Part shown: positions 1 through 47,144 of the stretch, one piece after another | Numbering within the stretch: position 1 is the first letter of the stretch | Layout: each line of letters starts with the position of its first letter | Assembly (NCBI GenBank): GCA_017445925.1 | Contig: JAFSRW010000028.1 | Location: 1 to 47,144, forward strand | Source: Bacteroidaceae bacterium | Lineage (GTDB): Bacteria > Bacteroidota > Bacteroidia > Bacteroidales > Bacteroidaceae | Direction: 5' to 3' | DNA: 47,144 nucleotides | Made by a program: the position numbers and the translations under genes | Notes under the pieces: generated by a model | Seen by the model: only the letters and a program-made list of their open reading frames with translations | Told to the model about the DNA's origin: nothing | Database searches by the model: none

Positions 1-954
1 TGCCATCGATTTCGGGTTCTTGGCACCAAAGGACTTAACAATCTTAGCCCACAGCATACGGCCTGCACGCATCTTGGCAATCTCCATGAAGTGGTTCATA
101 CCGATAGCCCAGAAGAATGATAGACGGGGAGCGAAGGCATCTACGTCGATACCGGCATTGATACCGGCACGTAAGTAATCCATACCATCGGCCAGCGTGT
201 AAGCCAACTCGATATCAGCTGTAGCTCCAGCTTCCTGCATGTGGTAACCAGAGATAGAGATACTGTTGAACTTAGGCATCTTCTGAGAAGTGAACTCGAA
301 GATGTCGGCAATAATCTTCATTGAGAATGCTGGTGGATAGATGTATGTGTTACGCACCATGAACTCCTTGAGGATATCGTTCTGGATGGTACCAGCCATT
401 TCCTCAAGCTGTGCGCCCTGCTCCAGACCGGCATTGATATAGAATGCCAAAACGGGCAATACGGCACCATTCATAGTCATGGAAACAGACATCTTGTTCA
501 AGGGAATTCCATCGAACAGAACCTTCATGTTCTCCAAAGAGCAAATACTTACACCTGCCTTACCTACGTCACCAACCACACGAGCATTGTCGGGGTCGTA
601 ACCACGATGGGTGGGAAGGTCAAATGCAACGGAAAGACCCTTCTGACCAGAAGCCAGGTTACGACGGTAGAAGGCATTACTCTCCTCAGCGGTAGAGAAA
701 CCTGCATACTGACGGATGGTCCATGGGCGGAAAGGATACATCATACTATAGGGGCCACGCAGGAAGGGAGGAATACCGGCAGCAAAGTCCAGATGCTCCA
801 TACCCTCGAGGTCCTCTTTCGTGTAAACGGGCTGAATGTTTATCTGCTCAGGAGTCTTCCAATTGGCAGAGATACCATTCTCTTTTTGCCAGTCGCGGCC
901 ATTCTTGGCTTCAATCCCGGCAAAGATATCGATGTCTTTGAAATTCTTTTTCAT
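1..954 (-). CDS. mutB: methylmalonyl-CoA mutase large subunit, N-terminal part (cut by window edge)
   Basis: Catalytic, adenosylcobalamin-dependent subunit of methylmalonyl-CoA mutase, which interconverts succinyl-CoA and (R)-methylmalonyl-CoA in propionate/succinate metabolism. I translated the minus strand from ATG at 954 ([13 protein letters not shown]...). It stays open to base 1, giving about 318 residues. Visible family landmarks are the N-terminal segment with [20 protein letters not shown], the [12 protein letters not shown] and [14 protein letters not shown] stretches, and the TIM-barrel core up to the [18 protein letters not shown] segment. The C-terminal B12-binding domain lies outside the window. 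Only 2 nt separate the small-subunit stop (957-959) from this ATG, so the two are almost certainly cotranscribed and translationally coupled. Following Propionibacterium naming, mutA is small and mutB is large. Confidence 0.95.
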
Positions 955-956
955 GA

Positions 957-2810
957 TCAAATACCAAGTTTAGCGTTATACTCTTGCAGTGTCTTCAGCT
1001 GATCGACACGTACATGGATAAAGTTCTCAATACCAGCAGCCTTCAAATCCTCTGAGCAGGCAGGAGCACCTGCTACAACGAACATGGCGCGACCGTTCAG
1101 ATACTTAAAGGCGGGGATAGCGTACTCGGCATACTCATCGTCGCTTGAGCAGATGACTATAATGTCGGCACCTGCCTCCAAAGCTTTGTCAACACCTTCC
1201 TCTACGGTTGCAAAGCCTAAGTTATCAATAACCTGATAACCGGCAGCAGCCAGGAAGTTGCAAGAGAACTGGGCACGAGCCTGACGCATAGCCAGGTTAC
1301 CGATGGTGAGCATGAAGGCAACGGGTACCTTCTTAGCCTTCTCGGTAGTGAGACGCAGGGTCTCGAAGTCGCTGGCCAGACGGCTGGTCTTCAGAGCAGG
1401 CACATCAGCATCGCCAGAGTGCTTGCAACAGCAGTCGCATGCCAGAGGTTCCTTTCCTTCGCTCTTTTCGGTGAAGTTGGGGAACTGGTTGGTACCCAAC
1501 AGGAACTCCTTACGCTTGCCGGCATTAGCATGACGTGTCTTATCTGTCTCGTTCAGGGTATTCTGGACAGTACCAGCCTTAACAGCTGCCAGGAAACCAC
1601 CCTCTTCTTCAACAGCCAGGAACAGCTTCCAGCCTTCCTTAGCGATAGCGGCTGTCAGCTCTTCTACGAAATAAGAGCCACCACTTACGTCAACAATCTT
1701 GTCGAAGTGACACTCTTCCTTCAGCAACAACTGCTGATTGCGGGCAATACGCTCGGCAAAATCCGTAGGTACCTCATAAGGTGTATCGAACGGAGTAACC
1801 ACCATGGAGTGAATACCTGCAAGGGCTGCACTCATGGCCTCGGTCTGCGAACGCAACATATTTACGTAAGAGTCGAATACCGTTTGGTTGTAGGTTGTAG
1901 TACTTGCATTGATAACCATCTTGCAAGCACAGTCGCACTTAGGCTCGTACTGCTTTACAATCTGTGCCCAAAGCATACGGGCAGCGCGGAACTTGGCGAT
2001 CTCCATAAAGTAGTTGCCGCCAACACCCATGTAGAACTTAATCTTCTTGGCTGCCAGATCAACAGGAACACCAGCTTCTACCATCTCGTCGAGGTATTCC
2101 TTACCCCAAGCCAAGGCATAACCCAGTTCCTGATAAACATAGGCACCAGAGTTGCAGAGAAGGTCGCTGTGTACCATTACGCAACGCAGGTTGGGGAAGT
2201 CCTTCAGTTTTTCCACCAACTTAGGCATGTCGGGCAACAGCATGGTGGTATCCTTGCCCTTCATGAGCATACGCTCGAAGGGGTCGAAGCCAATGCCACC
2301 GACAATCTTCTCCTTGTCGTAGCCCTTCTTCTCGTAATAAGCTACTACGATGTCTGCCAACTCCAAGGCGTGACGCTGACAGGTGCGGAAGCTTACCTCT
2401 ACACAGTCGCACAGAATACCATCGAGCAATGTCTCGATGAACTCCTTGCTGACCTTTTCACCAGGAATGCGGAAACCCAGTGAGTCGATGCCACGGTTCA
2501 GAATATCAAGGGCCTTAGCATTAGCCTCCTTGGCATCTTCAGCCTTGATGTTCTGGCGCACATACCACTGGTTGTCTGCCTTCTTGTTACCTCTCACGAA
2601 TGGGAACTCGCCGGGAAGAGCATTAACGAGGGGCAATTTGTCCACGTCCTCCTTCCTGTAGAACGGTTCCATGGAGAAACCTTCATTGGTTCTCCAAACC
2701 ATCTTCTTCTGATAATCAGCACCCTTGAGGTCAACCTCAATCTTATCACGCCACTCTTGACGTGTGGGCGCAGTAAAATCAGAGAAGAGTCTTTCTTTAC
2801 TATCTGCCAT
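957..2810 (-). CDS. mutA: methylmalonyl-CoA mutase small subunit
   Basis: Non-catalytic partner of the mutase heterodimer, 617 residues, the usual length for the family. It begins [12 protein letters not shown], has the mutase barrel in the first ~440 residues and a degenerate B12-binding-like domain from about residue 490 to the end. The DxHxxG cobalamin motif is absent there, as expected for a small subunit. Two unusual cysteine clusters are present: CDCACK near residue 290 and CDCCCK near residue 456. The first gene of the mutA-mutB operon, it has a full Bacteroidetes-type promoter just upstream and a short leader of roughly 40 nt. The family call is secure; the role of the cysteine clusters is unknown. 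Confidence 0.93.
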
Positions 2811-2853
2811 ATTTTTATTAAAAATAAATAATGTTATCTGCTAAAAGCGGACA

Positions 2854-2885
2854 CAAAGTTAAGGCAATTTTGGTACAACAACAAA
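2854..2885 (-). promoter_or_regulatory. promoter of mutA-mutB
   Basis: On the minus strand TTTG (2885-2882), 20 nt, then TAACTTTG (2861-2854), an exact match to the Bacteroidetes -33/-7 pattern. The predicted start of transcription is near 2850, about 40 nt before the mutA ATG. Confidence 0.75.
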
Positions 2886-2967
2886 TAAAACCAAATAAAA
2901 TGAATAATTATGCATGCAAAAGAACAGAAATACCATCTGTGGATAACAATCTATTCTTTTTTTTGCG

Positions 2968-2975
2968 TACCTTTG
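2968..2975 (+). promoter_or_regulatory. -7 element of the AspT-type transporter gene
   Basis: TACCTTTG matches TAnnTTTG exactly, 31 nt before the ATG at 3007. No TTTG is found at the expected -33 distance, so the upstream box is weak or absent. It is divergent from the mutA promoter. Confidence 0.5.
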
Positions 2976-3006
2976 CAGCCGAAAAGTGAATAGTGAGCTT
3001 TGAAAT

Positions 3007-4755
3007 ATGGAATGGTTTCTTAATCTGTTGACCAACACCTCTGGTGTAGGGCATATTGTTATGCTATACGCTTTTGTAATAGCTGTTGGCATTTCATTGG
3101 GACGTGTTAAAATAGGCGGAAAGAAGAACGGCATAGCCTTGGGCGTGACCTTCGTTCTTTTTGTGGGTATCCTTATGGGACATCTTCACAAAAGTATTGG
3201 ATATGTTTCTGACGAGGGTTTTGCTGCTCCAGGTAACGTACTGACATTCATCCAGGATTTTGGTCTGATACTGTTTGTATATTGTATTGGATTACAAGTA
3301 GGTCCTGGTTTTGTTGAATCATTCAAGACGGGTGGTCTGAAGATGAATCTCATTGCCATAGGTATAGTGCTGCTGAATGTGATTTGCTGCATAAGCCTTT
3401 TCTTCCTGATATTTTACAAAGGAGGCAACATGGCTGGCGAGAACAGCCGAAGCCTGGCCATGATGGTAGGTGTGCTTTGCGGAGCCATAACCAACACCCC
3501 CGGCTTGGGTGCTGCCACAGAAGCTTGCGGTACTATCTTCGGAGCTGATGCTCCCTCTATAGCCAACGGATATGCCTGTGCCTATCCCCTTGGCGTGGTA
3601 GGTATTATCCTGGCCATTATCGTCGTTCGTCTTCTCACACGTACCTCGCTCAAAGAAGAGCAAGAGGCACTGGAACAGGAGAAAGCTGCTAATCCCCATG
3701 CAACCCCTCACCGTATGACCATCAGTTGCAAGAATCCTTATATCGTAGGTAAAACCATCATGCAAATCCGCGAGTTCCTGGGACACGACTTCGTGTGCAG
3801 CCGAATCCTCCAACAGGGACACGTTTGCATCCCTAACCGTAACACTATTTTGGGTGACGGCGATTTACTTTATGTCACATGTGCCGAAGCCGACACAGAA
3901 GCGGTTAAAGCCTTTATCGGCCCTGAGGATGACAGCATTGTTTGGGAAGAGCAGGATGTTCCTATGGTAAGCAAACACGTGTTGGTAACACAGCCCAAGA
4001 TGGCTGGCAAAACGCTGGGCGAGATTCACTTCAGTAGTGTTTACGGAGTAAATGTAACGCGTGTCCGCAGAGGCGACCTGAACCTCTTTGGAGAGCGTAA
4101 CCTTCGCCTTCAGATAGGCGACCGCGTGGTAGTGGTTGGTCCGGAGGATGCCGTAGACCGCGTAGCAGCCAAGATGGGTAACAGTATGAAGAAACTGGAC
4201 CACCCCAACCTATCAGCCATCTTCATTGGCATACTCGTGGGTATTATTTTTGGTTCTATTCCCTTTGCCCTCCCAGGTGTCCCCACTCCTGTTAAGTTGG
4301 GCTTGGCCGGAGGCCCCCTTATTGTAGCTATCGCTATCGGCGCATATGGTTATAAGTTCAAGCTGAACGCCTACACTACTACCAGCGCCAATCTGATGTT
4401 GCGTGAGATAGGCCTGGCTCTCTTCCTGGCCAGCGTAGGCATCAAGGCAGGTGCCAACTTTGTGGATACCGTGATAGACGGAGACGGACTTACCTACGTA
4501 TGGTGCGGATTTCTTATAACCGTACTTCCGATTCTTATTATGGGAATTGTAGCACGCAAATGGGCAAAGATAAACTACTGTACACTTATGGGTCTGATAG
4601 CAGGAGCTACCACTGATCCGCCAGCATTGGCCTTTGCCAATCAGACAGCAGGAAACGATGCTCCAGCCGTAGGCTACAGCACCGTTTATCCACTGAGTAT
4701 GTTCTTACGAATCCTTACCGCCCAGCTTATTATTCTGCTGCTCTGCGTAGCGTAA
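3007..4755 (+). CDS. AspT/YidE/YbjL-family transporter with two RCK_C domains
   Basis: Inner-membrane transporter of 582 residues. The architecture is that of the AspT/YidE/YbjL family: an N-terminal half of membrane segments (residues ~1-205), a cytosolic centre with two tandem TrkA-C/RCK_C-like domains (about 235-305 and 325-400; the second has the pattern [13 protein letters not shown]), then a second half of membrane segments (about 405-582). The two membrane halves share the glycine-rich family duplication signature, seen as [13 protein letters not shown] in the first half and [14 protein letters not shown] in the second. The substrate cannot be read from sequence; characterised AspT exchanges aspartate and alanine. 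The gene stands alone between divergent and convergent neighbours. Confidence 0.88.
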
Positions 4756-4772
4756 AGAAACTCTTTTTCTCC

Positions 4773-7700
4773 TTATCGATTTAAGACGGGAATACCGTTG
4801 AGGTCGTAGCTACTGCCGTTTACGTCTTTTATAATGACCCTTGAACGGTTTAGTATCTTGCGTGCAGATGTTCCACTCTCAACTCTAAACTCTAAACTCT
4901 CAACTTTTTTAATGCCCGTAACGTCAGGAAGCAAGAGTAGCATCTGATACTCCTCTTCCGTGATGGGGATAACTGTTCCGTGACGAGGCGTAAAGGCGCC
5001 CTGCGTGGTAGTATTCTTACGGAAAGTAAAATTGAAGAGGTCGGGCGAAGAGCAGAACTGATAATGGCCATTCATATAGCAGTCGTACATCAGAATCCAA
5101 TCGTCACTATTAATAAGACGGAAGATGCCTGCTCCTTCCACAGCCTCAGTAGTCTGTTGTAGAGGACCTGACGGTCTGCTCCACTGCTGCCCCTCCTTTC
5201 CCTCGGGGGCAGTAAGACTGGCAGCAGTAACCTGACAGATGCCACCATCACCCTCATTCTTATAGAAGGCATGGTAGAGGCTATCGTTCTCGTTGAAGAC
5301 GATGTCCATATCTATCGTGGATTTGCCTCGGTCAAAGAAATAGGTAGGCGTGCCTTCCAAGTCGGTGAAGTCTTCATTGGCATAAGCATAGAACACTTTA
5401 TCGTATGGAACTTCACCGTCGTTTGTAAGGATAGAGAAATATACCATGTACTTCTTTGCCACAGGGTCATAAATGGTCTCCGGAGCCCATACGCGGGTTA
5501 CATTAGCAAAATATGTGCCTTCATAACGCGTGGGGAAATGCACAGTGCTGGTCTGCCAATTAACAAGGTCGTCGGAACGCATGAGTACCATACCGCGGTT
5601 GCTGCTCCATCCCAAGGCGCTGCGCATATCGGTAGCAACCATATAGAAGCGTCCGTCTTCACCACGCAGGATATGTGGGTCGCGAAGACCGTCCATAACA
5701 GTAATATCCTTAGCGGTAATCACGGGCTTGTTATTATTAATGACCTTGTAGTCATAGCCATTGTCCGATACTGCATAGTAAATATTCTCGTCCGTATTGC
5801 TGGGGAAGAAGGTGAAGAGGTAGTGAGCGTATGGACTGTCCTTCTGGTGTACATATACGTCAAACGTCTTGGTACCCGTCTCTTCCCCATTGGTCAAAGT
5901 GGCAGTAAGTGTAACATGCGTACGTATCTCCTCAGGTATGCCAACCACCTTTCCTTCATTAGAAAGCAGATCGGTATTGTCTGATTCCCAAGTGATGGTA
6001 GAGCCATAAGCGCCCTTAGCAGGTAGTGTGACTCCCTCGTAGAGGTTATTGATGTTACTGGGCAGAGTCAGTGCTTCGATATCCATATTGATAGCCTCCT
6101 TATCACCGAGATGGTTCAGCTCATCGGCCTTTGCAGCCAGTTCAGCCAACTCACTTTCGGAGAGAACCGTGTTATACATACTGAATTCGGCATAAAGGGC
6201 ATCCTTGAGGAAAGCATCGCCTTCGTAACAGCTCCTACCCAAATAGTTCATGATCAGTCTATTCAAATCGGCAGGATGAGTCGATATGTTTGTATTCTGC
6301 TGTTTCTTCTGACCGTTCAGATAAAGCGAACCCAAGTTGCCATCCTGAATATAGGTAACATTTACCCATTCGCCCTGACTGATAGGCATCGCCGCGCTGA
6401 CGCCGGATTCACCGCTCCAGTTAGTAGGCGTAATGGCATAGCGAGTATCCTTGGCACTAAGGAAGAGATAACCCTGGCTGGAACTTCTGGCAAAACACCA
6501 TATAAAGTTACCGGCACCTGAAACTGATGTAGTCTTGGGTACATAGAGTGTGGTGCTGATGGAGAATGTGTCATCCAACTTGCCCACAGCTTTAGCGAAG
6601 TCTTCACCGAAATCAAAGTAACCATCCGATGAACCCAGATTAAGCACAGGCGTCGAGCCGAAGGTTGTCAACTGAGCTCCGTTCTGCAAGGTACCAGTAA
6701 ACTGCCCCTGAGCATCGCTCAAAGAAGAGAAGTCGTAGGTAATGGGGAACGTTACCTCTTCCGTCTTCTGCTGCGGACGTGCATCATAAAGTATCTTCAC
6801 CTCATCTGCAGAGAGTGCTTTATCGAAGATGCGGAAGTTGTCCATCATGGTATTCGTCATGTAGGCATCGGCCTCGTAAGGCGAACGTCCCAACCAACTC
6901 TGAGTAATGCTGGAAGCAAAGGAAGCTGGATGTGTTGAGGTAGAACATGTTCCTTTTTTCTCACTATCAACAAATATGGTACAGGTGCTATTCTGCTGAA
7001 CAATGGTAACCGTATGCCATTCATCCTCACGAAGTCCTTTGTTGGAATGTGCCATATAGGCGGTAGAGTTCTTAATCTCGTAGTACCAGTCGGCATTGCC
7101 TGCTTTATTGACAAGGGCCGTGTACTGATTTGTGCCATTACCCAAGGCCCAAGCCCAACAATAACTGCCCAATGAGTTGCTTGTACCTACATTTAGGTCG
7201 AGCGAGATGGTATAGTCTCCCTTGAGTTGTCCCAGTACATTGTGGGCCATTTGCGTACCAAGGTCCAAATAACCCTTGTTGTCGCCTGTAGAAAGAACAC
7301 GGTTGCCATCGTCAAGGGTAACAAATGAAGCCGAACCCTTCAACGAGGCAGCAAAAGTACCGCTGTCATCACCATCATTGTCAAAACTATAGTTCACTAA
7401 CCGGTTACCTATCTTGGCTACAGGATCTTCAGGACCTTGGCTTTCAAAGCCGATGATAAAATCGCCAACGATGGGCATGTGGTCTGAGGTAACCTTGTCG
7501 TTCACCACTTCGTAGCTCAGTTTCTCCACGCCGCCTATTGGGTCGTAGCTGATAATGTGGTCTATAACATATATGCCGTCGCTCCATGTAGGAGTCTTCA
7601 TGTCGGAGTGATAGGTAAAGCCATTCTCTTGCAGATACTTGGTGAGCACGCCGCGGGCACCCTGCATCTCCTCGTCGGTACCGTCGTCATTAAAGTCACC

Positions 7701-10022
7701 GGCGATGATAAGGGGCTTGCCTTTCTCCACCCATTCTTCTGCTGCGGCCTTGATGATAGGACCGGTGCCACGCCTTGCGTTGGCAGAAAGGCCTACGTGC
7801 AGACTGGCAAAGACGTAATCGTTGAACTCTGCCATCAGCATACGACGAGGTTCGCCATCGGCTGTAAGCGAAACGGCCTTGATGCTGAGCGGCATCTCCT
7901 TACACAGGATACCGATGCCGTAGCCCGGGAGAGCACTGCAGAATATGCCGTACATACCTGTGGCTTCAGCCAGTTCCTTAATCTGATATTTGTAGTCGGA
8001 GCGTGAGGAGAACATGCTGTCCACCTCCTGCAAGGCTACCACATCAGCATTCTGGTCTGCGATGGCCTTAGCCGTTCTGGGCAGATTCAGACCGTCCTTG
8101 TTTCCTGCGCAATGTTTAACATTGTAACTCATCACACGCAATGGAACTTTCTTGTATTTGTCATAGACGGGCTCAGTGTATTCGCCCTTTGCTGCAGCTT
8201 CTAAGTTCTTGGTGTCGCCCTCATAGATAATGTCATAGGCGCTCTCAGCCAGGTCTTTATCGGCCTTTTCCCATAGGTTGCGGTATGCCTGCAACTGCTC
8301 CTCGCTTAGGTTGCTGTGGTCTGTAAAGTCGGGATGCCCCAACTCGTCCAGTTTCTTGGCAAGAGCCAGTTTCAACTGGGCTGATGGGCTTTCCAACGAT
8401 GCTGCATCTACCTTCTGCACCTTCCATTGTTCTACCATAACACCTTCTGTACCGATATGGGTGTAAGGCGTTCCCTGGACGGGCGTGAACATATCCCCGT
8501 CGGAAGAATATATCTGGCACTTCTTGCGGTCACCTATCACATTGATGAACAGCAACGGCTCCTCGGCATCGTCCGCCATGTACACCAGACCGTCAACCAT
8601 TGTGCCACTGACATACTTGCCTGTGGCGTAGTTGCGAATATTGTAACGACCGTTCTTCCTGTCCACTGCCTCTATACGGTAGATGCTGCGCGGGTCTCCG
8701 CTGCTGTGCATATTATCCAGAATCAGGCTAGCTCCCAGTTCGTATGCCTTTGCATCGGCTTTCAGGTCGGTCCAGCACTTCTTCTCCGAACTGTTGGCAT
8801 AGATGATGTTGTAGTAGCCGTTCGACACATTGAAGTAATCTGATGGCTCCTCAGTTCCCTGATTCACCTTCATCAACTTCCAGCGCCCGGGATAGCCATT
8901 AGTGGCACCGTCGCCAGGATAGTCATCGTCGCCCACATTCTGCTTGGCCAGACTATTGTTCGGACGGTCGTTACGTAGATAGCCCTGCACGTGGGGCGAA
9001 TGTTCCGACTCGCTGTTGGTCATGAAGAAACGACCCTCGCCGTCTTCCAGGTCGGTCAGCGTGTAGCCCACAGGATCGTCAGAGAATACGACGTCATCCT
9101 CTACGGGACTGGTATTCATGTTACCCAGGTATTTGTGGTTCTCCATGTTCAGGAATGCCCACTGGTCGCCCACCTTCACGGCTTTCCAGATAAAGCCGTT
9201 TGCATCCTTATCCAGGTCGCCCCAATACACGTACTGGTCACCCCAATTAATCTTGAAGTTCTCCTGCAAGCAGGCCATAGCCTTGGGCAGAGCCGTGCTG
9301 CTACCTTTAAACATGGTGCGGTCGCTGACGATGTAATACTGCTCAAACTCTACAATCTCACTCACATCCTTGATGTAGGGATCTCCCGTATAGCTGTCCA
9401 CCTCGTAAATCTGCCATCGTCCGGGGTAGCCGTTGGTGGCTCCATCACCTGGGTAGCTATCATCGCCAATATTCTGCTTAGCCAGACTATTGTTCGGACG
9501 ATCACTACGCAGATATCCCTGCACGTGGGGCGAATGACTGTCATCGCTGCTGGTCATAAAGAAACGGCCCTCACCGTCTTCCAAGTCCGTGAGCGTGTAA
9601 CCCACAGGAGATAGGGAGAAGAGCACATCATCGTCATAACTGTTCTTCACACCAATGTACTCGCCCTTCACCTTGTTCTTGAAAGCCCACTGGCCATCGC
9701 CCACTTTCTCGGCAATCCATTGGAAGCCGTCCTCGTCAACGTCGAAGTCGCCCCAATAGACAAAGTAGATGCCTTCTGACGGCTTATCCCAACTGATTTT
9801 GTAGCTGTCCAACTTGTACGACATGCCCTTGGGCTTGCCTGAGGTGTTGCCCGCGAACTTGGTTCGGTCGCTAATCAGGAAATACGCCTTGCCGTCCTGT
9901 AGGTCATCGGCATAGAGGATACGCTTGTATCCCTCAATCAGGTTTTGGGCACAAATATTTGTTCCGCCCAGCATTATTGCTGCCAAGAAGAGCAGTAAGG
10001 AAGATTTTACCCTTTTCATCAT
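4773..10022 (-). CDS. secreted multidomain protein: EEP phosphodiesterase/nuclease, two LamG-like, Ig-like and GH43-like domains
   Basis: Large exported protein of 1749 residues. Reading order: signal peptide (1-26, ending NICAQ); two near-identical modules (about 28-210 and 215-390) and a third divergent one (about 400-540); an endonuclease/exonuclease/phosphatase domain (about 625-860); two LamG/concanavalin-like domains (about 875-1080 and 1094-1304); an Ig-like linker (about 1312-1395); a GH43-type five-bladed propeller (about 1399-1700); a short C-terminal tail. EEP active-site residues look intact: MSYNVKH, ALQEVD, SLHVG, GDFNDD and SDHMP. GH43 acids are also plausible: RDPHI near 1444, TIDMD near 1568 and EGAGIF near 1630. 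Its role is probably cleavage of a complex glycan or phosphorylated glycan outside the cell, but the substrate is unknown. The promoter is a copy of the dispersed 83-nt-type element. ATG at 10019 is an equally possible start. Confidence 0.85.
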   Translation of the reverse strand: MMKRVKSSLLLFLAAIMLGGTNICAQNLIEGYKRILYADDLQDGKAYFLISDRTKFAGNTSGKPKGMSYKLDSYKISWDKPSEGIYFVYWGDFDVDEDGFQWIAEKVGDGQWAFKNKVKGEYIGVKNSYDDDVLFSLSPVGYTLTDLEDGEGRFFMTSSDDSHSPHVQGYLRSDRPNNSLAKQNIGDDSYPGDGATNGYPGRWQIYEVDSYTGDPYIKDVSEIVEFEQYYIVSDRTMFKGSSTALPKAMACLQENFKINWGDQYVYWGDLDKDANGFIWKAVKVGDQWAFLNMENHKYLGNMNTSPVEDDVVFSDDPVGYTLTDLEDGEGRFFMTNSESEHSPHVQGYLRNDRPNNSLAKQNVGDDDYPGDGATNGYPGRWKLMKVNQGTEEPSDYFNVSNGYYNIIYANSSEKKCWTDLKADAKAYELGASLILDNMHSSGDPRSIYRIEAVDRKNGRYNIRNYATGKYVSGTMVDGLVYMADDAEEPLLFINVIGDRKKCQIYSSDGDMFTPVQGTPYTHIGTEGVMVEQWKVQKVDAASLESPSAQLKLALAKKLDELGHPDFTDHSNLSEEQLQAYRNLWEKADKDLAESAYDIIYEGDTKNLEAAAKGEYTEPVYDKYKKVPLRVMSYNVKHCAGNKDGLNLPRTAKAIADQNADVVALQEVDSMFSSRSDYKYQIKELAEATGMYGIFCSALPGYGIGILCKEMPLSIKAVSLTADGEPRRMLMAEFNDYVFASLHVGLSANARRGTGPIIKAAAEEWVEKGKPLIIAGDFNDDGTDEEMQGARGVLTKYLQENGFTYHSDMKTPTWSDGIYVIDHIISYDPIGGVEKLSYEVVNDKVTSDHMPIVGDFIIGFESQGPEDPVAKIGNRLVNYSFDNDGDDSGTFAASLKGSASFVTLDDGNRVLSTGDNKGYLDLGTQMAHNVLGQLKGDYTISLDLNVGTSNSLGSYCWAWALGNGTNQYTALVNKAGNADWYYEIKNSTAYMAHSNKGLREDEWHTVTIVQQNSTCTIFVDSEKKGTCSTSTHPASFASSITQSWLGRSPYEADAYMTNTMMDNFRIFDKALSADEVKILYDARPQQKTEEVTFPITYDFSSLSDAQGQFTGTLQNGAQLTTFGSTPVLNLGSSDGYFDFGEDFAKAVGKLDDTFSISTTLYVPKTTSVSGAGNFIWCFARSSSQGYLFLSAKDTRYAITPTNWSGESGVSAAMPISQGEWVNVTYIQDGNLGSLYLNGQKKQQNTNISTHPADLNRLIMNYLGRSCYEGDAFLKDALYAEFSMYNTVLSESELAELAAKADELNHLGDKEAINMDIEALTLPSNINNLYEGVTLPAKGAYGSTITWESDNTDLLSNEGKVVGIPEEIRTHVTLTATLTNGEETGTKTFDVYVHQKDSPYAHYLFTFFPSNTDENIYYAVSDNGYDYKVINNNKPVITAKDITVMDGLRDPHILRGEDGRFYMVATDMRSALGWSSNRGMVLMRSDDLVNWQTSTVHFPTRYEGTYFANVTRVWAPETIYDPVAKKYMVYFSILTNDGEVPYDKVFYAYANEDFTDLEGTPTYFFDRGKSTIDMDIVFNENDSLYHAFYKNEGDGGICQVTAASLTAPEGKEGQQWSRPSGPLQQTTEAVEGAGIFRLINSDDWILMYDCYMNGHYQFCSSPDLFNFTFRKNTTTQGAFTPRHGTVIPITEEEYQMLLLLPDVTGIKKVESLEFRVESGTSARKILNRSRVIIKDVNGSSYDLNGIPVLNR
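4876..4903. repeat. heptanucleotide array inside the end of the GH43 protein gene
   Basis: Four exact 7-nt units, CTCTCAA, CTCTAAA, CTCTAAA, CTCTCAA, followed by CTTTTTT. On the coding strand they encode the residues ESLEFRVES, between the end of the GH43 domain and the C-terminal tail. The same 7-nt period occurs at 13219-13260 and 16446-16515. Confidence 0.8.
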
Positions 10023-10052
10023 TTAAATATAGTTTAAGGTTGATATTTATGG

Positions 10053-10126
10053 AGACAAAAGTATAAATAAGTGAGCGGAAAACAAAATAAAAGCCTGTTT
10101 TTATTTTCATTTCCGGATAGAAGTTA
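10053..10126 (-). promoter_or_regulatory. dispersed promoter element, copy upstream of the GH43 protein
   Basis: On the minus strand TTTG (10086-10083), 19 nt, then TACTTTTG (10063-10056). The spacer holds CCGCTCACTTAT, and the upstream part ATCCGGAAAT...AAAATAAAA resembles the copies at 40663-40869 and 41921-42005. Transcription would start about 30 nt before the ATG. The rest of the gap 10023-10169 shows no gene. Confidence 0.7.
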
Positions 10127-10169
10127 CAAAAAACTGCCACCTATTATATATATGGTGACTCACGCCGCT

Positions 10170-11621
10170 CTATTCACTCTCGTTGCCGTAGCGATCTAAG
10201 GCGGTAACGGCGAAGTGCATGCCCAAGAGGGTGGTGGCGAGCAGATTGTAATGATACTCGCACTGGGGCGTTACCGCTACGATGTTGGCTGGGTCGGCTG
10301 TGTTTACCGGAAACTGCTTGCTGGCATAGATGACGTAGCGGCAATCCTTGACGGGCTCCCAACGGAGGCATCCCGTGGTGGGGCCGGTTCGCTCCACGCT
10401 GACAATAGGCGCTGCCGGTTTCTCCTTACTCTCCCATGGCATGGGCGGCAGCAAAGCGGGGTAAGGATAGTAAGCGGTCTTTAAGTAATCATAAAGCCCC
10501 TTGGTATTATCGGTGAGGAACTGGCTGCGGAAGTATGCCTGACCCGGCAGACCTTGTTCACGCAGATAGCAGAGTTCGCGCTGGATGATGCCAAATTCCC
10601 AGTCCTTCTCGTTAGGCGACAGAAAGTAAATGCCCAAGCCAGGAACAACGGGGCGACCATAGGAATTCTCTATCCAGTCGGCTGCAAAGGGATAGAAATG
10701 TTTACCCTGAAAGTACATCATGGGGAAAAGGAGGTCCATGATGCCGTCGCGCAACCATCCCTGCGCATCCTGATACACTGCCGTATAGGCGTTCCAGCCG
10801 TAGGAGGAGAAGCGGCGCATATCCTGATACTTGCCCACGGGCGAACAGCTGAGGCGAACCCACGGCTTGAGAACCTTAATGGCGCTGTGCGCCTTGCTGA
10901 CGATGCGAGTGATATTGTCGCGGCGCCAGTCGGCCTTGGCCTGCTTGCCGCCATACTTCTTATACGTGGGGCCATCAGGGAAAGAGCCGGCGTTTTCGGG
11001 ATAACGGATGTAATCGAAGTGAATGCCGTCCACATCGTAACAGCTCACAATCTCCTTGCAGATGCTGACCAGATAATCATCACTCCCGGGCAGACCTGGG
11101 TCAAGGTAATAGCTGTCGTTGTGTTTCTTCAGCAGTTTGGGATGCGTCCTGAGCAGCGCCTTTGGTCCCATCTTACTGGCATCCTTAATCTTAAAACTGG
11201 GTATCGTAACCACCCAGGCGTGCAGCTCCATGCCTCGGCGGTGCGTCTCTTCTATGGCAAAAGCCAACGGATCGTAGCCTGGATCCTTATCGAACTGCCC
11301 TGTGAGGCAAACATCCCACGGCTCTATCTTGCTGGGATAGATGACGGAGCCTCTGATACGCGTCTGCAACAGTATGGTGTTTATCCTTGCCGCCTTCAGT
11401 TGGTCCAGAATCTGGCACAGCTCCTGCTTCTGCTTCTCGCGGTTGGCAACTGAGGTGGCCTTAGTCTTGGGCCAGTCCAGACCGCTGATGGTGGTAAGCC
11501 ACACGGCCCTCACCTCATGTTTGGGGGCTGTACGGGCCGGTGAGAACAAATCCTGTGCAAAAGAATGTTGCGCCATTACAAGCAGAATGGCAATAAAAAG
11601 AATGCCTAAATACTTTTTCAT
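10170..11621 (-). CDS. secreted GHL10/DUF187-type glycosyl hydrolase-like protein
   Basis: Exported protein of 483 residues from ATG at 11621 (MKKYLGILFIAILLVMAQ, a signal peptide ending HSFAQ). An in-frame ATG 15 nt further upstream exists, but it lies upstream of the -7 box. The body is the glycosyl-hydrolase-like 10 family (DUF187, YngK-like): EVRAVWLTT, then a barrel with RINTILLQTRIRG, HAWVV, DGIHFDYIRYP and LFPMMYF. A fibronectin-III-like domain ends the protein (about 395-483, closing with ALDRYGNESE). Family members are thought to act on cell-wall or other glycans; the exact reaction is not established here. It lies just upstream of the large GH43 protein on the same strand but has its own promoter, and the GH43 gene has another. 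Confidence 0.85.
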   Translation of the reverse strand: MKKYLGILFIAILLVMAQHSFAQDLFSPARTAPKHEVRAVWLTTISGLDWPKTKATSVANREKQKQELCQILDQLKAARINTILLQTRIRGSVIYPSKIEPWDVCLTGQFDKDPGYDPLAFAIEETHRRGMELHAWVVTIPSFKIKDASKMGPKALLRTHPKLLKKHNDSYYLDPGLPGSDDYLVSICKEIVSCYDVDGIHFDYIRYPENAGSFPDGPTYKKYGGKQAKADWRRDNITRIVSKAHSAIKVLKPWVRLSCSPVGKYQDMRRFSSYGWNAYTAVYQDAQGWLRDGIMDLLFPMMYFQGKHFYPFAADWIENSYGRPVVPGLGIYFLSPNEKDWEFGIIQRELCYLREQGLPGQAYFRSQFLTDNTKGLYDYLKTAYYPYPALLPPMPWESKEKPAAPIVSVERTGPTTGCLRWEPVKDCRYVIYASKQFPVNTADPANIVAVTPQCEYHYNLLATTLLGMHFAVTALDRYGNESE

Positions 11622-11625
11622 GCTG

Positions 11626-11633
11626 CAAAAATA
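11626..11633 (-). promoter_or_regulatory. -7 element abutting the GHL10-type gene start
   Basis: TATTTTTG on the minus strand ends 4 nt before the ATG at 11621, so the transcript would have essentially no leader. No -33 TTTG is seen at 19-20 nt. Confidence 0.45.
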
Positions 11634-11665
11634 CAAAAATCTATCGTTAAATGATAAAAAAACTG

Positions 11666-11673
11666 TATCTTTG
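11666..11673 (+). promoter_or_regulatory. -7 element of the cstA-like pair
   Basis: TATCTTTG, an exact TAnnTTTG match, 34 nt before the ATG at 11708 and divergent from the GHL10-type gene. No clear -33 TTTG is present. Confidence 0.5.
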
Positions 11674-11707
11674 CGGTGGATTAGATAAAAAAAGGTAAAA
11701 AACAGGT

Positions 11708-13213
11708 ATGATTACATTTTGTATTGCATTGGCTTGCCTGGTGCTGGGATACTTTCTCTACGGTACGTTTGTGGAGAAGGTCTTCGGTGTAGACCCAGAC
11801 CGCAAGACTCCTTGCTACACACGTCCCGACAGTTCCGATTATATCCCCATGCCCACGTGGAAAGTTTACACCGTTCAGTTCCTGAATATCGCCGGAACGG
11901 GACCCATCTTCGGTGCCCTGATGGGCATCCTGTACGGACCGGCTGCCTTCCTGTGGATAGTGTTAGGCTGTCTGCTAGGCGGTGCCATGCACGATTATAT
12001 GTCGGGCATGATAAGCATCCGACGCGACGGTGCCTCGCTGCCAGAAATCATTGGCGACGAGCTGGGCAGTACCTGCCGACTGGTGATGCGCGTCGTAAGT
12101 CTGGTACTGATGATATGCGTAGGCGCCTCGTTCGTGCTTATCCCTGCCGGACTGATGGACCAGCTGACAGTAAGGCTGTTCGGCGTGACCGACACCAACC
12201 TCATTTGGACGGTAGTGATGTTCGTCTTCTATCTGGCCGTAACGGTCTTTTCAATTAATAAGGTTATAGGAACCATCTATCCGGTGTTCGGTGCCGCGCT
12301 GCTTATCATGGCTATTCTGATAGGCTACGGCATCTTTACGCACGAAGGGAACATTCCCAGTCTGACCGATGCCTTCACCGACCATTATCCTGTTCCCTAT
12401 ACGCCCTTGTTCCCGGGCCTCTTCATTACCATCGCCTGCGGAGCGGTTAGTGGCTTCCATGCCACACAAAGTCCTATGATGGCCCGTTGTATCAAGAACG
12501 AGAAGTACGGTCTGCGCTGCTTCTATGGCGCCATGGTGACCGAAGGCGTTGTGGCACTCATTTGGGCAGCCGCTGCCATGAAGTTTGTAGACACTATGGA
12601 CATAACAGGTGCCACACCATACGAGAAGCTGTACAATGCGATGACGAATTGCGGAACCATGAAGATGAATCCCGGTCTGTTGGTGGAGCGGATGTGTAAC
12701 GACTGGTTGGGTAATGCCGGACTGGTACTGGCAGTCTTAGGCATTGTGGCTGCCCCAATGAGTACGGGCGGCTCTGCCTTCCGCGCAGCCCGACTGATTT
12801 GTTCCGACTTCAGCGGTTTCGGTCAGAAAACGGTATGGCGCCGCATCCTTTTGTCGGCTCCGCTGTTCCTGATAGCTATTCTGATGCTCAATATTAGCAG
12901 CTTTAAGGTGCTGTGGCTTTATGTCAGTTGGTTCAACCAGGTACTGGCTACCTTTACATTCTTTACCATCACACATTATCTGCATCATCGCGTGGACGGA
13001 AAAGGTATCATGCCCCGTTGGAGCTGGGTGATTGCCTTCTTGCCCGCTGTGTTCATGCTCAGCGTCAGCACTGAATTCATTCTGGTGGATAAAGAAAACG
13101 GTTTCGGGCTTTCGGTACAGACCAGCGAGGCCTTAACAGCTCTTATAACAACAGTCTTTACTGTCCTGTTTGTCGTATACGACAATAGGAAAGTTAAAAC
13201 GTTAAAAAGTTGA
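11708..13213 (+). CDS. CstA-family carbon starvation transporter, first of two
   Basis: Polytopic inner-membrane protein, 501 residues, of the CstA/BtsT family (pyruvate or peptide uptake in characterised enterobacterial members). Diagnostic stretches are QFLNIAGTGPIFGALMGILY, the MHDYMSGMISIRRDGASLPE segment and ACGAVSGFHATQSPMMARC. It is shorter than the ~700-residue E. coli CstA, lacking part of the C-terminal region, a form often seen in Bacteroidetes. The last residues (KVKTLKS) and the stop codon fall within an 8-nt periodic repeat that runs into the intergenic gap. The gene is followed after 53 nt by a second, clearly homologous copy. Confidence 0.92.
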   Translation: MITFCIALACLVLGYFLYGTFVEKVFGVDPDRKTPCYTRPDSSDYIPMPTWKVYTVQFLNIAGTGPIFGALMGILYGPAAFLWIVLGCLLGGAMHDYMSGMISIRRDGASLPEIIGDELGSTCRLVMRVVSLVLMICVGASFVLIPAGLMDQLTVRLFGVTDTNLIWTVVMFVFYLAVTVFSINKVIGTIYPVFGAALLIMAILIGYGIFTHEGNIPSLTDAFTDHYPVPYTPLFPGLFITIACGAVSGFHATQSPMMARCIKNEKYGLRCFYGAMVTEGVVALIWAAAAMKFVDTMDITGATPYEKLYNAMTNCGTMKMNPGLLVERMCNDWLGNAGLVLAVLGIVAAPMSTGGSAFRAARLICSDFSGFGQKTVWRRILLSAPLFLIAILMLNISSFKVLWLYVSWFNQVLATFTFFTITHYLHHRVDGKGIMPRWSWVIAFLPAVFMLSVSTEFILVDKENGFGLSVQTSEALTALITTVFTVLFVVYDNRKVKTLKS

Positions 13214-13260
13214 AAGGTTAAACTGTAAACCGTAAACCGTAAACTGTAAACCATAAACTA
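13193..13260. repeat. 8-nt then 7-nt periodic array between the two cstA-like genes
   Basis: Units of 8 nt (GTTAAAAC, GTTAAAAA, GTTGAAAG type) start inside the first cstA-like gene. They are followed by six heptamers from 13219 to 13260: TAAACTG, TAAACCG, TAAACCG, TAAACTG, TAAACCA, TAAACTA. The array ends 6 nt before the next ATG, so it covers the whole gap between the genes. Confidence 0.85.
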
Positions 13261-13266
13261 AAACAA

Positions 13267-14715
13267 ATGATAACCTTTACTTTTGCTTTGATTTCCCTGT
13301 TATTGGGATACCTGCTTTACGGAGCAGTTGTGGACCGCATTTTCGGTCCTAGATCTAATTCCTCCATGCCCTGCTACTCCAAGCGCGACGACGTGGACTA
13401 TATGCCGATAACGCCTTGGCGCGTCTTTCTTATTCAGTTCCTGAACATAGCCGGAACGGGACCAATCTTTGGCGCTATCATGGGCATTCTGTTCGGTCCT
13501 GCTGCCTACCTGTGGATAGTGCTAGGCTGCATCTTTGCCGGCGCCGTGCACGACTATATGTGCGGTATGATATGCGTCCGAAAGGGTGGTGCTTCCCTTC
13601 CTGAACTGATTGGCGATGAGCTGGGACTCTTTATGCGCATACTGATGCGTCTCTGTTCGCTGATTCTGTTGGTGCTGGTTGGAACCGTCTTTATCACCAC
13701 TCCAGCGGCTCTGCTCGACCATATGATTCCTGATAACGGCTGGCTCTGGAGCAACTGGTTCTGGGTGGTACTGATACTGTTCTATTTCCTGATTGCCACC
13801 TTCCTGCCCATAGATAAACTCATCGGAAAGATATATCCCTTGTTTGGATTGGCCCTGCTGGTAATGGGCATCGGCATAGGATGGAACATCTATACGGCCG
13901 ACGGATGGTTACCAGAGTTGACCGACCAACTCTTTACGAGCCACCATCCCAAGGGACTGCCTATATTCCCTATGCTGTGCATTACCATTGCCTGTGGAGC
14001 CATCAGCGGTTTCCACGGTACGCAGAGCCCGCTCATGTCGCGCTGTCTGACCAACGAGAAGTATGGCCGACCTATTTTCTACGGCTCTATGATTACCGAG
14101 GGTGTTGTAGCTCTTATCTGGGCTGCGGCTACCATTAAGTTTGCCAGCACGCTACCTGGTGAAGCAGGTGCTACGGCGTACGAGAAGTTGGCTTCTTTGG
14201 GTAATCCTGCTATTGTGGTAAATACGGTAAGTACCAGTTGGATGGGAACCGTTGGTGCTGTGCTGGCCGTATTGGGGGTGGTTGCGGCACCCATCACCAG
14301 TGGCGATACGGCGTTCCGCAGCGCCCGACTGATAGCCGCCGATTTCTTGCACATGAGTCAGAAAAGTGTATGGAGTCGTTTGGTTCTCTGTCTGCCCCTC
14401 TTTGCCGTTGCCTCAGCACTGATGTTTATAGACTTCAATGTTATGTGGCGCTACTTTGCGTGGTTCAACCAGACACTGGCTTGCATTACCCTTTGGGCTG
14501 CAACGGTTTGGCTGGCCCGTAAGCAGAAGTTCTATTATATCTGTCTGCTACCTGCCATGTTCATGACTGTAGTTTGTACCTCTTATATTATTATTGCTCC
14601 GGAAGGATTCAGCCTGCCTTGGCTGTGGGGCATCATCGCAGGACTTTTGCTGATGGTATGTTTTACTGTTCTCTTCTGTGTTTGGATTAGAAAAAAAAGA
14701 AAAAATATAATTTAA
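13267..14715 (+). CDS. CstA-family carbon starvation transporter, second of two
   Basis: Inner-membrane transporter of 482 residues, a paralog of the gene directly upstream. The opening segments match closely (MITFTFALISLLLGYLLYGA against MITFCIALACLVLGYFLYGT), as do the QFLNIAGTGPIFGA, VHDYMCGM and ACGAISGFHGTQSPLMSRC motifs. The two proteins look similar along their whole length, so this is a tandem duplication, already diverged. It probably shares the first copy's promoter. The substrate (pyruvate, peptides or another) cannot be assigned. It ends in a basic tail (RKKRKNII). Confidence 0.92.
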   Translation: MITFTFALISLLLGYLLYGAVVDRIFGPRSNSSMPCYSKRDDVDYMPITPWRVFLIQFLNIAGTGPIFGAIMGILFGPAAYLWIVLGCIFAGAVHDYMCGMICVRKGGASLPELIGDELGLFMRILMRLCSLILLVLVGTVFITTPAALLDHMIPDNGWLWSNWFWVVLILFYFLIATFLPIDKLIGKIYPLFGLALLVMGIGIGWNIYTADGWLPELTDQLFTSHHPKGLPIFPMLCITIACGAISGFHGTQSPLMSRCLTNEKYGRPIFYGSMITEGVVALIWAAATIKFASTLPGEAGATAYEKLASLGNPAIVVNTVSTSWMGTVGAVLAVLGVVAAPITSGDTAFRSARLIAADFLHMSQKSVWSRLVLCLPLFAVASALMFIDFNVMWRYFAWFNQTLACITLWAATVWLARKQKFYYICLLPAMFMTVVCTSYIIIAPEGFSLPWLWGIIAGLLLMVCFTVLFCVWIRKKRKNII

Positions 14716-14777
14716 ACTGCCGCAGACCTTAAAAGCAGTTCTCTCTTTGCAGAGTTAAAGGAGGTCTTATATTGGTT

Positions 14778-15272
14778 ATGAAAAAAAGTTTTTTACTGCT
14801 GTTGTTCGCAGTTGTATCCATGAGCTCTTATGCTCAGTTCGAGAAAGGAACCAAGTATATTGGTACATCTCTTACAGGTCTGAACCTTTCCTATAGTAGT
14901 GGTGAGAAATTCGGTCTGGGTCTTGAGGCTGTTGGAGGATATTTCTTCGCCGATTCTTGGATGGTAAAAGCAAATTTGGATTACAATCACCAGTGGATGC
15001 CCGCTCCGGCAAATGATGTCAATGCCGTATCTGTAGGCGCAGGAGCCCGTTATTATTTCCAGTCAAACGGTATTTTCCTGGGTGCCGGTCTGCAGTACAA
15101 GCATGCTGCTGCTAATGCCGATTATCTTCAGTTACCCATCGAGGTTGGCTATTGCTACTACCTGAACCATTATGTTAGCGTTGAGCCCGCGATATACTTT
15201 GAGCCCTGTCTGAACAAGTTCTCGGACGGCACAAGAGTAGGCCTCAAGATTGGGTTTGGATTCTATTTCTAA
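14778..15272 (+). CDS. small outer-membrane beta-barrel protein
   Basis: Predicted outer-membrane barrel of 164 residues with a signal peptide (MKKSFLLLLFAVVSMSSYAQ). The mature part shows alternating hydrophobic strands and ends in aromatic FGFYF, typical of barrel C-termini. A TTG six bases earlier (14772) is in frame. An AAAGGAGG run at 14757-14764 sits 7 nt before that TTG and 13 nt before the ATG, so either start is possible, although Bacteroidetes rarely rely on Shine-Dalgarno pairing. The sulfatase start overlaps the end of this gene. No function beyond porin-like or structural barrel can be supported. Confidence 0.75.
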   Translation: MKKSFLLLLFAVVSMSSYAQFEKGTKYIGTSLTGLNLSYSSGEKFGLGLEAVGGYFFADSWMVKANLDYNHQWMPAPANDVNAVSVGAGARYYFQSNGIFLGAGLQYKHAAANADYLQLPIEVGYCYYLNHYVSVEPAIYFEPCLNKFSDGTRVGLKIGFGFYF

Positions 15273-16800
15273 GTCGTTGACATTCCTGTTCCCCCTTTTG
15301 GCTGTACCTGCTATGGCACAGCCAAAGGGAGGTCGCCCCCACATTATATATATAATGTGTGATGATATGGGGTATGGCGACTTGTCGTGCTACGGCCAGC
15401 AGCATTTCCGTACACCCAACATCGACCGTCTGGCCTTGCAGGGTATGCGTATGACATCGGCCTATGCCGGCAGTCCTGTTTCGGCACCTTCCAGAGCCTG
15501 CTTCATGACGGGCCAGCATTCGGGCCATACTCATGTCAGGGGCAACAAGGAATATTGGAGTGGACGCGTGCAGTACGGGCAAAATACTGACTATGCTGTT
15601 GTGGGGCAGGAACCCTACGACCCCTCGGTGCCCATTCTGCCTGAAATCCTGAAGGCGGCGGGTTACCATACGGGAATGTTCGGAAAGTGGGCTGGAGGCT
15701 ATGAGGGAAGCGTTTCTACGCCCGATAAACGTGGTGTAGACGAATTTTACGGCTATATCTGCCAATTTCAGGCACACCTTTATTTCCCCAATTTCCTGAA
15801 TCGCTACAGTACCGCTTTGGGCGATACCTGTGTGGTGCGCGAGGTGTTGGAGCAGAATATTCAGCACGCCATGTATGGTCCGGACTATAACAATCGGCAG
15901 CAGTACAGTTCCGACCTTATTCACCAGCGGGCCTTAGCCTGGCTGCGTGAGCAAAAGAAGGACGAACCTTTCTTTGGCATCTTTACCTATACCCTGCCAC
16001 ATGCCGAATTACGACAACCCAATGATTCCCTTTTGCAATCCTTCCGCGGCAAACTCTTGCCAGAGCGTGAATATCGGGGCGATAATCCGTCTCGCTACAA
16101 TCCCACACCAGAAGCTCACGCCCAGTTTGCTGCTATGATAACAAGGTTGGATGCTCAGGTGGGCGAGATTATGCAAGTGCTGGAGGAACAAGGTTTGGCT
16201 GACAATACGGTGCTTATCTTTACCAGTGATAACGGTCCGCACGAGGAAGGAGGGGCAGACCCTGAGTATTTTAATCACGACGGCAAGTTCCGTGGCCTCA
16301 AACGCAGTACGCACGAGGGCGGCATCCGCATTCCGTTTATTGTACGTTGGCCTGGACGGGTAAAGGCAGGAACAGAGAGCGATTTTCCCTTTGCCTTCTA
16401 CGACCTCCTCCCCACCTTCTGCGATATAGCAGGGATAAAGTTTAATTCAAAATTCAAAATTAACAATGAACAAGTAACAACTCGTCAACAAAGAAATAAC
16501 TATCAACTATCAACTGACGGCCTCAGCATCCTTCCCACCCTAACGGGGAAGGGCAGGCAACGTAAGCACGACCATCTCTATTGGGAATTCCATGAAACGG
16601 ATATGCTGGGTGTCCGTCAAGGTGACTGGAAATTGGTGGTTCATAAAGGGAAATCTTCACTTTATAACCTGCGTGAAGACCCGCACGAAGACCACGACTT
16701 GACACAAGAGCATCCCGCCCTTTTGCGTAAGCTTATCAAGAAGATTTATCAGGATCATACCGACAATCCTCTTTTCCCTATTACCTTACCGGAACTTTAA
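15250..16800 (+). CDS. Ser-type sulfatase (S1 family), secreted
   Basis: Formylglycine-dependent sulfatase, about 516 residues, hydrolysing sulfate esters, probably on host or dietary glycans. The catalytic motif is SAPSR, with Ser78 as the residue converted to formylglycine. This Ser-type motif requires an anaerobic radical-SAM maturase, not seen in this window. Metal-site and substrate-site motifs include MCDDMGYGDLSCYG, GKWAGG and TSDNGPHEEGG. The N-terminus is a signal peptide (SLTFLFPLLAVPAMAQ), but no ATG precedes it in frame. TTG at 15250 is the best start and overlaps the barrel gene by 23 nt. Residues about 399-422, between AGI and TDGLSILP, are an insertion encoded by a 7-nt periodic array. 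Its stop overlaps the next, convergent gene by 4 nt. Confidence 0.9.
   Translation: MGLDSISKSLTFLFPLLAVPAMAQPKGGRPHIIYIMCDDMGYGDLSCYGQQHFRTPNIDRLALQGMRMTSAYAGSPVSAPSRACFMTGQHSGHTHVRGNKEYWSGRVQYGQNTDYAVVGQEPYDPSVPILPEILKAAGYHTGMFGKWAGGYEGSVSTPDKRGVDEFYGYICQFQAHLYFPNFLNRYSTALGDTCVVREVLEQNIQHAMYGPDYNNRQQYSSDLIHQRALAWLREQKKDEPFFGIFTYTLPHAELRQPNDSLLQSFRGKLLPEREYRGDNPSRYNPTPEAHAQFAAMITRLDAQVGEIMQVLEEQGLADNTVLIFTSDNGPHEEGGADPEYFNHDGKFRGLKRSTHEGGIRIPFIVRWPGRVKAGTESDFPFAFYDLLPTFCDIAGIKFNSKFKINNEQVTTRQQRNNYQLSTDGLSILPTLTGKGRQRKHDHLYWEFHETDMLGVRQGDWKLVVHKGKSSLYNLREDPHEDHDLTQEHPALLRKLIKKIYQDHTDNPLFPITLPEL
16446..16515. repeat. heptanucleotide-period array inserted within the sulfatase gene
   Basis: Ten consecutive 7-nt steps without phase loss: TTCAAAA twice, TTAACAA, TGAACAA, GTAACAA, three degenerate units, then ATCAACT twice. 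It is translated in frame as a hydrophilic stretch rich in N, Q, K and T within an otherwise conserved region of the sulfatase fold. Confidence 0.8.
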
Positions 16801-17621
16801 TGTTTCAGCTGTTTTGTGAAGAACGTTACAGCCAGTTTCACGGCCTCCTCAGGATGGGGTCCGAAACCATGATCGTAACGGTCTAACAGATGCCATTCGC
16901 TATTCTTCCATTGCTGATGGAAGCGCAGACCGTATGTGTACGGAACAGTACGATCGGCGGTTCCGTGAACTACGCATGCTGGTCCCTTGTAGCCAGCTGC
17001 TGTCTCATAGATGGGAAGCCAGAAGGCCGCCTTGATGTAGTCGCGTCCCAGATGGTGCCCCCATACCTCTACATATTCGGGTGGGTCAAGCGGGTCGCCC
17101 TCACCTACAGGCTGCCCAGCTACTGTACCTCGGATGGCATCATCACGCAGAACACCGGCAGGAGCCAGCAGCACTACACCACCCTTGAATGCCTTCTTGC
17201 CTAACTTACCAGCCAACATGGAAGTAACCACACCGCCCTGAGAGTGACCAGCTATGCCAATCTTCCCAAATCGGCCATCAGCCTTCACCCAGTTATACAC
17301 GTGGCGGGCATCTTCTATTTCGTTGGGAACGGTCATCTGAACGAAATCGCCTTCGCTCTCGCCATGTCCGTTGAAGTCAAAGCGGATGCTGGCAATGCCT
17401 TGTGCCTCCAGCTCTTGTGCAATTCCACGTTCCAGTCCTCCGTTCCTGTTGCCCGTAAACCCATGGCATAGTATTACTATAGGACAATGCTTGGGCATTA
17501 CATCAGGCGTTTGTAAATCGGCAACTAATTTGCCGTGGTCACCTTGAATAGTTACACGCTCTGTGCGGGCATTAGCGAATCCCGCTGTGAGCAGAAACAA
17601 CAAAAAGAGAGTTTTTTTCAT
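16797..17621 (-). CDS. secreted alpha/beta hydrolase (esterase-like)
   Basis: Exported serine hydrolase of 274 residues with signal peptide MKKTLFLLFLLTAGFANA. The fold signature is clear: oxyanion region CHGFTGNRNGG, nucleophile elbow GHSQGG (Ser near residue 125), acid in HGTADRTVP (Asp near 223) and His in RYDHGFG (near 250). The sequence resembles feruloyl/cinnamoyl esterases of the Est1E type found in gut bacteria, so release of hydroxycinnamate or other esters from plant polysaccharide is plausible but not proven. The start lies 15 nt after the stop of the Na/Pi cotransporter gene, implying cotranscription. Its stop codon overlaps the convergent sulfatase stop at a shared TTAA. Confidence 0.87.
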   Translation of the reverse strand: MKKTLFLLFLLTAGFANARTERVTIQGDHGKLVADLQTPDVMPKHCPIVILCHGFTGNRNGGLERGIAQELEAQGIASIRFDFNGHGESEGDFVQMTVPNEIEDARHVYNWVKADGRFGKIGIAGHSQGGVVTSMLAGKLGKKAFKGGVVLLAPAGVLRDDAIRGTVAGQPVGEGDPLDPPEYVEVWGHHLGRDYIKAAFWLPIYETAAGYKGPACVVHGTADRTVPYTYGLRFHQQWKNSEWHLLDRYDHGFGPHPEEAVKLAVTFFTKQLKH

Positions 17622-17636
17622 AATCTTCCAAATTAA

Positions 17637-19406
17637 CTACTGACGCATTCTGGTGCCAGTGCGAGCCTCCACAACATTAACCACATAATCTCCCAGCTTT
17701 TCGCAAGAATTGATGAGGTCCATGTAAATGGTGCCAACGGCATAGGTGTATTTGTGGTTGTTGACATCAATGATATTTTGTGATTTCAGTTGGTCGCGGA
17801 AGTTGTTTATCTCATTCTCGATGTTATAACAACGGTTTACATCGAAATAGTCCTTTCGTCCGCTTATCAACTGGTTCATTTGTGTCAGCGACTGGTCGGT
17901 AAGCCCCATCATCTGGTGCAAGTGATTGTATTGTTCCTCGTTGAAGTGATCTTCCTTGCCCTGATACTTGCGACTGATGGTGCGTGCCATGTTATAGCAG
18001 CTGTCGCCAATGCTCTCCAGTTCGGAAATCTCGCGCAACATAGCACGAATCTTAGCCTTCGTGTCGTCGCTTAGGTGAGCATCGCTTACCTGATCAAGAT
18101 AGTTAGCAATTTCCAGTTCCAGATTATCCGAGATGCTCTCATATTTCTCGATGCGTGAGAAAAGTTGGTTGAACTCTGTTGACTGATTGCTTTTTTTCAT
18201 GCCTGTGGAGGTGGCAGAGAGCGTTAGCAAATCCTGAACCATAGCGAACATTCGTTGCATACGCATAGCAAATGCCTGTATCTCCTTCTGAGCTTCCAGC
18301 ACAGAGAGTTCGGGCGTCTTCATGATTCCGGAGGTGATGAAGTGCAGGCGGAAATCCTCCTCTTCGTCCACCTTCTTGGGCTTAATTATCCAGCACACCA
18401 ATCTCTCAATTTGAGGGATGAACCAAATGAGAATGAACGTGTTGGCAACATTGAAACATGTGTGGAATGCAGCCAGCACAAAGTTCAGCTTACCTGCATT
18501 GGCCATGAAAGCAGTTGCGCCAGCCGTTTCCTTTGTCATCTCCACATCGTAGCCCACAAAGCCGCATACAGCATCAACAAAGGCCCGGAACACGAACAGA
18601 ATCCAAAAGACGCCAAAGAAGTTGAAAAACATATGCGAGAGCGCAGCACGGCGGGCTTGCGTATTGGCAGACAGTGCTGCCAGATTAGAGGTGACGGTGG
18701 TGCCGATGTTCTCACCCATCACCAAGGCAATACCTTGATAAATAGGCATCGCACCTGTAGAGCAAAGCAACATGGTAAGTGCCATCACGGCTGCCGACGA
18801 CTGAACGCAGAACGTCAGCACTCCACCCAAAAGCAGGAATATGATGGTGGTGGAGAAAGCGTTGGGGTCGAATGACATGAAAAAACTTGTCACCGTTGGG
18901 TTGTTACCCATATCCATTGATGTGCCCGTCGCCTTCAGGGTTGTCAGTCCCAATAACAACAATCCTAATCCAAAAAGGAAATCACCAATATAACGGTGCC
19001 TCTTCATATAAATAAGGATGATACCTATGAAGAAGCCAATATAGGAAAGGATGCTGACATCGAAGTTTGTCGCCTCGCCGCCTCCCGCCGTACCGATAGC
19101 CATAATCCATGCTGTCAGCGTCGTGCCGATATTGGCACCCATTATAACGGATATGGCTTGTGCCAATGTCAACAGACCTGCGTTGACAAACGACACCGTC
19201 ATGACGGTTGTTGCGGTTGAGGACTGCACAGAAGCGGTGACTGTCATACCTGTGAGTACGCCCGTAACACGATTCGTGGTCATGGCGCCCAAGACATGAC
19301 GTAACTGTGGACCCGCCATTTTCTGTAACGCTTCACTCATGGATTTCATACCGAACATGAGCAACGCCAGAGAGCCCAACAACTTAAAGACGATAAGTAA
19401 AGACAT
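17637..19406 (-). CDS. Na+/phosphate cotransporter family protein (NptA/YjbB-like)
   Basis: Inner-membrane protein of 589 residues. The N-terminal ~350 residues carry the Na/Pi-cotransporter repeats with QSSTATTVM in the first repeat and QSSAAVMALT in the second, plus GANIGTTLTAW and GENIGTTVTSN. From about residue 370 onward it is soluble and helical, a PhoU-like domain pair (RIEKYESISDNLELEIANYL, ELESIGDSCYNMAR) ending in VEARTGTRMRQ. The family exports or imports phosphate with sodium. It is the first gene of a likely two-gene unit with the alpha/beta hydrolase and has a well-formed promoter upstream. Confidence 0.92.
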   Translation of the reverse strand: MSLLIVFKLLGSLALLMFGMKSMSEALQKMAGPQLRHVLGAMTTNRVTGVLTGMTVTASVQSSTATTVMTVSFVNAGLLTLAQAISVIMGANIGTTLTAWIMAIGTAGGGEATNFDVSILSYIGFFIGIILIYMKRHRYIGDFLFGLGLLLLGLTTLKATGTSMDMGNNPTVTSFFMSFDPNAFSTTIIFLLLGGVLTFCVQSSAAVMALTMLLCSTGAMPIYQGIALVMGENIGTTVTSNLAALSANTQARRAALSHMFFNFFGVFWILFVFRAFVDAVCGFVGYDVEMTKETAGATAFMANAGKLNFVLAAFHTCFNVANTFILIWFIPQIERLVCWIIKPKKVDEEEDFRLHFITSGIMKTPELSVLEAQKEIQAFAMRMQRMFAMVQDLLTLSATSTGMKKSNQSTEFNQLFSRIEKYESISDNLELEIANYLDQVSDAHLSDDTKAKIRAMLREISELESIGDSCYNMARTISRKYQGKEDHFNEEQYNHLHQMMGLTDQSLTQMNQLISGRKDYFDVNRCYNIENEINNFRDQLKSQNIIDVNNHKYTYAVGTIYMDLINSCEKLGDYVVNVVEARTGTRMRQ

Positions 19407-19443
19407 ATTAATAAGTAATAATGTTAAATTATCATTGGTGCCG

Positions 19444-19475
19444 CAAATATAGAAAAATAATAAACTACTGCCAAA
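19444..19475 (-). promoter_or_regulatory. promoter of the Na/Pi cotransporter gene
   Basis: TTTG (19475-19472), 20 nt, then TATATTTG (19451-19444) on the minus strand, an exact -33/-7 match. The leader would be about 35 nt. Between this and the terminator at 19580 (about 100 bases) I see nothing else. Confidence 0.75.
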
Positions 19476-19579
19476 TAAATCCTCTTTTTTCTATCTCATT
19501 ATAAAGAAAAAGCAACCTCGCAACTTTATTTCTTTTACCCTCACAACTTTAAACCCAACATCCATTTCCACGTTAGTAC

Positions 19580-19627
19580 AAAAGATAAGGGGGATGTGTC
19601 AAAACGGACACATCCCCCTTATCTTTT
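19580..19627 (-). terminator. intrinsic terminator after nifJ
   Basis: A perfect 21-bp inverted repeat (19580-19600 with 19607-19627) around a 6-nt loop, with five G-C pairs in the centre and A/T tracts on both ends. It sits 13 bases downstream of the nifJ stop and could act in either direction. Confidence 0.9.
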
Positions 19628-19639
19628 TGTCGTGTTATA

Positions 19640-22600
19640 TTACAGAGTCCAGTCTTCCTGGGTCTTACGTACATAACTCTTGTAGCGGCGCTGAGCAGCA
19701 GCCTTACATGCATCGTAAAGCTCCTGAGCCTCGGCGGGAGCAGCCTTCTTCAGTGAGAGGAAGCGAACCTCACCCTCGAGGAAGTCCTGGAACTTGTCCC
19801 AATCGGGCTCCTTGCTATCCAGCTGGAAGGGGTTCTTGCCCTCTTCTGCCAGAGCAGGATTGTTACGCCACAACTGCCAGTAACCACACTCTACAGCCTT
19901 AGCCTCCTCAGCCTGGCTCTTACCCATACCGCCCTTGGACTTCAAGCCGTGGTTGATACAGGGAGCATAACCGATGATGAGTGAAGGTCCGTGCCAAGCC
20001 TCTGCCTCGCGGAAGGCCTTCAAGCACTGACTCTGATCGGCACCCATAGCTACCTGAGCAACATAAACGTTGCCGTAGGTTGCCTGCATAAGACCAAGGT
20101 CCTTCTTGCCGGCACGCTTACCATTGGCAGCGAACTGGGCAATAGCACCGATAGGAGTAGCCTTAGAAGCCTGACCACCTGTGTTAGAGTAAACCTCGGT
20201 ATCGATAACGAAGATGTTAACATCCTCGCCAGAACCGATTACATGATCGAGACCACCGTAACCGATATCGTAAGAGGCACCGTCGCCACCGATAATCCAC
20301 TGAGAACGCTTAACCAGATAGTGTTCGAGCTCCTTGAGCTGAGCGCAAACGGGGCAACCTGCCTTTTCACCCTCACCAATGAAGGGCTTCAGAGCGGCAG
20401 CAGCAGCCTTTGAGCCATCAGCATCGTTCTTCTGCTCAATCCAGTTCTGGGCAGCAGCCTTGAACTCAGCACTTGCCTTATCGCCGGCGATGAGCTGGTT
20501 CAGCAGGTCGGTAATGCGGTTCTTCATCTTCTTGTTGGCAAGAACCATACCCATGCCGTACTCGCAGAAGTCCTCGAAGAGTGAGTTAGACCATGCGGGG
20601 CCCTGACCCTTCTCGTTCTTGGTATAAGGAGTAGAAGGAATAGAACCTGAGTAGATAGAAGAACAACCGGTAGCGTTAGCAACCATCTGACGGTCACCGA
20701 AGAGCTGGCTGATCAGCTTAACATAAGGAGTCTCACCACAACCAGAGCAAGCGCCGCTGAACTCGAAGAGAGGAGTAGCGAACTGGCTGTTCTTGGGGCT
20801 CTGCTTGATGTCGACAAGATCCTGCTTGCTCTTCACATTCTTAACGCAGTAATCCCAGTTGGCAGCTTCCTTGGCAGCAGCCTCAGAAGAATCGTCGTAA
20901 GCCACCATGGTAAGAGCCTTGCCCAGCTTGGGATTGCCAGGACAAACATCGGCACAGTTACCGCAACCCAGACAGTCCTTAACACCTACCTGCATTACGA
21001 AGTGCATACCCTTCATAGCTGCGGGAGCCTTCATCTCGAGTGTCTGACCCTTGAAACCTGCCTTCTCCTCGTCGGTCATAACGATAGGACGGATACAAGC
21101 GTGAGGACAAACGAAAGCACACTTGTTACACTGGATACAGTTCTCGGGGTTCCAAACGGGAACGAAGCCGGCAACACCACGCTTCTCATAAGCAGCGGTA
21201 CCCTGCTCCCAAGCACCATCCTCGTAACCTTTGTAAGCAGAAACGGGCAGGTCGGCACCATTCTGAGCGTTGATAGGACGAACCAAATTAGAAACGAATG
21301 CGGGCTCGTCATAAACAGCAGCCTCGTCATCGGGAAGGTTAGCCCATGCGGGATCAACGGCCAAAGTCTTGTACTCGCAACCGCGATCTACGGCAGCGAA
21401 GTTCATGTTTACAACATCCTCGCCCTTCTTGCCGTAAGACTTAACAATAGCCTTCTTCATCTGCTCTACAGCCAACTCAACGGGGATAACCTCGGTGATG
21501 CGGAAGAAAGCAGACTGCAGGATGGTATTGGTACGGTTACCCAAACCAATCTCCTGAGCAATCTTGGTAGCATTGATATAGTAAACGGTAATATTCTTCT
21601 GTGCGAAATACTTCTTTACGTTATTGGGCAGGAAGTTAACCAGCTCCTCGCCATCGAAAATGGTGTTCAGCAGGAACTGACCATTCTGACGCAGACCACG
21701 CAGTACATCGTACATACGCAGATAAGCCTGAACGTGGCAAGCCACGAAGTTAGGAGTCTTAATCTGGTAAGTTGAACGGATGGGGGTATCACCGAAACGC
21801 AAGTGTGAACAGGTGAAACCACCAGACTTCTTAGAGTCGTAAGAGAAGTATGCCTGGCAATACTTGTTGGTATTGTCGCCGATAATCTTAACTGAGTTCT
21901 TGTTAGCACCTACGGTACCATCGGCACCCAGACCAAAGAACTTAGCCTCGAAGATACCCTCGCCACCGAGAGCCATCTCTTCTTTAGCGGGCAGAGAGGT
22001 GAAGGTGAGGTCATCAACGATACCTACGGTGAAGTGATGCTTGGGCTGGGGCAACTCCAGGTTCTCATAAACGCTGAGAATCATGGTAGGAGTTACGTCG
22101 GCAGAACCCAAACCGTAACGACCGCCTACGATAACAGGAGCATTCTCCTTGCCGTAGAAGGCGTCTCTAACGTCCAGCAACAGAGGTTCGCCATTGCTTC
22201 CGGGCTCCTTGGTACGGTCCAGAACAGCAATACGCTTACAGCTAGCGGGAACAGCCTTCAACAGGTGCTCTACGCTGAAGGGGCGATACAGGTGAACGCT
22301 AACCAAACCATACTTTTTGCCATTGGCGTTAGCATAGTCGATAGCCTCGCGAGCAGCCTCGGTACCTGAGCCCATCATGATGATAACCTGCTCGGCATCC
22401 TGAGCTCCGTAGTAGCTGAAGAGCTCATACTTGCGGCCTGTACGCTCGGAGATAGCGGCCATATATTTCTCTACGATAGCGGGAACTGCATCGTAGTAAC
22501 GGTTGCAACTTTCGCGGTGAGCGAAGAATGTCTCGGGATTCTCGGCCATACCCTTAGCCTGAGGATGCTCAGGAGAGAGAGCACGAGCACGGAACTCACT

Positions 22601-23206
22601 GAGAGCCTTCTGGTTTACAAGGTCGCGAACATCATCGTCCTCAATCAGTTCAACCTTCTGATACTCGTGAGAAGTACGGAAGCCATCGAAGAAGTTGATG
22701 AAGGGAACGCGTGCCTCGATTGATGCAAGGTGAGCAACAGCTGAGAGGTCCATAACCTCCTGAACGCTACCCTCTGCCAGCATAGCGAAACCTGTCTGAC
22801 GACAAGCCATAACATCGCTCTGGTCACCAAAGATACACAATGAATGAGTGGCTACGGTACGAGCTGATACGTGGAATACAGAAGGCAGCAGCTCACCGGC
22901 AATCTTGTACATGTTGGGAATCATCAACAGAAGTCCCTGAGACGCTGTGAATGTGGTTGTAAGTGCACCAGCCTGCAGAGAACCATGTACAGCACCAGCT
23001 GCACCAGCCTCGGACTGCATCTCCTGCACCATTACTGTGTCGCCAAAGAGGTTCTTACGACCCTGAGCGGCCCACTCATCTACATGCTCCGCCATGGGAG
23101 ATGAAGGAGTGATGGGATATATAGCAGCAACCTCGCTGAACATATAGGCTACATGTCCGGCACAGGTGTTACCATCCCATGTCACAAATTTCTTTTCTTT
23201 TGCCAT
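19640..23206 (-). CDS. nifJ: pyruvate:ferredoxin (flavodoxin) oxidoreductase
   Basis: Single-chain PFOR of 1188 residues, the normal length. It oxidatively decarboxylates pyruvate with CoA to acetyl-CoA, reducing ferredoxin, the central step of anaerobic pyruvate use. Domains in order: N-terminal pyruvate/TPP domain (WDGNTCAGHVAYMFSEVAAI, YPITPSSPM), CoA-binding/transketolase-C region (about 250-400), gamma domain, a two-cluster ferredoxin domain with CIQCNKCAFVCPHAC and CLGCGNCADVCPGNP (about 690-760), and the C-terminal TPP domain with the cluster-binding CSGCGETPY and GDGASYDIGYGG...NTGGQ. All expected cysteines are present. A 141-nt gap separates it from the upstream ATPase gene. I found no consensus -7 box in that gap, so the promoter is unclear. 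Confidence 0.97.
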   Translation of the reverse strand: MAKEKKFVTWDGNTCAGHVAYMFSEVAAIYPITPSSPMAEHVDEWAAQGRKNLFGDTVMVQEMQSEAGAAGAVHGSLQAGALTTTFTASQGLLLMIPNMYKIAGELLPSVFHVSARTVATHSLCIFGDQSDVMACRQTGFAMLAEGSVQEVMDLSAVAHLASIEARVPFINFFDGFRTSHEYQKVELIEDDDVRDLVNQKALSEFRARALSPEHPQAKGMAENPETFFAHRESCNRYYDAVPAIVEKYMAAISERTGRKYELFSYYGAQDAEQVIIMMGSGTEAAREAIDYANANGKKYGLVSVHLYRPFSVEHLLKAVPASCKRIAVLDRTKEPGSNGEPLLLDVRDAFYGKENAPVIVGGRYGLGSADVTPTMILSVYENLELPQPKHHFTVGIVDDLTFTSLPAKEEMALGGEGIFEAKFFGLGADGTVGANKNSVKIIGDNTNKYCQAYFSYDSKKSGGFTCSHLRFGDTPIRSTYQIKTPNFVACHVQAYLRMYDVLRGLRQNGQFLLNTIFDGEELVNFLPNNVKKYFAQKNITVYYINATKIAQEIGLGNRTNTILQSAFFRITEVIPVELAVEQMKKAIVKSYGKKGEDVVNMNFAAVDRGCEYKTLAVDPAWANLPDDEAAVYDEPAFVSNLVRPINAQNGADLPVSAYKGYEDGAWEQGTAAYEKRGVAGFVPVWNPENCIQCNKCAFVCPHACIRPIVMTDEEKAGFKGQTLEMKAPAAMKGMHFVMQVGVKDCLGCGNCADVCPGNPKLGKALTMVAYDDSSEAAAKEAANWDYCVKNVKSKQDLVDIKQSPKNSQFATPLFEFSGACSGCGETPYVKLISQLFGDRQMVANATGCSSIYSGSIPSTPYTKNEKGQGPAWSNSLFEDFCEYGMGMVLANKKMKNRITDLLNQLIAGDKASAEFKAAAQNWIEQKNDADGSKAAAAALKPFIGEGEKAGCPVCAQLKELEHYLVKRSQWIIGGDGASYDIGYGGLDHVIGSGEDVNIFVIDTEVYSNTGGQASKATPIGAIAQFAANGKRAGKKDLGLMQATYGNVYVAQVAMGADQSQCLKAFREAEAWHGPSLIIGYAPCINHGLKSKGGMGKSQAEEAKAVECGYWQLWRNNPALAEEGKNPFQLDSKEPDWDKFQDFLEGEVRFLSLKKAAPAEAQELYDACKAAAQRRYKSYVRKTQEDWTL

Positions 23207-23218
23207 ATTGAATTAAAG

Positions 23219-23347
23219 ACCCTCTCCCTACCCCTCCACCTCTATGGGGAGGGAACTGCTAACAGGGTCGTGGGCAGTTAATTTATATTTATTCCAAATT
23301 ATTTATTCTGATTATTCTCCCCATAAAGGGGGAGTTAGAGGGGGGGC
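23219..23347. repeat. GC-rich inverted repeat pair between the ATPase gene and nifJ
   Basis: Two related GC-rich blocks in opposite orientation: 23219-23254 (starts GACCCTCTCC, ends TATGGGGAGGG) and 23318-23347 (CTCCCCATAAAGGGGGAGTT...). The second can fold by itself as CTCCCC/GGGGAG with a 6-nt loop. About 63 A/T-rich bases lie between the blocks. A third copy is at 25304-25337. The arrangement is like a small non-autonomous element, but no target-site duplication was identified. Confidence 0.6.
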
Positions 23348-24529
23348 CTAGTACAGGAATCCATATACCCAGATAGGTATCTCCTGTTCACACCCCTCGG
23401 CAATGCCGGAAAGTGCATACAGCACATCGGTATTCTTACGCTTGGGATGCTCCAGACAAATACGGAAACGCTGCTTACCGTCCACAATAAACGTGCTGCT
23501 GCGGTCGCCAGCCTGAACCTGATGACGTCCCCAAAGGGCATTCTGGAAGAAGGTCTCCATGAGTGTCTCCTCATCAACCTTACCAGGACTCATGGCATAC
23601 ATAAGGTTGGTGTTGTGCAGATAAAGGCCAGAGGGCTTCTTGGGGAATTCATCGCCATGACGATAAATCATATTGAGCAATCGGGCATCGCTCAAGTACT
23701 TGATATAATTCATTACCGTAGCACGGCTTGTCTGCATATCGCTGGCCAATTGGCTAACGTTGGGAGCACCTGTTCCACCTGTGGCAAGCAGATAAAGGAG
23801 TTTCTTTATCTTACTCAGATACTTCAGGTCGATTTGCTTGATGAGGAGGATATCCACCTCGATCATCATGTTCATGGTCTTAAGCAGATTCTCGCTGAAG
23901 TTGCTGTTCTCCAGGAAGAAGGGGTAATAACCATGATGCAGATAGTTGCGGAAATGCTCCAGGGGATCTACCTTTGCCAACACCTCCTGCGAAATGCGCT
24001 CGTGGCGGTTCTGAATCTCGCGGATGCTGTAAGCCTTGAAGTTCTCGCCGGTCATCAGATTCAGGTATTCACGGAAAGAGAAGCCGCGCAAATTGTAGCT
24101 GTCTACAATACCGTTCAGCTCAGGATTCTCATCCTTCAAACGCATAACGCTACTACCCGTAAATACAACCCGCAGACGGGGGATGCGATTGTAAATCATA
24201 CGCAACTCATGGCTCCAATCCTGCTGCTTGAACACTTGGTCGATAAGCAGAACCTGACCTCCTGCCTGCTGGAATTCCTGCGCAAACTGGAAAAGTGTCT
24301 TACCCTGGAAATAAAAGTTGTTCATGTTGATGTACAGGCACCTTTTATCCCGTGGGGCAAAATGCTCTTTGGCATACTGAAGCAGGAAAGTTGTCTTACC
24401 AACACCCCTACTACCTTTAATTCCAATCAAACGCTGTTTCCAGTCAATTTCATCCATCAAAGCTCTCCTTACAGGAGCCTCTGTATGTTCTACAAGAAAC
24501 TGATGAATCCGAAAGAATGTCTCTAACAT
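23348..24529 (-). CDS. AAA+ ATPase with C-terminal DUF4143-like region
   Basis: Cytosolic P-loop protein of 393 residues of the AAA_14/DUF4143 class, common in Bacteroidetes and of unknown function. Walker A is GSRGVGKT (39-46). The Walker B position reads LLIDQV, with Asp97 followed by Gln98 where the family usually has Glu. A sensor-like FTGSSVMRL follows. The C-terminal half has a winged-helix-like stretch (NVSQLASDMQTSRATVMNYI) and a nuclease-fold-like end. It has its own strong promoter and lies 141 nt upstream of nifJ on the same strand. These proteins have been suggested to act in DNA- or toxin-related roles, but nothing in the context supports one here. Confidence 0.8.
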   Translation of the reverse strand: MLETFFRIHQFLVEHTEAPVRRALMDEIDWKQRLIGIKGSRGVGKTTFLLQYAKEHFAPRDKRCLYINMNNFYFQGKTLFQFAQEFQQAGGQVLLIDQVFKQQDWSHELRMIYNRIPRLRVVFTGSSVMRLKDENPELNGIVDSYNLRGFSFREYLNLMTGENFKAYSIREIQNRHERISQEVLAKVDPLEHFRNYLHHGYYPFFLENSNFSENLLKTMNMMIEVDILLIKQIDLKYLSKIKKLLYLLATGGTGAPNVSQLASDMQTSRATVMNYIKYLSDARLLNMIYRHGDEFPKKPSGLYLHNTNLMYAMSPGKVDEETLMETFFQNALWGRHQVQAGDRSSTFIVDGKQRFRICLEHPKRKNTDVLYALSGIAEGCEQEIPIWVYGFLY

Positions 24530-24555
24530 ACCCGAAATAGATTATTTTTCGGTGC

Positions 24556-24586
24556 AAAGATACTCTTTTTTAGTCAAATTGCAAAC
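24556..24586 (-). promoter_or_regulatory. promoter of the AAA+ ATPase gene
   Basis: TTTG (24586-24583), 19 nt, then TATCTTTG (24563-24556) on the minus strand. The leader is about 23 nt to the ATG at 24529. Confidence 0.7.
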
Positions 24587-24615
24587 TCTACATAACAAAA
24601 AGTGCGTTTTGACCA

Positions 24616-25299
24616 TTATTTTTTTGGAAAAACATCGATATGACGCATCTGTTTCATGATTGCAGTCTGACGTTTTAGCATATAAGGAGACGGATTTTTA
24701 CTGCTGAATCTCAGCGGATTAGGTAATGTAGCAGCAATAAGTGCACAATTGGCACGGGTAAGGTCGGAAGAGGAACGACCGAAGTGTTGCTGCGCCACCG
24801 CCTCGGCTCCATAAATACCATCGCCCATCTCTATGGAATTCAGGTAAACTTCCATGATTCTGTGTTTGCCCCAGATAAGTTCTATCAGGCCTGTAAAATA
24901 GACCTCCAGCCCCTTGCGTACCCAACTGTGGTCAGGCCAAAGGAAAACGTTCTTGGCCGTTTGCTGACTTATGGTGCTCCCGCCCCTATGACGCTTGCCT
25001 GCCTTACTCTCTTCTATGGCTGCGTTAATGGCTTTGAAGTCGAAACCATGATGTTTAAGATACAACTGGTCCTCGCTGGCCATAACCGCTACGGGCATAT
25101 AAATCGACATCTCATCGAGCGAAACCCAATGATGCCTGAGCCTGAGTTTCTCGCCATGAGCCACTTGTTGACAGCAACGGATTACCATCAAGGGCGTAAC
25201 ATAAACGGGCACCCAACGATAGGCTATAACAGCAAGGATTGTGCTTCCGAAGAACAGAAGCACAATCCATTGCATTATTTTCTGAATCTTTTTTAGCAT
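24616..25299 (-). CDS. mtgA: monofunctional peptidoglycan glycosyltransferase
   Basis: Membrane-anchored glycosyltransferase family 51 enzyme of 227 residues that polymerises lipid II into glycan strands. One N-terminal membrane helix (WIVLLFFGSTILAVIAY) precedes the GT51 domain. Catalytic motifs are present: ASEDQLYLKHHGFD with the key Glu, RGGSTISQQTAKN, the GLEVYFTGLIELIWGKHRI segment, EVYLNSIEMGDGIYG and ALIAATLPNPLRF. There is no transpeptidase domain, so it is monofunctional. I place the start at 25299 (MLKKIQKIM). A start at 25314 would draw its first codons from a GC-rich repeat. It follows the OmpA-family lipoprotein gene and probably shares its transcript. Confidence 0.92.
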   Translation of the reverse strand: MLKKIQKIMQWIVLLFFGSTILAVIAYRWVPVYVTPLMVIRCCQQVAHGEKLRLRHHWVSLDEMSIYMPVAVMASEDQLYLKHHGFDFKAINAAIEESKAGKRHRGGSTISQQTAKNVFLWPDHSWVRKGLEVYFTGLIELIWGKHRIMEVYLNSIEMGDGIYGAEAVAQQHFGRSSSDLTRANCALIAATLPNPLRFSSKNPSPYMLKRQTAIMKQMRHIDVFPKK

Positions 25300-25303
25300 A
25301 AGA

Positions 25304-25337
25304 GTTCTCCCCATAGAGGGGGAGTTAGAGAGGGTCT
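25304..25337. repeat. GC-rich hairpin repeat between ompA-like gene and mtgA
   Basis: Contains CTCCCCATAGAGGGGGAG, which folds as CTCCCC/GGGGAG with a 6-nt loop, followed by TTAGAGAGGGTC. It is closely related to the block at 23318-23347. It fills the whole gap between the two genes and would be part of their common mRNA. Confidence 0.7.
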
Positions 25338-26063
25338 TTACTGCAAAGTACCTGCGTTAGCAGCCTTTACCATTGCATCGCTGGCATACAGATAAACCTC
25401 TACACGGCGGCTGGCATTTCTGTCCTCCTTGCCGTTGGCATCGTAAACAAGGTACTGAGGATCCTCACCGTAACCAGTAGCGCTCTTAATCTGAGAAGCG
25501 TTTACGCCACAACTGTTTGTCAGGAAACCGCGAACAGAGTTAGCACGACTCTGGCTCAGGGTCAGGTTGGTTTCATCTGAACCGTCGCTGCTGGCAAAAC
25601 CATAGATGGCTACGTCGCAGTCGGTATAAACATTCAGTACATTGTTGGCAAACTGGCGAAGAGAATTCTGTGCCTTAGCCTGCAAATCGCTCTTACCCAC
25701 CTTAAAGAGGATGCCATTGTCGAAGGTTACCTTAACGGCTTCCAAACCATTCTTATCGGTAACAGTTGAAACCTCAGCATTATCCACTGCCTCGGCAGCA
25801 GCCTTAGCCTTATCCATCTTCTTACCAATCAGGATACCAGCTGTAGTACCACCGGCAACACCAACGCCTGCACCAATGGCAGCACCCAACTTAGCACCAC
25901 TTGAACCACCAGCCAAAGCACCGATAGCTGCACCTAAACCTGCACCTAAGGCACCACCGCCGGCACCACCGATAAGACCACCCTTAGTGGTGTTGTTCAT
26001 ATTACAACCAGAAACCAGAAGAACTACAGATAGAGCTCCAATAAAACTTTTCATTCCTTTCAT
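25338..26063 (-). CDS. OmpA-family lipoprotein with glycine-zipper region (YiaD-like)
   Basis: Outer-membrane lipoprotein of 241 residues. The signal peptide ends in lipobox LVSGC (Cys near residue 20). Residues about 28-85 form a glycine-rich zipper region with repeated GGAGGGALGAGLGAAIGAL-type sequence. The C-terminal OmpA domain (about 110-235) binds peptidoglycan and contains the NLTLSQSRANSVRGFL stretch and DRNASRRVEVYLYAS. Its partner mtgA next door, in peptidoglycan synthesis, makes a cell-wall role sensible. A promoter lies about 55 nt upstream. Confidence 0.9.
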   Translation of the reverse strand: MKGMKSFIGALSVVLLVSGCNMNNTTKGGLIGGAGGGALGAGLGAAIGALAGGSSGAKLGAAIGAGVGVAGGTTAGILIGKKMDKAKAAAEAVDNAEVSTVTDKNGLEAVKVTFDNGILFKVGKSDLQAKAQNSLRQFANNVLNVYTDCDVAIYGFASSDGSDETNLTLSQSRANSVRGFLTNSCGVNASQIKSATGYGEDPQYLVYDANGKEDRNASRRVEVYLYASDAMVKAANAGTLQ

Positions 26064-26118
26064 ATTATTCTCAAATTTAAATGTTATACATTTCCTTAAC
26101 CTTATTCAAAATTTACTG

Positions 26119-26152
26119 CAAAGTTACACATTTTTGGAAAGAAGCATACAAA
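26119..26152 (-). promoter_or_regulatory. promoter of the OmpA-family gene and mtgA
   Basis: TAACTTTG (26126-26119) on the minus strand with TTTG at 26152-26149. The spacing is 22 nt, slightly longer than the 19-20 seen at other promoters in this window. Confidence 0.55.
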
Positions 26153-26168
26153 ATCCGCGTTTTTTTAG

Positions 26169-26176
26169 TACTTTTG
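26169..26176 (+). promoter_or_regulatory. -7 element of proS
   Basis: TACTTTTG, an exact TAnnTTTG match, followed by GCAGC, 66 nt before the proS ATG. No clear -33 box. Confidence 0.5.
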
Positions 26177-26242
26177 CAGCGGTTTTTACATATAGGAGGG
26201 GAAAACTTCATATTTTAGATAAACAACAAAGGAAAAAATATA

Positions 26243-27721
26243 ATGGCAAAAGAATTGGAATTCCTCACAAAACGTAGTGAGGACTATAGCAAATGGTATA
26301 ACGAATTGGTGGTTAAAGCCGACTTGGCAGAGCAGTCTGATGTTCGTGGTTGTATGGTCATCAAACCATACGGTTATGCCATCTGGGAAAAGATGCAACG
26401 TGTGTTGGACGATATGTTCAAGGAAACAGGTGTACAGAACGCTTATTTCCCCCTGCTTATCCCCAAAAGCTTCCTCTCCAGGGAGGCTGAGCACGTAGAA
26501 GGCTTCGCTAAGGAGTGTGCTGTGGTAACTCATTACCGCCTGAAGACCAACGATACCCATGACGGGGTGGTAGTTGACCCAGCAGCCCGTCTGGAGGAGG
26601 AGCTTATCATCCGTCCCACTTCTGAGACAATTATCTGGAATACCTTTAAGAACTGGATTCAGAGTTATCGCGACCTCCCCCTGCTCGTTAACCAGTGGTG
26701 TAACGTTATGCGTTGGGAGATGCGTACCCGCCTGTTCCTGCGTACCAGCGAGTTCCTGTGGCAGGAAGGCCATACGGCTCATGCTACCCGCGAGGAGGCA
26801 GAGGCACGTGCCCAGCAGATGCTGAAGGTGTATGCCGACTTTGCCGAGAACTACATGGCAGTTCCCGTTGTTCAGGGTGTTAAGAGCGAGACCGAGCGTT
26901 TTGCCGGCGCCCTCGACACCTATACCATCGAGGCTATGATGCAGGACGGAAAAGCCCTCCAGAGCGGCACCAGCCACTTCCTGGGCCAGAACTTTGGTAA
27001 GGCATTCGACGTTCAGTTCCTGAACAAAGATAACAAGCCCGAATATGCTTGGGCTACCAGCTGGGGCGTGAGCACACGTCTGATGGGTGCCCTTATTATG
27101 ACACATTCCGATGATAACGGTCTGGTGCTGCCTCCCGCTTTGGCTCCCACTCAGGTGGTTATTATCCCCATCGGCAAGTCTGCTCAGATGGAGCAGCTGG
27201 ATGCTAAGGCTGAAGAGATTGTTAAGAATCTGAAGGCCCTGGGCGTTAGCGTTAAGTATGATAATGCTGACAATAAGCGTCCTGGCTTCAAGTTTGCCGA
27301 CTACGAGCTGAAGGGTGTTCCCGTACGTTTGGTTTTGGGTGCCCGTGATTTGGAGCAAGGTCTTGTTGAGATTATGCGTCGTGACACCCTGGAGAAGGAG
27401 AACGTCAGCATCGAAGGCATTGAGCAGTACATCAAGAACCTGTTGGACGATATTCAGCAGAACATCTTCCAGAAGGCCAAGGCCTACCGCGATGCCCACA
27501 TTTATGAATGCGACAACTACGATGAGTTCAAGGAGCGCGTGAAGGACGGCGGCTTCTTCCTCTGCCATTGGGACGGCACAGCTGAGACAGAGGCTCAGAT
27601 CAAGGAAGAGACTCAGGCCACCATACGCTGCGTACCCTTTGGCGTTGAGCAGACTCCCGGCACAGATATGGTAAGCGGCAAACCCGCCAAGGCTCGCGTT
27701 CTGATTGCAAGAAGCTACTAA
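26243..27721 (+). CDS. proS: prolyl-tRNA synthetase, archaeal/eukaryotic-type
   Basis: Class II aminoacyl-tRNA synthetase of 492 residues that charges tRNA-Pro. It begins [20 protein letters not shown] and shows class II motif 2 (WRCN-like [24 protein letters not shown]) and motif 3 ([13 protein letters not shown] region), then the HGTP anticodon-binding domain and a ProRS C-terminal zinc-type domain ending IARSY. The editing INS domain of bacterial-type ProRS (about 180 residues) is missing, so this is the short archaeal/eukaryotic type. The permease gene starts 4 nt after the stop, which makes an operon likely. Confidence 0.96.
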
Positions 27722-27725
27722 GCAC

Positions 27726-28964
27726 ATGAGGCAGGGAATCTGGATAAGTACGCTCTTTGCAGCCGAGGAGGTTCCCTCTGCCATCGTAACCTTTGTGGCT
27801 TTGCTAATGTTCCTGCAGATAGGAGTATCCGTTACCCTGTCTACCACATTAGCCGCCCTATTGTTCCTGCCCTGCATACTCAAGTCCTTCATGCGGACAT
27901 GGGTACGCAGGGTTGGTCATTTTAGGGATATGCTGCTGCTTGTCGAGGGTCTTATCTGCGTCAGCCTATTTGCCCTTGCAGGAGCATTCACGCAGGGAAT
28001 ATGGTATGTTTTCGGTGCCTTGATGCTCACCAGTTTTCTGGTCGCTTGGCACGAGTTGGCTGCCCGTATGTATTACGAGCGAATGCTCTATCCGCGCCAG
28101 CAGAAATACTATACCAACCTGAAGATTGCCTCAGCCCAACTGGCAGTCATCTTAACCTACGGTGTGCTCATCATTCTGGTGGGGAACCTGGAAGTCTTTT
28201 TCCGTCAGATAAGGCATTCGTGGGCAATGGGTTGCTACATGACGGCAGGCGCATTCATGTTCTTCACCGTGCTGCACATGTTGGTTCTCAGGAATCCACA
28301 GATAGGTAATCAGCCACGCAAATACAGCATGGGAGCATCTGTAATGGCCGAGGTTCATGTGATAGAGCGTATCAGAAGGCAACCCCATTGGTGGAAATAT
28401 GTATTGTGCATGTTTCTGATGCTGGTGCCCCAAAGCTTGATGTTCTTCGCGCGCGTACATTATTTATTTGATAAGACATCAAACGGCGGACTGGGTTGTA
28501 CCATTCAGGAGATAGGTTTTGCCCAGGGAACTGTGGGCGTGATAGCCTTTACCTTGGGACTGACCATCGGTCGGAGCCTGATGCGCTGGATTCCTTCCGA
28601 GAAGTTGTTCTGGCCCCTGACCCTTGTGCTGGGCCTCTCTCCGGCTGTTTATTATTTTATGACCATAGAAACGCCCACCGACCTTGGTGCTCTGTGCGTA
28701 GCTACATTCCATGCCCAACTACTCTTTGGCATAGGTATCTGTATCTGTCGTGTTCCCCTTGCCATCATTTCCGGCGAGCGTTACCGCAACTGTGCCAATC
28801 TGCTTAGCGTTCCCCTTGTAGCTTTGTGCATGCTCATCCCCATGATAGCCAGCGGAGTCCTTGTTTCATGGCTGGGCTACCACCAGTTCTTCCTCGTAAA
28901 CACCCTCACAGCCCCCATTTGCTGGTTGCTAATTTGGATACTGCAAAAAGTATTCCGTTCGTGA
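27726..28964 (+). CDS. MFS-like permease (AmpG/PAT-type)
   Basis: Polytopic inner-membrane protein of 412 residues with about 12 hydrophobic segments, beginning MRQGIWISTLFAAEEVPSAI. The EEVPSA motif near the first helix and the overall layout recall the AmpG/peptide-acetyl-CoA transporter branch of the major facilitator superfamily. AmpG carries muropeptides, but the substrate here is not assigned. I chose ATG 27726, 4 nt after the proS stop; an in-frame TTG at 27705 would overlap proS. It is followed after 30 nt by a metallophosphoesterase gene. Confidence 0.75.
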   Translation: MRQGIWISTLFAAEEVPSAIVTFVALLMFLQIGVSVTLSTTLAALLFLPCILKSFMRTWVRRVGHFRDMLLLVEGLICVSLFALAGAFTQGIWYVFGALMLTSFLVAWHELAARMYYERMLYPRQQKYYTNLKIASAQLAVILTYGVLIILVGNLEVFFRQIRHSWAMGCYMTAGAFMFFTVLHMLVLRNPQIGNQPRKYSMGASVMAEVHVIERIRRQPHWWKYVLCMFLMLVPQSLMFFARVHYLFDKTSNGGLGCTIQEIGFAQGTVGVIAFTLGLTIGRSLMRWIPSEKLFWPLTLVLGLSPAVYYFMTIETPTDLGALCVATFHAQLLFGIGICICRVPLAIISGERYRNCANLLSVPLVALCMLIPMIASGVLVSWLGYHQFFLVNTLTAPICWLLIWILQKVFRS

Positions 28965-28994
28965 ATAACAAAAACATCAAAACATAATATACTT

Positions 28995-30032
28995 ATGAAA
29001 AGAAGAGATTTTATCCGCACTGCTGCTATTGCCGTTCCTGCTATTGCTACTGCCAACATTGCAGCAGCACCTAAACCTAAAGTAACAGAAACACAGAAGC
29101 CAAAAGAGGAGGAAGCACCTTCCATGCTATTCCGTAACGGCAAGTTTAAACTATTACAACTTACTGATACTCACTTTATTGGAGGTGACAATCGGTCACA
29201 GAGAGCACTTGACAATGTGGCCGAGGTGCTGGATGCTGAGAAACCGGATTTGGTGATACATACGGGCGATATTATCTTTGCCAAGCCTGCCAAGGAGAAC
29301 TTTACACAGATTCTGTCGCTTATCAGAGAACGACACATTCCCTTTGCTGTTGCCTTAGGAAATCATGATGAGGAGTTCGGGCTTTCACGTGCAGAGGCTT
29401 TGGAACATATACGCCAGATGCCTGGCTGCCTGAACACGCCAGTAAAACCTATGCATGGTGCTTCGAATGATGTGATTACCCTTAACGGTGCTGATGGCAA
29501 GAAGCAATGGGCATTTTATCTGTTTGACACAGGCAGCAGGGCAAAGGAATTCCCAGAACTGAAATCTTACGATTACATTCATGCCGACCAATTGGATTGG
29601 TACCGCCAGATAAGCCGAAAACTGAAAGAGGAGAACCAAGGCACTCCCCTGCCCTCTCTGGCTTTCATGCACATCCCTATTACGGAATATCTGGATGGCC
29701 TTTCCGACTCACGCCGCCAAATACGTGGCAACTTAGGAGAGAATCCTTGCTCACCCACCATCAACAGCGGAGCCTTTGTGGCTATGCGTGAACAGGGTGA
29801 TATAAAAGCCGTGGTTTGCGGACACGACCATAATGACGACTATGTGATGAAGTGGCGAGGCCTGTACATGATATACGGCAGGTACAGCGGTGGAGACACC
29901 GTTTACAACGACCTCAAACCCAACGGAGCACGCATCTTTGAGTTTACAGAAGGAAGTTCCTCCTTCAAGACATGGATACGACTTAAAGGAGGCCGCATAG
30001 AGCAAACGCTTACCTTACCTGATGAGTTTTAA
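28995..30032 (+). CDS. metallophosphoesterase with twin-arginine signal
   Basis: Exported calcineurin-like phosphoesterase of 345 residues. The N-terminus KRRDFIRTAAIAVPAIATA is a good Tat signal (RRDFI). Metal-binding motifs of the family appear in order: LTDTHFIGG (residues ~52-60), HTGDIIF, ALGNHDEE, MHIPITEY and CGHDHNDD. It resembles secreted purple-acid-phosphatase/Icc-type proteins of Bacteroidetes; the phosphoester substrate is unknown. It may be cotranscribed with proS and the permease. Its TAA stop overlaps the convergent mscS-like stop by 4 nt at TTAA. Confidence 0.87.
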   Translation: MKRRDFIRTAAIAVPAIATANIAAAPKPKVTETQKPKEEEAPSMLFRNGKFKLLQLTDTHFIGGDNRSQRALDNVAEVLDAEKPDLVIHTGDIIFAKPAKENFTQILSLIRERHIPFAVALGNHDEEFGLSRAEALEHIRQMPGCLNTPVKPMHGASNDVITLNGADGKKQWAFYLFDTGSRAKEFPELKSYDYIHADQLDWYRQISRKLKEENQGTPLPSLAFMHIPITEYLDGLSDSRRQIRGNLGENPCSPTINSGAFVAMREQGDIKAVVCGHDHNDDYVMKWRGLYMIYGRYSGGDTVYNDLKPNGARIFEFTEGSSSFKTWIRLKGGRIEQTLTLPDEF

Positions 30033-31798
30033 GATTTCGCAGGATTAAGATAGTCAGCAGGCATCTGGGTTTCTACACCTTCACGAATGCCATACATATG
30101 AGGTGACATAATCTCGACACCGGCCTCGAAGAATCGCTTCAGGAGATTCTGGTGCAGTTCGGAATAAATGCGAGGCAAAATCGCAGAATGGTCTGTGTAT
30201 GCATTTATTTCGTACTCCACGTAGAAGTCGTCAAGCGCTGTTATCAGCATGAAGGGCTTGGGATTCTTCTTAATGTCGCTGGTATCCATTGCAGCCCCCT
30301 CCATGATTTCCTTGATTAGTTGCCAGGGAACATCATAGCCAATGGTTACCTTAGTATGGACAATGATACTAAATTCCTTGGCTGCCTCTGTGTAGTTAGA
30401 CGTCTGCGCACTGAGCATGTTAGAGTTCTGGATGGTGATAATCTCGTTCTTACGGGTTCGGATGCGAGTAACCAGAATGTTCTTCTCGATTACCTCTCCC
30501 ACAATATCACCCACCTTAATATAATCACCTATACGGAAGGGACGCATATAGGTCATTACCAAACCTGCCATTACATTTCCGATGATAGAGGTGGAACCTA
30601 ACGACACAATAACACCCATAAAGACAGAAACGCCCTGGAATACTGCCGAATTGGAACTTGGCAACAAGGGCCAAATCATTACCAGCATAAGTGCATAGCA
30701 CAGTACTCGTAGAATGTAGAATGTGGGTGTTGCCCAGTCGGGATAGAAGCCGTTAATTTCGAGTCGGCCAGAAGCAATTTCCGTAGAAAGGTACTTTAGT
30801 AACTTCACCAGATAGCGGAAGCAGAGGCAGATAACAATAATCTTAAACAAGTTAGGCAGAAAACCTACCAAAGAGCTAAGAATATCTTTTACGGGCTCCC
30901 AGATATAACCAAGGATGGTAAATGTAAAGGTCTTTGTCTCAGGGAAGATGGAGAACAGTACCGGAACGGTGATGAAAAGCTGAACAAGAATACACAGAAT
31001 GCGCAACACCTTATAAAAGAACATGAAAACTACAGTCTGACGGTGAGTGTTCAGTAGTTCATAGTCCTTCATACTTATAGGCTTTAACCAATCCGTTACC
31101 CTTTGCTTCACCCTGGGTCGCCATCTTTCGAAAAGCCAGATTGTCAACTTGATGAGCAACAACTGTACGACTATCAGCAGGACGGCCATAACGGCTCCCC
31201 ACATTTTCTTCTGCAATCCATAAGTCTCATGAAGCTCATCAATCTTCTCTCGGATAACACCCATGTGTTCCCGAGCAAGCTGTGCACGTGATTTCCCTTG
31301 CCAAAGAGCATCTGTATCTGTAACAGTCATGACAACAATGTTGCCAGCCATAATATCCGATGTATATTCGCTATCGAACACATACAGGGTATCCGTTTTA
31401 AAAACCAGTTTCCGGCCCAACGATTGTATAATCTCAGCCGCAGCCTTCACCCTTGCCTCGGGCAACATACCACCTGAACGGGCATAGAGGATAAGCAAGG
31501 TATCATCTTCAACTATAAGTGGCGAGCCTGGAGTTACTTTCCGAAGCGAATCTATACGCTGCTGGCGTTGTACCTTTGCTAAAGAGTCCATACGGGCATT
31601 CTGACCCGAAATCTCCAGTTGCTCCTGCAGAAGGATACGCTGCAACTGTAATTCCTGTACTTGAGCCATAAGCACCTGAACCATAGAATCCGAGCCTGCA
31701 GTCAAGGAATCAGACGGATTATTATTCTGCTCTTGTGCAGTAAGAGGTACAAGCAATCCTCCTACGAAGAATAAAAGGATAGTAAAAAATTTCTTCAT
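30029..31798 (-). CDS. MscS-family mechanosensitive channel with periplasmic N-terminal region
   Basis: Membrane protein of 589 residues from ATG 31798 (MKKFFTILLFFVGGLLVPLTAQ, a signal peptide); ATG at 31810 is an in-frame alternative. A coiled-coil-prone, Q/L-rich stretch follows (about 30-75), then a periplasmic domain to about 185, then four or five membrane helices (190-400). The MscS pore and beta domain comes next, with STSIIGNVMAGLVMTYMRPF, then RIGDYIKVGDIVGEVIEKN and the C-terminal alpha/beta part. Such channels release solutes on osmotic downshock. The gene has its own -7 element and its stop overlaps that of the upstream convergent phosphoesterase gene. Confidence 0.9.
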   Translation of the reverse strand: MKKFFTILLFFVGGLLVPLTAQEQNNNPSDSLTAGSDSMVQVLMAQVQELQLQRILLQEQLEISGQNARMDSLAKVQRQQRIDSLRKVTPGSPLIVEDDTLLILYARSGGMLPEARVKAAAEIIQSLGRKLVFKTDTLYVFDSEYTSDIMAGNIVVMTVTDTDALWQGKSRAQLAREHMGVIREKIDELHETYGLQKKMWGAVMAVLLIVVQLLLIKLTIWLFERWRPRVKQRVTDWLKPISMKDYELLNTHRQTVVFMFFYKVLRILCILVQLFITVPVLFSIFPETKTFTFTILGYIWEPVKDILSSLVGFLPNLFKIIVICLCFRYLVKLLKYLSTEIASGRLEINGFYPDWATPTFYILRVLCYALMLVMIWPLLPSSNSAVFQGVSVFMGVIVSLGSTSIIGNVMAGLVMTYMRPFRIGDYIKVGDIVGEVIEKNILVTRIRTRKNEIITIQNSNMLSAQTSNYTEAAKEFSIIVHTKVTIGYDVPWQLIKEIMEGAAMDTSDIKKNPKPFMLITALDDFYVEYEINAYTDHSAILPRIYSELHQNLLKRFFEAGVEIMSPHMYGIREGVETQMPADYLNPAKS

Positions 31799-31827
31799 AA
31801 ATGGTATCATTCTGTTCTAACAAAAGC

Positions 31828-31835
31828 CAAAGATA
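31828..31835 (-). promoter_or_regulatory. -7 element of the mscS-like gene
   Basis: TATCTTTG on the minus strand, about 30 nt before ATG 31798. A TTTG at 31863-31860 is 24 nt away, outside the usual spacing. Confidence 0.45.
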
Positions 31836-31867
31836 GTGATAATTTCTGAAACTTGGCCACAAAATAC

Positions 31868-31905
31868 GAAAAAAAAGCGTAACTCCGACTGAGAGTCACG
31901 CTTTT
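31868..31905 (-). terminator. intrinsic terminator of the rpsF-rpsR-rplI operon
   Basis: Hairpin AAAAGCGTGACTC / GAGTTACGCTTTT on the minus strand with one mismatch, followed by a run of eight T. It begins about 20 nt after the rplI stop. Confidence 0.85.
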
Positions 31906-31926
31906 CTTTATGCTGAAGTGCAATTA

Positions 31927-32469
31927 TTATGCCTCTTCTTCTTCGAAATCATCCTCCTCATCAACAGGAGCCTCAACTACAGGAGCTTCAACTACAGGAG
32001 CCTCAGCAGGTGTCTCAGCAACGGGTTCACCCTCGGCAATTACCTTAAAGGGAACCTGAGCAGAAACCTCCTTGTGGAGCTTAATGGTAGCAACATAGTC
32101 GCCAACGCTCTTTACATCCTTTACAACGATAATCTTGCGATCAACGTCGAATCCAAGCTTCTGCAACTCGTCAGCAATCTGCAAGCTGTTTACACTACCG
32201 TAGATAACACCAGAGGTGCTAACCTTAGTAGCGATAACCAGAGATACTGCGTTCAGCTTCTCAGCCTTAGCCTCAGCCTCAGCCTTAATCTTAGCCAACT
32301 TAACAGCCTTCTGCTTCAGCGTTTCAGCCAACTGCTTCTTAGCACTCTCACTGGCAATTACGCCTTTTCCGTAAGGAATGAGATAGTTACGACCGTAACC
32401 AGACTTTACGTTTACAATGTCATTCTTGTAACCCAAGCCAATAACGTCTTCTTTCAGTATAATTTCCAT
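31927..32469 (-). CDS. rplI: 50S ribosomal protein L9
   Basis: Structural protein of the large ribosomal subunit, binding 23S rRNA with its N-terminal domain. It starts MEIILKEDVIGLGYKNDIVNVK and has the conserved GYGRNYLIPYGKGV signature, the long connecting helix (residues ~42-75) and the C-terminal domain to about residue 147. It is 180 residues, about 30 longer than typical L9. The extra tail is acidic and built from a PVVEA-type repeat ending DEEDDFEEEEA. It is the third gene of the rpsF-rpsR-rplI operon and the last before the terminator. Confidence 0.97.
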   Translation of the reverse strand: MEIILKEDVIGLGYKNDIVNVKSGYGRNYLIPYGKGVIASESAKKQLAETLKQKAVKLAKIKAEAEAKAEKLNAVSLVIATKVSTSGVIYGSVNSLQIADELQKLGFDVDRKIIVVKDVKSVGDYVATIKLHKEVSAQVPFKVIAEGEPVAETPAEAPVVEAPVVEAPVDEEDDFEEEEA

Positions 32470-32486
32470 ATCTATTCCTCCTTTTT

Positions 32487-32753
32487 TTACTTCATCAAGT
32501 CAGTTACGAAAGGCAGCAAAGCCAAATGGCGAGCACGCTTAACGGCCTGAGCCACACGACGCTGATACTTCAGAGAAGTACCGGTGATACGACGGGGAAG
32601 AATCTTACCCTGCTCGTTCAGGAACTTCTTCAGGAATTCAGGATCCTTATAGTCAATGTACTTAATACCGCTTTTCTTGAAACGGCAATACTTCTTCTTT
32701 TTGACATCAATTGCGGGAGCGGTCAAATAACGGATTTCTGATTGCTGTGTCAT
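32487..32753 (-). CDS. rpsR: 30S ribosomal protein S18
   Basis: Small-subunit protein of 88 residues that pairs with S6 on the platform of the 30S subunit. The body shows [48 protein letters not shown] in pieces typical of S18, especially ILPRRITGT and [11 protein letters not shown]. No zinc cysteine set is present apart from the single YCRFKK cysteine. The gene lies 3 nt after rpsF and 17 nt before rplI, within one operon. Confidence 0.97.
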
Positions 32754-32756
32754 AGA

Positions 32757-33098
32757 TTAAGCCTCCTTACTTGATTTGTTGTTTCTTCTCTTCTCAGCAT
32801 ACTCTGCTGCGTACTTCTCCATCTTTACTGTAAGGTAGCGAAGTACTCTCTCATCACGACGGTAAGCAACCTCCAACTTCTTAATGGTCTCAGGTGCTGC
32901 CTTGAACTCTACTAGTTCATAGAAACCCGTACTCTTCTTCTCGATGGGGTAAGCCAGTTTCTTCAAGCCCCAGTTCTCCTCGCTGATAATTTCTGCACCA
33001 GCTTTTACAAGAACGTCTTTGAACTTGTTTACCGCTTCCTTCATCTGATCATCAGACAAAACGGGAGTTAAAATGAAAACGGTTTCGTATTGATTCAT
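32757..33098 (-). CDS. rpsF: 30S ribosomal protein S6
   Basis: Small-subunit protein of 113 residues and first gene of the rpsF-rpsR-rplI operon. It starts [18 protein letters not shown] and has the S6 fold with the conserved [20 protein letters not shown] segment and RYLTVKM near the C-terminus, plus a short basic/polar tail ([10 protein letters not shown]). A complete promoter sits about 45 nt upstream. The leader of roughly 40 nt is too short to hold a recognisable S6:S18-binding structure. Confidence 0.97.
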
Positions 33099-33144
33099 AA
33101 TACGTTAAATAAGTTAATTAATACTATTTTGCAAAAATGCGGTG

Positions 33145-33176
33145 CAAAGGTACTGCTTTTTAGCGAAACTGCCAAA
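33145..33176 (-). promoter_or_regulatory. promoter of rpsF-rpsR-rplI
   Basis: TTTG (33176-33173), 20 nt, then TACCTTTG (33152-33145) on the minus strand, an exact Bacteroidetes match. Confidence 0.8.
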
Positions 33177-33288
33177 GATTTGCATCATTTTTGCAATTTT
33201 TCTCCAAAAACATTTCGTCACTTCAAGAAAAATCACTTACTTTGTATTTGGAAAAAGTATAAACGTATAAAATAAAGACAATAATCTT

Positions 33289-33480
33289 ATGAAGAAACAG
33301 AATTTAGGTATTATCCTGATTGTTTTAGGCGCAGTGCTGCTTATTATAAGCTATTTCGGTGCCAAATTTAACCTTGGTTTTTTTGCAGATTTGGTTGACT
33401 ACAACTGGTATCAGATGATTTCACTTCTTCTGATTATCGCAGGTATTGTTGCCCACATTGTTATTGCCAAGCGTTCCTGA
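33289..33480 (+). CDS. small two-helix membrane protein
   Basis: 63 residues, mostly membrane: helix one LGIILIVLGAVLLIISYFGA (about 5-24) and helix two MISLLLIIAGIVAHIVIA (about 43-60), with short polar ends. I do not recognise a named family, but such short proteins are frequent in Bacteroidetes. The start codon follows an A-rich leader. The next gene (a barrel protein) begins 28 nt after the stop, so they may be cotranscribed. A -7-like TACTTTG at about 33239 is one base shorter than consensus. Confidence 0.7.
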   Translation: MKKQNLGIILIVLGAVLLIISYFGAKFNLGFFADLVDYNWYQMISLLLIIAGIVAHIVIAKRS

Positions 33481-33508
33481 CATTAACCACCCTTTTTTCC
33501 TACGCCTA

Positions 33509-34120
33509 ATGAAATCATTCCGAAGAAGCATCGGGACAGTTTTATTGTTGTGCATTAGTTCCATCGCTTATGCACAGTATGACAATTATGATACCGTAGA
33601 CGATTGGACATTGGAAGATGTAGAAGAAGAAACTCCCAAGCCTCAGCACAAGGAGTACAAAAACTTTTTCTACTTTCAGTATTCGCCCAGCAGATACCTT
33701 ACAGACGATGAGACAATGAAGTTTAACGAGTATTCTCTTGGATATGCCCGTTCTATTCAAGTGATGGAAGACCTGCCCTATTTTGTAGAAGTGGGAGCGA
33801 ATATCAAATATTCACATGCCAACGAGAGGGGGGTGAATTACGATTTGCTCACATTCAGGCTTCCTATAAATGCAGTTTACAAGTTATACCTTTCCAAAAC
33901 TAAGGATATTGCCTTGGCTCCGTATGCAGGTGTTTATATTCGTGCCATAGCCGCAGGAAAAAGAAGCGATTGGAAAAGTTTTCAGATTGGATGGCAAACA
34001 GGACTCAGGTTCTATTATAATAAGGTATTTCTGGGAATCTCTTATGGCCGTGATTTCCCTGGAGAAACAAAATACCCCCATGTGCGTGAAAGTAGCGTTC
34101 ACATAGGCTATTGTTTCTAA
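33509..34120 (+). CDS. outer-membrane beta-barrel protein
   Basis: Exported protein of 203 residues starting at ATG 33509 (MKSFRRSIGTVLLLCISSIAYAQ, signal peptide). An acidic linker (DNYDTVDDWTLEDVEEE) precedes a barrel-like region with strands such as YFVEVGANIKYSHA, FRLPINAVYKLYL and FQIGWQTGLRFYY, ending in aromatic HIGYCF. It is an outer-membrane protein of unknown function. It ends at a strong terminator shared with the convergent rprY gene. Confidence 0.8.
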   Translation: MKSFRRSIGTVLLLCISSIAYAQYDNYDTVDDWTLEDVEEETPKPQHKEYKNFFYFQYSPSRYLTDDETMKFNEYSLGYARSIQVMEDLPYFVEVGANIKYSHANERGVNYDLLTFRLPINAVYKLYLSKTKDIALAPYAGVYIRAIAAGKRSDWKSFQIGWQTGLRFYYNKVFLGISYGRDFPGETKYPHVRESSVHIGYCF

Positions 34121-34137
34121 GTTAAGAAGAAGAAATA

Positions 34138-34178
34138 AAAAAGTACGGGACCTCCGAAATGGAAGTCCCGCACTTTTT
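34138..34178. terminator. bidirectional terminator between barrel gene and rprY
   Basis: An 18-bp stem (34138-34155 with 34161-34178), two A-C mismatches, 5-nt loop, GC-rich centre (CGGGAC/GTCCCG) and A/T tracts on both sides. It lies 17 nt after the barrel stop and a few bases from the rprY stop. Confidence 0.88.
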
Positions 34179-34183
34179 TTGGT

Positions 34184-34888
34184 TTAATCTGCCAAGAGGT
34201 TGGGAACAATCAAACGGTAACCCTTACCATGAACATTATTAATCTCTATTGAAGGATCATCCTTAAGATGTTTGCGCAACTTGGTTATATAGACATCCAT
34301 GCTACGTGCATTAAAATAATTATCATCAATCCAGATAGTCTTAAGGGCCAGTTCACGCTCCAATACGTCATTGGAATGTGCGCAAAGCATGGTAAGCAGC
34401 TCGCATTCCTTGGTAGTAAGCTTGGTCTGCTTGTCACCAAGAGAGAGAATCTGACGCTGGGTGTCAAACAGGAACTTACCTAACTGATACTGAGTGACAT
34501 TACGTGTTGACTTCACTTTCACACGACGCAAGATAGCCTCCATACGATATACCAGCTCATCCATAGAGAAAGGCTTGGTCAGGTAATCGTCTGCTCCTAA
34601 CTTAAAGCCTTCCAGAATATCATCCTTAAGATTCTTGGCAGTAAGGAAAATGATGGGAACCTCAGCATTCACCATTCGAATCTCGCGTGCCAATGTAAAA
34701 CCGTCCATCTTTGGCATCATTACATCCAACAGACACATATCGAATTTTGCTCTCATGAAAGCCTTATAGCCAGCCTCTCCATCAAGATATAACTCGGCAT
34801 CATAACCTTTTGCCTGCAAATACTCACGAACCAACATGCCCAGACTCTCTTCGTCCTCGCATAACAGAATGTGCAATTTGTTCTCCAT
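34184..34888 (-). CDS. rprY: response regulator RprY (OmpR/PhoB family)
   Basis: DNA-binding response regulator of 234 residues, partner of RprX. The receiver domain (1-120) holds the acidic pair (CEDEE), phospho-acceptor Asp55 in CLLDVMMPKMDG, the T in IFLTAKN and LTKPF. A winged-helix output domain (about 128-230) has TTKECELLTMLCAHS and the DVYITKLRKHLK recognition segment, ending YRLIVPNLLAD. In Bacteroides RprXY was first described through tetracycline-resistance regulation and later linked to stress and metal/sodium responses. It follows rprX with a 3-nt gap, so the two form one operon. It ends at the shared terminator. Confidence 0.93.
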   Translation of the reverse strand: MENKLHILLCEDEESLGMLVREYLQAKGYDAELYLDGEAGYKAFMRAKFDMCLLDVMMPKMDGFTLAREIRMVNAEVPIIFLTAKNLKDDILEGFKLGADDYLTKPFSMDELVYRMEAILRRVKVKSTRNVTQYQLGKFLFDTQRQILSLGDKQTKLTTKECELLTMLCAHSNDVLERELALKTIWIDDNYFNARSMDVYITKLRKHLKDDPSIEINNVHGKGYRLIVPNLLAD

Positions 34889-34891
34889 AAC

Positions 34892-36418
34892 TTAATCTTT
34901 TACTATTGGTAATGTTATTATAAATTTTGTTCCTTGTCCTATCTCACTGGCAGCCTTAATGGTACCATGATGCATATCTACCATTTTCTTCACATAGGTA
35001 AGACCTAAGCCAAACCCTTTGACATTATGCTTGTTACCAGTGTGTACACGGTAGAACTTCTCGAAAATACGTTTCAAATCATCCTTCTGAATACCAATGC
35101 CATTATCCTTGATACTTATGCAGAGATAATCCTCACCCTGATTCCATGTAACTACCTCTAAGTGAAGAGGTTCATCCTCACGACGGTACTTAACGGCATT
35201 GTCGAGAAGGTTGAAGATGATATTTGTAAAATGCATCTCATCAACATTCACAAAGGGGTTATATGCCTCTAACCTGGTATCTAAAGTGCCACCGTTCTGA
35301 CTTACCTTGAGCGAGAACGTCTGAATTACATTATCTATCAACTCATTGGCATCCAGTTCCTGAAGCTTAAGCGCAATATTATTATGGTCAAAGAGGCTCA
35401 TCTGCAATACCTTCTCCACTTGGAAGCGAAGACGGCGCGTCTCATTGTTGATGACATCTCCTAAACGCTCATAGGTACCGGCATCCTTATTGACACTCTT
35501 GTCTGTAAGCATCTGTGCTGCAATGGAGATGGTAGAGATAGGCGTTTTAAATTCATGCGTCATATTATGAATAAAGTCGTTCTTCATTTCACTAATCTTC
35601 CTCTGTCGTACTATAAGGTATACCGTTACCAGGAAAGTAACAAACAGGATGAAAGTGAAAATCATAGCAGGCAGCACATAGTTGGCCACACCACGAATGT
35701 ACTTTTGGCGATCAGGAAAATGAACGCATACAATTCCCTTCTGTTCTGTGGGGTCGCTACGGAAAAGCAACTGCTGATAAACGTGCCCAGTTCCGTCCTC
35801 TGTGTAGTCCTCGCACCTGTACACTTCTCTACCATCAGCAGTATAAACTATGTAATGAAAGTTAAGATTGATACCATTACTCAGCAAGGCTCCACGCAAG
35901 AAGTTGTCAAGTTCTGCCTGAATAATTCTATCCTGGAAACGGAGCGTGCTGGCCGAACGCATAACGCCAAAGATAACCTCTTCAAGCACACCACGCTCGT
36001 ACATATAGGCTTCCTGCACTTGTTTGCTAAACTGGTTCAGGGACTCACGGTTAGGACGTGGCATGGTTAAAGAATTAGGAAACCGATTAGGATGACGCCC
36101 TACCGTTTGCATGTTTTCATTCTTCTTCAATTCCGTTGAATCAAGAATTATAGATACAGAAGAAGAACGGTTAGGGTTCAAGAAGGTCTTCTCTTGTTTC
36201 TCTTGCTCACGACGGTTTATGACATTTTCCAGATAATGGTAGGTCTCAGACCGCTCCATGTCGCGAGAAGCCTGATCAATGCTACGCCTAACATTCTCGT
36301 CGAATTGCTCCTCACGCATCCTCACCATAGCTGTAGCATACATTCCCTGCAGGTATAGCAAGACGAGGAAGGAAATTCCAACCAGCAAGCAGATAATTAG
36401 ACTATAAACCTTTTTCAT
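34892..36418 (-). CDS. rprX: sensor histidine kinase RprX
   Basis: Membrane histidine kinase of 508 residues from ATG 36418 (MKKVYSLIICLLVGISF). An ATG 51 nt upstream is in frame but lies upstream of the -7 box. A first helix (5-25), a periplasmic sensor region (about 26-255) with coiled-coil-like ends, and a second helix (about 258-282, YVLPAMIFTFILFVTFLVTV) lead to the kinase core. The H box is HNMTHEFKTP, the N box LLDNAVKY, followed by KDNGIGI and GFGLGL. It phosphorylates the adjacent regulator RprY. The signal sensed is unknown. The promoter sits so close that the mRNA would start at, or a base or two before, the ATG. Confidence 0.93.
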   Translation of the reverse strand: MKKVYSLIICLLVGISFLVLLYLQGMYATAMVRMREEQFDENVRRSIDQASRDMERSETYHYLENVINRREQEKQEKTFLNPNRSSSVSIILDSTELKKNENMQTVGRHPNRFPNSLTMPRPNRESLNQFSKQVQEAYMYERGVLEEVIFGVMRSASTLRFQDRIIQAELDNFLRGALLSNGINLNFHYIVYTADGREVYRCEDYTEDGTGHVYQQLLFRSDPTEQKGIVCVHFPDRQKYIRGVANYVLPAMIFTFILFVTFLVTVYLIVRQRKISEMKNDFIHNMTHEFKTPISTISIAAQMLTDKSVNKDAGTYERLGDVINNETRRLRFQVEKVLQMSLFDHNNIALKLQELDANELIDNVIQTFSLKVSQNGGTLDTRLEAYNPFVNVDEMHFTNIIFNLLDNAVKYRREDEPLHLEVVTWNQGEDYLCISIKDNGIGIQKDDLKRIFEKFYRVHTGNKHNVKGFGLGLTYVKKMVDMHHGTIKAASEIGQGTKFIITLPIVKD

Positions 36419-36423
36419 ACAGG

Positions 36424-36455
36424 CAAAGGTAAAGGCTTTTCTTAAAGAAAACAAA
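36424..36455 (-). promoter_or_regulatory. promoter of rprX-rprY
   Basis: TTTG (36455-36452), 20 nt, then TACCTTTG (36431-36424) on the minus strand. The -7 box ends 5 nt before the ATG at 36418, implying a leaderless transcript. The -33 box lies in the T run of the fusA2 terminator. Confidence 0.75.
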
Positions 36456-36484
36456 AAAAGCTGGCACAAAACGTACCAGCTTTT
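36449..36484 (-). terminator. intrinsic terminator after the EF-G2 gene
   Basis: On the minus strand AAAAGCTGG (36484-36476) pairs with CCAGCTTTT (36464-36456), an 11-nt interior, followed by a T-rich run. It lies about 45 nt after the EF-G2 stop. Confidence 0.8.
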
Positions 36485-36529
36485 AATATATTTAACAATA
36501 CTATATGATTATAGTTGTTAAAATGGTAA

Positions 36530-38689
36530 TTACTTCTCTTCTGATAAGGTTGCCTGATAAGCAGCAATCAACTTAGACTGAACATCGCCAGGAACCAGTT
36601 CGTAAGAAGCGAACTTGGTGATGAAGCTGGCACGTCCACCAGTCAAGCTACTGAGTGCTGTACTATAGTTCGACATTTCCTTCTGAGGAGCCTTAGCTGT
36701 GAGTTTCTCATAACCATTCTCACTGGTCATACCCGTAATCATAGCACGGCGTCCCTGCAAGTCACTCATCACATCACCCATCTTATCGCTGGGAACAAAT
36801 ACTTCCACATCATTGATTGGCTCAAGAATCTTTGGACCAGCCTCCTTGAAGGCCAGAGCAAAGGCCTGACGTCCTGCCAACATAAATGAAAGTTCATTGC
36901 TATCTACTGGGTGCATCTTACCATCATATACAATTACGCGAACGTCACGGGCATAGCATCCTGTCAGAGGTCCCTGCTCCATACGCTGCATAACACCCTT
37001 AAGGATAGCGGGCATGAAACGTGCATCGATAGAACCACCAACGATACTGTTTATAAATACGAGCTTGCCGCCCCATTCCAAGTCGATGACCTCAGTGCCC
37101 TTGACATTGATGCGATATTCCTGACCACCGAATGTATAAACCTCAGGATCTGGCATACCTTCATAATAGGGCTCTACAATGAGATGAACCTCACCAAACT
37201 GACCAGCACCACCAGACTGTTTCTTGTGACGGTAGTCGGCACGGGCAGCCTTGGTAATAGTCTCACGATAAGGAATCTTAGGCTCGTCGAAGACAATCTG
37301 GATCTTCTCGTTGTTCTCCATACGCCACTTGAGGGTACGCAGGTGGAATTCACCCTGACCATGTACAAGAATCTGACGCAACTCCTTACTCTGCTCAATT
37401 ACCCATGTAGGATCTTCCTCGCGCATCTTCTGGAGGGCATTCATCATCTTCTCAGTCTCGCTCTCGTTGACAGCACGAATGGCACGACTATACTTAGAGT
37501 TAGGATACTTGATGAAGTTGAAACGGTTGTCGCAATCCTTACCATTCAGGGTATTGCCCGTCTTAACGTCCTTAAGCTTAACGGTACAACCTATATCACC
37601 GGCTACCAGTTCTTCCACCTTAATACGGTTGGCACCAGCACAAACAAAGAGCTGTGCCATACGCTCCTTACTGCCACGATCAGCATTAGTAAGGTCATCA
37701 CCTTCCTTAACTGTACCGCTCATTACCTTGAAGTACTGAACCTCACCAATATGGGGCTCAACAGCAGTCTTGAAGAAGAACAGACTGGTAGGACCTGCAG
37801 GATCAGGAGTAATTTCTTCGCCACGAGTATTGAAGACCTTAGGCATTTCGTCTACGAAAGGAACCACATTACCCAGGAACTCCATCAAACGACGAACACC
37901 CATATCCTTAACAGCATCTACGCAGAATACAGGGAACATACCACGTGAAGCCAATCCCTTGCGGATACCTTCGCGCATTTCGTCCTCAGTAAGATCTTCG
38001 CTTTCAAAGAACTTCTCCATCAGGCTCTCATCATGCTCGGCAGCAGCTTCTATCAATGCCTTGTGCATCTCGGTAGCCTTATCCATCTGGTCAGCAGGAA
38101 CTTCCTCGATAGTAGGAGCACCACCTTCAGGACCCCATGAGTACTTCTTCATAAGCAATACATCAATCAGCGCATTAAAGTCAGGACCTGTTGCAATAGG
38201 ATACTGAACAGGAACTACCTTTGGGCCATAGATGGTTCTCAGTTGCTCCAGAAGATTATCATAATCGCAATTCTCATCATCCAACTGGTTCACCAGGAAG
38301 ATAACGGGCTTGCCCAACTTCTCTGTATAGCGGAAATGGTTCTGGGTACCAACCTCTACACCTGCACCTCCCTTAATAAGGATAACAGTAGTATCTGTTA
38401 CGTTCAATGCTGTAATAGCAGAACCGACAAAGTCATCACTACCAGGGCAATCAATAAAATTCAGCTTCTTGCCATTCCACTCTGTATGGAAAACAGTAGA
38501 GAATACGGAATAACCATACTCCTGCTCTACTGGGAAATAATCACTAACGGTATTCTTCTGGGTAATACGACCTCTTCTTTTGATAATGCCTGCCTCGTAA
38601 AGCAAGGCCTCAGTAAGGGTTGTCTTACCCGCACCATCATTGCCCATCAGGGCAATGTTTTTAATCTCATTTGTTTTGTAAACCTTCAT
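36530..38689 (-). CDS. fusA2: EF-G2-type elongation factor G paralog
   Basis: Translation-factor paralog of 719 residues with the five-domain EF-G layout. The GTPase motifs are altered: P-loop GNDGAGKT (16-23) in place of the usual AHIDHGKT form, switch I YGYSV (58-62) where EF-G has RGITI, DCPGS (80-84) with Ser84 in place of the catalytic His of DTPGH, and NQLD in place of NKxD. This matches the Bacteroides EF-G2 class, reported to support translation without efficient GTP hydrolysis during carbon starvation and gut colonisation. Domains II-V follow normally, ending with KFASYELVPGDVQSKLI. I see no consensus -7 box in the 144 bases upstream, consistent with activator-controlled expression. 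The canonical EF-G gene is not in this window. Confidence 0.9.
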   Translation of the reverse strand: MKVYKTNEIKNIALMGNDGAGKTTLTEALLYEAGIIKRRGRITQKNTVSDYFPVEQEYGYSVFSTVFHTEWNGKKLNFIDCPGSDDFVGSAITALNVTDTTVILIKGGAGVEVGTQNHFRYTEKLGKPVIFLVNQLDDENCDYDNLLEQLRTIYGPKVVPVQYPIATGPDFNALIDVLLMKKYSWGPEGGAPTIEEVPADQMDKATEMHKALIEAAAEHDESLMEKFFESEDLTEDEMREGIRKGLASRGMFPVFCVDAVKDMGVRRLMEFLGNVVPFVDEMPKVFNTRGEEITPDPAGPTSLFFFKTAVEPHIGEVQYFKVMSGTVKEGDDLTNADRGSKERMAQLFVCAGANRIKVEELVAGDIGCTVKLKDVKTGNTLNGKDCDNRFNFIKYPNSKYSRAIRAVNESETEKMMNALQKMREEDPTWVIEQSKELRQILVHGQGEFHLRTLKWRMENNEKIQIVFDEPKIPYRETITKAARADYRHKKQSGGAGQFGEVHLIVEPYYEGMPDPEVYTFGGQEYRINVKGTEVIDLEWGGKLVFINSIVGGSIDARFMPAILKGVMQRMEQGPLTGCYARDVRVIVYDGKMHPVDSNELSFMLAGRQAFALAFKEAGPKILEPINDVEVFVPSDKMGDVMSDLQGRRAMITGMTSENGYEKLTAKAPQKEMSNYSTALSSLTGGRASFITKFASYELVPGDVQSKLIAAYQATLSEEK

Positions 38690-38833
38690 ATTTTTTGTTA
38701 TTTATGCTATTAGTTTTAATTTTCAGGGGTTAAAATTAGCAATAATATTTGAACTGACAATAGAAAATTTATATGTTAAACAACATGTTTTTCAATACAG
38801 GGCAAACAGGAAAAGAAGAAATGGAGAAAGAAG

Positions 38834-39955
38834 CTAACACATCAGGTCGCTGATAACGCTGTTGGAAATAAAAATTCCTTTCCGCGAAAGACGCAGGGTA
38901 TCGCCATCTCTTAACAGGTTTCCACAACGTAAATGCTGCTCTGCCATCTGCAGGCAATAGTCTTCTTGCTCAGGTGTAAGAGCTGGCAGACGAAGTCCTG
39001 AAGCTGTACGCAAACGCGTCATAATCATTTCGTCATATTGTTCTTCGCGAGAAAGAACCTCCACCTGATGAGGGACATCTGCTGTTGCAGACACATATTC
39101 CTCTAACGAGGTATTGTTCGACCTACGGACATTCTTACCATCATAAGAATGTGCTCCAGGCCCCAAGCCCAGATAGGGGGAACCGTCCCAATAACTGCTG
39201 TTATGTCTGGCACGCATACCTGGTTTAGCAAAGTTGGAAATCTCATAATGCTCATATCCCCAGGCAGCAGCTTCATCCATCAGATATTCATACATCCTCC
39301 ACGATAGTTCATCAGGAACCTCTGAAACTTTTCCCTCCTGAAGCATCTTATATAGGGGAGTACCATTCTCGTATGACAAGGCGTAGGCACTCAGATGGGG
39401 AACACCAAGTTTCAGCAATTGCTGAACATCACATGTCCAAGCCTCAAATGTCTGACCGGGCAGACCATATATCAAGTCAAGGCTGATGTTGTTATAACCT
39501 GCATCCCTGAATAGTTGCACAGCTTGCAAAGCCTGTTCAGAAGTATGCCTACGGTTTAGGAATCGCAGCATTTCGTCCTCGAAGGTCTGCACACCCATAC
39601 TTATACGGTTTACAGGTGTCTGGTGCAAAGCATCTATCAAGCTGGGCGTTACATCATCGGGATTAACCTCGATGGTAACCTCCGCATCTTCGGTAAGCGT
39701 ATAGTTGTCCTGTACAGCCTGAAACAACTCTATCAGTAAATCTGGGGGCAACTGGCTGGGGGTTCCGCCTCCTATATATAAAGAAGGTACGCGCGAGAAG
39801 TCTATTTCTGGACGCCTCAAGCGCATTTCACGCTTAAGGGCAGAGATATAAGAACGCTTCCACTCCAAACCACAGGTTGTAGAATAGAAGTCGCAATAAA
39901 TGCAACGTTTCTGACAAAAAGGTACGTGAATGTATATGCCGCCTACCTTAGTCAC
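38834..39955 (-). CDS. hemW: radical SAM heme chaperone HemW
   Basis: Cytosolic radical S-adenosylmethionine protein of 373 residues that delivers heme, formerly annotated as oxygen-independent coproporphyrinogen oxidase. The cluster motif is CQKRCIYC (Cx3Cx2C), which lacks the extra downstream Cys of true HemN. Other landmarks are SLYIGGGTPSQL, VTIEVNPDDV, NRISMGVQTFED and GYEHYEISNFAKPG. I place the start at GTG 39955 (residues TKVGGIYIHVPFC), overlapping the DUF4827 stop by 8 nt. The long upstream ORF start would run through the DUF4827 gene. It is cotranscribed with the lipoprotein gene upstream. Confidence 0.93.
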   Translation of the reverse strand: MTKVGGIYIHVPFCQKRCIYCDFYSTTCGLEWKRSYISALKREMRLRRPEIDFSRVPSLYIGGGTPSQLPPDLLIELFQAVQDNYTLTEDAEVTIEVNPDDVTPSLIDALHQTPVNRISMGVQTFEDEMLRFLNRRHTSEQALQAVQLFRDAGYNNISLDLIYGLPGQTFEAWTCDVQQLLKLGVPHLSAYALSYENGTPLYKMLQEGKVSEVPDELSWRMYEYLMDEAAAWGYEHYEISNFAKPGMRARHNSSYWDGSPYLGLGPGAHSYDGKNVRRSNNTSLEEYVSATADVPHQVEVLSREEQYDEMIMTRLRTASGLRLPALTPEQEDYCLQMAEQHLRCGNLLRDGDTLRLSRKGIFISNSVISDLMC

Positions 39956-40643
39956 GGCATTCCTGATAAAGGATTTCGTAGAAGCAGGGATAGACATTGG
40001 AAGCAGCATTGCTCTGTCCGGCCGTATGGGGCACTATCAGTCTGACTTTGGCTATTTCACCTTCAGCTGTTGTTTGCCTTCCCACACGGATATAGGGAAG
40101 AGGAGCCAACCAGCCTTCCAGAACCTTCTCTTCGCCGTAAGTCTGGTACATAGAACCAGCCATATCGCCAGTAACAAATCTGCCAGAGAATGTGCCGGAC
40201 GTGTTGGTTACTGCCATAATATCAGGATTCGTATGCCAATAGCTAACGTCGTTACGTAACTGAAGGCTGTCACCCAATATATTGTATTCAATAAAACGGC
40301 AGGCTATCTGGCGCGTCTGCCCCTTGGCAACTTTCTCACCTACACCCCTCCTGACAATCTGCATATATATACCATTATTGGCAAAGAGCACATACTCGTT
40401 ATTCTCAAGATTAGTGGTAGAATCCTGGTCTAAGAAAGTCTGCTCGGTGATTACATTAATAACGCCAACGTTGCAGATGGTATCACCCGATGGGCCAACA
40501 ATTGTAACATCACGCTTTAAGAATGCATCTACCGCCTTACGTTCCTTGTCTTTCTGCTCGGCGTAAGTCTGATCATCAGAACAAGAGATAAAACCTGCAA
40601 AGGCTATCATCAAACTTAGGGCTGTATAAAGAAACTTTTTCAT
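39948..40643 (-). CDS. DUF4827 family lipoprotein
   Basis: Exported lipoprotein of 231 residues with signal peptide MKKFLYTALSLMIAFAGFISC ending in the lipobox Cys. The mature part begins SDDQTYAEQKDKER. It resembles the DUF4827 family, found in Bacteroidetes and often next to hemW, with an FKBP-like overall design (charged N-terminus, then strands NNEYVLFANNGIYMQIVRRG). The function is unknown. It is transcribed from a set of tandem promoters in the 83-nt repeat upstream, and its stop overlaps the hemW start. Confidence 0.82.
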   Translation of the reverse strand: MKKFLYTALSLMIAFAGFISCSDDQTYAEQKDKERKAVDAFLKRDVTIVGPSGDTICNVGVINVITEQTFLDQDSTTNLENNEYVLFANNGIYMQIVRRGVGEKVAKGQTRQIACRFIEYNILGDSLQLRNDVSYWHTNPDIMAVTNTSGTFSGRFVTGDMAGSMYQTYGEEKVLEGWLAPLPYIRVGRQTTAEGEIAKVRLIVPHTAGQSNAASNVYPCFYEILYQECRD

Positions 40644-40662
40644 ATACTATCTATTTTGTCTG

Positions 40663-40869
40663 CAAAGGTACGAATAAGTGAGCGGAATACAAAAAAAACA
40701 CTTTATTTTTATTCCCGAACGAGAGTATTTTAGAGACGAAGGTCTCAAAGGTACGAATAAGTGAGCGGAATACAAAAAAAACACTTTATTTTTATTCCCG
40801 AACGAGAGTATTTTAGAGACGAAAGTCTCAAAGGTACGAATAAGTGAGCGGAATACAAAATAAATCTCA
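40663..40869 (-). repeat. tandem 83-nt promoter repeat upstream of DUF4827-hemW
   Basis: Two full units (40663-40745 and 40746-40828) differ at one base; a third (40829-40869) breaks off after its first 32 bases. Each unit carries, on the minus strand, a complete promoter of TTTG, 19 nt, TACCTTTG: TACCTTTG at 40670-40663, 40753-40746 and 40836-40829, with TTTG at 40693-40690, 40776-40773 and 40859-40856. A dyad (GTTCGGGAATA against TATTCCGC) surrounds the -33 region. The related dispersed copies are at 10053-10126 and 41921-42005. Confidence 0.92.
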
Positions 40870-40879
40870 CTCACATAAT

Positions 40880-41911
40880 CTATTTTAACAAATGGGCATA
40901 GGATTTTATGGCTTCACGAACTTTCTCAATAGCCTCCTCCATGCTGCAATAGAGTTTCCCGCCACTGGCATTCTTATGCCCTCCTCCATTAAAGAACTGA
41001 GCCGACATATCGTTACAGGGGAAATCATCAACGCTGCGCAGACTAACCTTTACCACACCGTCATGTTCTGTATCTTCGCTGAGGAAGACGCTCAGTCTCA
41101 TGCCGGATATCTGCAAAGGCATATTAACTATGCCCTCCGTATCACCATTCTTAATACCGAGCATCTTGCGTTCTTGGTTGGTAAGCGTGATAATACTGGC
41201 ATGCAGTTCAGGAAGGTTCTCCATCTTAACATATAGCAGATAGCCCGTAAGTCGCATCCGCGCTATGGAATACGTCCAGAAAACATTCCTGTATATCTTG
41301 TCCTTGTCGATGCCACGATTCAGCAGATGTGAGATGCATTCAAACACCACAGCCCTGTTCGAGTTAAAGGTGAAAGCACCCGTATCGCACATCATGGCAG
41401 CATATATACAGGTAGCCTCATCACGTGTAATCTGCTCCAGTTCCCCCAACTGATACAGCAAGTGACAAATCACCTCAGCAGAAGCACACATATCCGGACG
41501 GGATATTACCAACTGGCAGAAATCCGTAGGATTAAGATGATGGTCTATCATAATCTTGGGTGCTGGATTCGCCATCACGCAGGCTTCCAACTCCTGCATT
41601 CTGGCAGAATCATTCAGGTCTGTAATAATGAACAAATCTGCTTCGGCCACAATGGGTTCAACCGTTTCTTCATGTTTTAGGTAAACCTTTATATCCTTAG
41701 CTCCAGGCATCCACTGCAGGAAATCAGGAAAGATGTTAGGAACCACCACCGTAACTTGCTTACCCTTACGAGTCAGCCAGTGCTTTAATGCTAAGGTAGA
41801 GCCTACAGCGTCACCATCAGGTGACACATGGGCACAAATCACCACTTTCCTGGCATTATCTATCAAACCAGAAATCCTACTCTGTTCTTCTTCTGTCAGT
41901 ATCTTCTCCAT
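40880..41911 (-). CDS. nrnA: DHH/DHHA1 phosphoesterase NrnA (nanoRNase / pAp phosphatase)
   Basis: Cytosolic phosphoesterase of 343 residues that degrades short oligoribonucleotides and usually hydrolyses pAp. DHH motifs in order: HVSPDGDAVGS (residues ~28-38), the TDLND acid, the MIDHHLN motif, CDTGAFTF, and the DHHA1 substrate motif GGGHKNASGG near the C-terminus. The length fits the Bacillus enzyme. The leader from the nearest promoter box is about 5 nt. The upstream region is a copy of the dispersed promoter element; downstream on the same strand lies the tandem repeat. Confidence 0.94.
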   Translation of the reverse strand: MEKILTEEEQSRISGLIDNARKVVICAHVSPDGDAVGSTLALKHWLTRKGKQVTVVVPNIFPDFLQWMPGAKDIKVYLKHEETVEPIVAEADLFIITDLNDSARMQELEACVMANPAPKIMIDHHLNPTDFCQLVISRPDMCASAEVICHLLYQLGELEQITRDEATCIYAAMMCDTGAFTFNSNRAVVFECISHLLNRGIDKDKIYRNVFWTYSIARMRLTGYLLYVKMENLPELHASIITLTNQERKMLGIKNGDTEGIVNMPLQISGMRLSVFLSEDTEHDGVVKVSLRSVDDFPCNDMSAQFFNGGGHKNASGGKLYCSMEEAIEKVREAIKSYAHLLK

Positions 41912-41920
41912 AATGGGTTA

Positions 41921-42005
41921 CAAAGTTACGATTAAGTGAGAGAAAAGCAAAATAAATAAAGATTTATTTTCTTATCCGAACGAAAGTACCTTTTCGTCGT
42001 TAGAG
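41921..42005 (-). promoter_or_regulatory. dispersed promoter element, copy upstream of nrnA
   Basis: On the minus strand TTTG (41951-41948), 19 nt, TAACTTTG (41928-41921), spacer with CTCTCACTTAATCG, and an upstream part (GTTCGGATAAGAAAATAAA) that resembles the 83-nt units. It is more diverged than the tandem copies. The -7 box ends 9 nt before the ATG. Confidence 0.75.
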
Positions 42006-42015
42006 ATATGGCATT

Positions 42016-42822
42016 TTACTTTTTAAACGGGTCGCCTTGTGGGTCTTTACTAACCACCCAACGGAAAGCATTCACAAATAGGAGGTTCTGGGTAGCATCA
42101 ATAAAGCTCTCGTCGCCATGTCCCATGTTTAGGTATACCATTCTGTATTTCTTGTTAGTCCATACGATAGGAAAATCGCCAAACTTCACAACATCTTTCA
42201 GTCCGAAAGGATACATCTTCTGTGAGATGCTTACCAGTACTTCCACGTCTTTGTTCTTACGTGGTGATGGATTCCACTGATAAAACTCGCTTGCCGGTAC
42301 AACGAACTCCTTCGGTAGTGAAATGGTAACCGGATGCTCATTGGTATCACATACCACCATTGCCGGTTGTGGCGGCCAGTTATTACAATAAAAAGTCCCG
42401 CATCCCAGAAACTTGTTAAGCCATGGCCAATTGGTGTTACGGTCATTATATGCCGAAGCATGGAAACCTAACCATCCCCCCCCATTCTCCATGTATTTCT
42501 CAAAGGCTTCCCGCTCTGCCTTCCCACCAGGTGCGGCATTCAGACTGACAATGACGCTATAGTCCTTCAGTTTCTCATAAGGGTAGTCGGCAAGCGATGT
42601 GGTAACGTCCATGAGCCAGCCCTCACCGTATGTGAGTTTTTGGAAGAACTTTATGGCCTGCCCATCGAACTGAACATGTGCCTCTTCTGCACCTGGCTGC
42701 CATAAGAACAACGCCTTGAAGCGGGGTTCTCTGGCATAGTTGGCAGGATATTCTCCTTCATTCTGAGCAACAACGGTGGTGCAAAAAACAACCGTCATCA
42801 ATAAAAGCATAATTTTTCTCAT
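42016..42822 (-). CDS. secreted ThuA-domain protein
   Basis: Exported protein of 268 residues starting at ATG 42822 (MRKIMLLLMTVVFCTTVVAQ, signal peptide); the longer ORF start at 42861 would overlap the gene upstream. The body is a ThuA-like (trehalose-utilisation, class I glutamine-amidotransferase-like) domain: KALFLWQPGAEEAHVQF, DYSVIVSLNAAPGG, GGGWLGFHASAYND and RMVYLNMGHGDESF. ThuA-like proteins are linked to carbohydrate handling but lack a firm biochemical role. It lies 17 nt after the GH18-ThuA gene and shares its transcript. Confidence 0.85.
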   Translation of the reverse strand: MRKIMLLLMTVVFCTTVVAQNEGEYPANYAREPRFKALFLWQPGAEEAHVQFDGQAIKFFQKLTYGEGWLMDVTTSLADYPYEKLKDYSVIVSLNAAPGGKAEREAFEKYMENGGGWLGFHASAYNDRNTNWPWLNKFLGCGTFYCNNWPPQPAMVVCDTNEHPVTISLPKEFVVPASEFYQWNPSPRKNKDVEVLVSISQKMYPFGLKDVVKFGDFPIVWTNKKYRMVYLNMGHGDESFIDATQNLLFVNAFRWVVSKDPQGDPFKK

Positions 42823-42839
42823 AACTATATTAGGATTGG

Positions 42840-44564
42840 TTAATTCTCCTCCAAAGTCCATTTCAGCGAGTTTTCCAACAACTTTACAAACTGAGGATTA
42901 TCGAAAAGCAACTTGCTGTGTCCAAATTGGAAATATACATTTCGGGCACCTTTTGTCGGATTTGTCCAGACCACGGGATGGTCCCCCATCTTAATGTTGG
43001 TCTTTATGGTGTAGCTTGCTTCATCTACATGTGCCAAAACATGCACATTCTGTCGTGGATTCCGGTTATAGGTGTACCATTCATCATCTTCGATGACAAA
43101 TGTCCCAGCTACATCTTTCATTACAGGATGCTGCCTATCTTCCACCTGAACTGTTCCGTCACACTTATCCGCGATGTAGTTGTCATACCTTACTCCTCCC
43201 ATGAAATCAGAGAACCATTGCCACAAGCCATAGCCATCGAACTCACCAAGCAATGATGCATGATGAAAGCCTATGTAGTTTCCTATCCCCTTGTCAATAT
43301 AACTTTGGAAGTCTTGCTGGGCCTCCTTGCTCCATGCATAGGGCGGATGATTCAACTGGAGTATCAGATGATAGTTGTTCAGCTCATCTTTTTTGATATT
43401 CTCTGCCGAATTCAAGACCGTCAGTTCCATATTGAAACGCGCCTTCTGATTCTCAAGCCATTGTAGTCCTGCTGCCGTGAAAGGCTCATGAAGTCCTCCT
43501 CTCTCCGCAAGCACAAGAACCTTACGTGCCGGCATAGTGGCTTTTTTGTTTTTCATCAGCGACAGGCAGAGAGTCTGCCGTTCATCTCCCTGACTGTTGT
43601 CGCTGGCATAATCCCAGTACATTCCGCCTCGCAGGTCATTATCCAGGATATACTGGCATTTAGCCATCAGCGACCGTATATTCTCATAGCCTCTTACCAG
43701 CTCGCCACGCTCATTGGTGATATACGGAACCTGTCCCGTTTCATCCCATCGTTTGCTGTATCCCTTGGGCAGTATTCCTGTTTTGTCATACTCCTTAAGT
43801 CCATCGTCTTTACGGTCGCCTCTGCCATAGAAAGGCACGCCCATAACCAGTTTCTCCTTGGGTACACCCGCTTGCAAATGGCTCTCAACAGACTGTGAGG
43901 CCGTACCATAGCCCGAGATGGCTGATGGGTAGAGAGCCGCATGGTGCTTGGGAGGGTTACCCATATCGTATGCCATTACATTCACAAAGTCCATGTACTG
44001 TATACACGAGCGGAAGTCTATGTATTTAGCATTGTGTACCGTAGCAGCGGTTATCAGTTTCCCTTTCCCCAGCGTGCGCCGAAGGTCACGCATCAGCAGC
44101 GTGAAGTTGCCTGTATCATCCGGAGAGGAAGATATTCCTGCTGACGACTGAGTGGGATATTCCCAGTCAATATCAATACCGTCAAGCTCGAACTCCCTGA
44201 CAACTCTTTGGCAATCCCTCACGAAAGCCTGGCGGTTTTTGTCAGAGGCAGCCATCTCGCTGAACCTACCGCTTCCCCACCCTCCTATACTAAGCATAAC
44301 TTTGAGTGACGGATTCTTACTTTTTAACCCAACTATCATGCGCAGTCGGTCAGGGTTGTCTATTCTCACACCATCGAAGGACTCATTAACATGTCCGAAA
44401 GCATAGTTGATATGCGTCATCACATTAGGGTCAGGCACCTCGTTAGTCCATGAAGTCACGTATGCCACCACTATCATATTATCCGGAGCCTTAGTCTTCC
44501 CAAGGGCTATAGTTGACAGGCTCATGGCAAGCAATAGCAGAAAATACTTTCCAAAATTTTTCAT
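42840..44564 (-). CDS. secreted GH18 chitinase-like protein fused to a ThuA-like domain
   Basis: Exported protein of 574 residues with signal peptide MKNFGKYFLLLLAMSLSTIALG. The first part (about 30-345) is a GH18 barrel: YVTSWTNEVPDPNVMTHINYAF, LSIGGWGSG, and the catalytic motif DGIDIDWEYP with all three Asp and the acid Glu, then MAYDMG and GVPFYGRG. The second part (about 350-574) is a ThuA-like domain (VLVLAERGGLHEPF, GFHHASLLGEF, VVWTNPTKGARNVYFQFGHS). GH18 enzymes act on chitin or on N-glycans (ENGase type); which applies is unclear. It is followed by a stand-alone ThuA gene, so the fusion and the neighbour may cooperate. A -7 element lies about 70 nt upstream. Confidence 0.87.
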   Translation of the reverse strand: MKNFGKYFLLLLAMSLSTIALGKTKAPDNMIVVAYVTSWTNEVPDPNVMTHINYAFGHVNESFDGVRIDNPDRLRMIVGLKSKNPSLKVMLSIGGWGSGRFSEMAASDKNRQAFVRDCQRVVREFELDGIDIDWEYPTQSSAGISSSPDDTGNFTLLMRDLRRTLGKGKLITAATVHNAKYIDFRSCIQYMDFVNVMAYDMGNPPKHHAALYPSAISGYGTASQSVESHLQAGVPKEKLVMGVPFYGRGDRKDDGLKEYDKTGILPKGYSKRWDETGQVPYITNERGELVRGYENIRSLMAKCQYILDNDLRGGMYWDYASDNSQGDERQTLCLSLMKNKKATMPARKVLVLAERGGLHEPFTAAGLQWLENQKARFNMELTVLNSAENIKKDELNNYHLILQLNHPPYAWSKEAQQDFQSYIDKGIGNYIGFHHASLLGEFDGYGLWQWFSDFMGGVRYDNYIADKCDGTVQVEDRQHPVMKDVAGTFVIEDDEWYTYNRNPRQNVHVLAHVDEASYTIKTNIKMGDHPVVWTNPTKGARNVYFQFGHSKLLFDNPQFVKLLENSLKWTLEEN

Positions 44565-44633
44565 TGTGTTAATATGTTATACAATACAAGCAGAATTTAA
44601 ATCTCTTATTCCCCATTCAATACATTCCGCTTG

Positions 44634-44641
44634 CAAAGATA
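44634..44641 (-). promoter_or_regulatory. -7 element of the GH18-ThuA gene
   Basis: TATCTTTG on the minus strand, about 70 nt before ATG 44564. No -33 TTTG is seen at 19-20 nt. The 44565-44791 gap otherwise contains only this and the divergent promoter. Confidence 0.5.
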
Positions 44642-44721
44642 CAAAAAAATCTTTTATTTTGTATTGTTCTCACTTAAGACTCGACAAACAAAGTTTCACG
44701 AATAAATATTTGCAAGAGTTT

Positions 44722-44753
44722 CTTGCTTGCAAGACATTATTTATATAAATTTG
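44722..44753 (+). promoter_or_regulatory. promoter of the metallophosphoesterase gene at 44.8 kb
   Basis: CTTG (44722-44725), 20 nt, then TAAATTTG (44746-44753). The -33 box lacks one T; the -7 box is an exact TAnnTTTG match. Confidence 0.5.
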
Positions 44754-44791
44754 TGGCGAATTGTGAATAGTTAAGGAAAACAAACAAGGTT

Positions 44792-45919
44792 ATGGATTAT
44801 AGGGTAATGAAACAATTTTATATTCTATTATTTACACTATGTGTTACGTTCGCAACCAAGGCACAAAGGGCTGAGGTACAACTGAGCAATCAGGAATCAT
44901 TCTCGATGATTGTCTTTGGCGATGCACAAAGTTATACGCGGTTCGACCAGAACCAACCCATCCTGGAACTCTGCACAGCATGGATGGCGGGCAATGCCGA
45001 GAAACTGAATTTACAAGCCGTGCTCTTTACGGGCGATGTGGTTCAGACGAACGACAATCTGGTAGTGAAAGGCAAAAAGAACCACAACCAGACCAGCCGC
45101 CAGCAGTGGCAGTGGGCCAGTCATTGTCTGGAACGGTTGGATAATCGTGTACCATACATTATTGCTGGTGGCAACCACGAATATGGTTACATGCGCGGCG
45201 ATGAGGACTTTACACATTACCCCGAATATTACACCCCTGAACGCAATAGCAAAACAGCCGAACACTTGGTGGCAACTCTACCCAACCGTTTGGGACAGGC
45301 ATCGCTGGAGAATGCAGCATGGGAGTTCGAAACGCAACATTGGGGCAAGCTACTGATAATAGGTACCGAATGGGCACCCAGAGATACGGTCCTCTGTTGG
45401 GCTCGTGAACTTTGCGAAAGCAACCGCTACAAGGACCATACGGTTATCTTCCTGACTCACAACCTGCTCAAGGAGAGTAAAGGTGGTGGAACGCCCAAAT
45501 ACACCAATAGCAATTACAAGGTTTCAGACCCTAACTGGGGGCAACAGATCTGGGATAAACTGCTCTATCCCTGCAAGAACATCCGTCTGGCCATTTGCGG
45601 CCACACAGGACACCCAGCCTCCGATGACGGAAAGGAGCCTGGCAGCGATTACGACTTCTTGAGCAATATGGCTTACCGATGTGATAAGAATGCTTCAGGC
45701 CTGAGTGTCCACCAGATGATGTTCAACGTGCAGTACCTCTCTGGCGGTGCTGGTGGAAGCGGTGGCGATGGATGGCTACGCCTGTTGGAATTCCTGCCTG
45801 ACGGCAAAACCATAAAGGCCAGCACCTACAGCGTGCTCCTTGGCTGCTCGCCTGTCACCAAACACTTAGCCAACCGAACAGACCCCTGCTGCCAGTTTGA
45901 ACTGGTAATAGAGAAATGA
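44792..45919 (+). CDS. secreted metallophosphoesterase
   Basis: Exported calcineurin-like phosphoesterase, 375 residues from ATG 44792; ATG 44807 (MKQFYILLFTLCVTFATKAQ) would give a more usual signal peptide and is equally likely. Metal-binding motifs: VFGDAQSYTRF (first Asp), FTGDVVQTND, AGGNHEYGYM, FLTHNLLKES and AICGHTGHPA. It differs from the Tat-type enzyme at 29 kb and is not a close copy of it. Members are often involved in phosphate release or glycan phosphate processing; the substrate is unknown. It is divergent from the GH18-ThuA operon. Confidence 0.85.
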   Translation: MDYRVMKQFYILLFTLCVTFATKAQRAEVQLSNQESFSMIVFGDAQSYTRFDQNQPILELCTAWMAGNAEKLNLQAVLFTGDVVQTNDNLVVKGKKNHNQTSRQQWQWASHCLERLDNRVPYIIAGGNHEYGYMRGDEDFTHYPEYYTPERNSKTAEHLVATLPNRLGQASLENAAWEFETQHWGKLLIIGTEWAPRDTVLCWARELCESNRYKDHTVIFLTHNLLKESKGGGTPKYTNSNYKVSDPNWGQQIWDKLLYPCKNIRLAICGHTGHPASDDGKEPGSDYDFLSNMAYRCDKNASGLSVHQMMFNVQYLSGGAGGSGGDGWLRLLEFLPDGKTIKASTYSVLLGCSPVTKHLANRTDPCCQFELVIEK

Positions 45920-45952
45920 AGCCGTTGCACACCAAACAAAGGCATGGTGCAG

Positions 45953-46212
45953 TTAGCTGCCACTTAGGAGAATTCCTGTCTGCTTCAAACGATTTAGTCT
46001 GGATGTGATGATTTGATTATAGAGGTCTTTCAGGGTGTTGATGGTCTCGATGTTCGATGTGAAGATTTTCTCCAGCGTCAGCGGATAATCCATGCGTGGC
46101 ACAAGCTGAGCCAAATCAATTCTACTCTGGTTGAACGTCTCGGGATTGTCCAGAATCTCCAGCTGTTTGTCGAAGAAGCAGTTCAGGCACTTTCAGTTTC
46201 ATCTTTTTTCAT
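45953..46212 (-). pseudogene. small conserved-looking gene broken by a frameshift
   Basis: On the minus strand ATG 46212 opens MKKDETESA and then meets TGA. A -1 shift at GAAAG (near 46191) lets reading continue in another frame to TAA at 45953-45955: CLNCFFDKQLEILDN...NRLKQTGILLSGS, total about 85 residues. The downstream frame has the composition of a real protein (amphipathic, LEKIF...ETINTLKDLYNQ) and a good promoter box precedes it. I recognise no family. A single-base deletion in an A run, a sequencing error or programmed shifting would all fit. The gap 45920-46415 holds nothing else I can support. Confidence 0.5.
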
Positions 46213-46234
46213 GTTTTTGGGGTTTATCGTGGGA

Positions 46235-46242
46235 CAAAGATA
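46235..46242 (-). promoter_or_regulatory. -7 element of the frameshifted small gene
   Basis: TATCTTTG on the minus strand, 22 nt before ATG 46212. No -33 box at the usual spacing. Confidence 0.4.
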
Positions 46243-46377
46243 AGCATTTTTCACATTTTTATATTTTTTTCAGACAAAAATCTGCCATTTTAACTCCCCT
46301 GAATGCTTGTTGTTTACTCTTAACACTCCATTATGATTGTTTAACGATACAGGCTGTGAGGGATGCCGGAATATTCC

Positions 46378-46385
46378 TACTTTTG
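46378..46385 (+). promoter_or_regulatory. -7 element of the rightmost gene
   Basis: TACTTTTG followed by CTGCC, 30 nt before ATG 46416, the same form as at proS. No -33 box at the usual spacing. Confidence 0.4.
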
Positions 46386-46415
46386 CTGCCGGATTTACGA
46401 AAACGGACATACACA

Positions 46416-47144
46416 ATGAAACAATTTACCCTTTGCCTCTTGCTGCTGTGGCCCCTATGGGCGCTGGCGCAAGAAGAGGACAGCACCTTTCAGATAGCTC
46501 GCGTACGTACGCTGCAGGAGGTGCTGATAAAGGCCGAAGAGCCTGCGTGGATAAGACAGAAACTGAAACTTTTTATCCGGAAACGCGATGAAAACTACCA
46601 GCGGGAGCCATGCTTCAGCGCGTACGATTTCTTCTTCCAAGATACAGGCTCCGACCTCCAGCGCGGCTCCATTCGCACCGTTACGGACTCTCTGACAGCC
46701 TACAGGTTCCAGAGCCAAGGCTTGCTGCTCTCGCCTTCGGTAGCGCAGATAAAGCAGGACAGCGTCTTTCAGATAGCACCCGAGCACAACACCGTCTTTG
46801 GCACCGATACGGCCTGCGTCAGTCATCCCGACAGCGCTTATGTGCGTTGGTCTTACCTCAGCGAGATGCTTTACGAGAATCTTATCCGCTCGCTCGACAA
46901 GCATTTCCTCAGCCAGCATCGCTTTGCCGTAAACTGGGATTTCGAACATCCGAATCCCAATGTCGTGCAGCTCGTCTTCTGGTCAACTAAGTATCAGTTG
47001 GATCGTGGCTATCTGAACCTCGATACAGCCCGTTGCATGGTCTTGGAAGCTGAGCGTCACAGCGGTTTGGATTGCATAAGGCACGAGTTCTGCAACAGCT
47101 TTGCCCTCTGGGTGTTAGGCAGGTTTGTAAAGCTTCAGCTAAAA
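46416..47144 (+). CDS. secreted protein of unknown function, cut by right edge
   Basis: Translated from ATG 46416, open to the end of the window (243 codons). It begins with a signal peptide (MKQFTLCLLLLWPLWALAQ) followed by a charged region (EVLIKAEEPAWIRQKLKLFI, RKRDENYQREPC), then segments such as YDFFFQDTGSDLQRG, QGLLLSPSVAQIKQDSVFQI and WDFEHPNPNVVQLVFW. I recognise no family. The composition is that of an ordinary exported Bacteroidetes protein. Two shorter ORFs overlapping it in other frames are shadows. A -7 element lies upstream. Confidence 0.7.
   Translation, partial: MKQFTLCLLLLWPLWALAQEEDSTFQIARVRTLQEVLIKAEEPAWIRQKLKLFIRKRDENYQREPCFSAYDFFFQDTGSDLQRGSIRTVTDSLTAYRFQSQGLLLSPSVAQIKQDSVFQIAPEHNTVFGTDTACVSHPDSAYVRWSYLSEMLYENLIRSLDKHFLSQHRFAVNWDFEHPNPNVVQLVFWSTKYQLDRGYLNLDTARCMVLEAERHSGLDCIRHEFCNSFALWVLGRFVKLQLK

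Follow-up and report, generated by a model that had tools for sequence, protein, structure and literature searches.

A tandem promoter array before bamK-hemW is one site of a dispersed, probably mobile family of two-hairpin promoter cassettes in gut Bacteroidales

Results

Three promoter cores in series precede bamK-hemW

The window, the whole stretch of 47,144 nt analysed here, lies in a draft Bacteroidaceae genome (G000) and carries on its minus strand the gene bamK (DUF4827), followed by and overlapping with hemW. Both genes were recovered with NCBIfam models well above cut-off, in agreement with the DUF4827-hemW naming of a preliminary description of this DNA. Upstream of them, TRF reported one tandem array at 40658–40864 (period 83, 2.5 copies, 97% matches, 0% indels, score 391), in which TTTG-N19-TACCTTTG occurs three times on the minus strand, spaced by exactly 83 nt. 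The two box-to-box units had an identity of 0.989 over 91 columns, that is, one difference, located in the loop of the hairpin after the box, and the distal third copy kept the core and spacer and diverged beyond. The preliminary description had reported an 83-nt period with two full copies one base apart, a truncated third, the promoter motif in each copy and a dyad around the -33 region, and all of this was confirmed, the dyad corresponding to hairpin B below. A second dyad, absent from that description, covers the -7 box and start region. The features are as follows.

38834..40009, minus strand: hemW (radical-SAM protein), overlapping the end of bamK; NCBIfam HemW, 261.9 bits, cut-off 205.4
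39948..40643, minus strand: bamK (DUF4827), first gene downstream of the array; NCBIfam BamK, 229.8 bits, cut-off 120
40663..40693, minus strand: gene-proximal promoter core TTTG-N19-TACCTTTG, box ending 19 nt before the bamK ATG
40746..40776, minus strand: middle promoter core
40829..40859, minus strand: distal promoter core, adjoining the upstream gene, as does the single core of the closest relative (L047)
40663..40753, minus strand: unit 1, box to box, 83-nt period, left box in common with the middle core; model match E 8.6e-16
40746..40836, minus strand: unit 2, box to box; model match E 5.2e-16
40726..40753, minus strand: hairpin A of unit 1 (left -7 box, stem AGAC/GTCT, start of R arm), coordinates counted on the sequence
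40809..40836, minus strand: hairpin A of unit 2, coordinates counted on the sequence
40684..40715, minus strand: hairpin B of unit 1 (GGAATA..TATTCC, containing the -33 TTTG), coordinates counted on the sequence
40767..40798, minus strand: hairpin B of unit 2, coordinates counted on the sequence
41921..42013, minus strand: another single family unit, before a DHH/DHHA1 gene (40880–41911); model match E 2.8e-12
10056..10075, minus strand: a further family promoter core (loose match), 33 nt before a 1749-residue ORF

Sigma-ABfr promoters have TTTG about 19–21 nt upstream of TAnnTTTG, and this arrangement was found three times in the array. The elements correspond to those given for the sigma-ABfr promoter of Bacteroidetes, TTTG near -33 and TAnnTTTG at -7 (PMC7366714). 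Judging from this consensus, the cassettes would have promoter activity, and the gene-proximal core is probably the working promoter of bamK-hemW.

The unit is dispersed over the genome and its relatives

The array matched 41 places in its own genome by BLAST, itself included, and CTCNCTTANTCGTANNTTTG had 69 exact matches compared with 0 for the backwards control. A covariance model built from an alignment of 43 units gave 91 matches (E up to 0.001) in this draft genome, which is 83.7% complete. In the eight genomes with the closest BamK (G031–G038, G031 being the closest relative), the model matched 98, 70, 101, 79, 94, 56, 51, and 51 places, respectively (range 51–101); by their sequence records, the nearest relatives are ruminant-gut Bacteroidales that have not been cultured. 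Five other genomes gave 113, 29, 30, 2, and 13 matches, and 18 genomes of the same genus 0 to 42 each; among 12 genomes of the same order, two had weak matches (5 and 3). At family level, a survey with stricter filters and at most 35 candidates scored per genome covered 121 genomes, of which 32, the present one among them, matched at E up to 1e-6, representing 11 of 30 genera. The near-identity of the two units agrees with the preliminary description, but its view of a promoter amplified specifically for the bamK-hemW operon is not supported, because the unit is dispersed over the genome.

Units were typically placed before genes. In 39 stretches of G000, 38 of 44 terminal cores were followed by an ORF that begins no more than 250 nt away (median 33 nt), compared with 17 of 44 in the reverse direction (ORFs required an ATG and at least 80 residues, or at least 60 if running off the end). 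Reading of the protein starts identified nqrA-, sufB-, leuS-, and hisG-like genes, among others, downstream, so that no common regulon was apparent. Being short, dispersed, non-coding and palindromic or inverted at its ends, the unit resembles a MITE, and similar promoter sequences precede unrelated genes, as they are said to do in putative mobile promoters. Neighbouring cassettes in arrays have one box in common, with a spacing of 74–88 nt (83 at bamK). Near-identical units made up 7 of 10 arrays and unlike units (identity 0.51–0.71) were stacked in the other 3.

Two hairpins and a broken mirror promoter

Read towards the gene, the unit consists of TAnnTTTG, which lies in hairpin A, a short stem (AGAC/GTCT, GGC/GCC, and other variants), an R arm conserved as roughly CGAAnnTACTCnCGyTCGG, the A/T-rich hairpin B with the -33 TTTG (GGAATA..TATTCC, ACAATA..TATTGT, and others), the spacer CTCRCTTAWTCG, and a second TAnnTTTG. 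Over 42 distinct rows, 89.2% of cells were paired, compared with 78.1% after shuffling and at most 51.2% after sliding, and 114 cells were changed on both sides compared with 35.2 in shuffles, the structure having been derived from the same sequences. Neither the number of pairs with two-sided changes (13 vs 11.2; 13 or more in 64 of 500 shuffles) nor the number of pair types (22 vs 24.4) was above that in shuffles. In the A stem and inner B there were 650 Watson-Crick cells and 3 G-T cells; since G-T cells are nearly absent, pairing at the DNA level or copying of one arm from the other fits better than a selected RNA. Folded as single-stranded DNA, the window unit had a z of -1.78 (12 of 200 shuffles as good), and four further units had z values of -2.63, -3.77, -2.79, and -5.36, the last being a virus unit. 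An RNA-hairpin function was rejected: the array folded as RNA gave z -1.18, with 24 of 200 shuffles at least as good, and G-T pairs were nearly absent. Rfam had no match at gathering scores in the window from 36000 to 47144, and nothing covering a unit in ten loci searched to E 0.5. One stretch contained, at 349–415 (+) of L030, a match to the Bacteroidetes sRNA FopS (RF04319; 77.2 bits, gathering 56).

The R arm can pair with the left or the right box, and the two pairings were about equal in fit. The first variable box base paired with the R arm in 26/43 (left) and 33/43 (right) units, and the second in only 13/43 and 16/43. Opposite the third T of TTTG an A was never found (0/42), while its neighbours were paired in 41/42 and 42/42. 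On their own strand, the R arms from 40 distinct places read TTCG (32), TTAG (7), or TTGG (1) and never TTTG; the mirror-image promoter is therefore regularly broken at one base of the -7 box, possibly as a result of selection. With a looser pattern, an A stood at the mirror position in 12 of 117 places, and those inspected were ordinary promoters read backwards or chance matches that had no R-arm sequence. An invertible promoter, present in both orientations between inverted repeats, was rejected on the assemblies, as no R-type loop followed by TTTG was found at 40 distinct places in the examined loci.

Two variant arrangements were also seen. In L014, the R-arm position is occupied by a real reverse promoter core, giving a divergent pair (cores ending at 1585 (+) and at 1684 in minus-strand count), as would be expected if each half of the palindrome were active. 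In L015, L041, and L173, a composite end recurs, in which TAACATTG is followed by the hairpin AGTCTGTTTCACAGCCTC and then by a further box; it is present at several sites.

Units are also found in virus contigs

A search of IMG/VR with a 20-nt promoter pattern gave 17 stretches, located on 15 contigs that range from 4 to 145 kb. Fourteen of the 15 records were searched with the model and all matched, with 1 to 10 matches each, as expected for records chosen by the pattern. PHROG families were matched by 3 of 10 proteins from unit-bearing contigs, so some of these contigs are plausibly phage. Among distinct virus-contig units, 9 of 13 had an ORF start within 150 nt, and the units were mostly single in appearance. 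A search of named phages and plasmids with one unit gave no match.

Cassettes come and go between related genomes

The preliminary description had proposed comparing unit number at the locus among related strains, and this was done here at the species level. The bamK promoter has three cores in G000, one in G031 (BamK 94% identical at the protein level), one in G032, two in G033, and one in G036, while G034, G035, G037, and G038 have no core of this type; unit number is thus variable between species. Turnover at other promoters was judged only at genes with a cassette in G000, since the 38 G000 stretches had been picked by their match to the window repeat; the 24 G031 stretches came from among the matches listed for 13 genomes, a few comparison stretches reach a contig edge, and arrays inherited from a common ancestor are counted more than once. 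Relative to G031, 10 of 23 orthologous promoters had the same number of cores, 8 a different number, and 5 none, so that 13 of 23 differed or lacked cores. The corresponding numbers (same, different, none) were 3, 5, and 8 of 16 for G033, 4, 4, and 5 of 13 for G035, and 1, 4, and 8 of 13 for G036. These counts depend on the pattern: L016/L182 have 2 and 1 cores under the strict pattern and 2 and 2 under the loose one.

Individual loci illustrate the changes. L026 carries two units and L282, the corresponding locus of G033, a single one, and a gene segment of the two loci is 99% identical. L029 has one unit compared with three in L172. In L021 the distal core is the counterpart of the single core of G031 (L273), and an extra gene-proximal unit has a different hairpin B. 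Hairpin arms differed as blocks between orthologues (L016/L182, L030/L179). At position 657 of L046, the G033 and G036 counterparts lack the unit and have similar sequence on both sides, and counterparts without the element (L011, L046) retain the -7 box and a similar 5' UTR. Turnover was not universal: L009 matches its counterpart in the closest relative, L185, exactly at three cores, L028 and L169 are almost the same, and 10 of 23 counts agree. Separately, the stretches L022/L165 and L026/L282 were 99% identical, compared with about 91% (G031) or 81% (G033) near the window, hinting at recent exchange.

The unit is dispersed, has a defined structure, lies before genes, and is gained or lost between relatives. 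In our view the bamK array probably belongs to a dispersed family of MITE-like promoter cassettes, whose members spread and capture resident promoters. Among the alternatives, an old, conserved class of palindromic promoters inherited in place fares best, although we regard it as unlikely. Arrays would then change by slippage or unequal crossing over, and the arms would stay complementary through template switching in replication (quasi-palindrome correction) or because a DNA cruciform is selected for. The near-identical units in 7 of 10 arrays, the almost exclusively Watson-Crick nature of paired changes, and the identity of L009 and L185 all agree with such inheritance in place, which alone leaves unexplained the stacks of unlike units, the unit-less counterparts, the range of 0 to 42 matches within one genus, and the copies on virus contigs.

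Inner cores often have an altered -7 box

In an altered -7 box, A replaces the first T of TTTG, mostly giving TAACATTG. Such boxes were present in 11/28 inner cores of G000 and 13/48 of its relatives (24/76 in total), compared with 3/41 and 2/78 terminal cores, respectively (5/119 in total; Fisher p 0.0019 and 6e-5), a core being counted as terminal here if neither a next core nor a hairpin A was recognised after it. All five altered terminal cores precede a hairpin-A-like sequence, and the post hoc exclusion of these gives 0/114. Cores with a hairpin A but no next core had an altered box in 0/3 and 2/10 cases, cores with a next core but no hairpin A in 1/2, and virus terminal cores in 0/14. 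Since inner boxes are often altered, arrays do not in general maintain a series of working starts. At bamK all three -7 boxes are intact, contrary to this trend, so serial starts could still operate there.

These data bear on the reading of the array as a local amplification switch, in which one, two, or three serial starts would set the level of BamK and HemW. The three intact cores, the differing core number at the locus among the eight relatives, and a chain counted as five cores before the leuS-like gene of G036 speak in its favour, but the unit is found genome-wide and ATTG replaces TTTG in the inner cores counted above, and we judge this reading improbable. That the unit number is an assembly artefact of the draft contig is very improbable: contigs do often end near units, and the 83-nt unit is shorter than a typical short read, but the two units of the array differ at one base, and arrays recur in separate assemblies, such as the identical three cores of L009 and L185.

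Search for a mobilizing enzyme

No transposase could be tied to the cassette. The Y1 (RAYT-type) transposase family PF01797 had no match in G000, G031, G032, G034, and G037, which are incomplete drafts, and matches were present in G033, G035, G036, G038, and others (9 of 27 genomes). Among 11 single units, the left and right boxes, compared as a possible target-site duplication, agreed in 4, where shuffling gave a mean of 2.1 (p 0.13).

A multi-copy sequence was observed at 13 places, and at each of them it stops no more than 5 bases from a contig end. Of its like copies, 5 of 6 in G000 (L190, L191, L193, L197, L199) and 6 of 6 in G031 (L189, L192, L194, L196, L198, L200) lie directly against a unit; there the sequence adjoins TAACTTTG plus hairpin A of the unit, with an open frame running to the junction. 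In L195 (G000:C46) the same sequence lies inside a gene at TAACTTCGACTA, a site resembling a -7 box, and one diverged copy adjoins no unit. It was absent from G033 and G035, and a peptide search for the body of the repeat in 18 genomes returned nothing beyond contig ends. A possible reading is an insertion sequence with the promoter palindrome as its target.

Discussion

In the mobile cassette reading that we favour, the element comprises the left TAnnTTTG in hairpin A, the R arm, hairpin B, the spacer CTCRCTTAWTCG, and the right TAnnTTTG, which would serve the gene. Spread to resident promoters would occur by transposition or by recombination between promoters (insertion or conversion); what lies upstream of the -7 box would be exchanged, and the 5' UTR would stay in place. 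Unit number would then mainly be a by-product of cassette turnover, with a minor role for the outer copies. More tentatively, the cassettes could be non-autonomous mobile promoters of a class not described before: two-hairpin elements, common to gut Bacteroidales and their viruses, which enter at a resident -7 box, take over the gene, stack by box sharing, and are near-palindromes with a mirror promoter always broken at one -7 box base.

If the favoured reading holds, some gut Bacteroidales have replaceable cassettes for many of their promoters, and gene control there can be rewired by element turnover and not by point mutation. It would also provide a natural system for testing the spread of mobile promoters between host genes and viruses. 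It would further caution against taking a promoter repeat in this group for a local event.

The motif letters were absent from the literature searched, and the searches pointed to BrickBuilt, REPs, and mobile promoters. Matus-Garcia, Nijveen and van Passel reportedly described putative mobile promoters in 2012 as short repeats that act as promoters and spread within genomes. By that description, the cassette differs in its defined two-hairpin anatomy, tandem box sharing, and copies on virus contigs. The cassette resembles the sigma-ABfr promoter in its TTTG near -33 and TAnnTTTG at -7, and also has a conserved spacer, R arm, and two dyads, while the sigma-ABfr description, in the part available to us, names no conserved spacer or hairpins (PMC7366714).

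Like REPIN/REP elements with RAYT, as far as the available portions of the reports describe them, the cassettes are short, dispersed, non-autonomous palindromes in tens to hundreds per genome, with complementary changes in their hairpins (PMC8049555, PMC3733652). By the same portions they differ in that the element is the promoter itself and that no GTAG tag lies outside the stem; the tag was absent from the foot of the hairpin in the unit consensus (PMC8049555, PMC3733652). Membership in the REPIN/RAYT class was rejected, with no Y1 transposase match in the incomplete draft of G000.

BrickBuilt is described, in the part of the report available to us, as a minisatellite-bearing MITE of Porphyromonas gingivalis with a 23-nt unit, a leader, and a tail at 19 sites, and its promoter activity was demonstrated in E. 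coli reporters (PMC4596501). Both BrickBuilt and the cassette are dispersed intergenic Bacteroidetes repeats with tandem units varying in number; by description, the cassette differs in its unit of 83 nt (elsewhere 74–88 nt), which holds a complete promoter and two hairpins, with no leader or tail found (PMC4596501). The two-hairpin anatomy is absent from the descriptions of BrickBuilt, REPINs, and mobile promoters, in the portions available. On these sources, BrickBuilt is the nearest described Bacteroidetes case, and REPINs and mobile promoters are the nearest concepts.
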